64,000 bases of DNA. Source: Cyclobacteriaceae bacterium (GTDB lineage: Bacteria > Bacteroidota > Bacteroidia > Cytophagales > Cyclobacteriaceae). The stretch is from assembly GCA_016787605.1 (NCBI GenBank), contig JAEUUE010000124.1, positions 32,346 to 96,345 on the forward strand. Direction: 5' to 3'. Numbering within the stretch: position 1 is the stretch's first letter; the number at the start of each line of letters is the position of its first letter. A model generated the notes under the pieces. It was given only the letters and a program-made list of their open reading frames with translations, was not told the origin of the DNA and did no database searches. Both the position numbers and the translations under genes were made by a program. Below, piece by piece: positions 1-64,000 of the stretch.

Positions 1-428
1 TTGTCCACGAAGGTGTACATCGGGCCCTGGCCGCCGCATACGAAGATGGCCTTGTAGTGGTCCGGATTAACCGTGGAAAGCTTGAGGGTATTTTCCAGCA
101 AGGCCATTTTGGTTGGATCCTTTTTGAAGCCGAGTGAAATCAGGTCGAAGGCCGAGTAACGGCTGGCATCTTCCGGATCGCTGAACGCGTCGAATTTCAC
201 CGGGCCGCCGTCCGGGCTGGCAATTTCCACGGTGTAGCCGGCTTCGGTAAACTCCCAGTACGGGTGGGTGACTTCAGCAGCCCACACGCCGATGGGCCAA
301 CCGGTTTGTTTGCTAACCGATGGATTGGAAACGATCAGGAGGACTTTTCCTTTGGTTCCGGCCCCGTGCTGGGCGAAGGCCGCCAGGCCGGTAAACAAAA
401 GGAATGAAAGGATGACTAGCTTTTTCAT
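1..428 (-). CDS. DJ-1/PfpI-like type 1 glutamine amidotransferase domain protein, exported, 3'-truncated by window edge
   Basis: The reverse strand reads from an ATG at 428 into a protein starting MKKLVILSFLLFTGLAAFAQ, a clear Sec signal peptide. Then comes a class I glutamine-amidotransferase-like fold: KGKVLLIVSN, an acidic segment with IASPDGGPV, and FVCGGQGPMYTF near residue 135, where the family's nucleophile/oxyanion region begins. About 142 residues are visible and the C-terminus lies beyond position 1. Such proteins are DJ-1/PfpI/Hsp31 relatives (glyoxalase or chaperone-like). A signal peptide on one is less common. It is divergent from an HxlR regulator 156 bp away, which may control it (inference). 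Confidence 0.85.
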   Translation of the reverse strand, partial: MKKLVILSFLLFTGLAAFAQHGAGTKGKVLLIVSNPSVSKQTGWPIGVWAAEVTHPYWEFTEAGYTVEIASPDGGPVKFDAFSDPEDASRYSAFDLISLGFKKDPTKMALLENTLKLSTVNPDHYKAIFVCGGQGPMYTFVD

Positions 429-559
429 GCGGATAAATCAATTGGTGTGGTGCAAAAATCCGCTGGTATGGTCCCCCGGACAATATATAGTCATTTAAGT
501 AGGATACTTCCCTTTGGGAAAGAAATGGCAAAACAGCGGGTTGAGCAATGGATTTGCCG

Positions 560-567
560 TAGCTTTG
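560..567 (+). promoter_or_regulatory. Predicted -7 box of hxlR
   Basis: TAGCTTTG matches the Bacteroidota -7 consensus TAnnTTTG, with a TTG 16 nt upstream at 541-543. The box ends 17 nt before the ATG at 585. This favours that ATG over in-frame upstream starts at 447 or 525, which would lie upstream of the transcript. Confidence 0.5.
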
Positions 568-584
568 TTTCTCAGATTATCCCC

Positions 585-956
585 ATGCCTGACTTTATCT
601 ACGACAAGAAGCTGTATTACAACCCGGTGGAATTCGCCATGGACCGCATCGGCGGGACGTGGAAGATGCCGATCCTCTGGCGCCTGCGGGAGAAGAAGAT
701 GCGATACAGCGAGTTGAAAAGGGACCTGCCGCACATCACGCACAAGATGTTGTCTTCCGTGCTGCGTGAACTGGAGGCGGAGGGATTTGTAACCCGTAAG
801 GTCTACCCGGTTGTACCCCCGAAAGTGGAGTACACGATCACGCGTCGGGGAGAACGCGTGATTCCGGTCATTGAAGTTATTCGAAAGTTTGGAACGGAAC
901 TTATGCGCGAGTTTGGCGTAAAGGAAACCGGAGGGACAAGGGGTCAACAAAAATGA
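585..956 (+). CDS. HxlR family winged-helix transcriptional regulator
   Basis: The 123-residue protein has the HxlR core: MDRIGGTWKMPILWRL (about residues 18-33), the recognition helix region HITHKMLSSVLRELEAEGFVTR, and the wing PPKVEYTITRRGE. The open frame extends upstream to 447, but the ATG at 585 gives the family's normal length and sits just after a -7 box. HxlR proteins usually sense electrophiles or oxidants, often through a Cys in an N-terminal C-P motif. Here the motif reads NPVEF and the protein has no cysteine, so a thiol switch is excluded. It is divergent from the exported DJ-1-like gene, a plausible target. Confidence 0.93.
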   Translation: MPDFIYDKKLYYNPVEFAMDRIGGTWKMPILWRLREKKMRYSELKRDLPHITHKMLSSVLRELEAEGFVTRKVYPVVPPKVEYTITRRGERVIPVIEVIRKFGTELMREFGVKETGGTRGQQK

Positions 957-958
957 AA

Positions 959-983
959 GGAGGCTGCGGGTAAAGCAGCCTCC
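959..983 (-). terminator. Terminator hairpin between convergent hxlR and OMP gene
   Basis: A perfect 9-bp stem GGAGGCTGC/GCAGCCTCC (959-967 with 975-983) has a 7-nt loop. On the minus strand it is followed by TTTCATTTTTG, so it fits as terminator of the outer-membrane gene at 1005-1589. It may also stop hxlR from the other side. Confidence 0.7.
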
Positions 984-1004
984 GGATGTTTAGCGCTTTC
1001 AGGT

Positions 1005-1589
1005 CTATTTTTTACCTCCACCAATCGAGCCGCCGATTCGGAAGCCGATGTAGCTATAGTTTGAGGTGGTGGTCGTTGTTCCAAATCCGCCGATGCTAAC
1101 CGTGGTCTCCTGGGAGGGTATTACGTTGTAATCGATTGAAAGATTGAAATGGCCAAGGTCGAATCCTATTCGGGGATAGAACCCGAAGACCGTGGCCGCG
1201 GCATTGAGGTTGACGTTGGACCCGCCAATGTCGGCGGAAGCTGCGGCAAGCGTAAACATACCAAAGCCGGCACCGACAAATGGCCTGAAGGTATTGTTAC
1301 TGAAATAGTATTGGCCGTTCAGGGTGTATGATCCTACCCCAAACGCACTCGTCGTGTACGGAGTACCGGAAATGGGTTTTCCGAGAAAGGCTGCCGATTC
1401 AATGCGCAAGCCGGCGGCAATCTGGTCCGTAATGCGATACATGGGCTCCAGGTACAGGAGCACACCACCGCTGCCTTCATTGGGAACGCCGTAGCCAAGA
1501 CCTATGCCAACTTTGAATTTCTTGTAGTCTTGCGCATCTGCAGCAGAAAAAACGAGAACGACCACGGCAAGCAAGATAATCTTCTTCAT
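1005..1589 (-). CDS. Outer membrane beta-barrel protein, small
   Basis: 194 residues. The N-terminus MKKIILLAVVVLVFSAADAQ is a signal peptide ending in the Ala-Gln that is usual for this phylum. The mature part alternates short amphipathic strands with turns (VGIGLGYGVPN, IAAGLRIESAAF, FRPFVGAGFGMFTL, FGFYPRIGFDLGHFNLSIDYNVIP, YSYIGFRIGGSIGG) and fits an 8-stranded OmpA/OmpW-like barrel. The last residues GGGKK follow the final strand. No ligand or enzymatic motif is visible. It is transcribed alone, convergent with hxlR, with a terminator just downstream. Confidence 0.85.
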   Translation of the reverse strand: MKKIILLAVVVLVFSAADAQDYKKFKVGIGLGYGVPNEGSGGVLLYLEPMYRITDQIAAGLRIESAAFLGKPISGTPYTTSAFGVGSYTLNGQYYFSNNTFRPFVGAGFGMFTLAAASADIGGSNVNLNAAATVFGFYPRIGFDLGHFNLSIDYNVIPSQETTVSIGGFGTTTTTSNYSYIGFRIGGSIGGGKK

Positions 1590-1749
1590 GTGAAGTGTTT
1601 TTGTTACAGCCTACTCTCTTCTCGGGCTTTTCGGCGGACGCCCGAGGGAAAGTCGATAACTTCACCTCAAATTCTGTTTCCTGCCTTGCGAAGCAGCGGT
1701 ATTTGTTTGTGAGTGCCTTTTCTTGTTTTGTGGGAAGAGGGCCGGGAGG

Positions 1750-2361
1750 TCAGCCTATGGGCCTGCTGTCGTATTGCATGTACGCTGCTGTTTCTGCCGC
1801 CACGTCATCTCCTTGCAGCCGCGCAACCACGTGAAGAGCCATGTCAATGCCTGCAGAAACGCCGGCCGATGTAATCACTTTCCCATTGTCCGTCCATCGC
1901 TTTTCAGGTGCCACCCGGATACGGGGTGATATCGAACGCAACGCATCCATGGCCAGGTAATGGGTAGTGGCTTCCTTCTCTTCCAGCATTCCTGCACGGC
2001 CCAGGATCAGGGAACCCGTGCAGACTGACATCACCAGTTGGGCATCAACTGCTCTTTGCCGAATCCAATCCAGCATCACCGGATTGTTCATTTCCTTTCG
2101 GCTGCCGAACGGTGTTCCGTCAGGGTGATAGCCACCACCGCCAGGGATCAGGAAGAAGTCACTGGGAGGGCAGTCATCGAAGGTATGGGTGGGGGTTATC
2201 ACCAAATGATTACGGGCCGTCACCGGAGACTGTTCAGCCACTGTAAAAACTGAAAAGGGTTCCCCGATGTTGCGTTGGCCGGCAACGGAAAACACTTCAA
2301 AAGGTCCGGCGAAATCCAGCACTTCCACCTGGTCGAATAATACGATAGCTATAGAATGCAT
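1750..2361 (-). CDS. DJ-1/PfpI family protein (isonitrile hydratase-like)
   Basis: 203 residues from the ATG at 2361; the frame runs further upstream, but MHSIAIVLFD is the family's canonical first strand. Landmarks are DFAGPFEVFSV (conserved Glu22), IPGGGG (73-77), the nucleophile elbow SVCTGSLILGRAGML with Cys114, ATTHYLAMDAL, and SAGVSAGIDMALHVV. This layout matches the InhA/isonitrile hydratase group and the amidase domain of some AraC regulators, but no AraC DNA-binding domain follows. It is cytosolic and divergent from the aldo/keto reductase gene, sharing a 66-bp intergenic region. Confidence 0.9.
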   Translation of the reverse strand: MHSIAIVLFDQVEVLDFAGPFEVFSVAGQRNIGEPFSVFTVAEQSPVTARNHLVITPTHTFDDCPPSDFFLIPGGGGYHPDGTPFGSRKEMNNPVMLDWIRQRAVDAQLVMSVCTGSLILGRAGMLEEKEATTHYLAMDALRSISPRIRVAPEKRWTDNGKVITSAGVSAGIDMALHVVARLQGDDVAAETAAYMQYDSRPIG

Positions 2362-2427
2362 AAGCCTGAAAACTTTTTGCTTTCTTTTGTGATTAGTTAT
2401 TGAATCAAGGTATAAAAACGAATATAA

Positions 2428-3450
2428 ATGAAACACGTTCTCTTTGGTCATACCGGCCTCCGGGTCTCCGAATTGTCATTGGGCACCATGGGTTTTGGCA
2501 CGGAATGGAAATGGGGCGCCGACCGGGAAGGCAGCAAAAAAATCTTTGACCGCTTCGCTGAAGCCGGCGGAACCTTCATCGATACGGCCAACCGGTATAC
2601 CGAGGGCACTTCGGAGAAATACATCGGGGAGTTCATCGCCGCTGACCGTGATCACTTTGTCGTGGCCACCAAGTATTCCCTGCGCGACCGGCCAGGCGAC
2701 CTTAACTTTTCCGGCAATCACCGCAAGAACCTCATGCGCAGCGTTAGGGAAAGCCTCAAGCGCCTGCAAACGGATTTCATTGATGTGCTCTGGCTGCATG
2801 CCTGGGATGGATGGACCTCTTCGGAGGAAATCATGCGCGGACTGGACGACCTGGTTTCCCGGGGAATGATCCATTACATCGGCGTGAGCGATACGCCCGC
2901 CTGGGTGGTCAGCCAGGCCAATACCCTGGCAGAACTGCGGGGCTGGAACCGGTTCGCGGGTCTGCAGATCGAATACAGTCTGCTGCAGCGGACGGTAGAA
3001 CCCGAGTTGCTCCCGATGGCCAAGGCGTTCAACCTGACCGTGACGCCCTGGGCCCCGCTGGCCGGCGGTGCGCTGACCGGAAAGTACCTGAAGGGCAATC
3101 GCGGGCGCCTTCCTGAAACCAGTGCGCGACTTTCGGAGAGAGCGGTGTTGATCACGAAGAAGGTGATGGAAGTTGCCGAGCGACTGGGCGTGACCGAATC
3201 GCAGGTGGCCATCAACTGGACCCGCCAGCACAAGGGGCAGCATATGATTCCCATCATCGGGGCCACGAAAGTGAGTCAGTTGGACGACAGTCTCGGTTGC
3301 CTTACGTGGGAGTTACCCGGTGATGCGATGAATGAACTCAACGAGATTAGCCGAATTGAGCTTCCCTTTCCCCAGAAATTTTTTGTCGAACCCGGAGTAC
3401 TTGACGTGCTTTATGGCGGGCTTAAGGACCAGGTAAAGATCACACCATAG
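2428..3450 (+). CDS. Aldo/keto reductase
   Basis: 340 residues, a complete (beta/alpha)8 NADPH-dependent aldo/keto reductase. The catalytic tetrad is visible: Asp52 and Tyr57 in FIDTANRYTEG, Lys82 in ATKYSL, His124 in WLHAWD. NADPH-loop features include YSLLQRTVEPELLPMAKAF, VTPWAPLAGGALTGKY and the C-terminal IPIIGATKVSQL. Length and motifs match the YajO/Tas-like oxidoreductases of AKR families 11/12. The substrate cannot be read from sequence; small aldehydes or ketones are typical. It is divergent from a DJ-1/PfpI gene, and both suit carbonyl-stress handling (inference). Confidence 0.95.
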   Translation: MKHVLFGHTGLRVSELSLGTMGFGTEWKWGADREGSKKIFDRFAEAGGTFIDTANRYTEGTSEKYIGEFIAADRDHFVVATKYSLRDRPGDLNFSGNHRKNLMRSVRESLKRLQTDFIDVLWLHAWDGWTSSEEIMRGLDDLVSRGMIHYIGVSDTPAWVVSQANTLAELRGWNRFAGLQIEYSLLQRTVEPELLPMAKAFNLTVTPWAPLAGGALTGKYLKGNRGRLPETSARLSERAVLITKKVMEVAERLGVTESQVAINWTRQHKGQHMIPIIGATKVSQLDDSLGCLTWELPGDAMNELNEISRIELPFPQKFFVEPGVLDVLYGGLKDQVKITP

Positions 3451-3503
3451 ACGGGACCACGGGCTCAGCGGAATTCTGTATCTATCCGGAATCATTCAGC
3501 GCC

Positions 3504-3875
3504 ATGAAAACACATTGGATTGTTGGTTTCGTTTTGACGGCCGGGGTTGCGTATGGACAAAGCACCGTGACAAGGCCGGATAGTCTGTTCATCGTTACCT
3601 ATACCCTGGGCCCGGCGTGGGACGCCAACTTGCCCCCATCCTCCCAGCTTCACTTCAAGGAGCATTCGGCAAATCTCGGCGCCTGGCGAAAGGAAGGAGT
3701 CATCCGATTTGGCGCCCGGTATGCGGACAAGGGCATCATCGTCATCACCGCACCGAACCAAGCCGCACTCCGCGAGCGCATCGGTCACGATCCGGCGGTG
3801 TCTGGTGGCGTGTTTCGTGCCGACATCCAACCACTTCAGCCCTTTTTTGAAGGGTGCATCGAAAAGCCCAAGTAA
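3504..3875 (+). CDS. YciI-like domain protein with signal peptide
   Basis: 123 residues. MKTHWIVGFVLTAGVAYGQS is a signal peptide. The rest is one YCII-related domain: FIVTYTLGPAWD, HFKEHSANLGAWRKEGVIRFGARYADKGIIVI, then PNQAALRERIGHDPAVSGGVFRADIQPLQPF. The conserved His of YciI proteins has a counterpart in HFKEHSANL, and the Asp in IGHDPAV. YciI proteins are small ferredoxin-fold proteins of largely unknown role, and exported versions are common in Bacteroidota. It lies 53 bp after the aldo/keto reductase and just upstream of marR. Confidence 0.82.
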   Translation: MKTHWIVGFVLTAGVAYGQSTVTRPDSLFIVTYTLGPAWDANLPPSSQLHFKEHSANLGAWRKEGVIRFGARYADKGIIVITAPNQAALRERIGHDPAVSGGVFRADIQPLQPFFEGCIEKPK

Positions 3876-3878
3876 TTG

Positions 3879-3908
3879 TTGTATAGACAATAATGGCGGC
3901 TACCTTTG
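3879..3908 (+). promoter_or_regulatory. marR promoter with overlapping operator palindrome
   Basis: TTGTATAGACAA (3879-3890) is an almost perfect palindrome inside a 20-bp inverted repeat (3875-3894). Its first TTG is the -33 element, followed after 19 nt by the -7 box TACCTTTG (3901-3908). The same arrangement with one base changed occurs at 12708-12737 before the pirin run. A dimer bound here would cover the -33 element, so autorepression is the simplest reading. Confidence 0.72.
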
Positions 3909-3913
3909 TGGCC

Positions 3914-4363
3914 ATGGGTTTGGAGGAAGCCATCCGTCAGGAAAAGTTTGAGTCAGAGCACCAAAAGGCGGCCATCAATATCCTCTTCACCAGCAGCTGG
4001 CTGTACAACCTCAATGCGCTGTTTCTCAAGCCGTACCAGATTACCCCGGAACAGTTCAATGTGCTTCGGATTCTTCGGGGGAGCCATCCCCGCGCCCTGC
4101 GCCTGGCCGACATTGCGTGCCGCATGATCGACAAGAGCAGCAACGCCACCCGACTCGTCGAGAAGCTGCGCCAGAAAGGAATGGTTAGTCGCACGGTTTG
4201 CGAGAGCAACCGGCGCCAGGTGGACATTCACATCACGCCCAAGGGCCAGCGGGTGCTGGAGAAGATCGACAAGGAGTCGGGTCATTGGACAACGGCACTG
4301 CAAAAACTCTCACGAGATGAAGCCCACCAGCTCAATAGGCTATTGGACAAGCTGAGGGGGTGA
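3914..4363 (+). CDS. MarR family transcriptional regulator
   Basis: 149 residues from the ATG at 3914. An in-frame ATG at 3893 lies inside the operator and upstream of the -7 box, so it is unlikely. The winged helix-turn-helix runs from ITPEQFNVLRILRG through LADIACRMIDKSSNATRLVEKLRQKGMVSR, and the wing is ESNRRQVDIHITPKGQRVL. Cys74 and Cys99 (approximate) could respond to oxidants. The start lies only 5 nt after the -7 box, so the transcript is probably leaderless or nearly so. It likely represses itself and the pirin-nitroreductase-OsmC run 8.4 kb downstream through a shared palindrome (inference). Confidence 0.93.
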   Translation: MGLEEAIRQEKFESEHQKAAINILFTSSWLYNLNALFLKPYQITPEQFNVLRILRGSHPRALRLADIACRMIDKSSNATRLVEKLRQKGMVSRTVCESNRRQVDIHITPKGQRVLEKIDKESGHWTTALQKLSRDEAHQLNRLLDKLRG

Positions 4364-4432
4364 CCCATCATTTTTACATTTTTCGGTTGATGATCTGCGA
4401 CCGGGTTCGGAACCGCAAAATGTAAAACAGCC

Positions 4433-4486
4433 AATGTAAAATGCAAAAGGGGTGAACTCTCACCTTTGCATTCAGCGGTTTACATT
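4433..4486. repeat. Imperfect stem-loop with AATGTAAAATGCA motif between convergent genes
   Basis: Nested arms pair AATGTAAA (4433-4440) with TTTACATT (4479-4486), AATGCAAA with TTTGCATT (4465-4472), and GGTGA (4451-4455) with TCACC (4460-4464). It sits between convergent marR and the DUF1905 gene and may serve as a bidirectional terminator. The 13-mer AATGTAAAATGCA recurs at 15826-15838, so this belongs to a dispersed intergenic family. Confidence 0.55.
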
Positions 4487-4499
4487 CAACACGTTGCGG

Positions 4500-5009
4500 T
4501 TATTCGCGAAGCTTTCGGTTGGCCCTGATCATCTCCGGAAACCCCATTCCCGAAGCCAGCGCGATCACCGCCATGGTAATTCGCTTTGTTTTCGTTTCAA
4601 CGGTCTTGGCCTCTTCGATCCATTTGCTGAAGTACCGCTGGTGGGAGCCGGGCAGGGTTTTAAAGTGCGCCGTGGCTTTGGCATCATCGCGCAGGCACTT
4701 CATGAAATCGGAGGAAGGAGGAAGGTTTCGGGAGTCGACCTCCAGGCGAACAGTCAGGGAGTCGCCGGCTTCTTTGCCCAGTGCTTTCCGCATGCGGGCG
4801 TTGAGCGGGATGATGAAGTTCCCGTCGCCCATGGGCAGCAGCGCTACCCGTTGAATGGGGTAATCGTCCAACTGGCCTTTTACGCGGTAGCCGGTCTTCT
4901 TGCCGGGGTTGAGTTGATGGGCCTGGCGAGATGAAATTTCAATGTAGGTCCAGCCGGTCTTTTCGCCCTTCTTTTCAAACTTCCTGATCTTCGCCGTGAA
5001 CGTGATCAT
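4500..5009 (-). CDS. DUF1905 plus YdeI/OmpD-associated domain protein
   Basis: 169 residues from the ATG at 5009, chosen because MITFTAKIRKF is the usual DUF1905 beginning. Residues 1-90 are DUF1905 (GWTYIEISSRQAHQL, YRVKGQLDDYPIQRVALLPMGDGNFIIPLNARMRKALGKEAGDSL). Residues 95-169 are the YdeI-like helical tail (DDAKATAHFKTLPGSHQRYFSKWIEEAKTVETKTKRI). Function is unknown; such proteins are cytosolic and sometimes linked to stress. It lies 20 bp downstream of the FtsX permease gene and may be the last gene of that operon. Confidence 0.85.
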   Translation of the reverse strand: MITFTAKIRKFEKKGEKTGWTYIEISSRQAHQLNPGKKTGYRVKGQLDDYPIQRVALLPMGDGNFIIPLNARMRKALGKEAGDSLTVRLEVDSRNLPPSSDFMKCLRDDAKATAHFKTLPGSHQRYFSKWIEEAKTVETKTKRITMAVIALASGMGFPEMIRANRKLRE

Positions 5010-5029
5010 GGACAAAACTAGCAAGAAGG

Positions 5030-7618
5030 TTACTCGCTGCGCAGCGTCAGGGCCGGATTTTCCCGGGTGATGCGGTTCATCTGCGAGGCGACGGTGAGGG
5101 CCACGGTCAGCATCATCATCCCGATGGCAGCGGCGAAGGGAAGCACACCGGCCGGTTGCGGGTCAGGGTAGATGGCCTGGATCAGGAGATTCATCAGGAA
5201 GAACCCGGCTGGTGCCCCGAGCACGAAAGCGATGCCGAGAATCCAGACATAGTCGCGATTCATCAGCCGGAAAATGTGCAGCAAGTTGGCGCCGAATACC
5301 TTTCGAACACTGAATTCCCTCATCCGGCGCGTAATGTTATAGGCGACCAGGCCATAAAGCCCGAGACAGGCGAGGATCAGCGTGACCACCGCCACCGAAA
5401 TGATAATCTTCATGTCGTTGCGCGAGTTCCGGCTGAAGTTGGCAAAGACGTCATCCTGCAGGATTCCGCGATAGGGATCGTCAGGCCCGATTTCCTTCCA
5501 GTTGCTGCGAATGAGGCTTTCCATTTCCTTGACCTGGTCGGACTGTACGTGGAGCGCCAGGAAACGGAAATCCTTTTCGGCGCCCAGCCGGAACAACGCG
5601 GGGCGGATGCCCATATAGAAGTCGTCGTGATGAAAGTCGTGCACGACTCCGACAACCACTCGCTGCCGCCCGTCGTACTGGAAGAATTGGTTCAGGGGTT
5701 CGGCCCACCCCATGGCGTCGACAAATTTCTGGTTGACCACGACAGCCGCCACAGTGTCGGAAGGCATGGCCGCGTCAAAGGTGCGCCCGGAGAGCAGACG
5801 GAGGTTCATCGTTTCCAGGTAGCCTTGACCCACGGCAAACTCAAGCATTTCAAATTTCTTGTCGGCATACTCCAGCACGTTTCGGTGGGCCGACGAACCA
5901 ATATGGTGCACCGAACCGGCCATCCGGTCAACTTCCTTCCGCAGGGCCATGCGGTCTCTCACTTGGAGGTATTGCGCCGCGGTATTCACCGGAACGACGA
6001 TGTTTTGCTGGTGATCATAGCCCCAGTCACGGTTCCGCATGTACAGTGAATTGTCGATAAATACGAAACAGCCGACGATGGTCATGAAGGCGAGTACAAA
6101 CTGCCCCGTGAGAAGCGCGCGGCTGAATACGCTGCGGTTGCCAAACTTCTCCTTGCCCTTGAGAATCTGCGCCGGCTGAAAACCGGACACATAGACCGCC
6201 GGGTAGACGCCGGAAATGACCACGACGAAAATCAGCAGAGCGGTGAAAAACAGGAGCATCATTTTGCCGGAAGAGAAACCAAACGGGATGGGGTAGCCCA
6301 CCATGGAGGATATGCCCGGCATGAATACCGAGTAGGCAATGAACAGGCCGGCCAGGATCGCGAAGACCGACATGAGCAGGTTTTCGACGATAAACTGTTG
6401 CACGATTTCGGACTTCCGGCCCCCGATGACTTTCCGGATGCCAATCTCTTTCACCCGCGTGCTCACGGTGGCCACGGAAATATTGGTGTAGTTGAAACAA
6501 GCCAGCAGCAGCAGGAGGAAGGCGATGACGCTCATGGTGATCACGCCCTGTGACTCACCGGAGCCCATCATGTGACTCTCGATGTGGCTGCTGCCTGCTG
6601 CGAGGCTGGGCACATCGTAATACCGGAACTCCTCGATCGGCCAGTCGGCAGGCGAGTCATTCTGCAATTTCCTGTACTTACCCAACAGCGGGATCAGCGA
6701 GGCGATGTCCTGGCCGGGTTTCAGCAGGACAAACGTGGCATCCGTGAGGTAATCCCACGCGTAGGTGTCCTGCAGTCCCAGGTTGATGAACGTCTCCATT
6801 GGCAGGATCACCTGGAAGTTCAACGTATTGTTTTCGGGCAGATCGGCGACAGCGGTCACGGTAAACTCCCGGATGGCGCTGTTGGAAAATTTTACCGACA
6901 TGGCTTTTCCGACCGGGTCGTGGGCCCCGAAGTATTTTTCAGCAATGGGACGGGTGATGACTATGCTTCCGGGCTGGGATAGGGCGTCCGACGGAACGCC
7001 GACGTGGGAGAAGGTGAATATTTCGAAGAAGGCAGGATCGGTAAACCAGATTCTTTCCTGGAAGACATTTTCTCCAAACCGCAGGGCACCGCTGGACACT
7101 TCAATACGAGTCATCTTTTCCACGCCCGAAGCCTCGGCCTGGAGCATCGGTCCCAGCGGAAACGGGGTATCGCTCATTTCCACGGGTTGACCTTCGCGCT
7201 TCACCACGTTCGTGATTTCATAAATGCGATCGCGGTGCTCGTGGAAATCATCCACGTGAAACCACTGGTCGGCAAAAATGAAAATGGTGATGGCACCGGC
7301 TACTCCGATGGCGAGCCCGCCCACATTGATCACGGAGGTGAGGCCGTTGCGGGCGGCATTGCGAAGACCGATCAGCAGGTAATTGGAAAACATAGCCATA
7401 GAATTTGCAGGTTGTCGCGAAGAGGTTGTTCTAATATTTTTCAATCGAAAGAACCGAATCACGTTCCAGATGAATTGCCACCGCGCCAGCCCCGGTTGCC
7501 TCTGGGCGGTACGCTCGAAGAGCTCGTACGCATCGCCCTGGATTTCTTCCAGACGATCGGGCCGGCAGTACCATTTCAGAAACCGATCGGCCCACTTCGG
7601 TGGCAACGGGTGGTTCAT
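5030..7618 (-). CDS. FtsX/MacB-type ABC transporter permease with N-terminal permease prefix domain
   Basis: 862 residues. Residues 1-75 (PPKWADRFLKWYCRPDRLEEIQGDAYELFERTAQ) are the 'permease prefix' domain found in PadR-linked permeases. A first membrane helix follows near 92-115 (VINVGGLAIGVAGAITIFIFADQWF), then a MacB-like periplasmic domain and an FtsX domain (VKEIGIRKVIGGRKSEIVQQFIVENLL). A second periplasmic domain and a second FtsX domain come next (MREFSVRKVFGANLLHIFRLMNRDYVWILGIAF). The protein probably mediates efflux or an envelope mechanical step, but no ATPase gene is nearby. It overlaps padR by 4 nt, so the two are co-transcribed. Confidence 0.92.
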   Translation of the reverse strand: MNHPLPPKWADRFLKWYCRPDRLEEIQGDAYELFERTAQRQPGLARWQFIWNVIRFFRLKNIRTTSSRQPANSMAMFSNYLLIGLRNAARNGLTSVINVGGLAIGVAGAITIFIFADQWFHVDDFHEHRDRIYEITNVVKREGQPVEMSDTPFPLGPMLQAEASGVEKMTRIEVSSGALRFGENVFQERIWFTDPAFFEIFTFSHVGVPSDALSQPGSIVITRPIAEKYFGAHDPVGKAMSVKFSNSAIREFTVTAVADLPENNTLNFQVILPMETFINLGLQDTYAWDYLTDATFVLLKPGQDIASLIPLLGKYRKLQNDSPADWPIEEFRYYDVPSLAAGSSHIESHMMGSGESQGVITMSVIAFLLLLLACFNYTNISVATVSTRVKEIGIRKVIGGRKSEIVQQFIVENLLMSVFAILAGLFIAYSVFMPGISSMVGYPIPFGFSSGKMMLLFFTALLIFVVVISGVYPAVYVSGFQPAQILKGKEKFGNRSVFSRALLTGQFVLAFMTIVGCFVFIDNSLYMRNRDWGYDHQQNIVVPVNTAAQYLQVRDRMALRKEVDRMAGSVHHIGSSAHRNVLEYADKKFEMLEFAVGQGYLETMNLRLLSGRTFDAAMPSDTVAAVVVNQKFVDAMGWAEPLNQFFQYDGRQRVVVGVVHDFHHDDFYMGIRPALFRLGAEKDFRFLALHVQSDQVKEMESLIRSNWKEIGPDDPYRGILQDDVFANFSRNSRNDMKIIISVAVVTLILACLGLYGLVAYNITRRMREFSVRKVFGANLLHIFRLMNRDYVWILGIAFVLGAPAGFFLMNLLIQAIYPDPQPAGVLPFAAAIGMMMLTVALTVASQMNRITRENPALTLRSE

Positions 7619-7953
7619 GCCAGCCTGAATTGCAGGGCTACCTTGGGAATCTGACTGTACAGTTGGTTCCGCAGTTCATTCGCTTCCTCCAATGACTTTT
7701 TTCCGGCGGCCGTCAACAGGAAGATGCGCTTGCGGCGTCCTCCACGCTCCTCGGTGGGATCGCTCATCCGCGACTTCAGCAGCCCCTTGTCTTCCAGGCG
7801 AGTAAGCACGGAGTGCACCGCGCTGATGTTCAGTTTCCGGCCAGCCTGTTTCTCGATTTCATCCATCACGGCTACGCCATAGGCATGAGGATAAAGGATG
7901 CCTACGTGCAGGAGGACAAGTTCTTCCAGTTCACCAAGATTCGTTCCTTTCAT
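7615..7953 (-). CDS. PadR family transcriptional regulator
   Basis: 112 residues, PadR winged helix: LEELVLLHVGILYPHAYGVAVMDEIEKQAGRKLNISAVHSVLTRLEDKGLLKSRMSDPTEERGGRRKRIFLLTAAGKKSLEEA. The short C-terminal helix indicates the small PadR-s1 type, which dimerises through one helix. Its last 4 nt overlap the start of the FtsX permease gene. This fixed padR-permease pairing is known in Bacteroidota and Acidobacteria, with the repressor controlling its own operon. A ligand is not evident. Confidence 0.94.
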   Translation of the reverse strand: MKGTNLGELEELVLLHVGILYPHAYGVAVMDEIEKQAGRKLNISAVHSVLTRLEDKGLLKSRMSDPTEERGGRRKRIFLLTAAGKKSLEEANELRNQLYSQIPKVALQFRLA

Positions 7954-8102
7954 GGGTTTAGGGCTAGGTTGGTATTAGTTCTGCAAACGTGAAAGATAGA
8001 ACTATGTTTCACTTTTGTGGAAGAAATAGACTGTACCGTACCGCCGGGGTCAATTCTTTACCGGCTAGTCGTAATGGGGGTTTTATGGGAAGCCTATTCT
8101 GT

Positions 8103-8110
8103 TATATTTG
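8103..8110 (+). promoter_or_regulatory. Predicted -7 box of VPS10/BNR gene
   Basis: TATATTTG matches TAnnTTTG exactly and ends 24 nt before the ATG at 8135. No good -33 TTTG is visible at the ideal distance. The box argues against the in-frame upstream start at 8108, which overlaps it. Confidence 0.5.
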
Positions 8111-8134
8111 ATAATCATCAAATCCACCATATCC

Positions 8135-11100
8135 ATGAAACCTAATCCCGCCTTACGTGCGCTGCTTGGCGCCGTTGTGCTGTTGCTTTGTTTCCAGGCA
8201 CAGGCACAATCCCTGAAAAGCGAAGAAATCGGCGACCTCAAGTTTCGCCACATCGGACCCATCGGCAACCGGGTGACCTGCGTCGCCGGCATACCGGGCA
8301 ACGACCAGGTCTACATCGTGGGCGCAGCGACAGGAGGCGTGTGGAAGACCACCGACGGCGGGTTGAACTGGCGCCCGGTTTTTGACAAGGAGAACGTGCA
8401 CGCCATCGGCGCGGTAGCGATTTCCCCGTCTGATCCCCGCGTGGTTTATGTGGGAACCGGCGAGAGCTCAATACGATCCAACATTTCCATTGGGAATGGC
8501 ATTTATAAGTCAACCGACGGAGGTGAATCCTGGACGATGGTCGGGATCGAAAACTCAGGCCGGGTAAGCCGGATATTGATTCACCCCACAAACCCCGATA
8601 TCGCCTGGGTAGGTGCCCTGGGGCACGCCTATGCCCCTCAAAAGGAGCGGGGCCTTTATAAAACCACCGACGGCGGCAAAACCTGGAAGCAGGTTCTTTT
8701 TGTGGATGAGAATACGGGCGTATCCGACATGGTGATCGACCCCAGCAACCCCCGCATCCTCTTCGCCGGACTCTGGCAGCTTTCCCTCAAAACCTGGAAC
8801 CGCACCAGCGGCGGCCCGGGAAGCGGACTCTATATGTCGAAAGACGGCGGGGATACCTGGACAAGACTGAAAGGCGCCGGCCTCCCGGAGGGCGCCGTGG
8901 GCAAAATCGCCCTCAGCATGACCCCGGCGGCTCCCGACCGCGTGTATGCGCTCATTGAAACAGGCGATGGCGTGGAGAAAATCGGTGACAAGGGTGAAAC
9001 CGGTGAATTGTGGCGATCCGACGACAAGGGAAGATCGTGGCGAATGATCAATGCAAACCGCAATCTTACCGGGCGCCAGGCCTACTATACTCGAGTAACC
9101 GCTTCGCCGGATCAAATCAATGATGTCTATTTCATTACCGCCGGCTTTCACACCAGTATCGACGGTGGTCGTTCGATCGAGCCGATCATGGACTTCTTTG
9201 GCCAGCCCAACTGGGACCACCACGAGATGTGGATCGATCCCACCAACGGCAACCGGATGGCCGTGGCCGGCGATGGTGGTATCTCCATTTCGAAAAACCG
9301 CGCGAAAACGTGGCAGCGTACTTTCCTTCCCATTGCCCAGCTGTACCACGTCACCGTCGACAATGCCATTCCTTATAATGTGCTGACGAATCGCCAGGAT
9401 GGACCGTCCATGCGCGGCCCGAGCCGGAGCAACATGGGAGGTTTCTTTAACCTCGGCATCTCGACCGGCCTTTGGCATGATGTCGGAGGCGGAGAGAGCG
9501 GATTTGCGACACCGGATCCTAAAGATCCCAACATCGTATGGTCGAGCGCGTCCGGCACCGGTGCGGTGGGCGGCGTGGTCGTTCGCTTCAACGAAAAATC
9601 CCGGCAGTACCGGCAGGTGGAAGTGTGGCCCGAGTACACGGCCGGACACCCGGCAAGCGAGGTGAAGTACCGGTTCCAGTGGACCTTCCCGGTGCTCATC
9701 AGTCCGCATAACAACAACACCGTGTATGTGACGAGCCAGGTGGTTCATCGCACCACCAACGGCGGCCAGACCTGGGAAGTGATCAGCCCTGACCTCACCC
9801 TCAATGACAAGAGTAAACAAGGCATGTCCGGCGGTTTGACGCCCGACAACATTGGTGTGGAATACGCCAACGTGATCTACGCATTCGAAGAGTCGCCCGT
9901 CAAGCAGGGTGTATTCTGGGCAGGAACCAACGATGGGCAGGTGCAGGTAAGCCAGGATGGCAGCAAGACCTGGAGCAATGTGACCAAGAATATCCTCGAA
10001 CTGCCCCCGCTGGGCACCGTGCGCAACATCGAAGCGTCGCGCTGGAGCGAAGGGAAAGCGTATATCACCGTTGATCTTCACGAGGTAGGCAACTTCCAGC
10101 CCTACGTGTATCGCACTACAGACTTTGGCAAGACCTGGAAGAAAATTACCAAGGGCATCCAGGGCGGAAACCTGAATTATTGCCGCAACATCAAGGAAGA
10201 TCCCATCCGGAAAGGCCTGCTTTACCTCGGCACGGAGAGCACACTCTACATCTCCTTCGATGATGGCGAAAACTGGCAGGTGTTCATGTCCAATCTCCCG
10301 CATACGCCGATGTATTGGCTGGAAGTTCAGGAGCACTTCAATGACCTGATCGTGGGCACCTATGGCCGCGGAGCGTGGATTCTCGATGATCTCACTCCGC
10401 TGCAGCAACTCCCGGTCAACAACGGCACGGTGAAAGCCGCGTTGTTCAATCCGAAAGACACCTACCGGTTCCAGTACAAGACTTCTACCATGCAGTTTCT
10501 ACCCGACGCTTCAACCGGGGAAGATCCGCCGTATGGAGCCTCTATCAATTTCTGGTCGAACAATGACAAGGACAGTGTAAAACTTTTCATTACGAGTGCA
10601 TCGGGTGATACGGTGAAGACCTTCAAGATGAAGAGCAAGCCGGGTATCAACCGCGTATGGTGGGATTTGCGCGGCAAGGAGACAAAGAGCATCACCATGC
10701 GGACGCAGCCGATCGCCGGCGAATGGGTGCCCCTGGACAGGAATCGTACCCGTAATGCCTACATCAGCAACCCGTTCCGCAGTTACCTCGTTCCCCCCGG
10801 ACGTTATGGCATCAGCATGGTAGCCGGTGATCAGAAATTCAGCAGTTCGATTAACATCGTGAAGGACCCGAACTCCGACGGAACCCCGGCGGATATCCAG
10901 GCACAGACCGAATTGCTGGCCAAGATGCATGCGGATTACAACAGCATTGCCGATATGGTCAACCAGATTGAATGGATCCGCCGCCAGGTGTATGACCTGC
11001 GTGATGTCATGGCCGCCAAGCCCAAGTTGAAAGCCCTGACGAAGTCGGCCTCCAAACTCGACAGCACGCTCATGGCCGTGGAAGGAAAACTGGTTCAGCT

Positions 11101-11362
11101 GAAGTACACCGGTACCGGTCAGGATGATGTGCGTTACCCGGATATGCTGGCCGGAAAGATTGGCTACCTGGCCGGTGCGGTGTCCACCGCAGACTTTCCG
11201 CCGACGGATTCTCACAAAGAGGTGTATGCCTCACTCAAAGCCCGGTTGTCAGAAACCCAGGCTGAATTTGAAAAAGTCATGAGCGGCGCGTTTGCTGATT
11301 TCCTCAAGCAACTCCAGGACAATGAGGTCAAGCCCATCGTCACGGATTGGAAGAAGAAGTAG
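8135..11362 (+). CDS. Exported VPS10/sortilin-type BNR-repeat beta-propeller protein
   Basis: 1075 residues from the ATG at 8135, starting with the signal peptide MKPNPALRALLGAVVLLLCFQ...AQAQS. About nine Asp-box (S/T-x-D-x-G-x-x-W) motifs are readable: TTDGGLNW, STDGGESW, TTDGGKTW, SKDGGDTW, SDDKGRSW, TTNGGQTW, SQDGSKTW, TTDFGKTW, FDDGENW. These define a large sialidase/VPS10-like propeller to about residue 740. The last 300 residues resemble the C-terminal part of 'glycosyl hydrolase, BNR repeat' proteins of Bacteroidota, with a helical region near the end. No glycosidase catalytic residues are identifiable. There is no T9SS tail, so it is probably periplasmic or surface-associated. Confidence 0.9.
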   Translation: MKPNPALRALLGAVVLLLCFQAQAQSLKSEEIGDLKFRHIGPIGNRVTCVAGIPGNDQVYIVGAATGGVWKTTDGGLNWRPVFDKENVHAIGAVAISPSDPRVVYVGTGESSIRSNISIGNGIYKSTDGGESWTMVGIENSGRVSRILIHPTNPDIAWVGALGHAYAPQKERGLYKTTDGGKTWKQVLFVDENTGVSDMVIDPSNPRILFAGLWQLSLKTWNRTSGGPGSGLYMSKDGGDTWTRLKGAGLPEGAVGKIALSMTPAAPDRVYALIETGDGVEKIGDKGETGELWRSDDKGRSWRMINANRNLTGRQAYYTRVTASPDQINDVYFITAGFHTSIDGGRSIEPIMDFFGQPNWDHHEMWIDPTNGNRMAVAGDGGISISKNRAKTWQRTFLPIAQLYHVTVDNAIPYNVLTNRQDGPSMRGPSRSNMGGFFNLGISTGLWHDVGGGESGFATPDPKDPNIVWSSASGTGAVGGVVVRFNEKSRQYRQVEVWPEYTAGHPASEVKYRFQWTFPVLISPHNNNTVYVTSQVVHRTTNGGQTWEVISPDLTLNDKSKQGMSGGLTPDNIGVEYANVIYAFEESPVKQGVFWAGTNDGQVQVSQDGSKTWSNVTKNILELPPLGTVRNIEASRWSEGKAYITVDLHEVGNFQPYVYRTTDFGKTWKKITKGIQGGNLNYCRNIKEDPIRKGLLYLGTESTLYISFDDGENWQVFMSNLPHTPMYWLEVQEHFNDLIVGTYGRGAWILDDLTPLQQLPVNNGTVKAALFNPKDTYRFQYKTSTMQFLPDASTGEDPPYGASINFWSNNDKDSVKLFITSASGDTVKTFKMKSKPGINRVWWDLRGKETKSITMRTQPIAGEWVPLDRNRTRNAYISNPFRSYLVPPGRYGISMVAGDQKFSSSINIVKDPNSDGTPADIQAQTELLAKMHADYNSIADMVNQIEWIRRQVYDLRDVMAAKPKLKALTKSASKLDSTLMAVEGKLVQLKYTGTGQDDVRYPDMLAGKIGYLAGAVSTADFPPTDSHKEVYASLKARLSETQAEFEKVMSGAFADFLKQLQDNEVKPIVTDWKKK

Positions 11363-11371
11363 CGGACGTCC

Positions 11372-12049
11372 ATGACTGAACCTGCAGGAAAGAAAACGCC
11401 GTCGTTACCTACGATCGCCGGGCTGATCATCTCGTTGTTCAGCCTGGCTTTCTTTGCCATCTGGTACCGCGACTGGTTTGGGATCACGGTGACTTCGGTC
11501 CTGATCCGCGAAGCATCGATTTTTGGCTTTGTTGCCCTGCTATTTTTCATCATCCGCCGCGAGGGACTGGACCTTACTTCCATCGGTCTTCATTTTACTG
11601 CCGTGGGCAAGTCGGTGGCCTGGGGTATGCTCTTTTTTGTGTTGTCCATGGCCGGCATCCTGCTTTGTGTACTGGCCATGCAATACCTGGGCTGGAAGGT
11701 GGGAGGAGAGGAAGCCGGAGCGTACAAAGACATCCCGGTTTGGGTCCTGTTCATCATGGTGGTGCGTGCCGGGATTGCGGAAGAGGTCTTTTATCGCGGC
11801 TACGCCATCGAGCGGATCAAGGCGTGGACCGGGAGTACCGGGGTGGCTGTGGCGGTTCCGTTGATCATCTTCTCGGTGGGGCATTTCCGGCAGGGGCCAG
11901 GCGGGATCCTGATTTCCTTTGTGGCCGGTGCCATTCTGACGGCTACCTACCTGTGGAAGAAGGATCTGCTGGCCAACATGGTGGCCCATTTCACGGTGGA
12001 CTTCATTCCTAATGTGGCGTTGCCGTTGTTGGGAGTGGAGAATTCCTGA
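11372..12049 (+). CDS. CPBP family intramembrane glutamic endopeptidase (CAAX-protease-like)
   Basis: 225 residues with about six to seven membrane helices. The ABI/CPBP motifs are intact: EE at 137-138 in GIAEEVFYRGYAIER, His171 in FSVGHFRQG, and His206 in NMVAHFTVDF. Homologues include Rce1 and bacterial bacteriocin-immunity proteases; bacterial substrates are mostly unknown. It starts 9 bp after the BNR-repeat gene, so co-transcription is likely. A role in maturing or clearing membrane proteins connected with that exported protein would be speculation. Confidence 0.92.
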   Translation: MTEPAGKKTPSLPTIAGLIISLFSLAFFAIWYRDWFGITVTSVLIREASIFGFVALLFFIIRREGLDLTSIGLHFTAVGKSVAWGMLFFVLSMAGILLCVLAMQYLGWKVGGEEAGAYKDIPVWVLFIMVVRAGIAEEVFYRGYAIERIKAWTGSTGVAVAVPLIIFSVGHFRQGPGGILISFVAGAILTATYLWKKDLLANMVAHFTVDFIPNVALPLLGVENS

Positions 12050-12115
12050 CAGGGTGATCATCACCACTGGTGCTTTGAGGATGTGTAAATTGTTGGTTGA
12101 AATCTCTTTGTGAGT

Positions 12116-12652
12116 ATGATATTGACAATGTTTCGGACAGTCCTAAGGCTTAAGTCGTGGAAGCTATTTTTAATTATGGTTGGCAGCACTTTGGTGGCGG
12201 ATATTCTGCTTCTGATGGTGGTTCCAATTTCAATAGAAACTCTTCCTTTGTTTAACATAGCTTCCAGTCTTACTTACCTGGCATGGCTCTTTTGGATTTT
12301 GAGTATTCTCGTTTACCTCCCGTTGGCCTGCCAGGTGGGTAATCCGCTTCTTACCAGAGCGGTATATTTTGCTTTATTCCTGGTTTTTGGATTCTCGATA
12401 GCCTCCTTACTTGAGTTGCCTGACTCTGTTCTGATTCGTGCTCTCCGCTATTTGACGATAGCTTCCTTGATAGGAGTTGTTGGCTATGCTGCGTATTTGA
12501 TAAAATTGATAGAGTCAAAGGAAAGAGTCTCTGTTTCTGAGTGCTTGGGAGTGTTCATGCTCATCTGGCTGTTCCCGATCGGTATCTGGGTCTTGCAACC
12601 AAGGTTGAATGAGCTGGCCAGCAAGGGATCGAGTGAGCAAACCGCTGAATAA
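12116..12652 (+). CDS. Polytopic membrane protein of unknown family, AT-rich
   Basis: About 178 residues from the ATG at 12116; GTG 12110 and ATG 12128 are alternatives. Four or five hydrophobic helices are visible (FLIMVGSTLVADILLLMVV, LTYLAWLFWILSILVYLPL, AVYFALFLVFGFSIASLL, YLTIASLIGVVGYAAYLI, FMLIWLFPIGIWVL), with a short charged tail. I recognise no family. Base composition is clearly lower in GC than the flanking genes, with codons such as TTA, ATA and AGT, which suggests recent acquisition or relaxed selection. Nothing in the neighbourhood indicates a function. Confidence 0.7.
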   Translation: MILTMFRTVLRLKSWKLFLIMVGSTLVADILLLMVVPISIETLPLFNIASSLTYLAWLFWILSILVYLPLACQVGNPLLTRAVYFALFLVFGFSIASLLELPDSVLIRALRYLTIASLIGVVGYAAYLIKLIESKERVSVSECLGVFMLIWLFPIGIWVLQPRLNELASKGSSEQTAE

Positions 12653-12707
12653 CCAGTCGCAGAAAAGCAGTTCAGTGTTATCATTAGGAACTTTCTTTAT
12701 CCCATTG

Positions 12708-12737
12708 TTGTATATACAATAATTGTATATAATTTTA
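12708..12737 (+). promoter_or_regulatory. Promoter and MarR-type operator of the pirin-nitroreductase-OsmC run
   Basis: The perfect 12-bp palindrome TTGTATATACAA (12708-12719) provides the -33 TTG. The -7-like box TAATTTTA follows at 12730-12737 after exactly 19 nt. Spacing and sequence copy the marR promoter at 3879-3908 (one mismatch in 20 bp). A further half-site, TTGTATATAA, overlaps downstream at 12723-12732. I infer repression by the MarR protein encoded at 3914-4363. Confidence 0.7.
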
Positions 12738-12759
12738 TGCGGTTTTACCCCAAAAAGCC

Positions 12760-13473
12760 ATGAAAACGACCCTTCACAAAGCCAATTCCCGCGGCCATGC
12801 CAACCACGGATGGCTGGATTCCTACCACACCTTCAGTTTTGCCGGTTATTACGAGCCCACCCGGGTCCATTTTGGCCTGCTTCGTGTCCTTAACGACGAC
12901 GTGGTCAAGGGAGGAATGGGCTTCGGCCAGCACCCCCACGACAACATGGAAATCGTGTCCATCCCGCTTCGCGGCGCGCTGGAACACCGGGACAACACCG
13001 GAGGCCACGCGATTATCAAATCCGGCGAAGTGCAAATCATGAGCGCCGGCTCGGGCATTGCCCACAGCGAAAAGAATGCCTCGTCCACGGAGGATGTCAA
13101 CTTTCTGCAAATCTGGGTATTCCCCAAGGAGCGCAACATCAAACCCCGTTACGATCAGAAACTCTTCAACAAGGCGGACCGCATCAACAAGTTACAGGTC
13201 GTGGTGGCGCCCGATCAGGTCAATGGGGCTCTATGGATTAACCAGGATTCATGGTTCAGCCTTTCTTCCCTGGCACCTGGCTCTTCGCTGACCTACACGG
13301 TGCATAAACCGGGGAATGGCGTATATGCCTTCGTTATTGACGGGAATGTCAAGATCGCCGGTCAACCCTTATCACGCCGTGACGGGTTGGGTGTTTACGA
13401 CACCGACTCGTTCTCCCTGGAAGCATCGGAGAATGCTGAAGTGTTGTTCATCGAAGTGCCCATGAATCCCTAG
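12760..13473 (+). CDS. Pirin family protein (YhaK/quercetinase-like)
   Basis: 237 residues, a bicupin. The N-terminal cupin holds the metal ligands His58 and His60 (GQHPHDNMEI), His102 and Glu104 (GSGIAHSEKN). The start MKTTLHKANSRGHANHGWLDSYHTFSFAGY is the conserved YhaK/YhhW pirin beginning. Pirins can have quercetin 2,3-dioxygenase activity or act as redox-sensing cofactors; the substrate here is unknown. It is first gene of the MarR-controlled run, and the next gene, a second pirin, begins 4 nt later. Confidence 0.95.
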   Translation: MKTTLHKANSRGHANHGWLDSYHTFSFAGYYEPTRVHFGLLRVLNDDVVKGGMGFGQHPHDNMEIVSIPLRGALEHRDNTGGHAIIKSGEVQIMSAGSGIAHSEKNASSTEDVNFLQIWVFPKERNIKPRYDQKLFNKADRINKLQVVVAPDQVNGALWINQDSWFSLSSLAPGSSLTYTVHKPGNGVYAFVIDGNVKIAGQPLSRRDGLGVYDTDSFSLEASENAEVLFIEVPMNP

Positions 13474-13477
13474 TCCT

Positions 13478-14347
13478 ATGAAAAGCAGAACCGTTTCTCG
13501 CTTGCTCTATGCCCACGAGGTGGACATGGGAGGACTCCCGGTAAGACAACCCCTGCCGACGCAACAGGTGGAGCAGTTGGATCCGTTTCTCCTGCTGCAC
13601 CATGCGAATATCAAGGTGCCGACCACCATCCGTCCGGATCACGCCGGGGTGGGTCCGCATCCTCACCGGGGATTTTCTCCGGTGACCTTCATCTTCCAGG
13701 GCGGCGTTCATCACCGCGATAGCCGGGGCAATAACAGCAAGATATACGCCGGGGGTGCACAGTGGATGAATGCAGGGCGAGGAATCATCCATAGCGAACG
13801 ACCCACCGACGATATCCACGAAATCGGCGGACGCCAGGAGATTATCCAGCTGTGGATCAATACGCCGGCAAACCACAAGATGGATCAGCCGGCCTACTTT
13901 CCTCTTTCTTCCGAGGAAGTCCCAGAGACATCTTCCGAAGACCAAAGCGTTGTAGTGCGTGTGTTCTCCGGCCTTGTACTCGGTATCAAGGGTCCGATTC
14001 CGGCGCCTACCGAAGTCAATGCCGCTACGCTGATCTTCAAGAAAGGCGGGAAGATTGGCGTTCCGCTTCCATCACATCATCAGGCGATAGTTTACCTCCT
14101 GGATGGTAAATTGAACGTCGATGGTTTCGGAATGGTGGAAGGGCTGCACCTTATTCATTTGAGTAATGACGGCGACGGGTTCGCGGCGGAAGCCCTTGAA
14201 GATACCCGGGCCTTGCTGCTGAGCGGAGCACCGCTCCAGGAGGAAGTGGTTTCTTACGGGCCGTTCGTGATGAATAACCAGACCCAGATTCTCGAAGCCA
14301 TGCGGGATTACCGAATGGGCAAAATGGGCGTACTGATTGAAGAGTAA
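13478..14347 (+). CDS. Pirin family protein (second, canonical pirin)
   Basis: 289 residues. Metal ligands are His61 and His63 (GPHPHRGFSPVTFIFQG), His105 and Glu107 (GRGIIHSERP). The N-terminal and C-terminal cupins are both present, the latter around residues 170-280 (VFSGLVLGIKGPIPAPTEVNAATLIFKKGG). It is longer and closer to classical pirin than the preceding paralogue, so the two are probably not redundant copies. The 4-nt gap implies translational coupling. Confidence 0.95.
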   Translation: MKSRTVSRLLYAHEVDMGGLPVRQPLPTQQVEQLDPFLLLHHANIKVPTTIRPDHAGVGPHPHRGFSPVTFIFQGGVHHRDSRGNNSKIYAGGAQWMNAGRGIIHSERPTDDIHEIGGRQEIIQLWINTPANHKMDQPAYFPLSSEEVPETSSEDQSVVVRVFSGLVLGIKGPIPAPTEVNAATLIFKKGGKIGVPLPSHHQAIVYLLDGKLNVDGFGMVEGLHLIHLSNDGDGFAAEALEDTRALLLSGAPLQEEVVSYGPFVMNNQTQILEAMRDYRMGKMGVLIEE

Positions 14348-14366
14348 ACAACCTAAACCATCTGTC

Positions 14367-14765
14367 ATGCAGAATAGTGAGATCAATTTTGGACGTGTTT
14401 TAAAGGCTGGCTTTATCGCCGCATTCATCGGCGTTGGCCTGAACAATATCTGGAGCCTTATTGCCGGTGTATTGGGAGCTACCATCCCTCCGGCTTTTGC
14501 GATTGCCGTAACCATTTCTTCCCTGCTGCCCGTCGTGGTGGCCTCTTTAGTTTATTTTGTCCTGGCTCGTTACCTGGCCAAGGGACCGCTCATCTTTACC
14601 GTACTCGGAGTGGGCTTTCTGCTCTTCAGTTTCTTCCCCATCTTCAACAACCCCCAGCTTCCTGATGGAACCGTGATGGACGATACCTTCCCGCTGTTGG
14701 TGGCTCCCATGCACGTATTTTCGGGCGTGTTGGCCCTTTATGGCATCCCGAAGTGGTCGCGGTAA
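14367..14765 (+). CDS. Small four-helix membrane protein, DUF6069-like
   Basis: 132 residues from the ATG at 14367; an in-frame ATG at 14337 lies within the end of the pirin gene. Four hydrophobic helices are visible: VLKAGFIAAFIGVGLNNIWSL, AFAIAVTISSLLPVVVASLVYFVLA, PLIFTVLGVGFLLFSFFPIF, and LVAPMHVFSGVLALYGI. This resembles DUF6069 proteins of unknown function. It sits 19 nt after pirin 2 and 45 nt before the nitroreductase, so it is probably part of the same stress-responsive transcript. Confidence 0.8.
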   Translation: MQNSEINFGRVLKAGFIAAFIGVGLNNIWSLIAGVLGATIPPAFAIAVTISSLLPVVVASLVYFVLARYLAKGPLIFTVLGVGFLLFSFFPIFNNPQLPDGTVMDDTFPLLVAPMHVFSGVLALYGIPKWSR

Positions 14766-14810
14766 ACTCTTTGGAGGCGGGATTGTTTCTCTGCAACAGA
14801 ATCTAAAATC

Positions 14811-15404
14811 ATGAGTCAAGAAGCCGCCATATCCGTGATCCACGATACCGACAAAAACGTGTTGGATATCATCTTAAGCCGGAGGAGCCAGCGGGCGTTT
14901 GCCGATACGCCGGTTACCTCCGAGCAAGTGGAGACCTTGTTTGAGGCGGCCAAATGGGCGCCATCAAGCGTCAACGAACAGCCGTGGCAATACATCTACG
15001 CCAACAAGGGCGAGGAACTTTGGGACGTGATTTTCGGAACCCTCCATGAAGGAAACCAGGTCTGGGCGAAGAATGCACCGGTCCTGGTGGTCAGCCTGGC
15101 ACGAACCACCTTTTCCAGAAACGGTCGTGCCAATGCGTACGCAATGTATGATCTTGGTGGAGCCAACGTGCTGCTTTCACTGCAGGCAACATCAATGGGT
15201 CTCAACGTGCACCAGATGGGAGGATATGATCACGAGGGGCTTCGGCAGGCTCTACGAGTGCCGTCGGATCTTGAGCTGGGCGTGATTATGGCCATCGGTT
15301 TCCCCGGCGATGGTGAGCAACTTCCCGAACAACTGCGGGAGAGAGACCGTGCTCCCCGGGTCCGCCGTCCGCTGGAAGACTTCGTGATGAACAAAACCTA
15401 TTGA
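14811..15404 (+). CDS. Nitroreductase family protein (FMN-dependent)
   Basis: 197 residues. Conserved FMN-binding elements are RRSQRAFADTPV near residue 24, AAKWAPSSVNEQPWQYIY (46-63), and the C-terminal GVIMAIGFPGDG. Family members are homodimeric flavoenzymes that reduce quinones or nitro compounds with NAD(P)H. Membership of a run with pirins and OsmC supports a quinone or electrophile detoxification role. The OsmC gene begins 1 nt after the stop codon. Confidence 0.94.
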   Translation: MSQEAAISVIHDTDKNVLDIILSRRSQRAFADTPVTSEQVETLFEAAKWAPSSVNEQPWQYIYANKGEELWDVIFGTLHEGNQVWAKNAPVLVVSLARTTFSRNGRANAYAMYDLGGANVLLSLQATSMGLNVHQMGGYDHEGLRQALRVPSDLELGVIMAIGFPGDGEQLPEQLRERDRAPRVRRPLEDFVMNKTY

Positions 15405-15405
15405 C

Positions 15406-15816
15406 ATGGCCTCCAAAGAAATCCAGTCCGCCACGGCAGAAATTGGGAGAGACCTTTACCATACGGAGCTGCGGTCGCGAACGCATTCCCTGGTTGCCGA
15501 CGAGCCGCTCGATGTCGGCGGACGCGATGAGGGACCTCGCCCGGGCGATTTCATGCGCATGGCGCTGGCCTCGTGTACGGCCATTACCCTGCGGATGTAT
15601 GCCGACCGCAAGCAGTTTGATGTAGACAAGATCCGGGTGAAAGTTTCCAACGGACCGTTCGATCAGAAAACGGTGTATACGAGCGAAGTGGAAATTGTCG
15701 GGAAACTCACCGCCGAGCAAAAGGACCGGATGCTACAGATCGCCAAATTGTGTCCCGTGCACAAAACCCTGACCAACCCGGTTGAGATTCAGACTGAGCT
15801 TCGCCTTGTTGATTGA
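15406..15816 (+). CDS. OsmC/Ohr family peroxiredoxin-like protein
   Basis: 136 residues. The two redox cysteines are Cys57 (MALASCTAITLRMYA) and Cys116 (AKLCPVHKTL). The N-terminal strand region contains HSLVADEPLDVGGRDEGPRPGDF, characteristic of OsmC. Such proteins reduce organic hydroperoxides with dithiol donors. The gene is tightly coupled to the upstream nitroreductase. A second OsmC family gene lies at 54264-54677. Confidence 0.94.
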   Translation: MASKEIQSATAEIGRDLYHTELRSRTHSLVADEPLDVGGRDEGPRPGDFMRMALASCTAITLRMYADRKQFDVDKIRVKVSNGPFDQKTVYTSEVEIVGKLTAEQKDRMLQIAKLCPVHKTLTNPVEIQTELRLVD

Positions 15817-15822
15817 CCCTGG

Positions 15823-15896
15823 GAAAATGTAAAATGCAGATTGCTCCATTCCACATTTTTACATTTTACATTTAGCGTTTTACATTCTACATTTCC
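15823..15896. repeat. Intergenic AATGTAAAATG-type repeat
   Basis: The segment holds several copies of (A)ATGTAAAA/TTTTACATT in both orientations, so the two halves can pair. It shares the 13-mer AATGTAAAATGCA with the stem-loop at 4433-4486. It separates the OsmC gene from the iron-sulfur gene and may end or attenuate the upstream transcript. Confidence 0.5.
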
Positions 15897-15946
15897 TTAC
15901 CACCCCACGAGAAGCGAAAACACCTTGGCACTCCGACCTCCAGACC

Positions 15947-15990
15947 CGTTGACACGTTAACACTTCAGCACCTCAACACTTCAACACCTC
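15947..15990. repeat. Low-complexity CAACACTTCA-type tandem repeat
   Basis: Degenerate copies of a 7-10 nt unit (TTGACACG, TTAACACTTCAGCACC, TCAACACTTCAACACC) run up to 9 nt before the ATG of the CDGSH gene. No promoter or coding potential is recognisable in it. Confidence 0.45.
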
Positions 15991-15998
15991 CACATCCC

Positions 15999-16436
15999 AT
16001 GAAGGACATCACCAAAAAATACACCAACGGCGAAGTCACCATCGTTTGGAAGCCTTCGCTCTGTATTCACTCCCGCAATTGTTTCACCGGGCTGGGCGAA
16101 GTGTTTCACCCGCAGGAGCTGCCGTGGGTGACTCCGGAGCGATCGACCACGGATAAGATTATTGCCCAAATCAAAAAATGCCCTTCCGGCGCTCTGAGTT
16201 ATTATATGAGTGCCGAGGCCCCTGTGGATGCGGAACCAAAGCAGGAGGCACCAGGCAAGGTGCTGGTGGAGCCATCGCACAACGGACCGCTCATGGTCCA
16301 TGGAACCGTCGAAGTAAAACAGAAGGACGGAACCTCGGTGACCAAGGGAGCCGTAACGGCTTTTTGCCGCTGCGGGGCTTCGGCGAACAAGCCATTTTGT
16401 GACGGCAGTCACCGGAAGATCGGATTTCAGGGCTGA
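15999..16436 (+). CDS. Divergent 4Fe-4S mono-cluster (YjdI-like) and CDGSH iron-sulfur domain protein
   Basis: 145 residues, two iron-sulfur domains. Residues 1-70 form a YjdI-like domain with Cys22, Cys28 (CIHSRNC) and Cys61 (KKCPSGAL). Residues 95-143 form a CDGSH domain with Cys123, Cys125, Cys134 and His138 (CRCGASANKPFCDGSH), which binds a redox-active 2Fe-2S cluster with Cys3His ligation. The fusion is common in Bacteroidota. It follows the pirin-OsmC run after a 182-bp repeat-containing gap, so it may be co-regulated or have its own promoter. Confidence 0.93.
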   Translation: MKDITKKYTNGEVTIVWKPSLCIHSRNCFTGLGEVFHPQELPWVTPERSTTDKIIAQIKKCPSGALSYYMSAEAPVDAEPKQEAPGKVLVEPSHNGPLMVHGTVEVKQKDGTSVTKGAVTAFCRCGASANKPFCDGSHRKIGFQG

Positions 16437-16439
16437 CCC

Positions 16440-16470
16440 TTTCCCGGCCAAAAATTGATCCTTACATTTG
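16440..16470 (+). promoter_or_regulatory. Promoter of tRNA-Val
   Basis: TTTC (16440-16443), a 19-nt spacer and TACATTTG (16463-16470) match the Bacteroidota -33/-7 pattern. Transcription should begin about 16 nt before the mature tRNA. Confidence 0.55.
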
Positions 16471-16492
16471 CCACCCGATCGCCAGATAAAAT

Positions 16493-16567
16493 GGGGTGTT
16501 AGCTCAGCTGGTTTAGAGCACTACCTTGACAGGGTAGGGGTCGAGGGTTCGAATCCCCCACATCCCA
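16493..16567 (+). tRNA. tRNA-Val (anticodon GAC)
   Basis: Full cloverleaf: acceptor GGGGTGT/ACATCCC (16493-16499 with 16560-16566, one G-U). The D arm is GCTC/GAGC, the anticodon arm CTACC-TTGACAG-GGTAG with anticodon GAC, and the T loop TTCGAAT (16548-16554). The discriminator is A16567 and CCA is not encoded. The T stem GAGGG/CCCCC contains one A-C mismatch, unusual but not disabling. Confidence 0.95.
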
Positions 16568-16637
16568 CAATAAAAAGTAGCATTTCTTCCGGCGTCGGCA
16601 CTGCAGACGAAATGCTTGCCAGGGCACCTGCTCAGTG

Positions 16638-17327
16638 CTACCCCGGCGTAACAAACCGGTATCCCACCCCCTTAATGGTAACGATCTCCACCTGCTGGTC
16701 CTCCTTGAGGTAATCACGCAGCTTGGTGACGTACACATCCAGGTTCCTGGAATTGAAGAAGGAATCGTCGCCCCATACCCGCAACAGGATATCCTTGCGC
16801 TGCACGATGACATTCTTGTTTTCGGCCAGCACGGTCAGCAGCATGGCTTCGCGGTGGGAGAGTTTCTTCACCGAATCCCCCCGCTTCAGTTCATAACGCT
16901 GAGGATGGAAGGTGTAGTGACCGATGGCAATCTCCTCGGAGCCCGACGGGCCGGTCTTGCGGGAAAGCTTGAGCAGGTTATTTACCCGGACAATCAATTC
17001 TTCCATGCTGAAGGGCTTCCGGAGATAATCATTGCCGCCGGTCTCAAAGCCTTTCACCACATCTTCGGTCTGCGTTTTGGCGGTTACAAAGATGATCGGC
17101 ACTTCGGGATCAACGCGGCGGATTTCTCCGGCGATGGTATAACCGTCCTTGTGGGGAAGCATGATGTCGAGTACGCAGATCTGGGGACGATGCTGGAGAA
17201 AAACGGGCAGGGCATCTTGGCCGTCGTTGACCATGTGCACCGTATAGTCGCGGCTCTCCAGGCTTTCCTTGACGATTCTCCCCAGGAAGGGTTCGTCTTC
17301 CACATACAGGATGCTCACCTTGCCCAT
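16638..17327 (-). CDS. OmpR/PhoB family response regulator
   Basis: 229 residues. The receiver domain has acidic pocket Glu10-Asp11, phosphoacceptor Asp54 (CVLDIMLP), Thr82 and Lys104 (YLRKPF). The C-terminal winged helix (about 130-229) contains KLSHREAMLLTVLAENKNVIVQRKDILLRVWG and DVYVTKLRDYLKEDQQVEIVTIKGVGYRFV. It starts 4 nt after the stop of the histidine kinase gene, so the pair is one operon. Probable targets include the divergent GLPGLI/barrel genes (inference). Confidence 0.96.
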   Translation of the reverse strand: MGKVSILYVEDEPFLGRIVKESLESRDYTVHMVNDGQDALPVFLQHRPQICVLDIMLPHKDGYTIAGEIRRVDPEVPIIFVTAKTQTEDVVKGFETGGNDYLRKPFSMEELIVRVNNLLKLSRKTGPSGSEEIAIGHYTFHPQRYELKRGDSVKKLSHREAMLLTVLAENKNVIVQRKDILLRVWGDDSFFNSRNLDVYVTKLRDYLKEDQQVEIVTIKGVGYRFVTPG

Positions 17328-17331
17328 GATG

Positions 17332-18825
17332 TCAGGAATGCTGTTTAGGAAGCATGACCGTAAAGGTACTGCCTTTGCCCGGAGCGCTGGTCACGGTGAT
17401 GGAGCCTCCATGCTTTTTGACCACCTGGTCCACGTAGCTGAGACCCAGGCCGTGCCCCTTGATGTTGTGTACGTCGCCCGTGGGCAGGCGGAAGAAACGC
17501 TCAAAGATCCTCGACTGGAACTCCGTGGGAATTCCTAATCCCTTGTCACTAACGGCCAGGGACACCGTCGAACCCAGATCGCTGAGCAGAACAGTGATCT
17601 CCGGTTTTTCCGGGCTGTATTTGAGCGCGTTGTCCAGCAGATTGTAAATCACATTGGTGAGGTGAACGGCGCTGCCCTCTACCGTGAAGTGGTCTCCTTT
17701 CTTTTCAAAAGAGAGTGTAGCCCCGGATTTGTCCAGGACGAGTTTCATGGAGTTGAGTATGGTGGTCACCATTTCGTCTACCGGGACCGGAGCCATGTCG
17801 AGTGTCACGCCCCGCTCATCGAAGAGCGAGGTGGTCAGTACCTTATCGGCTAGCAGCGAAAGCCGCTGAAGTTCGAACTGTGCGATATCGAGGTACTCCG
17901 CAGTGAGTTTGGGATTGTCAATGCCGCGGAAGTTTTTCAGCGCTTCGAGGGCCACGCTCACCGTTGCGATGGGCGTTTTCAACTCGTGGGTCATGTTGCT
18001 GATGAAATCATTCTTCAGCGCCATCAGCCGTTGCTGAGACCGGAGGCTGCGGTACATGACCACAAAGGCACCCAGCGTGATCAGGGTCAGAACCCCGCTG
18101 AACAGGATTTGAGGCATGATTTCCCGGAAGAGGTGGGGACGCACCTCGGTCAGTGTGGCGGAGTATCCAAAGAAGGGATCCACGCGCACCCAGTACGTGC
18201 GCAGCTCAGTGCCGAAATAGCTGCGTTCACGTTCAGACTCGTTTTCCGGATCCGCCATGCGTCGCATGCGGATCTGACCACGACCGTCGGGCGGGAGTGG
18301 CGGGAAGCTTCCTCTTTTTGACACCTTCGCTGGCGTTGAGATGCCGGCCTTTTCCAGCTGGCGTTGCAGCCCGCGTTGGATGCTATCCAGGCTGAGGGAG
18401 TCGTTGCGCAGGCGCACCGTAAAACGTGTATTGGGCCGGATGTCGCCCTCGTTAATCCGGGAGGCAACGGACCGAAGAACCTGATGAATGGAATCCTTTT
18501 CGGAGGTAGATGAAATGAATACTTGTACCTGCCCATCGGTTTGTTTCGGAGGAGGAGTTCCGCCGAGAAGCACCACCGTGGTATCCCTCCTCTTCGAATA
18601 GGTTATGGTCCCGCCAGAGTCAAGCGGAGTCGTCTCAATGTTTTGAAGGAGCATGGAATCCCTGAGCGCCATGACCGTTTCCCGAAGCAGTCGTCCGGTA
18701 TCACCCCGCAAGTCTTCGGCGGCCTTCTGGTACGAATTGCGCAGCCATAAAACCTGGAGCGTCACCAGCAGGATCATGCTGGTGCTCATCAGGGCCAGGG
18801 TGAGGTAATGCTTGGTGGCTTTCAT
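17332..18825 (-). CDS. Membrane sensor histidine kinase
   Basis: 497 residues from the ATG at 18825; the frame opens earlier, but this start places the first membrane helix at residues 8-28. A periplasmic sensor of about 210 residues (30-240) has no recognisable fold and includes a proline-rich stretch (SFPPLPPDGRG). The second helix is 240-258. HisKA carries His280 (NDFISNMTHELKTPI), and the ATPase has the N box NLLDNALKYSP, G1 DKGLGIP and G2 GHGLGLSYV. It is encoded with an OmpR-type regulator and divergent from GLPGLI and OMP genes. Confidence 0.95.
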   Translation of the reverse strand: MKATKHYLTLALMSTSMILLVTLQVLWLRNSYQKAAEDLRGDTGRLLRETVMALRDSMLLQNIETTPLDSGGTITYSKRRDTTVVLLGGTPPPKQTDGQVQVFISSTSEKDSIHQVLRSVASRINEGDIRPNTRFTVRLRNDSLSLDSIQRGLQRQLEKAGISTPAKVSKRGSFPPLPPDGRGQIRMRRMADPENESERERSYFGTELRTYWVRVDPFFGYSATLTEVRPHLFREIMPQILFSGVLTLITLGAFVVMYRSLRSQQRLMALKNDFISNMTHELKTPIATVSVALEALKNFRGIDNPKLTAEYLDIAQFELQRLSLLADKVLTTSLFDERGVTLDMAPVPVDEMVTTILNSMKLVLDKSGATLSFEKKGDHFTVEGSAVHLTNVIYNLLDNALKYSPEKPEITVLLSDLGSTVSLAVSDKGLGIPTEFQSRIFERFFRLPTGDVHNIKGHGLGLSYVDQVVKKHGGSITVTSAPGKGSTFTVMLPKQHS

Positions 18826-18959
18826 GGGTAGTGGCAGCAAAAGTAACGGCTTTACCCTGCAGGCCGTTCGGCGTTTAACCTTAATTAACCTTTGATAAAG
18901 AACTATTAACCCCTGCCCGCCATCTCTACCCGTACATTTACACGGCATTTGAACCAACT

Positions 18960-19730
18960 ATGACATTACGCAAGCATATGAGAAATCTGATCGTCATTAT
19001 CGGCATCCTGGTTTGCCTGGCTGCCGCCCAGGTCGTCTTTGCTCAAGGCACAGACGGCGTCATCACCTACGAGGTAAAGGTGAACCTTCACCGCCGGATT
19101 CCTCCCGGCCAGGAGGCTCGCAAGGCCATGATCCCGGAATTCAGAACCACCCGGCAACAGCTTTTCTTCAATGGCAACGAGTCGTTCTACAAGCCGATCA
19201 TCGAAGATGAAGAAGAAGACATGATGCCCAGCGGTGGAGGAGGCGGGGTGCGCATCCGGATGCAGCAAGCTAACGATGAGATCTACATCAACCCGGGCAG
19301 CACGCAGTTGATTTCCAAAAGGGAGTTCATGGGAAAGGAGTACCTGATCGAAGACACCCTGAAGATTTCTCCCTGGAAGCTGGGCACGGAGACCCGGGAG
19401 ATCCTCGGATATACCTGCAAGATGGCCTGGTATGTGGATGAACGCCAGCCCGACCGAAAAATGGAAGTCACCGCCTGGTATACTGATCAGCTGCGTCCCA
19501 TGCTGGGCCCCGAGCAATTTGGTACGCTGCCGGGCGCCGTGCTCGCGGTGGATATCAACAATGGGGAGCGCGTCATCGTGGCCCGGCAGGTGGAAATGCG
19601 TGAACTAAAGAAGAGTGAAATGAAAGTCCCGACCAGCGGACAGAAGGTGACGCAGGCGGAATTCAGGAAGATTGTCGATGAAACCATGAAGCAGATGGGC
19701 GGCAACGGCCGCATGATCATCCGCAACTAG
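18960..19730 (+). CDS. GLPGLI family protein
   Basis: 256 residues (250 if the ATG at 18978 is used); the signal peptide ends near VVFAQG. Family landmarks are GVITYEVKVNLHR, ILGYTCKMAWYV, VTAWYTDQL, and the eponymous motif as GTLPGAVLAVDINNGERV. An acidic patch (EDEEEDMMPSGGGGG) lies near residue 85. GLPGLI proteins are periplasmic, of unknown function, and often sit beside an outer-membrane barrel, as here. The gene is divergent from the histidine kinase. Confidence 0.9.
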   Translation: MTLRKHMRNLIVIIGILVCLAAAQVVFAQGTDGVITYEVKVNLHRRIPPGQEARKAMIPEFRTTRQQLFFNGNESFYKPIIEDEEEDMMPSGGGGGVRIRMQQANDEIYINPGSTQLISKREFMGKEYLIEDTLKISPWKLGTETREILGYTCKMAWYVDERQPDRKMEVTAWYTDQLRPMLGPEQFGTLPGAVLAVDINNGERVIVARQVEMRELKKSEMKVPTSGQKVTQAEFRKIVDETMKQMGGNGRMIIRN

Positions 19731-19797
19731 AAACCTAAAACCTGCCTATGCCGTCCCGGGTGTACTCTCGTGTATAACGAGCAACCCAATTTTTCCT

Positions 19798-22614
19798 ATG
19801 ATCAAAAAAATACTATTTCCCGTCCTCCTTCTCACCGCACTGACCTCCTTCGGGCAGCGGTATAGCCTCAAAGGCCAGGTTTCGGATACGCTTAAAAGCG
19901 GCCTCCCCTCTGCCACGGTGATGCTCCTGCAGCAAAAGGATTCGTCGCTGGTGAGCTTCGGGTCCACGGATCGACAGGGGATGTTTGAGTTGAAGAACGT
20001 CGCCCGCGGTGATTACCAGCTCAAGATCACCTTCGTGGGATACGCCCCGGCCATCCGGAAGATAAGCGCCGCGGAGTTCACCGGCCCGGTGCTCGATGTG
20101 GGTCGGCTGACGATGGAACCCGTTTCAAAGGAACTGGAGGAACTGGTGGTTAAGGGGGAGAAGGCCCCGGTCACCGTGAAGAAGGACACCATCGAATTCA
20201 ATGCCGGCTCCTTCAAAGTAAAGCAGAATGCCAACGTGGAAGACCTGCTGAAGAAAATGCCGGGCATCGAAGTGGAAACCGACGGATCGATCCGCGCCCA
20301 GGGCGAACAAGTACAGCGCGTCATGGTAGACGGCCGGGAATTTTTCGGTCGCGATCCCAAGCTGGCCACGCGGAACCTCCCGGCCGATGCGATTGACAAA
20401 GTGCAGGTGTACGACAAGAAATCTGACCAGGCCGTGTTTACCGGCATCGACGACGGGCAGCGGGAAAAGACGATCAACCTCGAACTCAAGGAAGAGAAAC
20501 GCAACGGCGCCTTCGGCAACATGATGGCGGGAGCGGGAACGGACGACCGGTTCCAGGCCCGCGCCAGCATCAATAAATTCGCGAAAGGGGAACAGCTGTC
20601 TTTTCTCGGCATGGGAAACAACGTCAACGAGCAGGGCTTTTCCATGGATGATTACATGAACTTCTCCGGGGGCTCGCAGCAAATGATGGGAGGAGGGGGA
20701 GGAGGCCGCATGAGCATCCAGATTGACGGCAACAACTCGAACGGGGTGCCGCTCAATTTTGGCGGGCGGCAGAACGGTATCCTGACCAATTATGCCGGCG
20801 GGTTGAATACCAACCAGGATTTTGGAACGAAGACGAAACTCAATGCGAGCTACTTCTACAACAATCTCAACCAGAATATCAGCCAGGTGCTGAACCGCAT
20901 CAACTACCTTCCGAATGGAAGCTATGACTTTAACCAAAACAGCAAGCAACTCAACCAGAGCGACAACCACCGGGGCAACCTCGTGCTGGATCATGCCATT
21001 GACTCTGCCAATTCACTGAAGTTCACGGCGTCCGCCACCTTGACGCACAGTGAGCAATCCATCCAGAGCGTGAGCCAGACCTATAATATCAATGATGCCT
21101 TGCAGAACGAAAGTATCCGCGATACTTACAACAAGGGAACGAGCTCGAACCTGAATTCAAGCCTGTTGTACCGCCACCGCTTCCCCAAGAAGGGCCGGAC
21201 TATCTCCGCCACCCTCAGCGCCGGCCTCAGCCAGACCAATTCAGACGGTACCCTTTCTTCCACCAATGAGTTCTTCACCAACGTTCCGGAGAAGAAAGTC
21301 ATCGAGCAGACCAACACGCAGAAGAACGAGAACTATAGCTACGGCGCGCAGGTTTCTTACACGGAGCCCCTGGGGGGAAGGAAGTACCTGGAGGCGAACT
21401 ACTCCATCCGGACCAACCGCAATGATGTCATCCGGGATGTGTACAACGTCAATGGAGGGGCACCGGTCTACAATGACACCCTCAGCAACCGCTACAACAG
21501 CAACTACCTGTACAGCAGGCCCGGGCTAAACCTTCGTGTCAATCGCCAGAAGTTCAATTTTACGGTGGGTGCCAGCTACCAGAACACGCGCCTGAAGGGC
21601 GATCTCACCCTGCGCGACACTACAATTGACCGCACGTTTGAGAACATCCTGCCTGTTGCCCGTTTCAACTATGATTTTTCAAGCCTCAAGCACCTGAGTT
21701 TCAACTATGAGACCAACATGCAGGAACCGACGATCCAGCAATTGCAGCCGGTGATCGACAACACGGATCCGCTGAACCTGTCTTCGGGTAATCCTAACCT
21801 CCGGCCGGGCTATGCCCACCAGTTCAGGCTGAATTACACGCAATTTGATCCGGCCTCGTCCATTGGATTCTTTGCCTTCATCAACTCCACGTATACGACC
21901 AACGCCATTGCCTACTCCCAGACTGTTGACCCCCAGACCCTGGTTCGGCTCACCGTTCCGGTCAACGTCGACTACAACCTGCGCATTTCCGGCAATTTCA
22001 ATTTTGGTTTCCCGATCCGGAAGATCAACAGCCGCGTCAGCGTGGGTCCCAACTACACCTATAATAGGGGAATAACCCTGATCAACCTGCAGGAAAACCA
22101 CTCCGACTCGCGCACCTACGGCGGCACCGTGCGGTATGACTATACCTTCAAGGAAATCCTGACGCTGGGTCTTAGCGCCAACCTGAGCCAGAACAAGACA
22201 GAGTACAGCTTCAATACGGCACAGAATCAGCAGTACCTCAATGAGACCTATAGCAGTGACCTGAACATCAACTTTCTCAAGAACTACTCCTTCAATACCA
22301 GTTACGATTTCTATCACTATCGCAGCCAGACGACCGGCTTTGACCAAACCATCCCGATTCTCAATATGTCGATCTCGCGTTTTCTGTTGAAGAACAATGT
22401 AGGGGAGTTGAAGTTTGCCGTCGTGAACGCACTCGACAAGAGCTTGGGGGTGTCGCAAACGGCGACGAGCAACTACCTCCAGCAGGAGACGATGAACAAC
22501 CTCGGGCGGTACTACATGATCAGTTTCACCTACGCACTCAACAAACAGCTGAACCCCATGGGAGGGGGCCGGGGCGGCCGCCGCGGAGGCATGCGCATGA
22601 TGATGAATAACTGA
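19798..22614 (+). CDS. Outer-membrane beta-barrel receptor-like protein with carboxypeptidase-like domain
   Basis: 938 residues. A signal peptide ends at SFGQ. Residues 20-110 are a carboxypeptidase-regulatory-like domain (YSLKGQVSDTLKSGLPSATVMLLQ). A plug-like region follows (NVEDLLKKMPGIEVETDGSIRAQGEQVQRVMVDGREFFG, then KVQVYDKKSDQAVFTGIDDGQREKTINLELK). A long barrel with alternating aromatic strands runs to the C-terminus. The tail MGGGRGGRRGGMRMMMNN is unusual. This is the 'outer membrane beta-barrel family' type that accompanies GLPGLI proteins, not a SusC partner, as no SusD gene is present. The cargo is unknown. Confidence 0.92.
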   Translation: MIKKILFPVLLLTALTSFGQRYSLKGQVSDTLKSGLPSATVMLLQQKDSSLVSFGSTDRQGMFELKNVARGDYQLKITFVGYAPAIRKISAAEFTGPVLDVGRLTMEPVSKELEELVVKGEKAPVTVKKDTIEFNAGSFKVKQNANVEDLLKKMPGIEVETDGSIRAQGEQVQRVMVDGREFFGRDPKLATRNLPADAIDKVQVYDKKSDQAVFTGIDDGQREKTINLELKEEKRNGAFGNMMAGAGTDDRFQARASINKFAKGEQLSFLGMGNNVNEQGFSMDDYMNFSGGSQQMMGGGGGGRMSIQIDGNNSNGVPLNFGGRQNGILTNYAGGLNTNQDFGTKTKLNASYFYNNLNQNISQVLNRINYLPNGSYDFNQNSKQLNQSDNHRGNLVLDHAIDSANSLKFTASATLTHSEQSIQSVSQTYNINDALQNESIRDTYNKGTSSNLNSSLLYRHRFPKKGRTISATLSAGLSQTNSDGTLSSTNEFFTNVPEKKVIEQTNTQKNENYSYGAQVSYTEPLGGRKYLEANYSIRTNRNDVIRDVYNVNGGAPVYNDTLSNRYNSNYLYSRPGLNLRVNRQKFNFTVGASYQNTRLKGDLTLRDTTIDRTFENILPVARFNYDFSSLKHLSFNYETNMQEPTIQQLQPVIDNTDPLNLSSGNPNLRPGYAHQFRLNYTQFDPASSIGFFAFINSTYTTNAIAYSQTVDPQTLVRLTVPVNVDYNLRISGNFNFGFPIRKINSRVSVGPNYTYNRGITLINLQENHSDSRTYGGTVRYDYTFKEILTLGLSANLSQNKTEYSFNTAQNQQYLNETYSSDLNINFLKNYSFNTSYDFYHYRSQTTGFDQTIPILNMSISRFLLKNNVGELKFAVVNALDKSLGVSQTATSNYLQQETMNNLGRYYMISFTYALNKQLNPMGGGRGGRRGGMRMMMNN

Positions 22615-22643
22615 TTTTCAAATTAACAGGTTAACTTGGGGCT

Positions 22644-23555
22644 ATGCGTCGCCTGCTAGTCCTTCTGCTCGTAGTTCCCGTCGTGGGGTTTGCGCAACCT
22701 AAGATCTATACACCCAAATTCGATGTCCAGGGTCACCGGGGTTGCCGGGGGTTACGGCCGGAAAACACGGTGCCGGCATTCCTGCTGGCACTGGATTCGG
22801 GGGTTACCACGCTCGAGATGGACCTGGTCATTACCCGCGACCGGAAAGTAGTGGTTTCGCATGAGCCGTGGATGTCGGGATCCATCTGCCTTGATCCTGC
22901 CGGGAACGAAATTGCCGCCAAAGACACGCTCAAGCACAATATCTATGCGCTCACCTATGATGAAGTGCGCCGTTACGATTGCGGATCGAAAGGTAACGAG
23001 CGGTTCCCCGAACAGGTGAAGATGATGGCCTATAAGCCGTTGCTGCGGGATGTAATCGTCGCGGTCGAGAACCACATCAAGAACCATACAAAATATGAGG
23101 TGGACTATAACGTGGAGATCAAGTCCGGTCCCAAGGGAGACGATAAGTTTCACCCGAAGCCGGAGGAGTTTTCCAACCTGGTCTACGAGTTGCTCGATCA
23201 GTATCTTCCCATGAACCGGGTGGTTATCCAGTCGTTCGATTTCCGCGTGCTGAAGTATTGGCACACGCAGTACCCGGATATCCGGTTGGCTGCCCTGGTC
23301 GAGAACAAGAAGAGTCTTGATGACAACCTCAAGGCACTGGGGTTTACCCCGTCCATCTACAGCCCTTACTACAAGCTGGTGACGCCTGAGATGGTGGCCC
23401 GGTGCAAGGAGCTTAAAATTCGACTCATTCCCTGGACGGTAAACGATGAGCGCGAAATGCTGGCCCTGAAGGGAATGGGTGTTGATGGGTTCATTACCGA
23501 CTATCCCGACCGGGCGGCCAAGTATCAGATGACGCTGAAGATCGATCGGAAATAG
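22644..23555 (+). CDS. Glycerophosphodiester phosphodiesterase, exported
   Basis: 303 residues with a signal peptide (MRRLLVLLLVVPVVGFAQ). GDPD motifs are GHRGCRGLRPENTVPAF (catalytic His31, Arg32, Glu39), TTLEMDLVITRDRKVVVSHEPWM (metal Glu and Asp, second catalytic His), VEIKSGP, and LIPWTVNDEREMLALKGMGVDGFITDYPD. It hydrolyses glycerophosphodiesters to glycerol-3-phosphate and alcohol, here presumably in the periplasm. It starts 29 bp after the barrel gene and may share its transcript. Confidence 0.94.
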   Translation: MRRLLVLLLVVPVVGFAQPKIYTPKFDVQGHRGCRGLRPENTVPAFLLALDSGVTTLEMDLVITRDRKVVVSHEPWMSGSICLDPAGNEIAAKDTLKHNIYALTYDEVRRYDCGSKGNERFPEQVKMMAYKPLLRDVIVAVENHIKNHTKYEVDYNVEIKSGPKGDDKFHPKPEEFSNLVYELLDQYLPMNRVVIQSFDFRVLKYWHTQYPDIRLAALVENKKSLDDNLKALGFTPSIYSPYYKLVTPEMVARCKELKIRLIPWTVNDEREMLALKGMGVDGFITDYPDRAAKYQMTLKIDRK

Positions 23556-23593
23556 GCCTTCGACTTCGCTGCGCTTGCGCCGTATTGCGACTT

Positions 23594-23612
23594 AACGCCT
23601 TTGCGAGAACCC
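23594..23612. repeat. Dispersed intergenic repeat (CGCCTTTGCG type)
   Basis: AACGCCTTTGCGAGAAC here resembles CGCGCCTTTGCGTGAAA at 27528-27544. Both lie directly after gene ends in otherwise empty gaps. This suggests a small family of intergenic repeats; two copies in one window is thin evidence. Confidence 0.35.
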
Positions 23613-23640
23613 TTGATACCCCAATTCCCCAGGCTTTGCC

Positions 23641-23648
23641 TATTTTTG
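23641..23648 (+). promoter_or_regulatory. Predicted -7 box of the PfkB kinase gene
   Basis: TATTTTTG matches TAnnTTTG and ends 18 nt before the ATG at 23667. No convincing -33 element is seen at 17-21 nt. Confidence 0.45.
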
Positions 23649-23666
23649 TCCACCTAATTTCAACCC

Positions 23667-24659
23667 ATGAAATACGATGTATACGGCGTGGGAAACGCCA
23701 TTGTGGATATTGTGACGGAAGTAGATATCGACTTCTTCGAGAGAAACAACGTCGAAAAGGGCGTTATGACCCTCGTGGACGAGAAGCGCCAGCTTGAATT
23801 GATGAAGGTGATCGACATGAAGCGAAGCAAAATGTCGGGTGGCGGGTCTGCGGGGAATACTGTGGTGGCCATCAACCAACTCGGCGGCAAGAGCTTTTAC
23901 TCTTGCCTGGTCGCTCACGATGACCTCGGCCACTTTTTCCTGATGGATCTCGAGCGGAACGGGGTGCACACCAACCTGAAATATGCCGACTGCCCACCCG
24001 GACACACCGGCCGCTGCCTGGTGATGACGTCGCCCGACGCCCAGCGCACCATGAACACGTTCCTCGGCGTGAGCTCCTTCCTTGCCCCCCAGCACCTGGA
24101 TGAAGAGGCGATCCGGAATTCGCATTACCTCTACCTGGAGGGATACCTGGTTTCCAGCCCCAAAGGCCTGGATGCCATGAAGGAAGCCAAGAAGATCGCG
24201 GAACAGCACAACGTGAAGGTGGCGCTGACCTTCAGCGATCCCAGCATGACGAAATATTTTTCCAGGCAGATGGAGGAAATCGTTGGTGCGTCCGTGGATC
24301 TCCTGTTCTGCAACGAAGAAGAAGCCATGATCTTCACCGGAACCGACTTCATTTCCGACGCCCGTGAAAAACTCCGCGGCGTAGCCAAGCGATTTGCCAT
24401 CACGCTGGGTGCCAACGGCGCATTGATTTTTGACGGGGACACCTACATCGAAATAGAACCTTACAAGGTAAGGGCCGTGGATACCAACGGGGCCGGTGAT
24501 ATGTTTGCGGGTGCCTTTCTTTTTGGGATCACGCATCAGCACAGTTATGCCGAAGCGGGGAAACTCGCGTCCCTGGCGTCTTCCCGCGTGGTGACCCAGT
24601 GGGGGCCCCGCATGCAGCCGGAAGACGTGAGAAAGGTACTCGGCGATTTGATCAGTTGA
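23667..24659 (+). CDS. PfkB family carbohydrate/nucleoside kinase (adenosine kinase-like)
   Basis: 330 residues. PfkB signature 1 is MSGGGSAGNTVVAINQLGG (residues 56-74). Signature 2 is VDTNGAGDMFAGAFLFG, with the catalytic Asp in GAGD. Substrate-binding elements such as VGNAIVDIVTEVD at the N-terminus and NTFLGVSSFL resemble bacterial adenosine kinases. The reaction would be ATP-dependent phosphorylation of adenosine or a related nucleoside; a ribokinase-like sugar substrate cannot be ruled out. The next gene begins 1 nt after the stop. Confidence 0.92.
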   Translation: MKYDVYGVGNAIVDIVTEVDIDFFERNNVEKGVMTLVDEKRQLELMKVIDMKRSKMSGGGSAGNTVVAINQLGGKSFYSCLVAHDDLGHFFLMDLERNGVHTNLKYADCPPGHTGRCLVMTSPDAQRTMNTFLGVSSFLAPQHLDEEAIRNSHYLYLEGYLVSSPKGLDAMKEAKKIAEQHNVKVALTFSDPSMTKYFSRQMEEIVGASVDLLFCNEEEAMIFTGTDFISDAREKLRGVAKRFAITLGANGALIFDGDTYIEIEPYKVRAVDTNGAGDMFAGAFLFGITHQHSYAEAGKLASLASSRVVTQWGPRMQPEDVRKVLGDLIS

Positions 24660-24660
24660 C

Positions 24661-25098
24661 ATGAAGAAGGTACTCTTATCCCTGGCTTTCTTCCTTTCCT
24701 TCCTGGCTGCACGCGGGCAGGAGAAGTCACCGGAAGCGCTGCTGGCCGCCTGGGAGAAGTCGTGGAACACCTATGACTTGAAGGAAGTGCCCCGTCTTTT
24801 TGTTGCCGATCAGTCGGTGACGTATTTCTCCAGTGAAAGAGCAGGCCTCATCCAGGGGATAGACTCACTCATCAAGCATCACCGGGGATTTGGATTTGTG
24901 GAGGGCGGAAAGACCTCCGCCAATCGCCTCTGGCTGACCGACGTGCGTCATCGTCCGCTCTCGGCCACGGCGTTGTGGCATTTCCAGCGGCCGGGTAGCC
25001 CGGAGCAGCGGGGCCCGGTAACGTTTATCCTGCAGCGAAGTGGGGAGGGTTATCGCATCGCCCATGCCCATTTTTCGAATGACCCCAAAGGGCGGTAA
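24661..25098 (+). CDS. Exported SnoaL/DUF4440-like protein (NTF2 fold)
   Basis: 145 residues. MKKVLLSLAFFLSFLAARGQ is a signal peptide. The rest fits an NTF2-like cone fold: ALLAAWEKSWNTYDLKEVPRLFVADQSVTYFSSERAGLIQGIDSLIKHHRGFGF, then a beta sheet (LWLTDVRHRPLSATALWHFQRPG, PVTFILQRSGEGYRIAHAHFS). DUF4440/SnoaL-like proteins bind small ligands or act as isomerases or hydrolases; no catalytic pair is identifiable here. It is coupled to the upstream kinase and followed 11 bp later by an M16 peptidase gene. Confidence 0.8.
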   Translation: MKKVLLSLAFFLSFLAARGQEKSPEALLAAWEKSWNTYDLKEVPRLFVADQSVTYFSSERAGLIQGIDSLIKHHRGFGFVEGGKTSANRLWLTDVRHRPLSATALWHFQRPGSPEQRGPVTFILQRSGEGYRIAHAHFSNDPKGR

Positions 25099-25109
25099 CT
25101 TACGCCCGA

Positions 25110-26348
25110 ATGATCGGCTTCAGCTCCTTTACTCTCGAAAACGGCCTCCAGGTTCTCGTCCATGAGGATCATTCCGTCGACATCGCCGTGATGAACATCC
25201 TCTATGATGTTGGGTCCCGCGATGAGCGCCCCGACAAGACCGGGTTCGCTCATCTTTTCGAGCACCTGATGTTTGGTGGGTCAAAAAATATTCCCAGCTA
25301 TGATGAACCGCTCCAGCGGGTGGGAGGAGAGAACAACGCATTCACCAGTACAGACATTACGAATTATTACCTGACCGTTCCGGCTTCCAACCTGGAAACG
25401 GGGTTCTGGCTGGAAAGCGACCGTATGCTGAGCTTGTCCTTTGAGCCGGAAGTGCTTAACGTGCAGCGAAATGTCGTGATCGAAGAGTTTCGCCAGCGGT
25501 ACCTCAACCAGCCCTATGGGGATGTCTGGCTGAAGCTGAGACCGCTCTGCTACCAGGTACACCCCTACCAGTGGGCGACTATCGGGAAAGAGATCTCCCA
25601 TATTGAACAAGCGACCCTGGACGATGTGCGCGAGTTCTTTTTTCGCTATTACCTTCCTTCCAACGCCATCCTGGTTGTTGCCGGAAAAGTGACGGAGACG
25701 CAAGTGCGTGCTTTGTGCGAGAAGTGGTTCAGTCCCATTCCTGCCGGCAACAAGCCCGTCAGGCGATTGCCGGTCGAGCCCACGCAAACGGCGCGGCGCG
25801 AACTTCGTGCGCAAGCGAAGGTTCCCGCGCACGCGTTGTACAAGGCTTACCATATGCCCGGGCGTTTTCATCCTGATTATTACGCGGCTGACCTGCTTAC
25901 CGATGTGCTCGGGCGGGGAGAATCCAGCCGGCTGTACCGGAAGCTGGTGAAGGAAGACGAGATCTTCACCTCGATCTCTTCCTTCAGCATGGGCACGCTG
26001 GATCCGGGCCTGATTGTGGTCAATGGACGGCTGCAGGAGGGAAGAACGCACCCGGATGCCGAAAGAGCGGTGGATGAAATCCTGGCCTCGGTGGCTTCGG
26101 AGGGTCCCACGGATGAAGAACTGGAGAAGGTGAAGAACCAGGCGGCATCCACGCTGGAATTTGGGGAAGTGGAAGTGATGAACCGGGCCATGAACCTGGC
26201 TTTTGCGACATTGTCGGGTGATCCAAATTTTGTCAACGAAGAAGCGGACCGGATTGCCGCAGTCTCCAAAGAGGATGTGCGTCGGGTTGCCCGCCATGCC
26301 TTCCGACCCGAGAATTCCAATGTCCTTTATTATGAGGCCATAAACTGA
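25110..26348 (+). CDS. M16 family zinc metallopeptidase (pitrilysin/processing peptidase-like)
   Basis: 412 residues. The inverted zinc motif is H48-L-F-E51-H52 in TGFAHLFEHLMFGG, and the distal Glu ligand lies in NVVIEEFRQRY about 76 residues on. The second half (KAYHMPGRFHPDYYAADLLTDVLGRGESSRLYRKLV) is the inactive M16C-type domain with the substrate-binding R/Y region. No signal peptide is visible, so it is probably cytosolic or non-classically placed. Many M16B peptidases work as pairs, but no partner is encoded next to it. Confidence 0.95.
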   Translation: MIGFSSFTLENGLQVLVHEDHSVDIAVMNILYDVGSRDERPDKTGFAHLFEHLMFGGSKNIPSYDEPLQRVGGENNAFTSTDITNYYLTVPASNLETGFWLESDRMLSLSFEPEVLNVQRNVVIEEFRQRYLNQPYGDVWLKLRPLCYQVHPYQWATIGKEISHIEQATLDDVREFFFRYYLPSNAILVVAGKVTETQVRALCEKWFSPIPAGNKPVRRLPVEPTQTARRELRAQAKVPAHALYKAYHMPGRFHPDYYAADLLTDVLGRGESSRLYRKLVKEDEIFTSISSFSMGTLDPGLIVVNGRLQEGRTHPDAERAVDEILASVASEGPTDEELEKVKNQAASTLEFGEVEVMNRAMNLAFATLSGDPNFVNEEADRIAAVSKEDVRRVARHAFRPENSNVLYYEAIN

Positions 26349-26355
26349 TCGTGCG

Positions 26356-26835
26356 ATGAGAATACGCGTCGGCTTCGGATTTGATGTTCACCCCCTGGAA
26401 GAAGGTCGTGACCTTTGGTTAGGCGGCGTAAAGATCCCCGCTACCAAAGGAGCTACCGGCCACTCCGATGCCGATGTACTCATCCATGCCATCTGCGATG
26501 CCATTCTCGGGGCCGCCAACCTGGGCGATATCGGCACGCATTTTCAGAACACGGACCCTCGCTGGGCGGGTATGGACAGCAAGTTCTTTCTCAAGGAAGT
26601 GTGCCGCATGATTGCCGCCAAAGGGTGGAAAGTGGAAAACGTGGACTGTTCCATCACCCTGGAGGCGCCGAAAGTAAAACCCCATATCCCGGCCATGCGT
26701 CAAGCCCTCGCTCCGTTGATGGGGGTTGCCGAAGAGGATGTTTCGATCAAGGCCACGACCAATGAGAAGTTGGGATACGTCGGGCGCATGGAAGGATTGA
26801 ACGCCTACGCGGTGGTGCTCATTTCCCGCAGCTGA
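26356..26835 (+). CDS. ispF: 2-C-methyl-D-erythritol 2,4-cyclodiphosphate synthase
   Basis: 159 residues, the normal length. Metal ligands are Asp10 and His12 (GFGFDVHPL) and His44 (DVLIHAICDAILGAANLGDIG). The C-terminal signature IKATTNEKLGYVGRMEGLNAYAVVLI is intact. The enzyme converts CDP-methylerythritol 2-phosphate to MEcPP in the non-mevalonate isoprenoid pathway, so the organism uses the MEP route at least for this step. It overlaps the following mnmD by 1 nt (TGATG). Confidence 0.98.
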   Translation: MRIRVGFGFDVHPLEEGRDLWLGGVKIPATKGATGHSDADVLIHAICDAILGAANLGDIGTHFQNTDPRWAGMDSKFFLKEVCRMIAAKGWKVENVDCSITLEAPKVKPHIPAMRQALAPLMGVAEEDVSIKATTNEKLGYVGRMEGLNAYAVVLISRS

Positions 26836-27509
26836 TGAGCCCGCTCGAAGTTATCACCACGGGCGACGGTTCCCACTCTATTCTGAATACGGCGCTCCAG
26901 GAGACCTACCACTCCAGGCATGGCGCTGTGCGCGAATCGACGCATGTGTTCATCGACCACGGTCTTCGCGTGGCGGAGTTACTGAACCGGGAGACCATCA
27001 GCATCCTTGAAGTTGGGTTCGGCACCGGGCTCAATACCCTACTCACCTTGTTGGAAAGTCATCGGAGTGGCCTGACCATCCGGTATGAATCGTGGGAAAA
27101 ATTTCCTCTTTCTCTCTCCCTGGTCGATCAGCTTAACTACGGAGCAATCGTCGGCGACGAAGCATCCTTCCGGTTGCTGCATGAGGCCCCCTGGGACACC
27201 CCGGTGGCCATCCGTCCCCACTTCGAACTTTATAAAAGGGCAAAAGACATTCTCACCGATCCCCTCGAAGGCAGCTACGACCTGGTTTATTACGACGCGT
27301 TTGCTCCTTCGAAGCAACCTGAAATGTGGACAGCGGAGATGCTGCGCAAAACGACTTCGGTATTGTCTCCCGGCGGTCTGTGGGTGACGTACTGTGCCAA
27401 GGGCCAGGTCAAGCGCGACCTCGCTGCCCTGGGCCTCACCGTGGAAACCCTGCCCGGCCCGCCCGGTAAAAAGGAAATGACGCGGGCTACCCGGTCTTCA
27501 GTCACTTAG
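26835..27509 (+). CDS. mnmD: tRNA 5-methylaminomethyl-2-thiouridine(34) methyltransferase MnmD
   Basis: 224 residues, equal to the N-terminal methyltransferase half of MnmC without the FAD oxidase half. Key parts are YHSRHGAVRESTHVFIDHGL, the SAM motif ILEVGFGTGLNTLLTLLES, YDLVYYDAFAPSKQPEMWT, and PGPPGKKEMTRA at the end. It completes mnm5s2U34 in tRNAs by methylating nm5s2U. Monofunctional MnmD is usual in Bacteroidota. The start overlaps the ispF stop, so translation is coupled. Confidence 0.93.
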   Translation: MSPLEVITTGDGSHSILNTALQETYHSRHGAVRESTHVFIDHGLRVAELLNRETISILEVGFGTGLNTLLTLLESHRSGLTIRYESWEKFPLSLSLVDQLNYGAIVGDEASFRLLHEAPWDTPVAIRPHFELYKRAKDILTDPLEGSYDLVYYDAFAPSKQPEMWTAEMLRKTTSVLSPGGLWVTYCAKGQVKRDLAALGLTVETLPGPPGKKEMTRATRSSVT

Positions 27510-27546
27510 CGCTTTCCTTGCGAGCTTCGCGCCTTTGCGTGAAATT
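27510..27546. repeat. Intergenic repeat between convergent mnmD and 5-FCL genes
   Basis: The whole 37-bp gap is a GC-rich phrase ending CGCGCCTTTGCGTGAAATTTC, related to 23594-23612. It can form short CG-rich stems (GCGAGC, GCTTCGCGC) but lacks a T tract on either strand, so a terminator role is uncertain. Confidence 0.35.
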
Positions 27547-28128
27547 TCATGTGCCCTGGTCCCTGAACCCAATCACTCCCTCCGGCATCACGCACTGGTC
27601 CAACGGGACATCAGTAGCAGACAGATCGTCGATGGCATCCACGGGCGGAAACAGTGACAGCCCCACCTTCAGGCAATCAGGCCGTACCTGGCTGAGCAAC
27701 CGGTCGTAGTAACCTTTGCCATAGCCCACCCGGTGACCTCGCTTGTCGAAGATGAGCAGGGGAACGATAACCAGGTCAAGCTTTTCCGTTGGGGTAGGTA
27801 CTCCTTGCTTTGGTTCACGAATGCCCCAGGCGTTGGTCTCCAGTTGATGGGGTCCTTCGAAGTAGATATTCTCCAGGTGATCACCGCTTACCCGGGGAAG
27901 GGATATCCGAACCTGGGGAAACTCGCGGCGAATGCGGTCGAGAATCGCCCAGGTATCAGGCTCGTGATTGTCGGGGATGGGCAGGAAGGAATGCAGCACC
28001 CGGATGAAGGAAAGATCAATGCCCGCAAAGAACTGGGCGTAGAGCGCGAGGTTGAGCCGGGCATAGTCACCCTCGCCCAGTTGCTTTCGCTTGTCAAGAA
28101 ACAGCTTTCGAAGTTCCTTCTTGTTCAT
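27547..28128 (-). CDS. 5-formyltetrahydrofolate cyclo-ligase family protein
   Basis: 193 residues. MNKKELRKLFLDKRKQL matches the family's N-terminal helix. LDLVIVPLLIFDKRGHRVGYGKGYYDRLL carries the conserved ATP/folate-binding GxGxGYYDR signature. The reaction makes 5,10-methenyl-THF from 5-formyl-THF using ATP. The gene overlaps the end of bshC by 35 nt (28094-28128), so the two form one operon. Confidence 0.95.
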   Translation of the reverse strand: MNKKELRKLFLDKRKQLGEGDYARLNLALYAQFFAGIDLSFIRVLHSFLPIPDNHEPDTWAILDRIRREFPQVRISLPRVSGDHLENIYFEGPHQLETNAWGIREPKQGVPTPTEKLDLVIVPLLIFDKRGHRVGYGKGYYDRLLSQVRPDCLKVGLSLFPPVDAIDDLSATDVPLDQCVMPEGVIGFRDQGT

Positions 28129-29686
28129 GGTACGTCAGCACATGGAATTGGAAATCGAAAGGATCAAAATGTTCGATCAGTTTCTGAATGAAGCCGGGAT
28201 CGGTCTGGTAGAAATTGAGAAAGTTGTCGGTGCGTTCCTGGAGGCCGCCGTTGGGAAAAAGGGCGTCCTTTACGGCTTCGACCTGCCGGAGGCCATCGGA
28301 TTGTTTGCGTTTTTCGGCGCGCATCATTTTTTGTTCGATCGTCCGCATGGCCTTCAGCATACGCGTGGCGTGCGCCTCGGTCATGGGCCCCAGCGTGGGG
28401 TCAATTTTCTCGCTGCGCCGTTTGACTTCTTCCATGAGCCCGGCCAGGGAATTTGCCGCCGCGTCGAGTGAAAGATCGTGACTGGAATGCTGGATAACCC
28501 AGCGCTTGAAGAGCTCATTCTTCGACTCGAAGAAGGCCTCCAGGTGCAGCCGGGTTTTGGACATTTTGCGGGCGGTGGGCGCATCCACGATGAGTCCGAA
28601 GTTACGGGGCAGCAGGATGGGGAAGGGTGTCTTGAAAAGATCGAAGACGCCTTTCAGTTCCAGCCAATATACCAGCTCGGCTGGTCCGCCCACATAGGCG
28701 AGATTGGGCAGAATCAGTTCCTGGTAGAGCGGGCGAAGGATGACGTTCGGGCTGAATTGTTCCGGCGTTTGCTCCATCTTTTGCAGCAGTTCCTCCTTCG
28801 TAAACCGCAGCGCGGTGTCCACGACGACAAACCCGTCGCCCTGCCGCTCGATCCGGCTGCGCAGCCCGGGTTCGAGGTAAAAGAAATTGATTTCACGGGG
28901 ATTCACCTGCGGATGATAACCCAGCGCCTCCAGCTTTTTGTTGGTTGCCTCGACGGTTTGGAATGGGGTGTGCTCGAAGACATCGGCACTCATCACCGGT
29001 TGAAGCAGACGTTTCAGTTCACGGTCGTCGGCGTCCACCACAATCAGCCCCTCTTCGCCGAAAAGTGCGTTGACATACCGGCGCACGGCCTCGCCCAGGG
29101 TTGCCGACCGGGTGTAGGCGTCGCGGAACAAACCGATTTCTCCGGGGACCTCGGCGAGAAGTTTCTTGAAATCCTGCGTGTGAAACCGTCCCACGGCACC
29201 TTGTTGGTCAGTTTCCCAGGTATATTTTTTTCCGTTGAGCCGGAAGGATTTGATTTCCTCGTAGTCGTGATCTTCGGATGCCGCCCAGTAAACCGGAACA
29301 AAATGATAAGCGGGGTACTTTGCCTTGAGTTGACGGCAGGCTTGAATGACGGTCGCGATCTTGAATACGAAGTAAAGCGGCCCTGTGAAAACCGAAAGCT
29401 GGTGACCGGTGGTTACCGTGAAGGTCTTGGCGTCGCCAAGCGCCCGGATGTTGGCTTCCACGGCCGGTTGTTGCTTGACGGATTCGTACTGACGCTGCAA
29501 CACCTTAACCAGCGTGTTGCGCGCACTGGCCGGGAAACCTGATTTGTCCTTAAGCTGTCCTTGAAATGCTTCCGGTGAAGGAAACCGGCCATAAAAGGGT
29601 TTGAGGGCCTCGTCTTGTTCGATGTACTTCAGAAAAAACTCGGAGAAAGCGTGGGCGCTTCGGAATGGAATCTTCTGAAGAGGCAT
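28094..29686 (-). CDS. bshC: Bacillithiol biosynthesis cysteine-adding enzyme BshC
   Basis: 530 residues from the ATG at 29686 (MPLQKIPFRSAHAFSEFF); an upstream in-frame start adds 4 residues. Diagnostic segments are VTTGHQLSVFTGPLYFVFKIATVIQACRQL, FVPVYWAASEDHDYEEIKSF, PNLAYVGGPAELVYWLELKGVFD, and the C-terminal coiled coil. It adds cysteine to GlcN-malate to give bacillithiol, the thiol buffer of many Bacteroidota. This fits the thiol-linked stress genes elsewhere in the window. It is followed by, and overlaps, the 5-FCL gene. Confidence 0.95.
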   Translation of the reverse strand: MPLQKIPFRSAHAFSEFFLKYIEQDEALKPFYGRFPSPEAFQGQLKDKSGFPASARNTLVKVLQRQYESVKQQPAVEANIRALGDAKTFTVTTGHQLSVFTGPLYFVFKIATVIQACRQLKAKYPAYHFVPVYWAASEDHDYEEIKSFRLNGKKYTWETDQQGAVGRFHTQDFKKLLAEVPGEIGLFRDAYTRSATLGEAVRRYVNALFGEEGLIVVDADDRELKRLLQPVMSADVFEHTPFQTVEATNKKLEALGYHPQVNPREINFFYLEPGLRSRIERQGDGFVVVDTALRFTKEELLQKMEQTPEQFSPNVILRPLYQELILPNLAYVGGPAELVYWLELKGVFDLFKTPFPILLPRNFGLIVDAPTARKMSKTRLHLEAFFESKNELFKRWVIQHSSHDLSLDAAANSLAGLMEEVKRRSEKIDPTLGPMTEAHATRMLKAMRTIEQKMMRAEKRKQSDGLRQVEAVKDALFPNGGLQERTDNFLNFYQTDPGFIQKLIEHFDPFDFQFHVLTYHEQEGTSKAVS

Positions 29687-29754
29687 GATTAACAACAAGT
29701 TTGAAGCAAACGCATGACCGAATAACGGGAATTTTCCGCTAAGGTTGATGAAAA

Positions 29755-31074
29755 TTATGAGTGGCCGGCGGTCGGTTCCCCGGAGAGGTCAAACTCCGTG
29801 GCGGCGGTAATGCGGACCTCATGGAAATCGCCCTGGCGCAGGTACTCCTTGGAGGTAATGATGACCTCATTGTCTACCTCCGGAGAATCAAACTCGGTAC
29901 GGCCGATATACTGCCCGCCTTCCATCCGGTCGACAAGCACCTGGAAGGTTTTTCCGATTTTGGCCTGGTTGAGTTCAAGGCTGATCCCCTGCTGCAATTC
30001 CATGATGGCTTCCATGCGCTCTTCCTTGATGTGCGCGGGCACATCGTCTTTCATCGTATACGCATGGGTGTTCTCCTCGTGCGAGTACGTAAACACGCCG
30101 AGGCGTTCAAACCGGGACCGCTCCACAAATTGCATCATCTCGTCAAAGTCCGCTTCCGTTTCGCCGGGGTGACCCGCAATCAGGGTCGTGCGGATGGCGA
30201 TGCCGGGGACCTTTTCCCGGATGACGCTCAGCAGCTCTTCCGTTTTCTCGCGGGTGATGCCGCGGCGCATGAGCTTGAGCATATTGGTGGAACCGTGCTG
30301 CAGGGGTATATCGAGGTACTTGCAGATGTTGGGCCGCTCAGCCATGACGTCCAGTACATCCATGGGAAAACCGGCGGGGAAGGCATAGTGCAGACGGATC
30401 CAGCCGATTCCCTCGACGTCGGAGAGACGCCGGAGCAAGTCAGCCAGGTTGCGCTTCTTGTAGAGGTCCAGGCCGTAGTACGTCGAATCCTGTGCGATGA
30501 GCAGCAGTTCCCGCGTTCCCTGCCGGGCCAGATTCGTGGCTTCCTTCACCAGCTCTTCCATGGGCCGCGATACGTGGCCGCCCCGCATCAGCGGGATGGC
30601 GCAGAAGGAACAAGGCCGGTCGCAGCCTTCTGAAATTTTTAAATAAGCGTAATGACCCGGGTTGGTGAGGATGCGTTCACCGACCAACTCCTGTTTGTAG
30701 TCGGCATTGAATTGTTTGAGCAGACGCGACAGGTCGCGCGTGCCAAACCAGGCATCCACCTGGGGAATTTCTTTTTTCAGGTCTTCCTGGTAACGCTGCG
30801 AGAGGCAACCGGTAACATAGACTCTTTCGACGAGCCCTTCTTCCTTGGCGTCGACGTAGCGCAGTATGGTATCGATCGATTCCTGTTTGGCATTGTCGAT
30901 AAAGCCGCAAGTGTTGATGACCACCACCCGGTTGTCGTCGGAGGTGGATTCATGGACAGCGTCGATTCCGTTGCCACGCAGCTGGGTGAGCAGCACCTCG
31001 GAATCTACCTGGTTCTTCGAACAGCCCAGGGTGACGATGTTGACTTTGGTCTTCTTGTTGCCTCTAGTCCGCAC
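29755..31074 (-). CDS. rimO: Ribosomal protein S12 methylthiotransferase RimO
   Basis: 439 residues. The N-terminal MTTase domain has VTLGCSKNQVDSEV and the cluster cysteines in VVVINTCGFIDNAK and YVTGCLSQRY. The radical-SAM motif is CDRPCSFC, after YLKISEG. A C-terminal TRAM domain follows (FQVLVDRMEGGQYIGRTEFDSPEVDNEVII). It methylthiolates the conserved Asp of S12. The start is a GTG at 31074; no ATG precedes the first conserved motif, so the GTG is probably real. Confidence 0.97.
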   Translation of the reverse strand: MRTRGNKKTKVNIVTLGCSKNQVDSEVLLTQLRGNGIDAVHESTSDDNRVVVINTCGFIDNAKQESIDTILRYVDAKEEGLVERVYVTGCLSQRYQEDLKKEIPQVDAWFGTRDLSRLLKQFNADYKQELVGERILTNPGHYAYLKISEGCDRPCSFCAIPLMRGGHVSRPMEELVKEATNLARQGTRELLLIAQDSTYYGLDLYKKRNLADLLRRLSDVEGIGWIRLHYAFPAGFPMDVLDVMAERPNICKYLDIPLQHGSTNMLKLMRRGITREKTEELLSVIREKVPGIAIRTTLIAGHPGETEADFDEMMQFVERSRFERLGVFTYSHEENTHAYTMKDDVPAHIKEERMEAIMELQQGISLELNQAKIGKTFQVLVDRMEGGQYIGRTEFDSPEVDNEVIITSKEYLRQGDFHEVRITAATEFDLSGEPTAGHS

Positions 31075-31123
31075 GGAATAGCGATTAGGGATGCAAAAAT
31101 ACGCAGTTTGACTTCCGAACGGT

Positions 31124-31131
31124 TATATTTG
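31124..31131 (+). promoter_or_regulatory. Predicted -7 box of DUF6452-DUF6048 pair
   Basis: TATATTTG matches TAnnTTTG and ends 14 nt before the ATG at 31146. The nearest TTTG (31107-31110) is only 13 nt upstream of it, closer than ideal. Confidence 0.4.
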
Positions 31132-31145
31132 AAAATTAATTCCCC

Positions 31146-31601
31146 ATGCTTCGCTTTGCCCTTCCGGCCTTCCTGGCGGTCATTTTTTCCTCCTGCCTGA
31201 GTGATCCGGATTGTGTCATCACTGCGACCAACGACGTGAAGATTAGCTTTCTGAAAGTCACTCCCGACAGCGTGCGCACCGAGGTGCGGGATACCCTGAT
31301 CCTGGACAGTATCCGTATTTCCGGAACGGATTCCGTTTTTTATGTCGCCGACACGGTGTCCTCGGTTGTCCTGCCGGTCAATGTGGGCGCCTATGAAACG
31401 ACGTTCTTTTTCTATTATGAATCGCAGCAGGATTCTATCAAGATGTCCTACACGCGAAATACACGGGTCATCAGCCCGGCCTGCGGGGCGTTCAATTATT
31501 TCCAGGACCTTTCGTTGCTGCTTTCCACGTTTTCGGAAGTCAAGGTGACCGAAGCCGAACTATCCACCAGCGTTTCCAACAATGTTAAGATCAAGCGCTA
31601 G
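31146..31601 (+). CDS. DUF6452 family lipoprotein
   Basis: 151 residues. MLRFALPAFLAVIFSSCLSD has a lipobox-like SSC, and the cysteine is expected to be lipidated. The mature part is mostly beta (NDVKISFLKVTPDSVRTEVRDTLILDSIRISG, ETTFFFYYESQQDSIKMSYTR), with two more cysteines in PDCVIT and ACGAF that could form a disulfide. DUF6452 has no known function, but it almost always precedes a DUF6048 gene near ftsY/rimO in Bacteroidota. Its last 20 nt overlap that gene. Confidence 0.85.
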   Translation: MLRFALPAFLAVIFSSCLSDPDCVITATNDVKISFLKVTPDSVRTEVRDTLILDSIRISGTDSVFYVADTVSSVVLPVNVGAYETTFFFYYESQQDSIKMSYTRNTRVISPACGAFNYFQDLSLLLSTFSEVKVTEAELSTSVSNNVKIKR

Positions 31602-32325
31602 CCTGTTTTTATTGCTGCTGTGCCTGCAAGCCGCTGGACAGGTAGTTAATCCTGAAATGCCAGTGAAGGAGGACACGGTTATGGAGGTGCGCCCCAAAAA
31701 ACCAGACAGCCTGAGGGAAAAGATCTACTTCAGGTCCATTCGCTTTGGAACCGATGTACTCGCCTTGGCCCTGAGCAGCTCTCCTCGGTTTAGGGCGTGG
31801 GAGGTGAACGCGGATGCCGACTTTGGACCGTTCTACCTGGTGGGAGATTATGGCCGATGGGGGAAGGATGAGACCATGGTCAACGGTGGCGATTATCATA
31901 ATGAAGGAACCTATTGGCGGGCGGGAGTGGATGTAAGCATCCTGAAGAAGGACCCGGACCGCAACATGCTGTTTTTCGGCCTGCGATACGCGAGGTCTTC
32001 CTTTTCCGAGCGCCTGAACCTCACGGTGGAAGACCCCTATTTCGGCACACAACAATACGCGCTCAGCAATCCCAATGCGAGCGCGGCATGGGGAGAAATC
32101 GTCGCCGGCCTGCGGGTAAAAGTGTGGAAGGAATTCTGGATGGGCTTCACGTCCAGGTTGAAACTGGGGCTGTCCGTGAGAGGCAATGGGGAATTATCTA
32201 CGTATGATGTTCCCGGGTACGGGGTGATCGGCGGGGGAAGCACCTGGGGGTTCAACTACCAGGTATTCTGGCGCATCCCGTTCGAGCGCAAAAAGAAGCC
32301 GGCCGTTACCCTTCCGGTACCCTGA
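31582..32325 (+). CDS. DUF6048 family outer-membrane barrel-like protein
   Basis: 247 residues. The N-terminus MLRSSASLFLLLLCLQAAGQ is a signal peptide. The mature protein is predicted as a beta barrel: RSIRFGTDVLALALSSS, WEVNADADFGPFYLVGDYGRWG, NMLFFGLRYARSSFSERLNLTVED, VWKEFWMGFTSRLKLGLS, ending in VFWRIPFER. DUF6048 is of unknown role. The 20-nt overlap with the DUF6452 lipoprotein gene suggests the pair acts together in the outer membrane. It abuts ftsY convergently with no gap. Confidence 0.85.
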   Translation: MLRSSASLFLLLLCLQAAGQVVNPEMPVKEDTVMEVRPKKPDSLREKIYFRSIRFGTDVLALALSSSPRFRAWEVNADADFGPFYLVGDYGRWGKDETMVNGGDYHNEGTYWRAGVDVSILKKDPDRNMLFFGLRYARSSFSERLNLTVEDPYFGTQQYALSNPNASAAWGEIVAGLRVKVWKEFWMGFTSRLKLGLSVRGNGELSTYDVPGYGVIGGGSTWGFNYQVFWRIPFERKKKPAVTLPVP

Positions 32326-33285
32326 TCAGTCTTTCCTGAACAACGAATCGACAAATTCTTCCCGGTTGAACACCTGGAGGTCTTCCACGCGTTCGCCAAC
32401 GCCGATATACTTGACCGGGATCCTGAATTCATCAGAAATGCCGATGACGACGCCGCCCTTGGCTGTGCCGTCGAGTTTCGTGATAGCAAGTGCCGTCACA
32501 TCCGTTGCTTTGGTGAACTCCCGGGCCTGGATGACTGCATTTTGGCCAGTGCTGCCATCGAGCACCAAGAGTACTTCGTGCGGAGCATCAGCGAGTACTT
32601 TCTGCATCACGCGACGTATTTTCGAGAGCTCCGCCATGAGATTCACTTTCGTGTGAAGTCGACCGGCCGTATCGATGATAACGACATCGGCACCCGTTCG
32701 AACGCCTTCTTCCACGGCCTCAAAGGCCACCGCAGAAGGATCGGTGTTCATGCCTTTGGCGACTACCGGGACCCCGACACGCTGGCCCCACAACTTCAAC
32801 TGGTCCACGGCGGCGGCGCGGAACGTGTCGGCGGCGCCCAGAACGACTTGCTTGCCACGCATCTTAAACTGCGAGGCCAGTTTCCCAATGGTCGTGGTCT
32901 TACCCACGCCGTTGACGCCGACCACCAGGATAACGTATGGCTTTTTCCCGGCAGGTACTTCAAAATCCGCCTCACCGGCGGCAGGGCCCTGGGCCATAAG
33001 GCTAGCCACTTCTTCACGCAGGATTTTGTCAAGTTCCTGGGTGCCGAGATATTTGTCGCGGGCCACGCGCTGTTCAATCCGGGAAATGATTTTCACCGTA
33101 GTGTCGACCCCGACATCCGAGCTGATCAGGGCCTCTTCCACGGTATCCAGCACTTCAGCATCTACCGTGGATTTGCCCACCAGGGCCTTGGTGATCTTGC
33201 CGAAGAAGCCGGCATTGGTCTTCGCCAGACCTTTGTCCAGCGACTCCTTCTTCTCCTTTGAAAACAGGCCACCGAAAAACGACAT
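32326..33285 (-). CDS. ftsY: Signal recognition particle receptor FtsY
   Basis: 319 residues, the short form without a long acidic A domain, as usual in Bacteroidota. NG-domain motifs are the P-loop GVNGVGKTTTIGKLA, DTFRAAAVDQL, the DTAGR motif, and TKLDGTAKGG. It is the membrane receptor GTPase for Ffh-ribosome complexes in co-translational targeting. It lies downstream of the rpmB-rpmG-DUF4295 operon, separated by a strong terminator, so it has its own promoter. Confidence 0.98.
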   Translation of the reverse strand: MSFFGGLFSKEKKESLDKGLAKTNAGFFGKITKALVGKSTVDAEVLDTVEEALISSDVGVDTTVKIISRIEQRVARDKYLGTQELDKILREEVASLMAQGPAAGEADFEVPAGKKPYVILVVGVNGVGKTTTIGKLASQFKMRGKQVVLGAADTFRAAAVDQLKLWGQRVGVPVVAKGMNTDPSAVAFEAVEEGVRTGADVVIIDTAGRLHTKVNLMAELSKIRRVMQKVLADAPHEVLLVLDGSTGQNAVIQAREFTKATDVTALAITKLDGTAKGGVVIGISDEFRIPVKYIGVGERVEDLQVFNREEFVDSLFRKD

Positions 33286-33305
33286 GCGTGCGGGATAGGG
33301 GGATA

Positions 33306-33331
33306 ATAAAAAAGTCCCTGTGCGGGACTTT
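33306..33331 (-). terminator. Rho-independent terminator of rpmB-rpmG-DUF4295
   Basis: On the minus strand an 8-bp stem AAAGTCCC/GGGACTTT (33311-33318 with 33324-33331), with a 5-nt loop, is followed by a T-rich run (TTTTTTATTA). It lies directly after the DUF4295 stop codon and before ftsY. Confidence 0.85.
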
Positions 33332-33352
33332 AAACGATCTGTGGAAAGCCGC

Positions 33353-33511
33353 TTAGCCTTTCTTGGCCAGCGTTTCCTTCACCAGGTCCATGGGAACGAT
33401 TTCTTCACGGAAGGTGTAGGCGCCGGTCTTCTCGGATTTCACGGCACGAATCACCTTAGCGTAGTTCTTTCCGTCCGTCTTCTTGAGCGATGCAACAACT
33501 TTCTTTGCCAT
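33353..33511 (-). CDS. DUF4295 small basic protein
   Basis: 52 residues: begins MAKKVVASLKKTDGKNYAKV and ends KETLAKKG. DUF4295 is a short lysine-rich protein found almost only in Bacteroidota, always after rpmB-rpmG. That placement suggests a ribosome-associated role (inference). Its ATG lies 2 nt after the rpmG stop, and a terminator follows. The start is unambiguous because of the tight spacing and conserved MAKK beginning. Confidence 0.93.
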   Translation of the reverse strand: MAKKVVASLKKTDGKNYAKVIRAVKSEKTGAYTFREEIVPMDLVKETLAKKG

Positions 33512-33513
33512 GG

Positions 33514-33696
33514 TTACTTAATTTCTTTGTGAACGGTATGCTTCTTGAGGACCGGGTTGTACTTCTTCAGCTCGATGCGCTCCGTGGTATTTTTCCGGTT
33601 CTTGGTGGTGATATAACGGCTCATGCCGGGCATGCCCGAAGCTTTGTGCTCGGTGCACTCTAAAATCACCTGGATGCGGTTGCCTTTCTTTGCCAT
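33514..33696 (-). CDS. rpmG: 50S ribosomal protein L33
   Basis: 60 residues: [18 protein letters not shown], then [21 protein letters not shown] and KHTVHKEIK. This is the C- form lacking the CxxC zinc ribbon (only one Cys remains), typical of Bacteroidota. It is a component of the large subunit near the E site. Second gene of rpmB-rpmG-DUF4295. Confidence 0.97.
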
Positions 33697-33708
33697 GTCT
33701 GTGTCCGT

Positions 33709-33945
33709 TTATGCCTGGGCCTTCTTCGCACGTACTTCCTTCAATACGGCCGAAATGCCTTTGGCGTTGATGGTCTTGATCGCCTTGGTGGAGACCTTCA
33801 TGGTCACCCACTTACCTTCTTCAGGAATGTAAAAACGCTTCGTCTGCAGGTTCGGGTAGAACCGGCGCTTGGTCTTGTTATTCGCGTGGGAAACGTTGTT
33901 TCCAACATGCGGACGCTTTCCTGTGATTTCGCAAACCCGTGCCAT
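33709..33945 (-). CDS. rpmB: 50S ribosomal protein L28
   Basis: 78 residues from the ATG at 33945 ([29 protein letters not shown]); the frame extends 31 codons upstream, but L28 starts here. The Bacteroidota form has Cys5 only and no second zinc pair. It is first gene of its operon, with a good promoter 39 nt upstream. Confidence 0.97.
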
Positions 33946-33983
33946 AACTCGTTGATCGTTAAATATTTTCCTGAAAAGGACTG

Positions 33984-34016
33984 CAAATATCGGCAAAAGG
34001 CCCCCAATTATCCAAA
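33984..34016 (-). promoter_or_regulatory. Promoter of rpmB operon
   Basis: On the minus strand: TTTG (34016-34013), 21 nt, then GATATTTG (33991-33984), followed by CAG. The sequence after the box (TTTGCAG) is the same as at the rpmH and rRNA promoters in this window. Confidence 0.55.
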
Positions 34017-34053
34017 GTGGGCCGGAAATATTCCCCAAGGCCGGGAAACCGCC

Positions 34054-36237
34054 TTACAGGACCACAAACCGGATAGTAACGGACTTCCCGGAGGCCGTAA
34101 AACGCGCCAAATACAGGCCTGCCGAAAGCCCCTGGATCGGGAAACTGACGGGTTGGCCGCCGGCAATGGTTTGGGCCTGTCCCAGCCGGGTGCCCAGCAC
34201 GCTGAAGATCTCCACCACGACACTCCGGTCGGCCAAAAGGGTCAGGGGTTCCCCAAAGGGCACCGGGTTGGGGGAAAGGGTAACGGAGGGTGATTCTGAA
34301 AGAGGCATACTGTTGTCATGGTGCAACAGGTGAAGCCCTCCCTGCCGGTTGCCGATGAGGAGCGACGGCTTGTTGACGCCGAGCACGTTTCCGATCGCCG
34401 GCTTGGCGTTTCCTCCCATATTGCGCGCCTGGTACAATTGAGCATACGGGTCAAAGACGATGTTCTGCTCGGGAAGCGCGCCGCCGGACCTGAAATCGGG
34501 ATAGATGACCAATTGCCCTGACTGATCACCCGTGATGAGGTCTTCTTTTCCGTCGCTGTCAAGGTCTCCTGCCGCAACAGCCAGGTTCTGGCGCGATGTG
34601 CCGGCTCCCAATCCCAGGTAGGCGTCTGAGGCGAGGGAGAATGTGAAGGTGGAAGTCCCGCCCGTGTTTCGATAGTAGTAGAGGGCCCCTGAACTCTTTC
34701 CGACCAGCACATCGTGAGCACCATCCTGGTCGATGTCAACGATCGTGGCATTTTCAGACTGCCCGAGGGGGATGTCCAGAAAAGAAATAGTTATGCCATC
34801 GAACTCCGGCACCCCGTTGGGCGGAGCCAGCAGGTACCAAAGCCGGGTGTTTCCTCCGGCAGTGCCCGTAAACGCCAGGTCCAGGGATCCATTCTTGTCA
34901 AGGTCAATAAACTGCGGACGGATATTGTAGAGCGAGGTGAACGTAAGATTGGCGAAGTTGTCGGTAACCCACTGAAAGCGGGGTGCCCGCGACGTGCCGA
35001 TATTCCGATAGAAGGTAAGACTTCCCCGCAGGCTGGCCTGGTTAATAAAAGTCCCGACAAAAAGGTCAAGATCGCCGTCGAGATCGATGTCGGCCAGGGC
35101 AGGAGCGGTCATGTCGCCAAGCTCAATCATCCCATCCTGGAGAAAATTGGTCTGTTCCCGTTGAAATACCGGAGAGGCATTGGTCCCGGTATTGCGATAC
35201 CTCCAAAGTGAAGAAGTGAAGTCGTTGAAGGAATTGGTTCTCGAAGCCAGGTTAAGGCCGAAGAGAAGATCTTTGGCGCCGTCATGATCCACATCCTCCA
35301 GGTAGGGTGCCGGGTAATACGGCATGTTGACGGGCTGGCCGGACGGAAAAAGAGTGAGATTGTTCATGACGGGAACCTCGGTGGTGCCGAGGTTTTCCAT
35401 CCTGTAGATCAACTCGCAGGATTCTTCGGTGAAGAGGAGGTCGCGGTCCCCGTCCCCGTCGGTGTCGAGACTCAGCATGGCTTTCCCGCCCGTGTGATCG
35501 GTGCGCCCGCCGATGTCGGCGCAAGTCTGCCCCTGGAACGCCACCTTTCCGCAACTGCATTCAATGAAGCCTCCCCAGTTGGAGGTCTGCCGCTCCAGGT
35601 CGAGGCTGTCGCAGGTGCCATACCTCTCCATGCTGAAGTTCTTGTGGTATTCAGCGGTACTGGGGCTTACAAAACGCATATTGAGCACATCCAGGTCCCC
35701 ATCGCCGTCCATGTCGGTGAAGTCGGGAAGATCATTGGTTCCGGGAAGCAGGTTGATCTTGGTGGTGAATCCCTTTGTTAACAGCACTTCGCTATAGAGC
35801 CCGGTGAACGAGTTGAAAAAGGAAAGCTTCTTGAACCCGAACGGTTTGCCGGCCACAACCACCTGCTGGTAGACAATAATGCCGATTTGCCCGAACGTAA
35901 AGAGGTCTTTCTTGCCGTCGCAGTTAAAGTCGCGAAGGGAGACAAACGTACTGAGGCCGGACGGGAACAGGGACTCGTAGTCCGGCTCATAGCGATAGGT
36001 GTTATTGATCCAGAGGAAGGTCCTCAGTTGGCCGGTGTTTTTGTCGTACACCACGAGATCTTCCGCCCCGTCGGCATTAAGATCCATCATGTTCACCTGT
36101 GGGCTGTTCAGTCCGCCTGCCCAGGGGTTGGCCAACTCTTTGGCGTTAATCTCGACGGGGATGTCCTGGCTGAGCCGATAGGTGAACTGTGCGGCCAGCG
36201 GGAGGGGCAAGAGCAGGAGAATGAGGAGCAGACGCAC
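34054..36237 (-). CDS. FG-GAP/VCBS repeat protein with T9SS type A sorting domain
   Basis: 727 residues if the GTG at 36237 is used. The frame reaches 36327, but that would overlap the divergent murF, and the GTG puts a signal peptide (RLLLILLLLPLPLAAQ) at the N-terminus. At least six FG-GAP calcium-binding loops occur: DLNADGAEDL, DFNCDGKKDL, DMDGDGDLDV, DTDGDGDRDL, DIDLDGDLDL, DLDSDGKEDL, forming a beta propeller. The last 75 residues (VTLSPNPVPFGEPLTL...GLSAGLYLARFTASGKSVTIRFVVL) are a type IX C-terminal domain, so the protein is secreted across the outer membrane and probably anchored on the surface. Specific role unknown. Confidence 0.93.
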   Translation of the reverse strand: MRLLLILLLLPLPLAAQFTYRLSQDIPVEINAKELANPWAGGLNSPQVNMMDLNADGAEDLVVYDKNTGQLRTFLWINNTYRYEPDYESLFPSGLSTFVSLRDFNCDGKKDLFTFGQIGIIVYQQVVVAGKPFGFKKLSFFNSFTGLYSEVLLTKGFTTKINLLPGTNDLPDFTDMDGDGDLDVLNMRFVSPSTAEYHKNFSMERYGTCDSLDLERQTSNWGGFIECSCGKVAFQGQTCADIGGRTDHTGGKAMLSLDTDGDGDRDLLFTEESCELIYRMENLGTTEVPVMNNLTLFPSGQPVNMPYYPAPYLEDVDHDGAKDLLFGLNLASRTNSFNDFTSSLWRYRNTGTNASPVFQREQTNFLQDGMIELGDMTAPALADIDLDGDLDLFVGTFINQASLRGSLTFYRNIGTSRAPRFQWVTDNFANLTFTSLYNIRPQFIDLDKNGSLDLAFTGTAGGNTRLWYLLAPPNGVPEFDGITISFLDIPLGQSENATIVDIDQDGAHDVLVGKSSGALYYYRNTGGTSTFTFSLASDAYLGLGAGTSRQNLAVAAGDLDSDGKEDLITGDQSGQLVIYPDFRSGGALPEQNIVFDPYAQLYQARNMGGNAKPAIGNVLGVNKPSLLIGNRQGGLHLLHHDNSMPLSESPSVTLSPNPVPFGEPLTLLADRSVVVEIFSVLGTRLGQAQTIAGGQPVSFPIQGLSAGLYLARFTASGKSVTIRFVVL

Positions 36238-36300
36238 ACCAATAATTTTATACCCTATCAACGCCGGTCGGTTTCTGACTGTTATCTTTCCCCTGCGATT

Positions 36301-37587
36301 ATGATGACGATTTCGGAATTGTACCAAAAGTACTTAGAGACTGGTAAAGTATCTACCGATACAAGGCAGATCACGCCCGGTTCGGTATTTTTTGCACTGA
36401 AGGGACCTTCGTTTGATGGGAATCAGTTTGCCGAAGAGGCGTTGAAGAAGGGTGCCCGCTATGCCGTCGTCGACGATCCGCGGTTTGCCACCCACCCGAA
36501 TTGCCTGTTGGTGGACGACGGGCTCAAGGCCCTGCAGGACCTGGCGCGTCATCACCGGAGCCAGTTGACTATTCCCGTCATCGGGCTCACGGGGTCCAAT
36601 GGCAAAACGACGAGTAAAGAATTGGTTGCCGCCGTGCTGAGCACCACATTCAAGACTTACGCCACGAAGGGAAATCTCAACAATCATATCGGCGTACCCC
36701 TGACCATTCTTTCCCTGAATGCCGACGTAGAGATCGCGGTGGTGGAGATGGGTGCCAATCATCTCGGCGACATCGCCTTGCTGTGCTCGATCGCCAGCCC
36801 GACCCATGGATTTATCACCAACATTGGCAAGGCCCATATTGGTACGTTTGGCGGGTTTGAAAACATCATTCGTGGCAAGTCGGAGTTGTATCAGCACCTG
36901 CTGACCCACGAGGGGATCGTGTTCATCAATTCGCAGAACCCGATCCTGTTCAACATGGCCAAGCGGTTCCGGAACCCGGTGCTTTACCCGTCGAAGGGGG
37001 ATTACTATCACTGTGAACGCATCGAGGAGGGTCATTACCTGGCACTGACCGCCGAAAACGGGGAGCGCATCCAGACGCAGATGACCGGGAGCTACAATTT
37101 TGAGAATGTCGCCGTGGCGTTGACGGTCGGAAAATACTTTGGTGTTGACCCCGGCAAAGCCAATGCGGCCGTGGCGGCTTATGTACCCGGCAACATGCGT
37201 TCGCAGATTCTGAAGAAAGGGACTAATACCATCATCCTTGACGCGTACAACGCGAACCCCACGTCAATGGAAGCGGCTATTCAAAACCTATCGAAGATGC
37301 CGGGAGCAAGAAAAATTGCCATACTGGGTGATATGTATGAGTTGGAGGGTGAATCGGAGACGGAACATGCCCGCATGGGAGACGTGCTGACCGAAAACCA
37401 AATCGCGGAGGCCTACCTCTGCGGGCCCCAGATGGCTGCCGCCAAGAAGACGTATCCTTCAGGCAAGTTCTTCTCTTCGCGGGATGAGCTCATTGCCGAG
37501 TTGAAGACAAATCCCCTTTCCGACGCCGTAGTCCTCGTCAAAGCCTCCCGTGGAATGGCCATGGAAAAGATTGTGGATTACCTCTAG
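36301..37587 (+). CDS. murF: UDP-N-acetylmuramoyl-tripeptide--D-alanyl-D-alanine ligase
   Basis: 428 residues. Domains in order: Mur ligase N-terminal (TDTRQITPGSVFFALKGPSFDGNQF, 20-44), central ATPase with P-loop GLTGSNGKTTSKELV (about 97-111) and NHIGVPLTILSL, and C-terminal domain with DAYNANPTSM and ILGDMYELEGESETEH. It adds D-Ala-D-Ala in the cytoplasmic stage of peptidoglycan synthesis. ATGs at 36301 and 36304 are both possible. A -7-like TATCTTTC (36283-36290) ends 10 nt upstream, so the leader is very short. It is divergent from the FG-GAP gene. Confidence 0.97.
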   Translation: MMTISELYQKYLETGKVSTDTRQITPGSVFFALKGPSFDGNQFAEEALKKGARYAVVDDPRFATHPNCLLVDDGLKALQDLARHHRSQLTIPVIGLTGSNGKTTSKELVAAVLSTTFKTYATKGNLNNHIGVPLTILSLNADVEIAVVEMGANHLGDIALLCSIASPTHGFITNIGKAHIGTFGGFENIIRGKSELYQHLLTHEGIVFINSQNPILFNMAKRFRNPVLYPSKGDYYHCERIEEGHYLALTAENGERIQTQMTGSYNFENVAVALTVGKYFGVDPGKANAAVAAYVPGNMRSQILKKGTNTIILDAYNANPTSMEAAIQNLSKMPGARKIAILGDMYELEGESETEHARMGDVLTENQIAEAYLCGPQMAAAKKTYPSGKFFSSRDELIAELKTNPLSDAVVLVKASRGMAMEKIVDYL

Positions 37588-37655
37588 TGCGCCGCCGGCA
37601 GGTGGAATTTTGTCGTGCCGATTAATTAACTTCAATCGCTAACCGTGATTTGACT

Positions 37656-38315
37656 ATGGACTTCGCGCAAATCCTCAAATTCCTCTCCGCGTTGAAGAAG
37701 CACAACGACCGGGTGTGGTTTGAAAAGAACAAGGGCCAATACCTCCAGGCCAGGGAAAACTTCGAAGTGTTTGTGACCCGGCTTCACGGGGAACTGGTGT
37801 CCTTCAACCCGGACCTGGCGGGTCTCGATCCCCGCAAACTCCCTTTCCGCATCTACCGGGATGTGCGGTTCAGCAAAGACAAGAGCCCGTACAAAGTGAA
37901 TATGGGCGCCGGAATTTCACCGGGTGGCAAGATGATGCAGGAGCCCGGGTATTACATTCATATCGAGCCAGGCAAGAGTTTCATCGCCGGAGGCATGTAC
38001 ATGCCTGAGCCGTCCAACTTGTCGAAAATCCGCCAGGAGATCGACTATAACGGCGATCAGTTGGAGAAGATCATGAAGCACAAGTCGTTCAAGAAATGGT
38101 TTGAAGGGTTTGATGATTTCGACAAGATGAAGACGATCCCCAAAGGTTACCCGAAGGACCATCCCAGGGCCGATTGGCTGAAGCACCGCTCGTATATCGT
38201 TTCGCACAACTTCACCGACAAGGAGGTCAAGGACAAGAAGTTCCTTAAAAAAGTAGTGGAGGCATGCAAGGTAATGAAGCCGTTGAATGAGTTTCTGCGG
38301 GATGCGATGGCGTGA
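37656..38315 (+). CDS. DUF2461 family protein
   Basis: 219 residues from the ATG at 37656. Conserved elements are FLSALKKHNDRVWFEKNKGQYLQARENFE, KLPFRIYRDVRFSKDKSPYKVNMGAGISPGGK, GYYIHIEPGKSFIAGGMYMPEP, and HPRADWLKHRSYIVSHNF. This is the TIGR02453/DUF2461 family of unknown biochemical role, widespread in Bacteroidota. No membrane or signal segment. It follows murF by 68 bp on the same strand. Confidence 0.93.
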   Translation: MDFAQILKFLSALKKHNDRVWFEKNKGQYLQARENFEVFVTRLHGELVSFNPDLAGLDPRKLPFRIYRDVRFSKDKSPYKVNMGAGISPGGKMMQEPGYYIHIEPGKSFIAGGMYMPEPSNLSKIRQEIDYNGDQLEKIMKHKSFKKWFEGFDDFDKMKTIPKGYPKDHPRADWLKHRSYIVSHNFTDKEVKDKKFLKKVVEACKVMKPLNEFLRDAMA

Positions 38316-38348
38316 TAAGTGAGTTCCGCATGAAAACGGGACCAGACA

Positions 38349-39083
38349 TTAAATCCCGAGTACAGCCTTCAAAATAGAAAATCCACTTTCGCTGAGGGGA
38401 ATTCGCGCCCCACTCTTCAGCAGGGCTACATGACTGTCTTTGGTCAGGGGCTCGATGCGTGTCAGTTCCTGGAGATTGAGGATATAAGAACGGTGCACGC
38501 GGACAAACTGCTTTGGATCCAGCACTTTTTCGTAGTGTGCCATCGTCTTCTTCTTCAGGTAGAATCCCTCTTTCGTGTGCACTTTGATGTAGTCGTCGAA
38601 AGCCTCCAGGTAGAACACCGTGTGAACGGGCAGGATCACGAGATTGGATCCTTTCTTGACCACGATGCGCTGGCGCTCTTCGGGCGGTGAAACGGAAGCC
38701 AGGAGCTCCTCCGTCTTCCGGGTAACGCCAGTTCCCTGGGACTTCCACTTGAGAATAGCTTTGTCGAAGCGTTCCTGGCTGAAGGGCTTTAACAAGTAGT
38801 CGATGGCATGCCGCTCGAAGGCTTGCATGGCATATTCATCAAAAGCCGTGGTGAAAATGACGCCGGGCGGACTCTCCAGGAGTTCGAGCAACTCGAAGCC
38901 ATTGATCTTGGGCATCTGAATATCCAGGAAGATGACATCTGGTTTGTGCTGGGCAATGGCTTTCACGCCCTCAAATCCATCCCCGCACTCGGCGACTACA
39001 CTGAAGTCGGCGTGATTCTTCAGGTAGGTGCGGAGTATGCTGCGCGCCAGGGGCTCGTCGTCGATGAGGATCACGCGGGTCAT
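38349..39083 (-). CDS. LytTR family response regulator
   Basis: 244 residues. Receiver domain with Asp8-Asp9, phosphoacceptor Asp54 (VIFLDIQMPKINGFEL), Thr78 and Lys109 (approx., YLLKPF). The C-terminal LytTR DNA-binding domain (about 140-244) includes IVVKKGSNLVILPVHTVFYLEAFDDYIKVHT, FVRVHRSYILNLQEL, and IPLSESGFSILKAVL. Its first 4 nt overlap the end of the LytS-type kinase gene, so they are an operon pair. Confidence 0.96.
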   Translation of the reverse strand: MTRVILIDDEPLARSILRTYLKNHADFSVVAECGDGFEGVKAIAQHKPDVIFLDIQMPKINGFELLELLESPPGVIFTTAFDEYAMQAFERHAIDYLLKPFSQERFDKAILKWKSQGTGVTRKTEELLASVSPPEERQRIVVKKGSNLVILPVHTVFYLEAFDDYIKVHTKEGFYLKKKTMAHYEKVLDPKQFVRVHRSYILNLQELTRIEPLTKDSHVALLKSGARIPLSESGFSILKAVLGI

Positions 39084-40114
39084 GCGGACTGGGGAATACG
39101 AAGTAGGGTGGTGAACAGGTTATTCTGCCTTGACGTTTTGATCAGGTCTCCGCGGTTGAAAAGCAAATCAAGCCTGCGCTGCACGGCCGTAAGGCCGAAG
39201 CCCGTGCCGGTTCGCGATGAAGTGGCCTCATCGTAGGGATTGGTGACTTCCAACTCCAGGATCGATCCTTCGCTCCGGGCAACAAGTTGTATCGTGATGT
39301 CGCCCGTGGTGTCGTACAAACCGAATTTGATGGCATTCTCCACAACGGGCTGCAGGAGCAGGGCCGGCAATTTCAGCTGGCGCAGGGATTCGTCGCAGGT
39401 AATCTGGGTATTTAACCGGTGTCCGAAGCGCACCCTCTCGATGTCGAGGTAGAGCTGGAGGTGCTTGAGTTCTTCGTCCAGGGTTACGAAAGCCTTGTCA
39501 TCCTTCCGGATGGTACCCCGGAGAAAATCGGATAATTGCTGGATCATCTTGCGCGCTTCTTCGGGGTGGCTTAAGGTGAGCGCGCTGATCGAATTGAGGC
39601 TGTTGAAGAGGAAGTGAGGCTGCAACTGCTGGCGGAGGTTGCTGAGCTCGGTTTCGCGGGCCAGCTTGATCGCTTCATTACGTCGGTCTTCGCTCTCCTG
39701 TTTCTCCTTTACGTAAACCCAAAACCAGGTAAGGACCGCGATGAGCATGATGTTGAGCCAGCCGAAGGCACCTCGAATGACCGTGGAGTCGCCAAGAAAC
39801 GCGAGGTACTCCGGGTAGTCGATCATGCGCATCAAGGTCTCACGCTGAAGGTATACACAAATCGCTGCCAGCGCCACGCTCCAGCCCACCACATAGATGG
39901 CATTCCTTCCGGAGGGCCGGTAGGAATGCATCGATGTGTTGATCGTGTAACCGGCCATGGCGAAGATGAGCTGGGTAACCAGGGCATCCTTCATCGCGGT
40001 GTCAAATCCAAACCCCCATTGCATGAGGAGCATCGTTTGCAGGGCCCCCCAAAGCGTCCACCACGCCAGGTAGGCGATGATCATCCTGGAGATGGGCAGG
40101 CTGGGGGCAGGCAT
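39080..40114 (-). CDS. LytS/YehU-type sensor histidine kinase
   Basis: About 344 residues from the ATG at 40114; an in-frame ATG at 40156 would add 14. Four predicted membrane helices form the N-terminal half (MIIAYLAWWTLWGALQTML, LVTQLIFAMAGYTI, AIYVVGWSVALAAICVYLQ, GWLNIMLIAVLTWFWVYV). The His_kinase domain has the phosphoacceptor in LRQQLQPHFLFNSLNSISAL, then the ATPase with VVENAIKFGLYD and TGTGFGLTAVQRRL. It partners the LytTR regulator. No extracellular sensor domain is seen, so signals are probably sensed in the membrane. Confidence 0.94.
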   Translation of the reverse strand: MPAPSLPISRMIIAYLAWWTLWGALQTMLLMQWGFGFDTAMKDALVTQLIFAMAGYTINTSMHSYRPSGRNAIYVVGWSVALAAICVYLQRETLMRMIDYPEYLAFLGDSTVIRGAFGWLNIMLIAVLTWFWVYVKEKQESEDRRNEAIKLARETELSNLRQQLQPHFLFNSLNSISALTLSHPEEARKMIQQLSDFLRGTIRKDDKAFVTLDEELKHLQLYLDIERVRFGHRLNTQITCDESLRQLKLPALLLQPVVENAIKFGLYDTTGDITIQLVARSEGSILELEVTNPYDEATSSRTGTGFGLTAVQRRLDLLFNRGDLIKTSRQNNLFTTLLRIPQSA

Positions 40115-40170
40115 CGATTTGAAAATTAGGGAATTTGGGTTTGAGAAAATAGCCACGGTGCCGGTCGGCT

Positions 40171-40494
40171 TCAGGCGGTGAGGGAAGAGGCCCTCTGGTG
40201 AACGAGCTGGATGTAGGCACCTGCTTCGCGGACTTCATGGACCTGGGAGTACACTTCGGCGCCATCGCACAGTTCGCCGAGGGGCATCAATTCGGACACA
40301 TTCACAAATTCCCAGCAAGCCTGCGATTGTTCGTTTCCCTCGTCTTCCTCCCGGATGCCTAGCAGGCGTGCCTTGATGAACGCCTGTTCCAGCGACTCCG
40401 CCCGGATCAGGCGGAGGTGCTCATCGAACTGCCCCACGGTGCTGGCTTTCACCGGGGTGATCCGGAATACGATCTTGGCTACGTACCAGTTCAT
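40171..40494 (-). CDS. DUF4288 domain protein
   Basis: 107 residues. MNWYVAKIVFRITPVKASTVGQFDEHLRLIRAESLEQAFIKARLLGIREED is the DUF4288 signature, and the remainder (CWEFVNVSELMPLGELCDGAEVYSQV) completes the small alpha/beta domain. Function unknown, probably cytosolic. It sits between a LiaF-like gene and the LytS kinase on the same strand with 22- and 56-bp gaps, so all four are probably one transcript. Confidence 0.87.
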   Translation of the reverse strand: MNWYVAKIVFRITPVKASTVGQFDEHLRLIRAESLEQAFIKARLLGIREEDEGNEQSQACWEFVNVSELMPLGELCDGAEVYSQVHEVREAGAYIQLVHQRASSLTA

Positions 40495-40516
40495 GACAAT
40501 GGAGTCGATGGGTTGC

Positions 40517-41248
40517 CTAGAAACTCTTGATGTCGATGCCGCCGAAAATGCACGTGCCTTTCAGGACAACCGTCTTGGTTGTGTCAAGACCTTCTTTCGC
40601 CTGGGGACGCTTGTCATCAAGGCCGCCGAATATGCAGAGCACTTCAGATTTGATGTTCCAGTGAGCGGGAGCGATGAGCTTCACGCCGCCAAAAGCAGTC
40701 GACGTGTGAATGACTACGGTTCCCTGAAAATCGGCCTGACTGAGATTAATATCGGTCCCGCCGAAGAAGGTGCTTACGTCACCTCCTTTGAAATTCTTGG
40801 AGATGACATTGATTTTTGACCCGCCGAAAACGGAGTTGGCATCTACCACATCATCCGAGGAAATGCTGGAGTCGAAGTTCCATTCTCTCCTTCGCGGTTT
40901 GAAAATCATATAAAGACCCAGGGCAATGAAGAGGGTAGGCCACAGGTAATGGTAAATGTCCAGGTCAAAGTCATCGAAAACGTCGTCGATGAGAAATACG
41001 CCGCCCACGAGCAGAAGCACCATCCAGCCTCCCGACCGGAAGGAACGACGAGCGCCGATGAAGAGGCCCACCGCCACCAGGATCATGGGCCAGCTAAACA
41101 GCCAGTGTGGAAGGTAAAAGCCGGCGGCGCGGGCAAAGAATGCCAGGCCAATGACAAGAAGTACGATACCGCCAAATACACGGCCTGAGTTGTTGCCCGA
41201 CCGGTTACCGGAATCTGAAGGGTTCATTGATTGTTGTTCCATATCCAT
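40517..41248 (-). CDS. LiaF-like transmembrane protein
   Basis: 243 residues from the ATG at 41248; a TTG at 41260 is less likely. Four membrane helices (IVLLVIGLAFFARAAGF, WLFSWPMILVAVGLFIGA, GGWMVLLLVGGVFLI, YLWPTLFIALGLYMIF) form a DUF5668-like segment. A soluble beta-solenoid domain follows with four 'FGG' turns (SVFGGSKINVIS, TFFGGTDINLSQ, TAFGGVKLIAP, CIFGGLDDKRP, CIFGGIDIK). The C-terminal domain matches LiaF, which modulates cell-envelope-stress histidine kinases. Encoded upstream of a LytS/LytTR pair, it may be their signal modulator (inference). Confidence 0.9.
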   Translation of the reverse strand: MDMEQQSMNPSDSGNRSGNNSGRVFGGIVLLVIGLAFFARAAGFYLPHWLFSWPMILVAVGLFIGARRSFRSGGWMVLLLVGGVFLIDDVFDDFDLDIYHYLWPTLFIALGLYMIFKPRRREWNFDSSISSDDVVDANSVFGGSKINVISKNFKGGDVSTFFGGTDINLSQADFQGTVVIHTSTAFGGVKLIAPAHWNIKSEVLCIFGGLDDKRPQAKEGLDTTKTVVLKGTCIFGGIDIKSF

Positions 41249-41265
41249 TGTTTTACTCAAAGAAA

Positions 41266-41311
41266 CGCCCTTTTCCGCCTCCCGGACAGGGTAGATAGGC
41301 AGAAAAGGGCG
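41266..41311 (-). terminator. Long hairpin between DUF1761 and LiaF-like genes
   Basis: CGCCCTTTTC (41266-41275) pairs perfectly with GAAAAGGGCG (41302-41311), with an inner GCCT/AGGC. On the minus strand it is followed by TTTCTTTG, giving a moderate terminator for the DUF1761 gene and a boundary before the LiaF-like operon. Confidence 0.55.
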
Positions 41312-41360
41312 GGGTGTCGGCGAATGCCGGTGGCGGGTCGGTGAATTCCCGCGGCAAGGA

Positions 41361-41789
41361 CTACATCGTCATCAGGATTATCGCGGCGATCACCAGATTG
41401 AGAAGGTGGTAGACGGTGTTGATGCCGAAGAGTTTCCAGGAATGTTTCTCCCAGGCCACACGGGAAAGGTCGCCGGGAAGAAAGAACCCGAGCCACGTAA
41501 ATCCGGCGGCATTCATCACGCTCTCTGCCAGGCCCATCTTGTCCATGCCCGGTACGAAACTCCAGGCCGCATTATTGTTGGCAAAAACAAATGCCATAAA
41601 GAAGTTGCCGATGAGCATGAAGCTCAAGCCCTTGATCATCTCGCTGGCTTGCGGTTTGACGTTTGTGTCAAACTTCATTTCGACGGCCCAGGATTTTCCG
41701 AAAAGGACGGTGTACCATATAAATCCGAACACGAAAGTGGCGGCGACAGTCACGAATATGGCTGTCATGCTGATGGGCAATTCTTCCAT
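41361..41789 (-). CDS. DUF1761 membrane protein
   Basis: 142 residues with four helices: ISMTAIFVTVAATFVFGFIWYTVLF, MIKGLSFMLIGNFFMAFVFA, AESVMNAAGFTWLGFFLPGDL, and LFGINTVYHLLNLVIAAIILMTM. The pattern FGFIWY(T/S)xLFGKxW and the late W-E-x-x-SWKLFxINxxYxL are typical of DUF1761. Function unknown. A hairpin follows, so it is probably transcribed separately from the LiaF-like operon. Confidence 0.88.
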   Translation of the reverse strand: MEELPISMTAIFVTVAATFVFGFIWYTVLFGKSWAVEMKFDTNVKPQASEMIKGLSFMLIGNFFMAFVFANNNAAWSFVPGMDKMGLAESVMNAAGFTWLGFFLPGDLSRVAWEKHSWKLFGINTVYHLLNLVIAAIILMTM

Positions 41790-41840
41790 AGGAGTTGGGG
41801 TTTGGTTAAGGACTGAAGATAAGGAATCTCGGCCGGCAAG

Positions 41841-42278
41841 TCAGGCATGCGGCGGCTTGAGGTACTTGACAAAGCGACGAGAGTCCTCAATATACCCTAG
41901 GTTAAGGTAGAATTGGTGGGCCCTAATCCGGCGGGCGTTGCTGGTCACCTCAATCTTGGCGCAACCCCTGGCGCGAAACCATTCTTCCCCCGCATGCAGC
42001 ACCTGTCTGCCCAGGCCCTTGGACCGAAATCCCTCCTCCACGCAGAAGGCGGAAATCCGCCCCATCTTTTCCTTCCAGTGCATGAGATGAAAACAGTGAA
42101 GGGCGATGAAGGCCGCAACATGGCCTTCCATTTCACCCACCAGGACATGGTAGTCCGCCTGCTGGTGATTCCCGAGATTCCGGAGGGTGTCTTCCAAGGA
42201 AAGGTCGGGATAACCCAGTTGCTCCAACAGCCTCTGAATGGCCGGCCCGTCCGACGGGATGGCAGCCCGGATAATCAT
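41841..42278 (-). CDS. GNAT family N-acetyltransferase
   Basis: 145 residues. Acetyl-CoA binding motif A is ISAFCVEEGFRSKGLGRQVLHAGEEWFRARGC (R/Q-x-x-G-x-G/A form). Motif B is ARRIRAHQFYLNLGYIEDSRRFVKYL. The substrate is not deducible. It is divergent from glyS with a 71-bp shared upstream region. Confidence 0.93.
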   Translation of the reverse strand: MIIRAAIPSDGPAIQRLLEQLGYPDLSLEDTLRNLGNHQQADYHVLVGEMEGHVAAFIALHCFHLMHWKEKMGRISAFCVEEGFRSKGLGRQVLHAGEEWFRARGCAKIEVTSNARRIRAHQFYLNLGYIEDSRRFVKYLKPPHA

Positions 42279-42334
42279 GTCTCTAATTTACGGGGTCCGG
42301 CCCCCCAAATCCTACAAATCCTGCCAATCCTATT

Positions 42335-42342
42335 TACCTTTG
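42335..42342 (+). promoter_or_regulatory. Predicted -7 box of glyS
   Basis: TACCTTTG lies only 7 nt before the ATG at 42350, implying an almost leaderless mRNA. Upstream is a short degenerate repeat (AATCCTAC, AATCCTGCC, AATCCTATTT; 42308-42335) rather than a clear -33 element. Confidence 0.45.
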
Positions 42343-42349
42343 CCGCCCT

Positions 42350-43894
42350 ATGGCACAGCAAGACGATAACCTTCTCAAGAACGTAGTATCTCACGCCAAA
42401 GAATATGGCTTCATCTTTCCCTCCAGCGAAATCTATGACGGCCTGGGGGCTGTTTACGACTATGGCCAAAACGGCGTCGAACTGAAGAATAACCTGAAGG
42501 AATACTGGTGGCGCTTCATGACCCAGCTCCACGACAATATTGTCGGCATTGACTCCGCCATCTTCATGCATCCCACCATCTGGAAAGCCTCCGGTCACGT
42601 GGATGCCTTCAATGACCCGATGGTGGATAACAAGGACTCCAAAAAGCGCTACCGGGCCGATGTGCTCATCGAGGATGCGGTGGAGAAGATGAGGGACAAG
42701 ATCGAGAAGGAAGTTGAGAAGGCGGCCAAGCGATTCGGGGAATCCTTCGACCGGGAGATGTTTATCTCCACCAACCCCCGGGTGATGGAATACACGAAGA
42801 AGATCAACGACATCAACGAGCGCCTGAAGAACGCCATGGCCAACAGCGACATGGCAGAAATGAAGCAGCTCCTCACCGACCTGGAAGTCACCGATCCGGT
42901 TTCCGGAACCCGCAACTGGACAGACGTGCGGCAGTTCAACCTGATGTTCTCCACCGAAATGGGTTCGGTGGCGGAAGAGGCCAACAAGATCTACCTGCGC
43001 CCGGAAACCGCCCAGGGCATTTTTGTCAACTTCCTCAACGTGCAAAAGACCGGGCGCATGAAGATCCCCTTCGGCATCGCCCAGATCGGAAAGGCCTTCC
43101 GCAATGAAATTGTAGCGCGTCAATTCATCTTCCGCATGCGGGAGTTCGAACAGATGGAGATGCAGTTTTTTGTGAAGCCGGGCGAAGAAATGACCTGGTA
43201 TGAGTTCTGGAAGGAAAAGCGGATGCGGTGGCACCATGCCATGGGCCTCGGTGTCGACAACTACCGGTTCCATGACCACGTCAACCTGGCGCATTACGCC
43301 AACGCGGCCTGTGATATCCAGTTTAATTTCCCCATGGGCTTCAAGGAACTGGAAGGCATCCATTCCCGCACCGACTTTGACCTGAAGAGTCACGAAAAGT
43401 ACTCCGGTAAAAAACTGCAGTACTTTGATACCGAATCCAACCAGAGCTACATTCCTTATGTGGTAGAAACATCCATCGGCCTGGACCGGCTCTTCCTTGC
43501 TACGCTGTCAAATTCCTACAAGGAGGAGAAGCTTCCGGACGGCAGCGAACGGGTCGTGTTGTCTATCCCCCCGGCACTGGCCCCGCACAAGGTGGCGGTG
43601 CTGCCCCTGGTCAAAAAGGATGGTCTTCCTGAGAAAGCCGAGACGATTCTTCACGATCTGAAGTTTGAATTCTCTTCGTACTACGAAGACAAGGACACCA
43701 TCGGAAAACGCTACCGCCGGATGGACGCCATCGGCACGCCGTTTTGCATTACCGTGGATCACCAGACGCTGCAAGACGATACGGTGACCCTGCGTAACCG
43801 CGACACCATGCAGCAGGAGCGATTGAAGATCGCCCAGTTGCGTGAGACGCTGAGCGGAAGCTGTTCGATGCTTTCCCTGCTAAAGAAGATTTAA
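42350..43894 (+). CDS. glyS: Glycine--tRNA ligase (class II, homodimeric type)
   Basis: 514 residues. Class II motifs: GFIFPSSEIYDGLGAVYDYGQNGVELKNNLKEYWW at the N-terminus, motif 2 FRNEIVARQFIFRMREFEQMEMQFFV, and motif 3 YIPYVVETSIGLDRLFLATL. The anticodon-binding domain (about 405-514) includes PHKVAVLPLVKKDGLPEKAE. A Bacteroidota-type insertion around residues 105-165 has a predicted coiled coil (EDAVEKMRDKIEKEVEKAAKRFGE). It charges tRNA-Gly with glycine in the cytosol. Confidence 0.98.
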   Translation: MAQQDDNLLKNVVSHAKEYGFIFPSSEIYDGLGAVYDYGQNGVELKNNLKEYWWRFMTQLHDNIVGIDSAIFMHPTIWKASGHVDAFNDPMVDNKDSKKRYRADVLIEDAVEKMRDKIEKEVEKAAKRFGESFDREMFISTNPRVMEYTKKINDINERLKNAMANSDMAEMKQLLTDLEVTDPVSGTRNWTDVRQFNLMFSTEMGSVAEEANKIYLRPETAQGIFVNFLNVQKTGRMKIPFGIAQIGKAFRNEIVARQFIFRMREFEQMEMQFFVKPGEEMTWYEFWKEKRMRWHHAMGLGVDNYRFHDHVNLAHYANAACDIQFNFPMGFKELEGIHSRTDFDLKSHEKYSGKKLQYFDTESNQSYIPYVVETSIGLDRLFLATLSNSYKEEKLPDGSERVVLSIPPALAPHKVAVLPLVKKDGLPEKAETILHDLKFEFSSYYEDKDTIGKRYRRMDAIGTPFCITVDHQTLQDDTVTLRNRDTMQQERLKIAQLRETLSGSCSMLSLLKKI

Positions 43895-43907
43895 AGGATA
43901 GCGGAGC

Positions 43908-43933
43908 AGAGACCTCGTCTTGACGGTCTTTTG
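43908..43933 (+). terminator. Possible glyS terminator
   Basis: AGACC (43910-43914) can pair with GGTCT (43925-43929), extended by TC/GA, followed by TTTTGG. The stem is short. The T run also serves as the -33 region of the next promoter. Confidence 0.35.
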
Positions 43934-43962
43934 GATTTGGTGTGCTTACGGTGCTATCTTTG
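43930..43962 (+). promoter_or_regulatory. Promoter of TPP-riboswitch/TonB receptor gene
   Basis: TTTG (43930-43933), 21 nt, TATCTTTG (43955-43962). The transcript would begin at about 43968, right at the 5' side of the riboswitch P1 helix, which supports both assignments. Confidence 0.6.
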
Positions 43963-43965
43963 TTC

Positions 43966-44047
43966 CCGTTAGGGGTGCCTTCAATACAAGGGCTGAGATT
44001 ATACCCAAAGAACCTGATGCCGGTAATGCGGCCGTAGGGAGGTAAAG
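43966..44047 (+). ncRNA. TPP riboswitch (THI element)
   Basis: Core elements appear in canonical order: GGGGTGCC, P3 CCTT/AAGG, CTGAGA, ATACCC, GAACCTGAT, then the P4/P5 part with GGTAATGCGG and GTAGGGA. TTA (43969-43971) with TAA (44043-44045) closes P1. Downstream, CCCCTAA (44075-44081) is complementary to TTAGGGG (43969-43975), giving an alternative pairing. A hairpin (44083-44101) ends 7 nt before the start codon with no T run, so control of translation initiation by thiamin diphosphate is likely. Confidence 0.95.
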
Positions 44048-44108
44048 TAAAAATCACCACTTTCTGCAACACGTCCCCTAATGCGTTGCCGAAGCAAACG
44101 CCAGGGAT

Positions 44109-46466
44109 ATGCGTGGCTTACTTGTAGGTCTGATGCTGATGATGGGTGCATTCGCCGCGAAGGCGCAGTTCACCATCCGGGGAACGATTCGTGACGCCGG
44201 ACTGCGGCAACCCATGCCGGGGGCCACCGTCACGCTCGACAGGGAGTACCGCGGTGCGGTCACCGATGTGGAGGGTGGATACTTGCTGTCACAGGTTTCT
44301 CCCGGAAAACACATCATGACTGTCCGTTTCGTGGGCTATGCCGCGATCACCGATACCGTGGATGTTCAGGGTGATCTAACCCTCGACTATGAGTTAGCGG
44401 AGGCCGTTTCGGAACTACGCGATGCCGTTGTGATTCACGGGACGCGGGCGGGAGAATCCACGCCCATGACGTTTGTAAGCATGGACCGCCGGGCGATCGA
44501 AAAGCAGAACTTTGGACAGGACATGCCCTTTCTTCTCAACTGGACCCCTTCCGTGGTCACAACCTCGGATGCGGGAACGGGAATTGGGTATACCGGCATT
44601 CGCGTGCGGGGAAGTGATGCCACCCGGGTCAATGTCACCATCAACGGGATTCCTTACAACGACAGCGAATCTCAATCTACCTTCTGGGTGGACATACCCG
44701 ACATCGCCTCTTCTACCAACAGCGTGCAAATACAGCGTGGGGTAGGCACTTCCACCAATGGTACTTCCACGTTCGGAGCCAGCGTGAACCTGGAGACAAC
44801 CGGGGGTGACGTTTTTCCCTATATGGACGCCATCCTGGCCGCCGGATCTTTCGGCAGCCAGCGGTTTACCATCAAAGGTGGATCAGGATGGCTGAACGAC
44901 CGGTGGTTTGTGGAAGGGAAGCTTTCTAAAATAAAGTCTGACGGGTATGTGGAACGAGCCAGTGCCGACCTCGGTTCCTATTATCTCAGGGCAGGCTACA
45001 GGACGGAGAAGACAACCCTGCAGGCCATCAGCTTTGGCGGCGCCGAGAGAACGTACCAGGCATGGTATGGAGTGGACGAAGCCACGCTTCGCGCCAACCG
45101 CCGCATGAACTATGCCGGCGCCATCTACGATTCGCTGGGAAATATCTCGCGTTACTATGAGAACCAGGTCGATGATTACCGTCAGGATCATGGACAACTA
45201 CACCTTGCGCATCAATTTTCATCCAGCTGGCAAGCCAAGATGGCCGTCCACCTGACGTATGGCCGCGGGTATTATGAGGAATACCAGCAAAGCCGGCCAT
45301 TTGCCTCGGTAGGTCTACCGGATTATCAGGGAAAGACGTCGTCCGACATGGTGGTTCAAAAGTGGCTCGACAACTATTTCTATGGAACCACCTTCGAGGT
45401 TCAGCATATCCGCCCGCTGTCCACGTTCCTCCTCGGTGGCGCACTGAGTGAGTATGCACCCGCCCGGCACTTTGGCCGCGTCACCTGGGCAGAAGTATCC
45501 GGCGCCGTTACCCCGGGCTACCAGTACTACGATGGACAGTCCAGGAAGGGAGAGAGGAACATCTACCTGAAATGGAACTATAAATGGACAAGTCGCCTGA
45601 GTTCATTTGTCGATATGCAGTACCGGGGTGTTGCCTATACCACCAACGGTACGCGGGATGACCAAAGCGCTTACGACATAAGCGATTCGTTCCACTTCTT
45701 CAATCCAAAAGCGGGCATGACCTATCTCCTGGGAGACGGACGAGGCGCCAGCACGCTGTTGTATGCCTCCTACGCCATTGCCAACCGGGAGCCAACCCGG
45801 TCCGACTACCTGGAAGGGACGACCAAACCCCGTTCAGAACAACTGTACAACCTGGAGGTGGGGACGCGGCGAAAATCACTTCGGTATACGCTCGATGTGA
45901 ATTACTTCCTGATGCAATACAAGGATCAGCTGGTGCAAACGGGTGCCCTCGATAATGCCGGTTACCCGATCCGGGCCAACGTGGGCCGCAGTTTTCGTAC
46001 CGGCGTAGAAATCAACGGAACATGGCAGCTTTCGAAGGCGTGGACCTGGAATGCCAATTTCACCTGGAGCGTAAATCAAAACCGCGACTACGTCGTTTTT
46101 GAAAATAATCAGCCGGTGACCCGAAACACCACCATTATCCTGTCTCCGCCTGTGGTGGCAGCCGGCCAGCTCGCCTGGAAGCCACTCCCCGGGTTGGAAG
46201 CCGCCTGGCTCTCCAAGTATGTGGGAAGGCAGAATCTGGATAACGCCGAGACAGCAGGAGTGAGCCTGAGCGATTACTGGATTAATGACCTGCGGTTTAC
46301 CTATGAACTATTGCCCGCGGGAATCCGGGGGATAACGCTCTCGCTGCTGATTAACAATGTGTTTGATGTGCTCTACGCTTCCAATGGCTACAGCTACGCC
46401 GGCGTTCCCTATTTCTACCCGCAAGCCGGCCGTAATTTTATGGCCATGATGACCATCCGGTTGTAA
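44109..46466 (+). CDS. TonB-dependent receptor, TPP-regulated (probable thiamin-compound uptake)
   Basis: 785 residues. Signal peptide MRGLLVGLMLMMGAFAAKAQ, then a CarboxypepD-reg-like domain (IRGTIRDAGLRQPMPGATVTL, 22-105). A TonB plug follows (GIRVRGSDATRVNVTINGIPYNDSESQSTFWVDIPD) and a 22-strand barrel ends in YFYPQAGRNFMAMMTIRL with the terminal aromatic/hydrophobic pattern. Because a TPP riboswitch precedes it, it probably imports thiamin or a precursor across the outer membrane, as proposed for riboswitch-controlled TonB receptors of other Bacteroidota. No thi genes or inner-membrane transporter are adjacent. Confidence 0.94.
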   Translation: MRGLLVGLMLMMGAFAAKAQFTIRGTIRDAGLRQPMPGATVTLDREYRGAVTDVEGGYLLSQVSPGKHIMTVRFVGYAAITDTVDVQGDLTLDYELAEAVSELRDAVVIHGTRAGESTPMTFVSMDRRAIEKQNFGQDMPFLLNWTPSVVTTSDAGTGIGYTGIRVRGSDATRVNVTINGIPYNDSESQSTFWVDIPDIASSTNSVQIQRGVGTSTNGTSTFGASVNLETTGGDVFPYMDAILAAGSFGSQRFTIKGGSGWLNDRWFVEGKLSKIKSDGYVERASADLGSYYLRAGYRTEKTTLQAISFGGAERTYQAWYGVDEATLRANRRMNYAGAIYDSLGNISRYYENQVDDYRQDHGQLHLAHQFSSSWQAKMAVHLTYGRGYYEEYQQSRPFASVGLPDYQGKTSSDMVVQKWLDNYFYGTTFEVQHIRPLSTFLLGGALSEYAPARHFGRVTWAEVSGAVTPGYQYYDGQSRKGERNIYLKWNYKWTSRLSSFVDMQYRGVAYTTNGTRDDQSAYDISDSFHFFNPKAGMTYLLGDGRGASTLLYASYAIANREPTRSDYLEGTTKPRSEQLYNLEVGTRRKSLRYTLDVNYFLMQYKDQLVQTGALDNAGYPIRANVGRSFRTGVEINGTWQLSKAWTWNANFTWSVNQNRDYVVFENNQPVTRNTTIILSPPVVAAGQLAWKPLPGLEAAWLSKYVGRQNLDNAETAGVSLSDYWINDLRFTYELLPAGIRGITLSLLINNVFDVLYASNGYSYAGVPYFYPQAGRNFMAMMTIRL

Positions 46467-46469
46467 TCG

Positions 46470-47312
46470 CTAGGCAGTGGCCAAAGCCGTCACGTATCGA
46501 TCCTTCCCGTCAAGGTCCTGGTGAATGGTGACATCGGAGTAGCCGGCATCCCGAACTGTATCGGCGGTCATCCGGCTCAGGGCTTCATTGATTTCCATAC
46601 ACAGGAGGCCTCCGGGTTTCAAAATCAGTTTGGCCTTCTGAGCCAGCACACGGTGAAAGATCATGGAGTTATCATCAGGCACAAACAGCGCCCGGTGAGG
46701 TTCGAATCCCGTCACCTGGATATCCATGGTTACCCGTTCCGCTTCACGGATATAGGGCGGATTGCTGACCACGATATCCATGGCGGGGAAGGATAGTTCT
46801 TCTGTCAGGATGTCGTGCTGCTGAAAATTCACTGCGGCATGGAGTTGCCTGGCGTTATCCCTGGCTACCGAAAGGGCGTGGGCGTCCACCTCCGTGGCGA
46901 ATACGTTGGCATGAGGCAACTCAAGGGCAAGGGTAATGGCAATGCACCCGCTTCCGGTACCGACATCCAGCAGGGAGCCGCTGAATTCTTTTCCCGCATG
47001 ATGGACGACCTTCTCGACGATCCATTCGGTCTCCGGCCGGGGGATAAGTACCGCAGAACTTACACGGAACCTCCTCCCGTAGAAATAACCGTGACCCAGG
47101 ATGTACTGTAAAGGTTCTCCGGCGTTCAGTCGCTTTAGCTCCTGCTCAAAGTGGCGGGGTAATAACGGGATCTCTTTTCCGGTCAGCAGATCAGCTGCTT
47201 TAAGACCGGTCCGTTCTTCCAGCAACCATCGGATGGCAGCCCGCTTCTCTTCCTCAGGAAGGGTACGCGTAAACGCCTGGAGAAGCTGGTCGTACAATTC
47301 GCGGCTGTGCAT
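46470..47312 (-). CDS. prmC: Peptide chain release factor N5-glutamine methyltransferase
   Basis: 280 residues from the ATG at 47312 (a GTG one codon earlier is possible). N-terminal helical domain 1-85 with LNAGEPLQYILGHGYFYGRRFRVSSAVLIPRPETEWIVE. SAM motif LLDVGTGSGCIAITLALELP. Catalytic NPPY in MDIVVSNPPYIREAE. It methylates the Gln of the GGQ loop in RF1/RF2. It is convergent with the TonB receptor gene (3-nt gap) and divergent from ribD. Confidence 0.97.
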   Translation of the reverse strand: MHSRELYDQLLQAFTRTLPEEEKRAAIRWLLEERTGLKAADLLTGKEIPLLPRHFEQELKRLNAGEPLQYILGHGYFYGRRFRVSSAVLIPRPETEWIVEKVVHHAGKEFSGSLLDVGTGSGCIAITLALELPHANVFATEVDAHALSVARDNARQLHAAVNFQQHDILTEELSFPAMDIVVSNPPYIREAERVTMDIQVTGFEPHRALFVPDDNSMIFHRVLAQKAKLILKPGGLLCMEINEALSRMTADTVRDAGYSDVTIHQDLDGKDRYVTALATA

Positions 47313-47386
47313 CACGCAAGTGTAGCAATCCTTCCTGAATTATCACCCATTTGTTTTGAGTTTCCCGATTGGCCAACTTTCGAACT

Positions 47387-48421
47387 GTGGAACGGGATGA
47401 AAAATACATGCGACGTGCCATGGAATTGGCGGGATGGGGACTTGGCTCCGTAAGCCCGAACCCGATGGTCGGCTGCGTCATTGTCCATGATGACCAGATC
47501 ATCGGGGAGGGATGGCACCGGAAATTTGGCGGCCCCCATGCCGAAGTCCATGCGATCAACCAGGTCGCCGATTCTTCGTTGCTGCCTGCGTCCACCGTTT
47601 ATGTCAACCTGGAACCGTGCTCACATTTCGGTAAAACTCCGCCTTGTGCCGATTTGCTCGTGGAAAAGCAGGTGAAGCGGGTGGTGATTGCGAACCGGGA
47701 TCCAAATCCTCAGGTAGCCGGCAGGGGTATTGATCGCCTGCGCTCGGCGGGAGTGGAAGTAACCGAAGGCCTGCTGGAGAAAGAAGGTCGCTGGCTGAAC
47801 CGCCGGTTCTTTATTAACATGGAGAGGCAGATGCCTTATGTGATCCTGAAATGGGCGGAAAGTGCCGACGGCTTTATGGCTTCGTCGTCCCGGGCACCCG
47901 TGTGGATCAGCAACGAGCGGTCGCGCCAGCGGGTCCACCAATGGCGGGCAGAAGAGGATGCCGTCCTCGTGGGAGCCGGTACCGCTCAGTCCGATAATCC
48001 GCGCTTGAATGTGCGAGACTGGACGGGGCGCAATCCGGTACGCGTAGTGTTTGATCCCAACCTTCGGCTTCCTTCCGGGCTGCATCTTTTTGACGGGTCG
48101 CAGTCAACGCTATGCTATAATCACTTGCGTACGGAGACAAAGCCAGGCGTTGCGTTCATCCAGGTGAGCGAGCAGGATTTCCTTTCCGGGGTAATGGCCG
48201 ACCTGCTTAAAAGAAACATCGGCTCGGTGATGGTGGAAGGAGGGCCCTATACGCTTCAGAAATTTTTGGAAGCTGGCCTCTGGCATGAGGCAAGAGTTTT
48301 CCGTTCAAAACAAACCCTGACCGATGGGGTGGCAGCTCCGCGTTTGGAAGGCCCTGCTTTTCATACGGATGATGCCACAGGAGATCGGCTGTCCATTTAC
48401 CTGAACAGCAGCAGTCATTAG
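47387..48421 (+). CDS. ribD: Bifunctional riboflavin deaminase/reductase RibD
   Basis: 344 residues if translation starts at the GTG 47387 (ERDEKYMRRAMELA follows, the family's usual beginning); TTG 47369 or ATG 47408 are alternatives. The deaminase domain has zinc ligands in GPHAEVHAI and PCSHFGKTPPC. The reductase domain (about 145-340) includes YVILKWAESADGFMA, VLVGAGTAQSDNPRLNVR and SVMVEGGPYTLQKFL. It carries out steps 2 and 3 of riboflavin synthesis. It overlaps the convergent gene downstream by 4 nt. Confidence 0.95.
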   Translation: MERDEKYMRRAMELAGWGLGSVSPNPMVGCVIVHDDQIIGEGWHRKFGGPHAEVHAINQVADSSLLPASTVYVNLEPCSHFGKTPPCADLLVEKQVKRVVIANRDPNPQVAGRGIDRLRSAGVEVTEGLLEKEGRWLNRRFFINMERQMPYVILKWAESADGFMASSSRAPVWISNERSRQRVHQWRAEEDAVLVGAGTAQSDNPRLNVRDWTGRNPVRVVFDPNLRLPSGLHLFDGSQSTLCYNHLRTETKPGVAFIQVSEQDFLSGVMADLLKRNIGSVMVEGGPYTLQKFLEAGLWHEARVFRSKQTLTDGVAAPRLEGPAFHTDDATGDRLSIYLNSSSH

Positions 48422-48897
48422 AACTTGATCACCAGTTTCAGCTGGGTGCCCGTCACATAAAGTCGGGGTCCCTGAAGGTGGTACGCATGCCGCTCATTGA
48501 ATTGATCAATGGCATGCTGGGCGTTCCGTCGATAACTTTTGCCGAGCGGAATGGAAACGCCGATGAGGGCAGCGCCGGCCGCGGCAAAACCCCATTCGGG
48601 GTTCCCTCCAATCACGGCAGAAGCTGTGGGAATGATGATGAGTCCGGCTCCTGCAAATCCAAGAATCCCCGACCAGGTGCTCTGACGACGGGCCCGCTTG
48701 AATTCTTTGTAAGCCTGGGGATGGTCGAAAAGAATCTGACTGACCTGTTTGGGGGTCACCTGGTAAACCGCGGTGTCTTTTTCATACTCGAAATGGGCCC
48801 CGCCAAAGGTGCGATACATCACCAATTTGTCCTGGGCATACCCCGATGACGCCATGGCCAGCAGGAGGACCAGCGAGAAGCAGAAGGATGGTCGCAT
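48418..48897 (-). CDS. Exported/membrane protein of unknown function
   Basis: 159 residues. MRPSFCFSLVLLLAMASSGYAQ is a signal peptide. A polar region (TFGGAHFEYEKDTAVYQVTPKQVSQILFDHPQAYKEFKRARRQS) is followed by two hydrophobic segments (GILGFAGAGLIIIPTASAVIGG, WGFAAAGAALIGVSIPLG), then HAIDQFNERHAYHLQGPRLYVTGTQLKLVIKF. I do not recognise a named family, though the layout occurs in Bacteroidota hypothetical proteins. It begins 3 bp after the superoxide dismutase stop, so they are co-transcribed. Confidence 0.75.
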   Translation of the reverse strand: MRPSFCFSLVLLLAMASSGYAQDKLVMYRTFGGAHFEYEKDTAVYQVTPKQVSQILFDHPQAYKEFKRARRQSTWSGILGFAGAGLIIIPTASAVIGGNPEWGFAAAGAALIGVSIPLGKSYRRNAQHAIDQFNERHAYHLQGPRLYVTGTQLKLVIKF

Positions 48898-48900
48898 GCG

Positions 48901-49602
48901 TTAACCGAGTCGTTTGGCCACCTCTTCCCAGTTCACCACCGACCACCAGTTGGCAATGTAATCGGCTCGCTTGTTCTGGTACTTGAGGTAGTACGCGTGC
49001 TCCCACACATCCAGCGCGAGAATGGGGGTTCCTTTCAGTTCGCTAAGATCCATGAGCGGATTATCCTGGTTGGGTGTTGACCCAATCTTGAGCTTACCCT
49101 GGTCGCTGACCAGCCAGGCCCACCCGGAACCGAAGCGCCCCATGGCAGTGATTGTAAACTGTTCCTTGAATTTTTCTACCGAACCAAACGCCTGGGTCAG
49201 TGCCTCGGCAATTTTTCCGGAAGGAGCTCCGGCGGATGGCTTCATCACTTGCCAGAAGAAATTGTGATTCCAGGCCCCACCCCCATTGTTTCTCGCCTTG
49301 TCGGACAGTTTGGAAGCATTGGCAAAGAATTCCGTTTCCGAACCGAAGCCGAGGGACTTGGCCGCGATTTCATCGTTGACATTCTTGATGTAGGCGGTGT
49401 GGTGACGGCTGTAATGGATTTCCATGGTGAGCGCATCGATGTGGGGTTCCAGCGCACTGTATCCATACGGAAGGGGAACTTGAGCAAAAGTAAACGAAGG
49501 CGAAGCGCCCTCGGCAGGAGCAGAGGCAGCAACCAGGCTGGAGCCAAGCGACAACGCGGTGGTGGCCTTGATCGAATCCCTGACAAATGTTCTGCGGTTC
49601 AT
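48901..49602 (-). CDS. Fe/Mn superoxide dismutase with Tat-type signal
   Basis: 233 residues, about 35 longer than cytosolic SODs. The extra N-terminus MNRRTFVRDSIKATTALSLGSSLVAASAPAEG has a twin-arginine motif (RRTFV) and a hydrophobic core, so the folded enzyme should be exported. Metal ligands are His63 (EIHYSRHH), His113 (WNHNFFW), Asp198 and His202 (DVWEHAYY). Fe versus Mn preference cannot be settled by eye. It dismutates superoxide outside the cytosol and is followed by a small exported protein gene. Confidence 0.94.
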   Translation of the reverse strand: MNRRTFVRDSIKATTALSLGSSLVAASAPAEGASPSFTFAQVPLPYGYSALEPHIDALTMEIHYSRHHTAYIKNVNDEIAAKSLGFGSETEFFANASKLSDKARNNGGGAWNHNFFWQVMKPSAGAPSGKIAEALTQAFGSVEKFKEQFTITAMGRFGSGWAWLVSDQGKLKIGSTPNQDNPLMDLSELKGTPILALDVWEHAYYLKYQNKRADYIANWWSVVNWEEVAKRLG

Positions 49603-49724
49603 ATCGCGACAGTTTGATGGTGTAGTTTACCCGGGCAAATTCCGGACCGAAATCGATCGAAGGCCGGTTTTACAACGGGAAAGTTACCCAAAAAATACAT
49701 AGCTTCGTAAACGATACTTTGCCT

Positions 49725-50696
49725 ATGGAGGAAGCCTTGTACGATCAAATCCCTTCGCTTGATCTCGCCGATTTTACCAGCGGCGACCCGGCACGGAAGA
49801 AGAAATTTGTCAGCGATCTCGGTGCAGCCTACCACACCATTGGCTTTGTCGCTGTGCGCAATCATTTCCTTGACGAGGAGATCTCGCGAAAACTGTACGA
49901 TGTAATCAAGCGTTTCTTTGCGCTCCCGGATGACATCAAGAAGAAATATGAGATCCCCGGTCTATCGGGTCAGCGCGGCTACATAGGAAAGGGAAAGGAA
50001 CATGCCAAAGGCCGCAATACAGGCGACTTGAAGGAGTTCTATCATGTCGGTCAGGAAGTCATCGGTCATGACCCGATCAAGGCGGAGTACCCGGACAACG
50101 TTTGGCCTGAAGAAATCAAGGAGTTCAAGGAAGTCAGCCTGGAAGTTTACCGGCAGTTGGAGAGGACGGGGGTGGAAATGCTTCGGGCTATCGCCCTGTA
50201 CCTGGGACTTCCTGAAAATTACTTTGATGCCAAGGTCAAGCACGGGAATAGCATCCTTCGTCCCATTCATTACTACCCCATTGAAAATCCTGATGCAGTC
50301 CCCGCGGATGCCGTGCGGGCCGCCGAGCATGGAGACATTAACCTCATTACCCTGCTGATGGGTGCCAGCGCGGATGGTCTGCAGGTGCTTCGCCGCGACG
50401 GAAAGTGGATACCCATCACGGCGTTGCCCGAGCAGCTCGTCGTCAATGTGGGTGACATGCTGGAGCGACTCACCAACAAAAAACTGAAATCCACGATCCA
50501 CCGGGTCGTCAACCCACCCCGGCACCTGATGAATACCCCGCGCTATTCGATCCCCTTCTTCATGCACCCCCGCAGTGAAATGAGTTTGGCTGCACTGCCC
50601 GGTTGTGTCGATGCTACCCATCCGAAACTGTGGGAGGACATTACGGCCGGCGATTTTCTTAACCAGCGCCTGAGAGAGATCGGCCTGAAAAAGTAG
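49725..50696 (+). CDS. Isopenicillin N synthase-like 2-oxoglutarate/Fe(II) oxygenase
   Basis: 323 residues from the ATG at 49725. The DIOX_N domain starts IPSLDLADFTSGD, followed by FVAVRNHFLDEEISRKLYDVIKRFFALP. The facial triad is His202-x-Asp204 (EHGDINLIT) and His259 (STIHRVV). The 2-oxoglutarate-binding Arg-x-Ser is R273-Y-S275. Substrate unknown; bacterial homologues are uncharacterised oxygenases. The upstream -7-like ATACTTTG ends 3 nt before the ATG. A chromate-transporter-type gene starts 6 nt after the stop, so the two are coupled. Confidence 0.92.
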   Translation: MEEALYDQIPSLDLADFTSGDPARKKKFVSDLGAAYHTIGFVAVRNHFLDEEISRKLYDVIKRFFALPDDIKKKYEIPGLSGQRGYIGKGKEHAKGRNTGDLKEFYHVGQEVIGHDPIKAEYPDNVWPEEIKEFKEVSLEVYRQLERTGVEMLRAIALYLGLPENYFDAKVKHGNSILRPIHYYPIENPDAVPADAVRAAEHGDINLITLLMGASADGLQVLRRDGKWIPITALPEQLVVNVGDMLERLTNKKLKSTIHRVVNPPRHLMNTPRYSIPFFMHPRSEMSLAALPGCVDATHPKLWEDITAGDFLNQRLREIGLKK

Positions 50697-50702
50697 GGGC
50701 AG

Positions 50703-51881
50703 TTGTTTCGCCAGGTACGATATTTTGTTTTTCTCCGTGATGTAGCGCTGCTATCGGTCAGCACATTTGGCGGTCCCCAGGCTCATATCGCGCATTTCAT
50801 GCGGGTGCTGGTGCAAAAGCGAAAGTACCTGTCGGAAGACGACTTGCTGGAGATCAATGCCCTTTGCCAGGTACTGCCGGGGCCGACGTCAACCCAGACA
50901 CTTTCGGCAATTGGGTACCGTATCGGAGGACCCAACCTGGCCTACCTGACCCTGCTCATCTGGATTCTTCCTGCGGTGGCCTTGATGACCCTGGCGGCCT
51001 TCCTGATGACGGAGCTGCAGGGAGATCTCTCCTTCAGTTTTACGCGCTTTGTGCCGGCTATGGCCGTGGGGTTTGTAAGCTATGCCGCCTACTCCATGAG
51101 CAGGAAGTCGGTGACGACACGCACGGGAGTTGTGCTGATGGTGGTCGCGGCCGTTACCTCCTATTTTATTCGGTCTCCTTACTTTTATCCGGCTTCGCTG
51201 GTCGTTGCCGGGCTTGTCACTGCATTCAAGTACAAGGCACAGCCCAAGGAGGAGAAGATTCCCATGCGCATCAACTGGGCGAATTTCATCCTGTGGGGCG
51301 GCGTGCTCGTGGCGGCTGCGACCCTGGGTCACTTTACGGATTATCTCCCGGTTCGCCTTTTTGAAAATTTCTATCGGAACGGAAGTCTCATCTTTGGCGG
51401 AGGCCAGGTGCTCACTCCGCTGCTGTACACCGAATTTGTGGAGCTCAAGTCTTACCTGGACCCCAAGCAGTTTCTGTCGGGATATGCCATTGCCCAATCG
51501 CTTCCCGGGCCGGTCTTTTCTTTCAGTGCGTATATCGGCGCCCTGTCGATGCATAAGGCGGGAGCGGATACCCTGTCCCAGGTGCTGGGGGCCTTTACTT
51601 CCACCGCAGGGATCTTTCTGCCCGGTACTTTCCTCATTTTCTTTCTCATCCGATTCTGGGACAGCCTGAAAAAATACCGGGCGGTCCGCGCCTCGCTCGA
51701 AGGCATTACGGCGGCCAGCGCAGGTCTCGTGGCCGCGGCGGCCGTGTTTCTCTTTCAGCCGCTGGACAATACCTTTCTCAATTACGCCTTTACCATTGGA
51801 ACCTTTGCCCTGCTCGCATTTACCCGGATTCCCTCGGCGCTGGTGATCGTCATCGGTTTGATCTTTGGTCTTATCCTCTAG
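50703..51881 (+). CDS. chrA: Chromate transporter (CHR family, two-domain)
   Basis: 392 residues, starting at TTG 50703. The next ATG lies beyond conserved motif 1, so the TTG is needed. Both CHR domains are visible: FGGPQAHIAHFMRVLVQKRKYL and QVLPGPTSTQTLSAIGYRIGG in the first, FGGGQVLTPLLYTEFV and SLPGPVFSFSAYIGAL in the second, with about ten helices overall. ChrA proteins expel chromate; many homologues have no proven substrate. The 6-nt spacing from the oxygenase gene and the weak start suggest translational coupling. Confidence 0.92.
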   Translation: MFRQVRYFVFLRDVALLSVSTFGGPQAHIAHFMRVLVQKRKYLSEDDLLEINALCQVLPGPTSTQTLSAIGYRIGGPNLAYLTLLIWILPAVALMTLAAFLMTELQGDLSFSFTRFVPAMAVGFVSYAAYSMSRKSVTTRTGVVLMVVAAVTSYFIRSPYFYPASLVVAGLVTAFKYKAQPKEEKIPMRINWANFILWGGVLVAAATLGHFTDYLPVRLFENFYRNGSLIFGGGQVLTPLLYTEFVELKSYLDPKQFLSGYAIAQSLPGPVFSFSAYIGALSMHKAGADTLSQVLGAFTSTAGIFLPGTFLIFFLIRFWDSLKKYRAVRASLEGITAASAGLVAAAAVFLFQPLDNTFLNYAFTIGTFALLAFTRIPSALVIVIGLIFGLIL

Positions 51882-51884
51882 GTG

Positions 51885-52553
51885 TTACCCTAATTTAAAA
51901 TGGATAGGGAGGGTTAGTCGTTGACGAACCGGTTTCCCACGTTGCTTGCCCGGTTTCCATTTGGGCGATGACGCAAGCACCTTTATCGCCAATTCATCGC
52001 AGCCCCCGCCAATGCCTTTCACGACACGTATTCCGGTAAGGGTGCCGTCCTTCTCTACAACAAATTCGAGGAACACCCGCCCTTCAATTCCAATGCGACG
52101 AGCAACGACGGGATACTTTCCCTTCATTTGATTCTTGATATGAGCATAGAAGACGCTGAGGCCCCCGATTGGGCTGGCGGGCTCTTCCACGACAATGAAC
52201 TCTATGTCCGGTTCTTCTTCCGGTGGTTCGACGGGCAGCGGAGACGGAATTTCCGCCAAGGGCTCATCCAGATCAAAAACGGGCGGTGTGATGGACTCTG
52301 GCTCGTCTTCTTGTTGCTCAATCAGGACAATGGGCCGCGGCGCAGGTCTTGGCACCGGGGTTTTCATTACCGGCACTTCGATAATTTCCGTAACGTCCAT
52401 TCGGTCTGCACCCCGTAGGTCCATGAGGGGCTGCCGATAAGACTTCCACTCAAAGGCCATCGCGATGAGCGAGAGGGAAAGAAGAAATCCAAGACTGCGA
52501 AAAAGTGGGGTTAGCCTGGCCAATTCTTTTCCGGGTGATTTTTTGTCTTCCAT
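51885..52553 (-). CDS. Energy transducer TonB (paralogue 1)
   Basis: 222 residues. A single N-terminal membrane helix (LFRSLGFLLSLSLIAMAFEW) is followed by a Pro/Glu-rich periplasmic linker (VPRPAPRPIVLIEQQEDEPES, PLPVEPPEEEPD). The TonB C-terminal domain (about 130-222) contains ARRIGIEGRVFLEFVVEKDGTLTGIRVVKGIGGGCDELAIKVL and PVRQRLTLPIHFKLG. It couples the proton motive force to outer-membrane receptors. It is paralogous to the gene at 52680-53354, which a strong terminator separates, so both are probably expressed independently. Confidence 0.94.
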   Translation of the reverse strand: MEDKKSPGKELARLTPLFRSLGFLLSLSLIAMAFEWKSYRQPLMDLRGADRMDVTEIIEVPVMKTPVPRPAPRPIVLIEQQEDEPESITPPVFDLDEPLAEIPSPLPVEPPEEEPDIEFIVVEEPASPIGGLSVFYAHIKNQMKGKYPVVARRIGIEGRVFLEFVVEKDGTLTGIRVVKGIGGGCDELAIKVLASSPKWKPGKQRGKPVRQRLTLPIHFKLG

Positions 52554-52627
52554 AGCCGAAGGGTTTTATAGCATAATCCTTTCCCTGAGGATTCGTCACC
52601 CCCATGATTTCCATAATCAAGGGTCAA

Positions 52628-52659
52628 AAAAAAAGACCCCACCTTTTTGGCGGGGTCTT
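52628..52659 (-). terminator. Strong rho-independent terminator after TonB paralogue 2
   Basis: On the minus strand an 8-bp stem AAGACCCC/GGGGTCTT (52659-52652 with 52640-52633) and an 11-nt loop are followed by nine T residues. This is the clearest intrinsic terminator in the window. Confidence 0.92.
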
Positions 52660-52679
52660 CTTGAAAGCGGGAGAACGAA

Positions 52680-53354
52680 TTATCCCAGCTTGAAAATGAT
52701 GGGAAGTGTATAGCGCTGACGTACGGGTTTACCGCGCTGCTTGCCGGGATTCCAGGGGGGTGCGGATTGCACGATACGAACGGCTTCTTCATCGCAACCG
52801 GCGCCAATGCCTTTGATGGCTCGTACTTCCGTGAGGGTGCCATCCTTGGCAATCACAAACTCTACGAACACGCGGCCTTCAATGCCCATACGGCGGGCCT
52901 GGGGAGGATATTTGATTTTATCGCTGACATACTTGTAGAAGGCAGCCATTCCACCTTTGGGTGAAGCCGACTCTTCTACGATGGTAAACACCTCGTCTGT
53001 TTCCTCTTTGGGTTCCTCGGCCTGGACGACGATTTCTTCAATCTTCGTCTGGTCAGTGACCTCCACGTCGAGGTTTACCTTGATGTCTTCCTTGATTTCT
53101 TCTTCATCCGGCACCTCGACTACCTGGGGCTGCTGCACCTGGGGAGGGGGTGGCGGGGGTTGTTCCGTAGGAGGAACCTCCATCGTTTCTTCGAAGGTGT
53201 TGATGTTCTTGCCTTGCAGATCGGCAATTTGCTCATCATAGGTTTTGTGCTCGAAAGCCATCACCACGAGCCCCATCGTCACCAGCAGACCGATGCTGAA
53301 GAACAAGTTGGATTTCTTGCTCAAATCGGCGCTATCTGTCTTCTTCGCTTCCAT
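52680..53354 (-). CDS. Energy transducer TonB (paralogue 2)
   Basis: 224 residues. Membrane helix LFFSIGLLVTMGLVVMAFEHKTY, then a linker with a polyproline stretch (TEQPPPPPPQVQQPQVVEVPDEEE) and acidic repeats. The TonB C-terminal domain is IKYPPQARRMGIEGRVFVEFVIAKDGTLTEVRAIKGIGAGCDEEAVRIVQSAPPWNPGKQRGKPVRQRYTLPI. It has a good promoter upstream and a strong terminator downstream, so it is monocistronic. The linker differs strongly from paralogue 1 while the C-terminal domains are close, suggesting division by receptor or expression rather than mechanism. Confidence 0.95.
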   Translation of the reverse strand: MEAKKTDSADLSKKSNLFFSIGLLVTMGLVVMAFEHKTYDEQIADLQGKNINTFEETMEVPPTEQPPPPPPQVQQPQVVEVPDEEEIKEDIKVNLDVEVTDQTKIEEIVVQAEEPKEETDEVFTIVEESASPKGGMAAFYKYVSDKIKYPPQARRMGIEGRVFVEFVIAKDGTLTEVRAIKGIGAGCDEEAVRIVQSAPPWNPGKQRGKPVRQRYTLPIIFKLG

Positions 53355-53385
53355 CTTTTTCTCGATTTTCTAGGTTTTAGGATTT

Positions 53386-53413
53386 CAAATATAGTAACAG
53401 AATCCAGTTCCAA
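53386..53413 (-). promoter_or_regulatory. Promoter of TonB paralogue 2
   Basis: Minus strand: TTG (53413-53411), 17 nt, TATATTTG (53393-53386), an exact -7 match, 31 nt before the ATG. Confidence 0.6.
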
Positions 53414-53459
53414 GCATTTCGTCACATAAAAGGCCAAAAATCCTCAAAAAGGGCCAATT

Positions 53460-54200
53460 TTATTTGCGGCTGCCGTAAAAGAGGGTAAAATACACGGTCG
53501 GGAACACCGCCTTGTTTTCGGCGGTAGGCATCAGGACTATCGTATTGAAGTAGCTGTCCAGGAGGAAGCCCAGCTCAAAGCCGGTCACGGAGCTTTTTAC
53601 CGCGCCCAGTTCGAAGGCCAAACCCAGTTTGAGGTTGACGCCCATCTGGATGGTTGATTCCCCCAGTCCCTCAAAGAGATTCCCGGTGCCCAAGATGTTG
53701 TCGAAACGGTGCTCCGGGTTGTTGGGATTGTACTGCTCATGGACGGTATTGAAGAAACTTCTGTCCACCATTCGTTCAATGTAATAGGGAGCCACGATTC
53801 CAATGCTGGGGCCTATGGCGGCAACAGCCTTTATTTCAACCCCCTGCTGGGGGGCCTTGTCGAAAAGGATGTAATCCCTACCATACTGAAGACGGAATGA
53901 GTAGAGGTAGTTACTTTTTCCAAAAATGAAGTAGTTCCCGGAGGCGCGGGCCGGCTGGCGGGTCTCCTGCGAATGCTTCACATTCATGATCTCCAGCCCA
54001 AAGGTTTCAAAAAGCCGCTCGTCGAGTTTTCGTGACTTCTTGAATACAAACCCGCCAATGAGTCCGCCGGAAGAGTTCTTGTTGATCCCCCAGATAAATT
54101 CAGAGTTGTATTCGTAAGAATCCTGGGTCTGGCCCCATGAACGAGTAGCCCCCGCCAGGAAAAGAAATACTGCAAGTCCAAGAATTGCGCAACTACGCAT
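53460..54200 (-). CDS. Outer-membrane barrel-like exported protein, unknown family
   Basis: 246 residues from the ATG at 54200 (a GTG at 54209 is possible). MRSCAILGLAVFLFLAGATRSWGQ is a signal peptide. The mature part has repeating amphipathic strands (SEFIWGINKNSSGGLIGGFVFKKSR, NYLYSFRLQYGRDYILF, VKAVAAIGPSIGIVAPYYIER-like, IQMGVNLKLGLAFELG, VFPTVYFTLFYGSRK), with an aromatic near the C-terminus as in barrels. No family is recognised with confidence. It is divergent from the second OsmC gene across a small palindrome. Confidence 0.75.
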   Translation of the reverse strand: MRSCAILGLAVFLFLAGATRSWGQTQDSYEYNSEFIWGINKNSSGGLIGGFVFKKSRKLDERLFETFGLEIMNVKHSQETRQPARASGNYFIFGKSNYLYSFRLQYGRDYILFDKAPQQGVEIKAVAAIGPSIGIVAPYYIERMVDRSFFNTVHEQYNPNNPEHRFDNILGTGNLFEGLGESTIQMGVNLKLGLAFELGAVKSSVTGFELGFLLDSYFNTIVLMPTAENKAVFPTVYFTLFYGSRK

Positions 54201-54215
54201 GGTGGCCACTTTCGT

Positions 54216-54227
54216 GCTAAATTTAGC
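54216..54227. promoter_or_regulatory. 12-bp palindrome in divergent promoter region
   Basis: GCTAAATTTAGC is a perfect palindrome between the barrel gene (ATG 54200) and the OsmC gene (ATG 54264). Each strand contains TAAATTTA, one base from the -7 consensus, so it may be a bidirectional -7 element or an operator. Confidence 0.4.
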
Positions 54228-54263
54228 GGTTAAACCAAGAACGCAAAATTAATCGTTTTCCAT

Positions 54264-54677
54264 ATGGCAACCATGACAGGACTTTACCTGGGGGGATTGC
54301 GCACCGAGGATACCCACCTCAAAAGCGCAAACAAGGTGATTACCGATGCTCCTCCCGACAATAACGGGAGGGGAGAAGCCTTCAGCCCCACCGACCTTGT
54401 CTGTGCCGCCCTTAGCAGTTGCATGATGACGCTGATGGGTATTCTTGCGGAACGTGAAAAAATCGACCTCACCGGGATGACTTCATCCATCACGAAAATC
54501 ATGGCTTCTAATCCCCGGCGCATTGAGGAAATCCAGATTGTTTTTCGTCACCCCCAGCTGAAGGCCACGCCGGAACAGCGAAAAAAATTAGAGCACGCGG
54601 CCAGGACTTGTCCGGTGGCACTCAGTTTGTCAGAAAACCTTCGCCAGACTGTAAGCTTTGATTTCGGGGATCAGTAG
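54264..54677 (+). CDS. OsmC family protein (second copy in window)
   Basis: 137 residues. The redox cysteines are Cys53 (AALSSCMMTLMGILAE) and Cys116 (ARTCPVALSL), with an extra Cys47. SANKVITDAPPDNNGRGEAFSPTDLV is the OsmC substrate-loop region. It belongs to a different subgroup from the gene at 15406-15816 and is not in an operon with other stress genes. Its 3' end overlaps the convergent repeat-protein gene by 7 nt. Confidence 0.93.
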   Translation: MATMTGLYLGGLRTEDTHLKSANKVITDAPPDNNGRGEAFSPTDLVCAALSSCMMTLMGILAEREKIDLTGMTSSITKIMASNPRRIEEIQIVFRHPQLKATPEQRKKLEHAARTCPVALSLSENLRQTVSFDFGDQ

Positions 54678-57421
54678 GCCCAGAGGCCTTTCTCCCGCTT
54701 ATCGTACTGGAGCTTCTTGCCCTTGTCCTTCACGCTGGAAGGTTGATTGCCGCTTTTGTTGAACATCTTCTCCCAGAAGAGCTTCACGTTGGTGAGGAAA
54801 CTGCGTTCTTCTTTCACATTATCCTCTTCACTGTGTGCAAACTTGGCATCGGGATGCATGCCGCTGACCGAGACCTTGCGCATTTTCACATTACCCTGGT
54901 AGTCGCGAATGCGCGCCTCTGCCTTGCCGGGCGCAATCACTTTGCGGGCATCGGCGGAACTGGAAGGATTGTGCCGGTAGTTCCAGTAAACTTTCATGTT
55001 CCGTGAATACTCGCTCGCCTTTACGGTGGCTTTCGCCGGCGCAACGCCGGGCAACGCGTCCGGGCTGGCGTTTTTCTTCCGGGAGTAGTTTCCTTCTTTG
55101 ACTTTTACTTGCAGTCCTTCCGTGGCGCCTACTGTGGCCGGAGGTGACTTGGACAACGCACTTTCATTGTTGTTCCACAGGACGCCACTCACGGTACCTC
55201 CTCCTTTGAGCGGCCGCTTGGCCTTGGTGCGGCCGGAAAAATCGGCGCCGCCCGAGGTGGCCGGAGGGTTTCTGGCGATCGCGCTTTCATTGTTGTTCCA
55301 CAAAACACCACTCACCGTGCCGCCGCCTTTGAGCGGTCGCTTGGCCTTGGTGCGGCCGGAAAAATCAGCACCGCCCGAAGTAGCCGGAGGATTTCTGGCA
55401 ATGGCGCTTTCATTGTTGTTCCACAGGACGCCACTCACGGTGCCTCCGCCTTTGAGCGGTCGCTTGGCCTTGGTGCGTCCTGAAAAATCAGCACCGCCCG
55501 AGGTGGCCGGAGGATTCGTGGCGATCGCGCTTTCATTGTTGTTCCAGAGTACGCCACTCACTGTACCTCCACCCTTGAGAGGACGTTTGGTCTTTACCGT
55601 TCCTGAAAAGCCGGCGCCATCGTTCGTAAAACCCCTGGCCAATGCCCGCTTGTTCTTGCCCAGGCTTCCTTCCCCCTGGTTGGTGAAACCGGATCCCCAG
55701 GCCATGAAGCCGGAATAACCCACCCCCCCTGCCTGGAATGCCCTGCCTCCACGTTTGATTCTTCCGGAGTAGCCTACATAATCGGTGTTGAATCCGCGAG
55801 ACCTGCGCAAATTTCCTGAGTACCCCGCGCCCTGTTTGGAGAATCCGACGGCGCCCCGCTTCATGGATCCCGAGTAGCCGACATAGTCACCGCCAAATCC
55901 TTTGGATCGCTTGAGGTTTCCGGAATAGCCCGCATAATCAGTATTGAAGCCCCGGGTCCGCCGTTGATTCCCTGCATAATTGGCACCCTGAGGGCTGAAG
56001 CCAGGACGGTCGCCTCGCTTCATGAAGCCGGAATACCCAAAACCGCTGGGGCTGAATTGGCTGAGGTCACTGCGTCTTACATTTCCTGAGTAGCCGACAT
56101 AATCACCGCGAAAGCCCTTGGACCGTCGGAGGTTGCCGGAATATCCTGCTCCGCCACGGCCAAAGCCACGTCCTGCGCGGATGTTGCCTTGGTACCCGGC
56201 GCCGTCCCGCGTAAAGCCGCGCCCTGCCTTCAGATTGCCTTTATACCCCGCGCCGGCGCGGGCAAATCCGCGTCCTGCAATCAGGTTGCCCGCGTAGCCG
56301 TATTCAGGAGTTCGCGGTACACGGTCCTTCGGACGCACACCGCGGAATCGTTTATTGAAAATATCAGACATTGAGGAAGCTCCTATTCCAGGTTCAGCCG
56401 CCGCAAGTCGCTTCGGCGTTCGGTCTTTGTAAGGACGCGGGCTGCGTACAGGCCAGCCGGCTACATCCCCTTTCCAACTTTGATTGCCCCGGCGGGTAGC
56501 CGTGCGATAGCCGGAGACTTGACCTTTCTGTCCCCGGTCATCGGTCGGTCGCCGGTCGAAGTATTGGAGGGAATCGCGGCCAACGAGTCCGGCTACCGGT
56601 GACCTGTAATTGCGTGTGCGAAGCGGCCCACCCGTAAGGTCGGTGGTGACAGCCTTTTCCTTCTTCTGGTATTTTCCCCAATACACATTTTTTCTTCCTC
56701 GCTGAACGTAAGGTTTGCTCCGGGAGGACGGAAAGAATCGCGGCTGGGAGCCACCGGTACGGGGAGGCTTGCTATATCGCTGCACTTTCGCCACCTGGCT
56801 GCGGTTGGAATAAGTCTTTACGCCGGTCTTGGATTTGCGTTTGTAGTAAGATACATACGGTCCCCGCTGGGAATAAGTGTTCTTGATGGTTCCGGTTGCG
56901 CTTTGATTGCGAAGAGGCTCATGCTGCAATCCTCCGGTCCATGCCCTCTCTTGAGCCCTTGGCTTGTGTTGGACGAAACGTGTTCCTTTAATGGTGCGTC
57001 GGTACACCGGTGGTTTTTCCTTGGGTCGCTTTTGCGCGTAACGCACATAAGGCCCTTTGTGAGGATATACATTGGAGCGCGCCGCATCCTGTCCGGTAGG
57101 GCGCAATCGCTTCATCCGGTAACCGGAGACGTCCCCTTTCCATGCCCGAACACGACTTTCGCGCGGAGCCCGGGTAAAGGTTCGTCCTCGTGGAGGAGCG
57201 GGCCTTTCTTCGACGCGTTCGGGTCGCTTTCTGGATGTGGAGGGTTGGCGATATTGAGCATTCGCGCGATTCGCCGATGAGTTACCCTGGGTACGCAGTC
57301 GTCGCCCCGCGATGTCGCGCGTCGAACTTTTCTCTTTTCGTTTGAACGATTTGCTTTTGGTTTCCTTAACCTGGCGCTGGTTGCCCAACGGGCGGTCACC
57401 CTTGGTGTTTTGAGCCATCAC
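54671..57421 (-). CDS. Giant basic Tyr/Gly-rich repeat protein, probably exported, unknown family
   Basis: 916 residues from the first ordinary start (GTG 57421/ATG 57418, MAQNTKGDRPLG). Residues 1-370 are Arg/Lys/Pro-rich with recurring phrases (GDVSGYRM, GPYVRY, GPYVSYY, LTGGPLRTR, GDVAGWPVR). Residues 375-605 hold about twelve 17-19 residue units such as GYSGNLKRSKGFGGDYV, and residues 605-768 four 41-residue units beginning FSGRTKAKRPLKGGG. The tail has degenerate YSRNMK/YQGNVK copies and ends in a charged segment. Very high pI, Cys-free as far as I see. Upstream in frame, 57475-57422 encodes AKSFCLVLLCLLFAAPGVMAQ-like residues, a typical signal peptide, but only CTG codons could start it. 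Surface adhesin, matrix or filament roles are guesses. Confidence 0.8.
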   Translation of the reverse strand: MMAQNTKGDRPLGNQRQVKETKSKSFKRKEKSSTRDIAGRRLRTQGNSSANRANAQYRQPSTSRKRPERVEERPAPPRGRTFTRAPRESRVRAWKGDVSGYRMKRLRPTGQDAARSNVYPHKGPYVRYAQKRPKEKPPVYRRTIKGTRFVQHKPRAQERAWTGGLQHEPLRNQSATGTIKNTYSQRGPYVSYYKRKSKTGVKTYSNRSQVAKVQRYSKPPRTGGSQPRFFPSSRSKPYVQRGRKNVYWGKYQKKEKAVTTDLTGGPLRTRNYRSPVAGLVGRDSLQYFDRRPTDDRGQKGQVSGYRTATRRGNQSWKGDVAGWPVRSPRPYKDRTPKRLAAAEPGIGASSMSDIFNKRFRGVRPKDRVPRTPEYGYAGNLIAGRGFARAGAGYKGNLKAGRGFTRDGAGYQGNIRAGRGFGRGGAGYSGNLRRSKGFRGDYVGYSGNVRRSDLSQFSPSGFGYSGFMKRGDRPGFSPQGANYAGNQRRTRGFNTDYAGYSGNLKRSKGFGGDYVGYSGSMKRGAVGFSKQGAGYSGNLRRSRGFNTDYVGYSGRIKRGGRAFQAGGVGYSGFMAWGSGFTNQGEGSLGKNKRALARGFTNDGAGFSGTVKTKRPLKGGGTVSGVLWNNNESAIATNPPATSGGADFSGRTKAKRPLKGGGTVSGVLWNNNESAIARNPPATSGGADFSGRTKAKRPLKGGGTVSGVLWNNNESAIARNPPATSGGADFSGRTKAKRPLKGGGTVSGVLWNNNESALSKSPPATVGATEGLQVKVKEGNYSRKKNASPDALPGVAPAKATVKASEYSRNMKVYWNYRHNPSSSADARKVIAPGKAEARIRDYQGNVKMRKVSVSGMHPDAKFAHSEEDNVKEERSFLTNVKLFWEKMFNKSGNQPSSVKDKGKKLQYDKREKGLWAY
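55138..55629 (-). repeat. Four tandem 123-bp repeats inside the repeat-protein gene
   Basis: Unit boundaries at 55138, 55261, 55384 and 55507 give an exact 123-nt (41-codon) period. The three central copies differ at few positions. The fourth (N-terminal in the protein) has diverged. Near-identity at DNA level implies recent duplication or ongoing homogenisation. Confidence 0.93.
55610..56299 (-). repeat. About twelve 51-57 bp coding repeats (GYSGN units)
   Basis: Each unit encodes G-Y-(S/A/K/Q)-G-(N/F/S/R) followed by a basic patch and G-F. Spacing is mostly 17 residues, with 18-19 residue variants. DNA identity is lower than in the 123-bp block, so this array is older. Confidence 0.85.
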
Positions 57422-57587
57422 CCCCGGGGCGGCAAAAAGCAGACAAAGCAGGACGAGGCAAAATGATTTTGCCAGCCACGAGGCAGGGGTAGTGCTATGG
57501 TTGTACCCGGTTTTCAGACGAGGGAATAAATCAGGCTAAATTACACAAAAGCGTGGATTTCAGCCCTCTATGACTTCCCGGCCCGCC

Positions 57588-59564
57588 TTAGTAACCGGCC
57601 AGTCTCTCGATCGCGGCCCGTAAGCGAATCTTCGGCAGAAAATTGTTCTCGAGCGTCGGTGCGAAAGGAATTGGGGTGTCCAGCCCGGCTACCCGAAGTA
57701 CGGGGGCATCGAGGTGCTCGAAAAGATGCTCACTGATCCACGCGCTGATCTCGCCACCGATGCCGCCGGTCAGTGTGTCTTCGTGAAGGATAAGCACACG
57801 GTTCGTTTTCCTCACGGTGTCGGATACGGCCTCTTTGTCCCATGGAAGCAGTGTGCGGAGGTCTAGAATGTCGGCGCTTATCTCCGGCATGGCGTCGAGG
57901 ATTTCGGCGGCCCAATGAACTCCCATACCATAGGTGATGATGGAGAGCTGTGATCCCTCCCGCGTCAGCGCCGCCTTTCCCACTTCGACCTGGTAGTAGC
58001 CATCAGGGACCTGTCCTTTGATGGACCGGTACATCAATTTGTGTTCGAAGTAGAGATAGGGATTGGGGTCATCCAATGCCGCACACAACAGTCCTTTGGC
58101 ATCGTAGGGATTGGAGGGGTAAACAATTTTCAGACCGGGTGTATGAAAAAACCAGGCTTCGTTGCTTTGCGAATGAAAAGGCCCTGCAGCCGTTCCGGCG
58201 CCAGTAGGCATGCGGACAACGACATCGGCGGCTTGGCCCCAGCGCCAATGGGTTTTGGCCAGGTTGTTGATAATCTGGTTGAATCCTTCGGTGACAAAAT
58301 CGGCGAACTGCATTTCCACCATGGCCTTCATTCCTTTGATGGAGAGGCCAAGCCCCGCCCCGACGATGGCGGATTCACAGAGAGGAGTGTTTCGAACCCG
58401 GTCCTTTCCGAATCGCTCCACAAATCCTTCGGTGATCTTGAAGACACCGCCATACTCAGCAATGTCCTGTCCCATCAGCACCAGGTTATCATGACGTTCC
58501 ATGCTCTCGCGAAGTCCATCGCTGATGGCATCAATGAATCGCTTCTCAGAAGTTTTTTCAGCCGGCGCCGTGACCTGAGGTTCATATGGGGCAAATAGAT
58601 CCTGAAGTTCGGTTTCTGCATCCGGTGCCGGGTGTGTTTCTCGGAAGGCCACCTCAAGCCCGGCTTCAATTTCCTGCTTGATTCTCTTCCGGATTGCGTC
58701 TACCGACTTCTTGTCCAGGATCTTCTCCTTAACCAGGAAGTCCTCAAAGTTTTGAACCGGATCCTTCTTCCCCCATTCTTCCATCAGCTTCTTGGGAACG
58801 TACTTGGTGCCCGAGGCCTCTTCATGACCCCGCATGCGGAAGGTCAGGCATTCGAGCAGTACCGGGCGCGGTGACTTGCGCAGTTTTTCGGCCAGGTTGC
58901 GCACGGTATCGTACACCTCAAGAATGTTGTTTCCATCGACCTGGATGCCTTCCATTCCGTAGCCGATCGCCTTGTCAATGAATTGCTTGCAGCGGAATTG
59001 CTCCTGGCTGGGCGTCGATAAACCATATCCGTTGTTCTCGACCACAAAAATTACCGGCAGGTCCCACACGGCGGCTACATTCAGCGCTTCATGGAAATCA
59101 CCTTCGCTGGTGCCTCCGTCTCCGTTGAACACCACGGTTATCTTTTTCTCTTTACGCAGTTTGGTGGCAAGTGCAATGCCGTCGGCGACGCCATTCTGGG
59201 GACCCAGGTGGGAGATCATCCCGACGATGTGATGTTCATTCGTGCCAAAATGGAAGGAACGATCGCGGCCCTTCGTATAACCCATGGCCGTCCCTTGCCA
59301 TTGCGCAAAGAGGCGATCAAACGGAAGCTTACGCCCGGTGAAAACCCCCAGGTTGCGATGCATGGGCAGAATATACTCATCGGGTTGAATGGCCTGGGTG
59401 ATTCCCACCGCGATAGCTTCCTGGCCGATGCCACTGAACCATTTGCTGATCCGGTTTTGCCGAAGGAGAATGAGCATCTTTTCTTCGATCATTCTCGGGC
59501 GAAGCAATTCCTCGTAGAGATTCAGCAGTATATCGTCGGAATATTTTTTGCGATTGAATTTCAT
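57588..59564 (-). CDS. Fused alpha/beta 2-oxoacid dehydrogenase E1 component
   Basis: 658 residues. Residues 1-330 are the E1-alpha type: FSGIGQEAIAVGI, HRNLGVFTG, and the TPP motif GDGGTSEGDFHEALNVAAVWDLPVIFVVENN. Residues 345-658 are the E1-beta type: FIDAISDGLRESMERHDNLVLMGQDIAEYGGVF, MVEMQFADFVTEGFNQIINNLAK, and HEDTLTGGIGGEISAWISEHLF. It decarboxylates a 2-oxoacid (pyruvate or branched-chain) with thiamin diphosphate and passes the acyl group to E2 lipoyl. Single-chain E1 is common in Bacteroidota. No E2 or E3 gene is nearby. Confidence 0.95.
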   Translation of the reverse strand: MKFNRKKYSDDILLNLYEELLRPRMIEEKMLILLRQNRISKWFSGIGQEAIAVGITQAIQPDEYILPMHRNLGVFTGRKLPFDRLFAQWQGTAMGYTKGRDRSFHFGTNEHHIVGMISHLGPQNGVADGIALATKLRKEKKITVVFNGDGGTSEGDFHEALNVAAVWDLPVIFVVENNGYGLSTPSQEQFRCKQFIDKAIGYGMEGIQVDGNNILEVYDTVRNLAEKLRKSPRPVLLECLTFRMRGHEEASGTKYVPKKLMEEWGKKDPVQNFEDFLVKEKILDKKSVDAIRKRIKQEIEAGLEVAFRETHPAPDAETELQDLFAPYEPQVTAPAEKTSEKRFIDAISDGLRESMERHDNLVLMGQDIAEYGGVFKITEGFVERFGKDRVRNTPLCESAIVGAGLGLSIKGMKAMVEMQFADFVTEGFNQIINNLAKTHWRWGQAADVVVRMPTGAGTAAGPFHSQSNEAWFFHTPGLKIVYPSNPYDAKGLLCAALDDPNPYLYFEHKLMYRSIKGQVPDGYYQVEVGKAALTREGSQLSIITYGMGVHWAAEILDAMPEISADILDLRTLLPWDKEAVSDTVRKTNRVLILHEDTLTGGIGGEISAWISEHLFEHLDAPVLRVAGLDTPIPFAPTLENNFLPKIRLRAAIERLAGY

Positions 59565-59580
59565 GGGATGGGTGAAAAGG

Positions 59581-59588
59581 CAAAAATA
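59581..59588 (-). promoter_or_regulatory. Predicted -7 box of E1 gene
   Basis: Minus-strand TATTTTTG (59588-59581) ends 16 nt before the ATG at 59564. A matching -33 element is not obvious. Confidence 0.45.
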
Positions 59589-59626
59589 CTCACCCCGGCG
59601 GGATAAGGGGAATTTTCGGACCTAAT

Positions 59627-60028
59627 TCAATCCATGAAACGGTCACCGACTTCCTCGGCAGGCCTTTCGCAAGCATCGCTCCGGCCAAACCACCGGTACC
59701 GGTAGCGGGCCACCACATCGTATACCTTATCCCTGATAAACGGCGGGACTATCACGAAGGCATAGAAGAGGGGCCAGCCTCCGGACAATTGCCGGGCGAT
59801 ACGAAGGGCTGCTGTCGATCGCGTGTAAGCCCGGTTGCCTTCGATCAGTACGACCGTGTCGATGCCGGGCGTCAGGTCAGGAAAGGCACGAAGTCGGTCC
59901 TGGCCCGCCGGCGATTGAAGGAAACCAAAACGGAATTTCCGGTGAGGGTCTCTTTTGATAATAAACCTGACAAAGCCCTGGCAAAGATGGCACACGCCAT
60001 CGTAGAGGATAAGGGCTGGCTCAGCCAC
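59627..60028 (-). CDS. DCC family thiol-disulfide oxidoreductase-like protein (DUF393)
   Basis: 133 residues from a GTG at 60028. The frame also has an ATG at 60076, but that would overlap the upstream gene by 56 nt, whereas the GTG overlaps by 8 and gives the family's short N-terminus. The signature is ALILYDGVCHLCQGFVRFII, with Cys13 and Cys16. Further marks are FLQSPAGQDRL, STAALRIARQLSGGWPLFY, and VARYRYRWFG. DCC proteins are thioredoxin-fold-like and of unknown function. It is last gene of the rpmH-rnpA-S41-tsaB-DUF2480 run. Confidence 0.88.
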   Translation of the reverse strand: MAEPALILYDGVCHLCQGFVRFIIKRDPHRKFRFGFLQSPAGQDRLRAFPDLTPGIDTVVLIEGNRAYTRSTAALRIARQLSGGWPLFYAFVIVPPFIRDKVYDVVARYRYRWFGRSDACERPAEEVGDRFMD

Positions 60029-60545
60029 CAGATTTCGGGCGTTTGAAGAGGGGAACTGTGCTGCACGGTTCGCCATACATGATGCTGGCTGCCACTGCGC
60101 GCAGGCGGGAAGTTACTTCCACGAAGACGGATTCGGGCACGTGGAGATCTCCGCATCCTTTAACCACCACCTTCGCATCACGATAGGAATTCCAGTCGAT
60201 CTGATTCAGACTTTCCTGGAACGCGTCGGCAACAGCGTCGGCACGATTGCCAAAGACCACCTTTCGGGCGAAGGGCTGCAAGGACACGGTAACGAGCATG
60301 TAGGCCCAGGTCGGGATAATGGCATCGGCGGAACAATGCACGGCCACCACCTTGTCGCGGTATTGCGACCAGTCGTGATTCCGCACGAACTCGCGCAAGT
60401 CTTTTTCACGAAGCATCAGCCCGCCGACCAGCAGTTGCTGGAGATCCAGCTCGGCGATACCCACCCGGGGATAATGATCCTCCAGGTTGAGCGTCACCAG
60501 GCCACTCTGGGTCACGCGATTGATGAGGGGTTGCTCCTGTTCCAT
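60021..60545 (-). CDS. DUF2480 family protein
   Basis: 174 residues from the ATG at 60545 (a TTG at 60557 is less likely). LINRVTQSGLVTLNLEDHYP, FVRNHDWSQYRDKVVAVHCSADAIIPTWAYMLV, and VKGCGDLHVPESVFVEVTSRL are the conserved blocks of this Bacteroidota family. The Cys in HCSADAIIPTWA and in GCGD are invariant in my recollection of the family. Function unknown. It lies 18 bp after tsaB and overlaps the DCC gene by 8 nt. Confidence 0.9.
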   Translation of the reverse strand: MEQEQPLINRVTQSGLVTLNLEDHYPRVGIAELDLQQLLVGGLMLREKDLREFVRNHDWSQYRDKVVAVHCSADAIIPTWAYMLVTVSLQPFARKVVFGNRADAVADAFQESLNQIDWNSYRDAKVVVKGCGDLHVPESVFVEVTSRLRAVAASIMYGEPCSTVPLFKRPKSGG

Positions 60546-60563
60546 TTTCCTATCCAACCAATT

Positions 60564-61238
60564 TCAGGCCTTTTTGGTTTTGGCCACGAATTCTTTCAGG
60601 TAAGCCGGCTCGAAAAGCCGCACATCTTCAAAGGTTCCCGATTCAAAACTACGAAAAGCCAATCGTCCCATGCGCGCTGCCCGGGGGTGCTGACCCTTCA
60701 GGAAGGTCGCATGGACATGTTGAATGACACCCTCACACTTGTCGGCGCCATTGCCCAGGAAGGTAACGGGGCTTTGCCTGAGTACTTCCTGAAAACTGTT
60801 CTCGTCAATCACCAGGGGTCGCGTAGCTTCGATGACTTCCAGGGTCGGTGTCAGCAGGCACGTATACACTTCCATGCGGCGCGCATCAATCATCGGACAA
60901 ATCAACCCATGGGAAACCGGAGGTTCGGATGAAGAAGCCAGCACGTGGAGGGAATCCAGTGCAATGAGCGGGATGTCGAGCGCATAACAGATGCCTTTCG
61001 CGGTCGAAGAGCCGATGCGCAGACCGGTGTAGGATCCGGGCCCGCCGGACACGGCGACTCCCGCCAACCGGGTTTTGTCCAGCCCCGATTCCCGGAAAAG
61101 GAAATCAATTAGTGGAGTCAACTGGGAGGCGGCCGCCTGGGGAGTGCGTATTTCACGACTGCTCACCAGTTCGCCGTGATCGTGCAAGGCGACGGAACAA
61201 ACCGGTGTGGAAGTTTCGATGCTGAGCAAGAGGGCCAT
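60564..61238 (-). CDS. tsaB: tRNA threonylcarbamoyladenosine biosynthesis protein TsaB
   Basis: 224 residues, ASKHA fold. ALLLSIETSTPVCSVALHDHG, then AGVAVSGGPGSYTGLRIGSSTAKGICYALDIPLIALDSLHVLA, and MIDARRMEVYTCLL. It partners TsaD in making t6A37 in ANN-decoding tRNAs and has no activity alone. The ATG overlaps the TGA of the S41 peptidase gene by 1 nt. Confidence 0.97.
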   Translation of the reverse strand: MALLLSIETSTPVCSVALHDHGELVSSREIRTPQAAASQLTPLIDFLFRESGLDKTRLAGVAVSGGPGSYTGLRIGSSTAKGICYALDIPLIALDSLHVLASSSEPPVSHGLICPMIDARRMEVYTCLLTPTLEVIEATRPLVIDENSFQEVLRQSPVTFLGNGADKCEGVIQHVHATFLKGQHPRAARMGRLAFRSFESGTFEDVRLFEPAYLKEFVAKTKKA

Positions 61239-62872
61239 CAGCGCGGTCGAAGAAGTTGGCGGTAGGCGTCCTCATTGGCGAGGATGCGCTTGGCTTCCAG
61301 CAAGTCTTTGTCGTGATCAAGCGAGGCTTCCACGCGGCCACGGTGGAGCGCCATGTGAAATCCGATTTCTTCCTCCAGCAAGGGCTGGATTTCATCACGG
61401 AACCGGATCAGGTAGCCGGCATGATTTTCAGCAATTTTTCCCTTCATGGTTTCCAGCGTCGTTTTCAAATCGCCGGAGTGGTGGTCTTCAGAAGCTTGCC
61501 CGAGCAGTTGGCTCACCTGCGTTTCAAGATCCGTGGTGTAAACAAATTTTCGTGTCTTCAGCCAGGAATCGAAATCCGAAAATTCTTTGTCGCTCAATGA
61601 AAAGTTGACGAAGGAGGCGGGGGCGGTGCGCTCGGCGCAATACTTGTTGGCGTACTCAAAGAGAAGTCCTGACTGCGCGAGTTGGATCAGCGCGGCTCCG
61701 TACGGGGCCCGGGCTACAAGGATATCCGGGTCTAGACCACCACCATCGTATACGGTCCGTCCGGAGGTGGTCTTGAAGGCCTGTTTGAGGGAATCGGCAA
61801 ACTTCCGGACGCTGCCGTCCTTTTGGCGATGGGCAAAGTCGAGGGCCTGGATGCACCGGCCGCTGGGAATATGGTATCGGGCCGTGGTGACTTTTACCTG
61901 GGCCTCGTAGGGCAAATGGCGGGTGGTCTGGACGAGGCCCTTCCCGTACGTCTTCTGTCCCACCAGCACGGCCCGGTCATAATCCTGCAATGCGCCCGCC
62001 ACAATCTCCGAAGCCGAAGCACTTCCTCCGTCAATCAAGACAACGAGTGGCGTTTCGAGATCAACCGGGGCGTTCAGGGTGGAGTAGGACTTGTTCCATT
62101 CCCGCACCTTCCCTTTGGTGGAAACCACTTGTTTTCCTTTCGGTATGAAAAGGTTGACGATGTTAATGGCTTCATACATGAGGCCGCCGGGGTTGTCGCG
62201 CAGGTCGAGGATAAATCGACGGGCACCCTGTTGACGGAGTGAGCCGAGGGCGGCTTCCACCTCCCGAGAGGCCCCCGGGGTAAACTCTTCCATCTTGATG
62301 TAGCCAATTTGATGGTCGAGCATCCCCTGGTAGGTGACATTGTTGATCTTGATCTGCTCGCGGGTGAGTTTGAAAGTGAGTTCCTTCCCCTGGCGGTCGA
62401 TGGTTACCGAAACTTCTGAGCCTGGATTTCCTTTCAGAAGGATGCTGGTTTCGCGCGTGGTTTTGCCCCGAACATTCTTTCCGTCTACCGCCACAATCTC
62501 ATCGCCGACCCGGATGCCCGCGCGATGCGCCGGGAAATTCTCATAGGGATGGGTGACCACATTGTGGTTGTTCAGTGTGGAAATCAAGGCGCCAATCCCC
62601 GCATATTGACCGGTGGTTTGAATGCTGAATGCCTCCCTGTCCTCTTCGGGAATAAAGTCCGTATAAGGGTCGAGGGATTCCAGCATGCCTTCAATGCCCG
62701 TTTGCACCAGGGATTTAGGGTCTACTTCATCCACGTAGTAGGCATTGATTTCACGGAACAGCGTGGTGAACAGGTCGAGGTTCTTCGCAATCTCGAAGTA
62801 GGGTTCGGCTGGCGGTGTGAAGGCGAAGAGAACAGCCGCTGCGATAAGGGCCACGCTAATCTTTCTTTTCAT
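61238..62872 (-). CDS. S41 family C-terminal processing peptidase
   Basis: 544 residues. Signal or anchor helix at 4-20. PDZ domain about 85-165 (YAGIGALISTLNNHNVV, AGIRVGDEIVAVDGKNVRGKT). Protease core 175-370 with catalytic Ser286 (DGGSASASEIVAGAL) and Lys311 (GQKTYGKGLVQT), an S/K dyad. A C-terminal helical domain of about 170 residues follows. Tsp/CtpA proteases trim or degrade periplasmic proteins. It overlaps rnpA by 17 nt. Confidence 0.96.
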   Translation of the reverse strand: MKRKISVALIAAAVLFAFTPPAEPYFEIAKNLDLFTTLFREINAYYVDEVDPKSLVQTGIEGMLESLDPYTDFIPEEDREAFSIQTTGQYAGIGALISTLNNHNVVTHPYENFPAHRAGIRVGDEIVAVDGKNVRGKTTRETSILLKGNPGSEVSVTIDRQGKELTFKLTREQIKINNVTYQGMLDHQIGYIKMEEFTPGASREVEAALGSLRQQGARRFILDLRDNPGGLMYEAINIVNLFIPKGKQVVSTKGKVREWNKSYSTLNAPVDLETPLVVLIDGGSASASEIVAGALQDYDRAVLVGQKTYGKGLVQTTRHLPYEAQVKVTTARYHIPSGRCIQALDFAHRQKDGSVRKFADSLKQAFKTTSGRTVYDGGGLDPDILVARAPYGAALIQLAQSGLLFEYANKYCAERTAPASFVNFSLSDKEFSDFDSWLKTRKFVYTTDLETQVSQLLGQASEDHHSGDLKTTLETMKGKIAENHAGYLIRFRDEIQPLLEEEIGFHMALHRGRVEASLDHDKDLLEAKRILANEDAYRQLLRPR

Positions 62873-63227
62873 AACGGTTCAATCGCTGCAAGGATGACTG
62901 GATGGCCTGGTGGATGGTGGTGGAGGGCAGAATCTCCCGGGCCGTGTAAATATACGCCAGGGAGAAGGGGGTGGATACAGTGAGCAAGGCTTTGTTGAGG
63001 CGGTAGCCTTCCCGGATCCTGCGCTTGAGGGTATTCCGGTCGGAGGCTTTGCGGAACGTTCGGGCCGGAACCGTTATCAGCACCTGGTGAGGCCGGCCGG
63101 GGCTTTCCTGGGGCTGGTAAATGACCTTCAGGGGAAAAGTGGAAAACGACCTTCCCTTCTGGAAAAGCTCCTCAATGTTCTTTTTGCGGCTGAGCCGCTC
63201 AGCTTTGGGAAAGCGAAAGGTGCCCAT
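62856..63227 (-). CDS. rnpA: Ribonuclease P protein component
   Basis: 123 residues from the ATG at 63227; the frame opens further upstream through rpmH, but MGTFRFPKAERLSRKKNIEELFQKGRSF is the family start. The RNA-binding signature is FRKASDRNTLKRRIREGYRL (R-N-x(2)-K-R-x-x-R-E form). The protein helps the RNase P RNA process tRNA 5' ends. It lies 43 bp downstream of rpmH, the conserved order. Confidence 0.95.
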   Translation of the reverse strand: MGTFRFPKAERLSRKKNIEELFQKGRSFSTFPLKVIYQPQESPGRPHQVLITVPARTFRKASDRNTLKRRIREGYRLNKALLTVSTPFSLAYIYTAREILPSTTIHQAIQSSLQRLNRYEKKD

Positions 63228-63270
63228 GGCGTAAAGATAGGCTTTAGCCGATGGGTGCGGGAACCGGGTA

Positions 63271-63432
63271 TTATTTGTGCTTGAACGACTTTTCGTCGGA
63301 AACGGTGAGTTTCTTGCGGCCCTTCTTGCGGCGGGACGCCAGCACCCTCCGGCCATTGGCCGTCGCCATACGCTCACGGAATCCGTGCTTGTTCTTTCTC
63401 TTTCGGCGGGAAGGTTGATAGGTGCGTTTCAT
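63271..63432 (-). CDS. rpmH: 50S ribosomal protein L34
   Basis: 53 residues: [22 protein letters not shown], then [31 protein letters not shown]. The core is fully conserved, and the C-terminal extension after RKKLTVSDE is usual for Bacteroidota. It is first gene of the run toward rnpA. The promoter is divergent from the rRNA promoter. Confidence 0.97.
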
Positions 63433-63454
63433 GGTCGCTAAAAATTAAGGGCTG

Positions 63455-63485
63455 CAAAGATGGGCAGTATTTTCTGATTTACAAA
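63455..63485 (-). promoter_or_regulatory. Promoter of rpmH operon
   Basis: Minus strand: TTTG (63485-63482), exactly 19 nt, CATCTTTG (63462-63455), then CAG. One mismatch to TAnnTTTG. It shares TTTGCAG with the rRNA and rpmB promoters. Confidence 0.65.
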
Positions 63486-63540
63486 GATCCGGCGGGGGGA
63501 CCCGCTGGGTATTGAAATTAACGGATTTTGTGGGAGGGTA

Positions 63541-63571
63541 TTTGCGGAAACCGCCCCATGCATTATCTTTG
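63541..63571 (+). promoter_or_regulatory. Promoter of rRNA operon
   Basis: TTTG (63541-63544), exactly 19 nt, TATCTTTG (63564-63571), then CAG. This is a full match to the Bacteroidota sigma-A consensus and faces the 16S gene. The predicted transcript starts near 63577. Confidence 0.8.
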
Positions 63572-63896
63572 CAGTCCGTTTTTGGGTCGATAGGCCTATG
63601 TCCAGCCGGGACAGGTCTTCCAACAGCGTGATTTTAAGTCATTTGACTGCAGTACCCCGGTTTAGCAGGATTGGGGGGAGAAATCCCGAAAATCAGGCGG
63701 TCGGCGGTAAACGTTCTTTGAATACAATGAGATTGATAGCGGACCCGCTTATACTCGATAGAGGGTATGAGCGAGTTGATTCTGGGTTTGTTTTATGAGA
63801 ATAATGCAGACCCTAGACCAATGAAGCCAGAGATAAAATGAATGCAACGGATTCTGAAGCCTGCGAAGGTGGAGGGAGAAGTTGTGAAGGATTAAT
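63572..63896 (+). other. rRNA leader region, no gene seen
   Basis: About 325 nt between the promoter and 16S. No convincing reading frame. A hairpin CTTATACTC/GGGTATGAG (63748-63756 with 63763-63771, 6-nt loop) may be part of leader folding. I see no second consensus promoter and no boxA-like TGCTCTTTAACA. Half of the RNase III processing stem is presumably here, but its partner lies outside the window. Confidence 0.6.

Positions 63897-64000
<104 letters not shown>

Follow-up and report, generated by a model that had tools for sequence, protein, structure and literature searches.

The window analysed here, a 64,000-nt stretch of a Cyclobacteriaceae genome, contains a minus-strand open frame of 954 codons (54671-57535, coordinates given stop to stop) that encodes a highly basic repeat protein. 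The genes and features at this locus are as follows:

53460..54209, minus strand: outer-membrane beta-barrel protein, a syntenic neighbour in conserved context, with no Pfam or NCBIfam family.
54264..54677, plus strand: syntenic neighbour, putatively OsmC-like by its sequence; convergent with the repeat gene, with a 7-nt overlap.
54674..57412, minus strand: mature repeat protein of 913 aa, pI 11.1, no Cys, probably disordered.
54674..54922, minus strand: conserved C-terminal segment YQGN..HPD..KLFW..K.F..QP..VK.K...YDKRE.GLW, also found in relatives from other families within the order.
55124..55615, minus strand: four 41-aa repeats AxFSGxxKxKRPLKGGGTVSGVLWNNNES..., from repeat analysis (TRF 55157-55594).
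55667..56296 (bounds approximate), minus strand: twelve GYSGN-type units of 17-19 aa, from repeat analysis.
56618..56689, minus strand: NVYWGK...TTD..G.PLR block of the N-terminal zone, from alignment columns.
57413..57517, minus strand: predicted Sec signal peptide, SPI cleavage at A|QNTKGDRP with Gln at +1, from the sequence, the genus comparison and a helix (4-21) in the model.
57515..57517, minus strand: probable start codon CTG, placed from the sequence 11 nt past the 15-nt element; TTG in most relatives.
57529..57543, minus strand: gene-specific conserved 15-nt element TAnYTTrGCCTGwTT, here TAATTTAGCCTGATT, promoter-like or a leader element.
57588..59564, minus strand: fused 2-oxoacid (pyruvate) dehydrogenase E1 alpha-beta, a syntenic neighbour (Pfam E1_dh, Transket_pyr, Transketolase_C).

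The listed GTG start at 57421 falls within the signal peptide, downstream of the likely CTG, and the sole ATG ahead of the mature N-terminus falls where the signal peptide ends. The 15-nt element is nearly unique within the tested genomes: its single match in the genome of the window is at the repeat gene, and it occurs in six of seven genus genomes, always at this gene, with one additional site in G002 and none in G007. Of 71 sequences, 41 carry it with at most one mismatch and 10 show 4-5 mismatches, which is the background level (stretches inside genes average 5.5). TTG is the first in-frame start past the element in 46/61 sequences. Rfam gave no match in window positions 53000-60000, and a sigma-70 style scan returned four promoter-like sites against 1.2 expected, every one on the opposite strand.

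Export of the protein, as presumed in the initial annotation, is borne out by a signal peptide ending in A|QNTKGD, which is modelled as a helix over residues 4-21 (block pLDDT 75-93). Among the 25 sequences from the genus, 24 carry A|Q, G|Q or S|Q at the cleavage site and only L042 does not. The site is of the SPI type and no lipobox is present. Gln at +1 of the signal peptide site is the Q-rule for SPI-exported proteins of Bacteroidota (PMC5837995), and the repeat protein follows it; the combination of Sec/SPI and Q+1 is equally valid for proteins sent across the outer membrane (PMC5837995). The basic character noted earlier is confirmed for the mature part (K+R 20.3%, D+E 6.4%).

The layered repeat architecture proposed from the sequence is real. 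In the numbering of a 941-aa reference (window positions 54674-57496), twelve units begin at residues 401, 418, 435, 452, 469, 488, 507, 524, 541, 559, 576 and 594 (spacing 17-19, lag-17 self-identity 0.31), and are followed by four 41-mers spaced by exactly 41 residues, with pairwise identities of 31 to 41 of 41. At the DNA level, TRF finds a 123-nt array (3.6 copies, 87% match) and 51 nt in 2.1 copies. The idea that both repeat types are versions of one unit also stands, since each opens with an aromatic-x-G phrase and relatives keep such a unit; the motif [YFW]xG[ND] occurs 13 times, compared to 1.1 +/- 1.0 (maximum 6) in 2000 residue shuffles. The GPYVxY and GDVxG phrases are visible in the N-terminal third of the translation, as described. 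In the conserved block, N270-K275, D286, G289 and R293 are invariant in a 23-row alignment (A1), and D286 and G289 remain so in a 66-row alignment (A2). Calling the protein giant was generous, with the open frames of relatives spanning 185 to 1132 aa.

An AlphaFold model from 66 sequences has a mean pLDDT of 44.2 and a pTM of 0.27, with 713 of 941 residues below 50 and no strand of at least three residues. The beta-solenoid suggested at the outset is therefore unsupported and the protein is probably disordered, a low-confidence model being no proof of disorder. A solenoid or filament built from the repeat ladder would account for the regular unit spacing and the aromatic/Gly pattern, but next to this model, and with unit length and type varying widely among relatives, it is very improbable. 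The initial annotation had also coupled disorder with homologues that lack the repeats; the first half probably holds and the second is mixed, as neither 17- nor 41-mers occur in the divergent relatives, about half of which nevertheless retain the short motif.

The absence of a fitting known family, claimed earlier, holds for the window protein, for which Pfam-A gave only SDE2 (E 2.2, under its cut-off), NCBIfam no family and the PDB no significant match; in the open-licence literature, no paper was recognised as describing it. Among divergent members, L277 exceeded two Pfam-A cut-offs by a small margin (DUF7912 with 26.6 bits against 25, Phage_Coat_A with 22.2 against 20.8), no individual stretch being significant, and we took this as a repeat artefact; L274, L279 and L284 had weak matches below cut-off and five had none. 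In NCBIfam, weak matches far under the cut-offs came solely from L277 among eight divergent members. The missing Pfam/NCBIfam entry probably reflects the failure of profiles on the fast-changing body.

Judged by its sequence, the repeat protein is the genus member of an undescribed family of exported, strongly cationic repeat proteins, which appears confined to the order of the window, the environmental Cytophagales, and is united by a single conserved stretch of roughly 80 aa at the C-terminus. This 80-aa segment, HP[SD]...KP[RK][YF]D..E..[IL]W, is present in the window protein. When 1299 ORFs at barrel-gene loci of other genera were ranked with a core-only profile (A8), nine basic exported ORFs came out on top (E 8e-14 to 8e-4; next ORF 0.44), seven of which had been found earlier by position alone. 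Of 38 further members, A8 recovers 27 at E<=0.01 and the other 11 depend on the mixed profile; no shuffled member is matched by A8 at that threshold; hhalign gives the C-terminal homology across genera and families 98.4% (E 8e-15).

Below 1e-5, the mixed profile detects the family in 71 of the 341 genomes searched in the order, and at E<=0.01 in 89. It is undetected at the latter threshold in the other 252, where its job is therefore dispensable or done otherwise. In a test for spread beyond the order, six of 395 class genomes match profile A4, four of them belonging to the same taxonomic family (f1); the other two matches, SufB-like and antibiotic-biosynthesis-monooxygenase-like judging from their translations, were dismissed as chance. 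In f1 genera without the family, a crude filter for long basic exported ORFs found none at six post-PDH loci (g17-g22), the L330 locus having ended too early to judge; an 89-aa basic frame that it flagged in L327 was considered spurious. Two further observations concern membership. Five f13 entries (L213, L225, L230, L231, L329) encode basic exported proteins of 119-184 aa at the same place, candidate members by position and charge only, and G010 carries an additional, incomplete copy on a contig of 3 kb, representing either two true copies or a mixed bin.

Members share a high pI, between 10.4 and 11.8 for core and between 9.6 and 12.0 for divergent proteins, and the 77 core proteins have three Cys in total beyond residue 60. 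The motif [YFW]xG[NDET] is enriched (p<0.01) in 69/77 core and 22/46 divergent members, leaving 24 of the latter without significant enrichment; totals are 683 against 93.5 expected in the core set, near-duplicates kept, and 112 against 10.8 in the divergent set. Comparison of the window gene with L088, repeats included, gives a dN of 0.23-0.47 with dS above 2 or not computable. By these sequence comparisons the protein is under protein-level constraint, the repeats changing quickly while the tail and start region are conserved. The gene holds one syntenic place within the genus.

In 68 of the 72 core loci that could be assessed, the barrel gene, with OmpX, Ail and OmpA as the best Foldseek matches of its product, is co-directional with the repeat gene and within 2.5 kb of it. 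The repeat protein could on this ground be a client or co-factor of the barrel, serving in its assembly, its gating or as a periplasmic plug. We consider this improbable: the barrel is retained in lineages without the family, also outside the order, the two genes lie about 470 kb apart in G028 and 27 kb apart in G154, and osmC, on the opposite strand, separates them in 56/72 loci. Synteny alone would explain the pairing. At eight barrel loci outside the order, a filter for basic exported ORFs returned the barrel itself (two loci) or nothing.

In other genera, a small basic lipoprotein is encoded directly upstream of some relatives (17 clear cases). It is absent beside the window gene, and its profile has no match in that genome at E<=0.1; it is therefore not an obligate partner. 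None of the 17 has two adjacent acidic residues after the Cys and four have one acidic residue near it. By the LES rule for the acidic surface-export signal of lipoproteins, which was derived in other families of the phylum (PMC5080379), this suggests that the upstream lipoprotein would face the periplasm.

An extracellular or surface matrix or adhesin, crossing the outer membrane to build, together with anionic slime or DNA, a cationic network that surrounds the cell, would suit an exported, basic, repetitive and fast-evolving protein encoded next to an OmpX/Ail/OmpA-like barrel. However, the T9SS C-terminal sorting domain models of Pfam and NCBIfam have no match in the window protein, the lipoprotein of other genera is without the acidic surface-export signal, and the barrel, present in 306 of the order's 341 genomes, is far more widespread than the family and therefore no dedicated exporter; we regard this alternative as unlikely. 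Tracking of the family with type IX secretion, raised as a question in the initial annotation, is likewise unsupported: SprA exceeds its cut-off in all 18 chosen genomes, eight with the family and ten in which the mixed profile does not detect it, and we dropped the link. Between surface and periplasm we lean to the periplasm, because of the missing T9SS tail and of the missing acidic export signal in other genera's lipoprotein.

We tentatively propose, at somewhat below even chances, that the protein is a mainly periplasmic, flexible cationic chain acting as a multivalent scaffold or tether in the envelope. Exported by Sec/SPI and lacking a T9SS tail, it would remain mainly in the periplasm, where its Y-x-G-(N/D) motifs could act as repeated stickers and its charge could bind anionic polymers of the envelope (peptidoglycan, lipopolysaccharide or exopolysaccharide). 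Docking of the chain would fall to the C-terminal segment, whose partner in some relatives may be the small upstream lipoprotein, giving an entropic, multivalent scaffold or tether. Such a chain would depend along its length on bulk charge and sticker density alone, leaving repeat number and sequence free to drift fast. How much of the protein is made may be governed by the gene-specific leader element together with weak initiation at UUG/CUG. A more ambitious version, which we put forward as speculation with little chance of being right, is an order-specific periplasmic cationic polymer forming a condensate-like layer that bridges outer membrane and peptidoglycan, expressed from a conserved UUG start behind a gene-specific leader; if true, this would be a new way of organising the Gram-negative envelope.

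The charge of the family (pI 10-12, K+R about 20%) could also indicate an exported cationic antimicrobial or a DNA- or phosphate-binding protein. The C-terminal profile matches in the PDB, a phosphatase peptide (E 0.31) and three ribosomal L35 entries (about 0.9), point the same way but are at chance level throughout, and the single syntenic place in the genus together with protein-level constraint is unlike mobile, immunity-paired weapons, making this possibility a poor prospect.

An odd repeat ORF thus becomes a definable family with a conserved C-terminal segment, freely evolving cationic repeats and usual synteny, to which some genera add a partner-like lipoprotein. If the periplasmic scaffold reading is correct, the relatives constitute a natural series (185 to 1132 aa) for testing how chain length and the number of stickers matter in a disordered protein, and the gene-specific element with its mostly TTG start lends itself to the study of non-AUG initiation in Bacteroidota.

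Among known systems, T9SS cargo proteins of the same phylum are likewise large, exported and often repetitive, but the repeat protein differs in matching no T9SS C-terminal domain model. To Bacteroidota outer-membrane lipoproteins the link is the small lipoprotein just upstream of some relatives, whereas the repeat protein shows an SPI-type cleavage site instead of a lipobox. A looser comparison is with secreted low-complexity repeat matrix proteins in general, to which no sequence relation was found. They share with the repeat protein a basic, probably disordered chain, aromatic/Gly sticker repeats and a variable repeat number, while the repeat protein is set apart by its conserved C-terminal segment, its usual synteny and its gene-specific leader.

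The repeat gene opens a frame of 954 codons on the minus strand, and its mature product, which lacks cysteine, has a pI of 11.1. The initial annotation had described an N-terminal zone followed by two repeat zones, an architecture that was confirmed: the window protein contains 12 units of 17–19 aa, each opening with Y-x-G, and four 41-mers bearing F-S-G at exact spacing, and [YFW]xG[ND] occurs 13 times versus 1.1 ± 1.0 after shuffling (2000 shuffles, maximum 6). The automatic ORF call puts the start at GTG 57421, within a typical signal peptide, and the frame extends upstream as far as CTG 57515–57517. Cleavage between A and QNTKGDRP conforms to the Bacteroidetes Q-rule (PMC5837995). The features of the locus are as follows.

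Features of the repeat-gene locus
54671–57535, minus strand: repeat gene
57515–57543: 15-nt element TAnYTTrGCCTGwTT and likely start codon, also in relatives L087–L166
57588–59564, minus strand: PDH, fused E1 alpha-beta gene
54264–54677, plus strand: osmC-like gene, overlapping the repeat gene tail to tail by 7 nt (54671–54677)
53460–54209, minus strand: outer-membrane beta-barrel gene, its protein without a family in Pfam or NCBIfam

The 15-nt element stands ahead of the repeat gene with at most one mismatch in 41 of 71 sequences, a count biased in the pattern's favour because the pattern was derived from the very sequences scored; in 10 of the 71, similarity is at background level only (gene-internal mean of 5.5 mismatches). 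Where the element has three mismatches or fewer (n = 61), the first in-frame start after it is TTG in 46, CTG in 7, GTG in 5 and ATG in 1, with none in 2; CTG is the likely start in the window, and the distance from the element to this first possible start is 11–14 nt in 35 of 59 sequences. By a looser tally, 16 of 74 sequences have an ATG 20–48 codons ahead of the mature end, a possible alternative start. Seven genus genomes contain 7 exact occurrences, 6 of them at the repeat gene, and 4 of a reversed control pattern; genome G007 has no exact occurrence. The element is nearly unique within the genomes tested and represents a putative promoter or leader.

A single-sequence search with the window protein matched 25 of 39 genomes, namely its own and all 24 others of the genus, and none of the 14 genomes of other families. 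Each matching genus genome has one locus except G010, where a second, partial copy (L055 and L161) lies on a 3-kb contig (G010:C274), either a true duplicate or a mixed bin. The frame is interrupted near the 3' end at L053 and L054 in the related genomes G013 and G024, possibly through assembly error or real decay. Scanning a named collection confirmed 89 loci, 80 of which were retained; among the carriers' titles are Cyclobacteriaceae, Flammeovirgaceae, Cytophagales, Ohtaekwangia koreensis, Chryseosolibacter, Dawidia, Parachryseolinea, Pseudochryseolinea, Chryseotalea and Fulvivirga, on the basis of which the order is read as Cytophagales. Protein-level constraint acts on the repeat protein, repeats included. 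Between the window and L088, dN is 0.23–0.47 across five regions and dS 2.1–2.2 in both repeat regions (not computable in the remaining ones). Comparisons with three more distant relatives give dN values of 0.32–0.77 and, where computable, dS values of 2.6–3.6.

At the 80 collection loci, PDH lies immediately upstream in 60 of 69 assessable cases, and 68 of 72 assessable cases have the barrel gene downstream; PDH is also upstream at 19 of the 32 judgeable divergent loci (of 38). A pair of adjoining TonB_C-domain proteins (PF03544) occupies 51885–53354 in the window, with a single match only in several genus loci. A1, the 23-row profile, matches 17 of 341 genomes of the order. The barrel gene, which 306 of the 341 carry, nearly always as a single match, served as a landmark for further relatives. 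Nine of 40 fetched barrel loci carry a basic exported ORF whose C-terminal end resembles that of the window protein; two (L203, L204) were already matched by A1 and seven were discovered through position. As a test, A8, a profile of core C-termini only, was searched against all 1299 ORFs of the 40 loci and placed exactly these nine ORFs on top (E = 8e-14 to 8e-4; next, 0.44), with no shuffled member at E ≤ 0.01; hhalign of A8 against four position-found members gave E = 8e-15.

At E ≤ 0.01, a mixed profile, A3, built with the window protein and eight of the nine ORFs, reaches 89 of the 341 genomes, own members counted, and 71 of them lie below 1e-5; several of the 18 weaker genome matches are probably chance. 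Of 40 loci fetched for A3 matches, 38 contain a member (A3, 1e-3). With a limit of E ≤ 0.01, A8 alone picks up 27 of them, so that 11 of the most divergent members depend on the mixed profile. Outside the order, profile A4 yielded only two weak matches in a class sample of 395 genomes, both unrelated proteins as judged from their sequences. Although the protein bodies are too different to align, 69 of the 77 core members and 22 of the 46 divergent ones show enrichment of the motif [YFW]xG[NDET]. At the equivalent place in five loci of one family of the order, f13 (L213, L225, L230, L231, L329), a basic exported protein of 119–184 aa with a [YF][KS][DE][ST]HL motif is perhaps a shrunken family member.

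The AlphaFold model of the window protein, built with 66 sequences, has a mean pLDDT of 44.2 and a pTM of 0.27, and 713 of its 941 residues score below 50. Confidence is high for the signal helix, few further helices appear (one at 900–913) and there are no strands of at least three residues, leaving the beta-solenoid suggested for the repeat ladder unsupported. The protein is likely disordered, a low-confidence model being no proof.

In several families of the order, a small basic lipoprotein (C...CP...G[LI]..K) directly precedes the repeat gene (e.g., L226, L227, L229, L267, L268, L270, L277, L283, L294, L306), with 17 clear, aligned cases among 51 loci by a crude filter. It is absent beside the repeat gene in the window, where the gap between PDH and the CTG is only 70 nt. 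Its profile finds no match in the window's own genome at E ≤ 0.1 and weakly matches 13 of 24 other genus genomes, in the signal-peptide half only and never on the repeat-gene contig. None of the 17 lipoproteins has paired adjacent acidic residues after the cysteine, and 4 have a single one; under the export-signal rule of PMC5080379, derived in other families, this suggests an orientation towards the periplasm.

SprA, a T9SS marker, occurs in every one of 18 chosen genomes, of which 8 carry the family and 10 lack it, and therefore the family does not track T9SS. The repeat protein may be a flexible cationic chain bearing repeated aromatic stickers, a chain that would bind anionic envelope polymers. 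The export signal, lack of a lipid anchor and of a T9SS tail, conserved C-terminal segment and cationic chain make a periplasmic scaffold for such polymers the best reading, which we hold tentatively; a surface matrix, its main rival, seems somewhat less likely. We are far more confident of the family's identification than of the scaffold mechanism. The neighbouring barrel is strongly conserved (mean column identity 64%, 64 rows). In a sample of 296 genomes from the phylum, the order included, 28 carry it, and other families of the class are among the carriers. Its model (pLDDT 89.8) has about eight long strands by count, and the top Foldseek matches include OmpX, Ail, OmpA, NspA and OmpW, at query TM-scores of 0.36–0.44.
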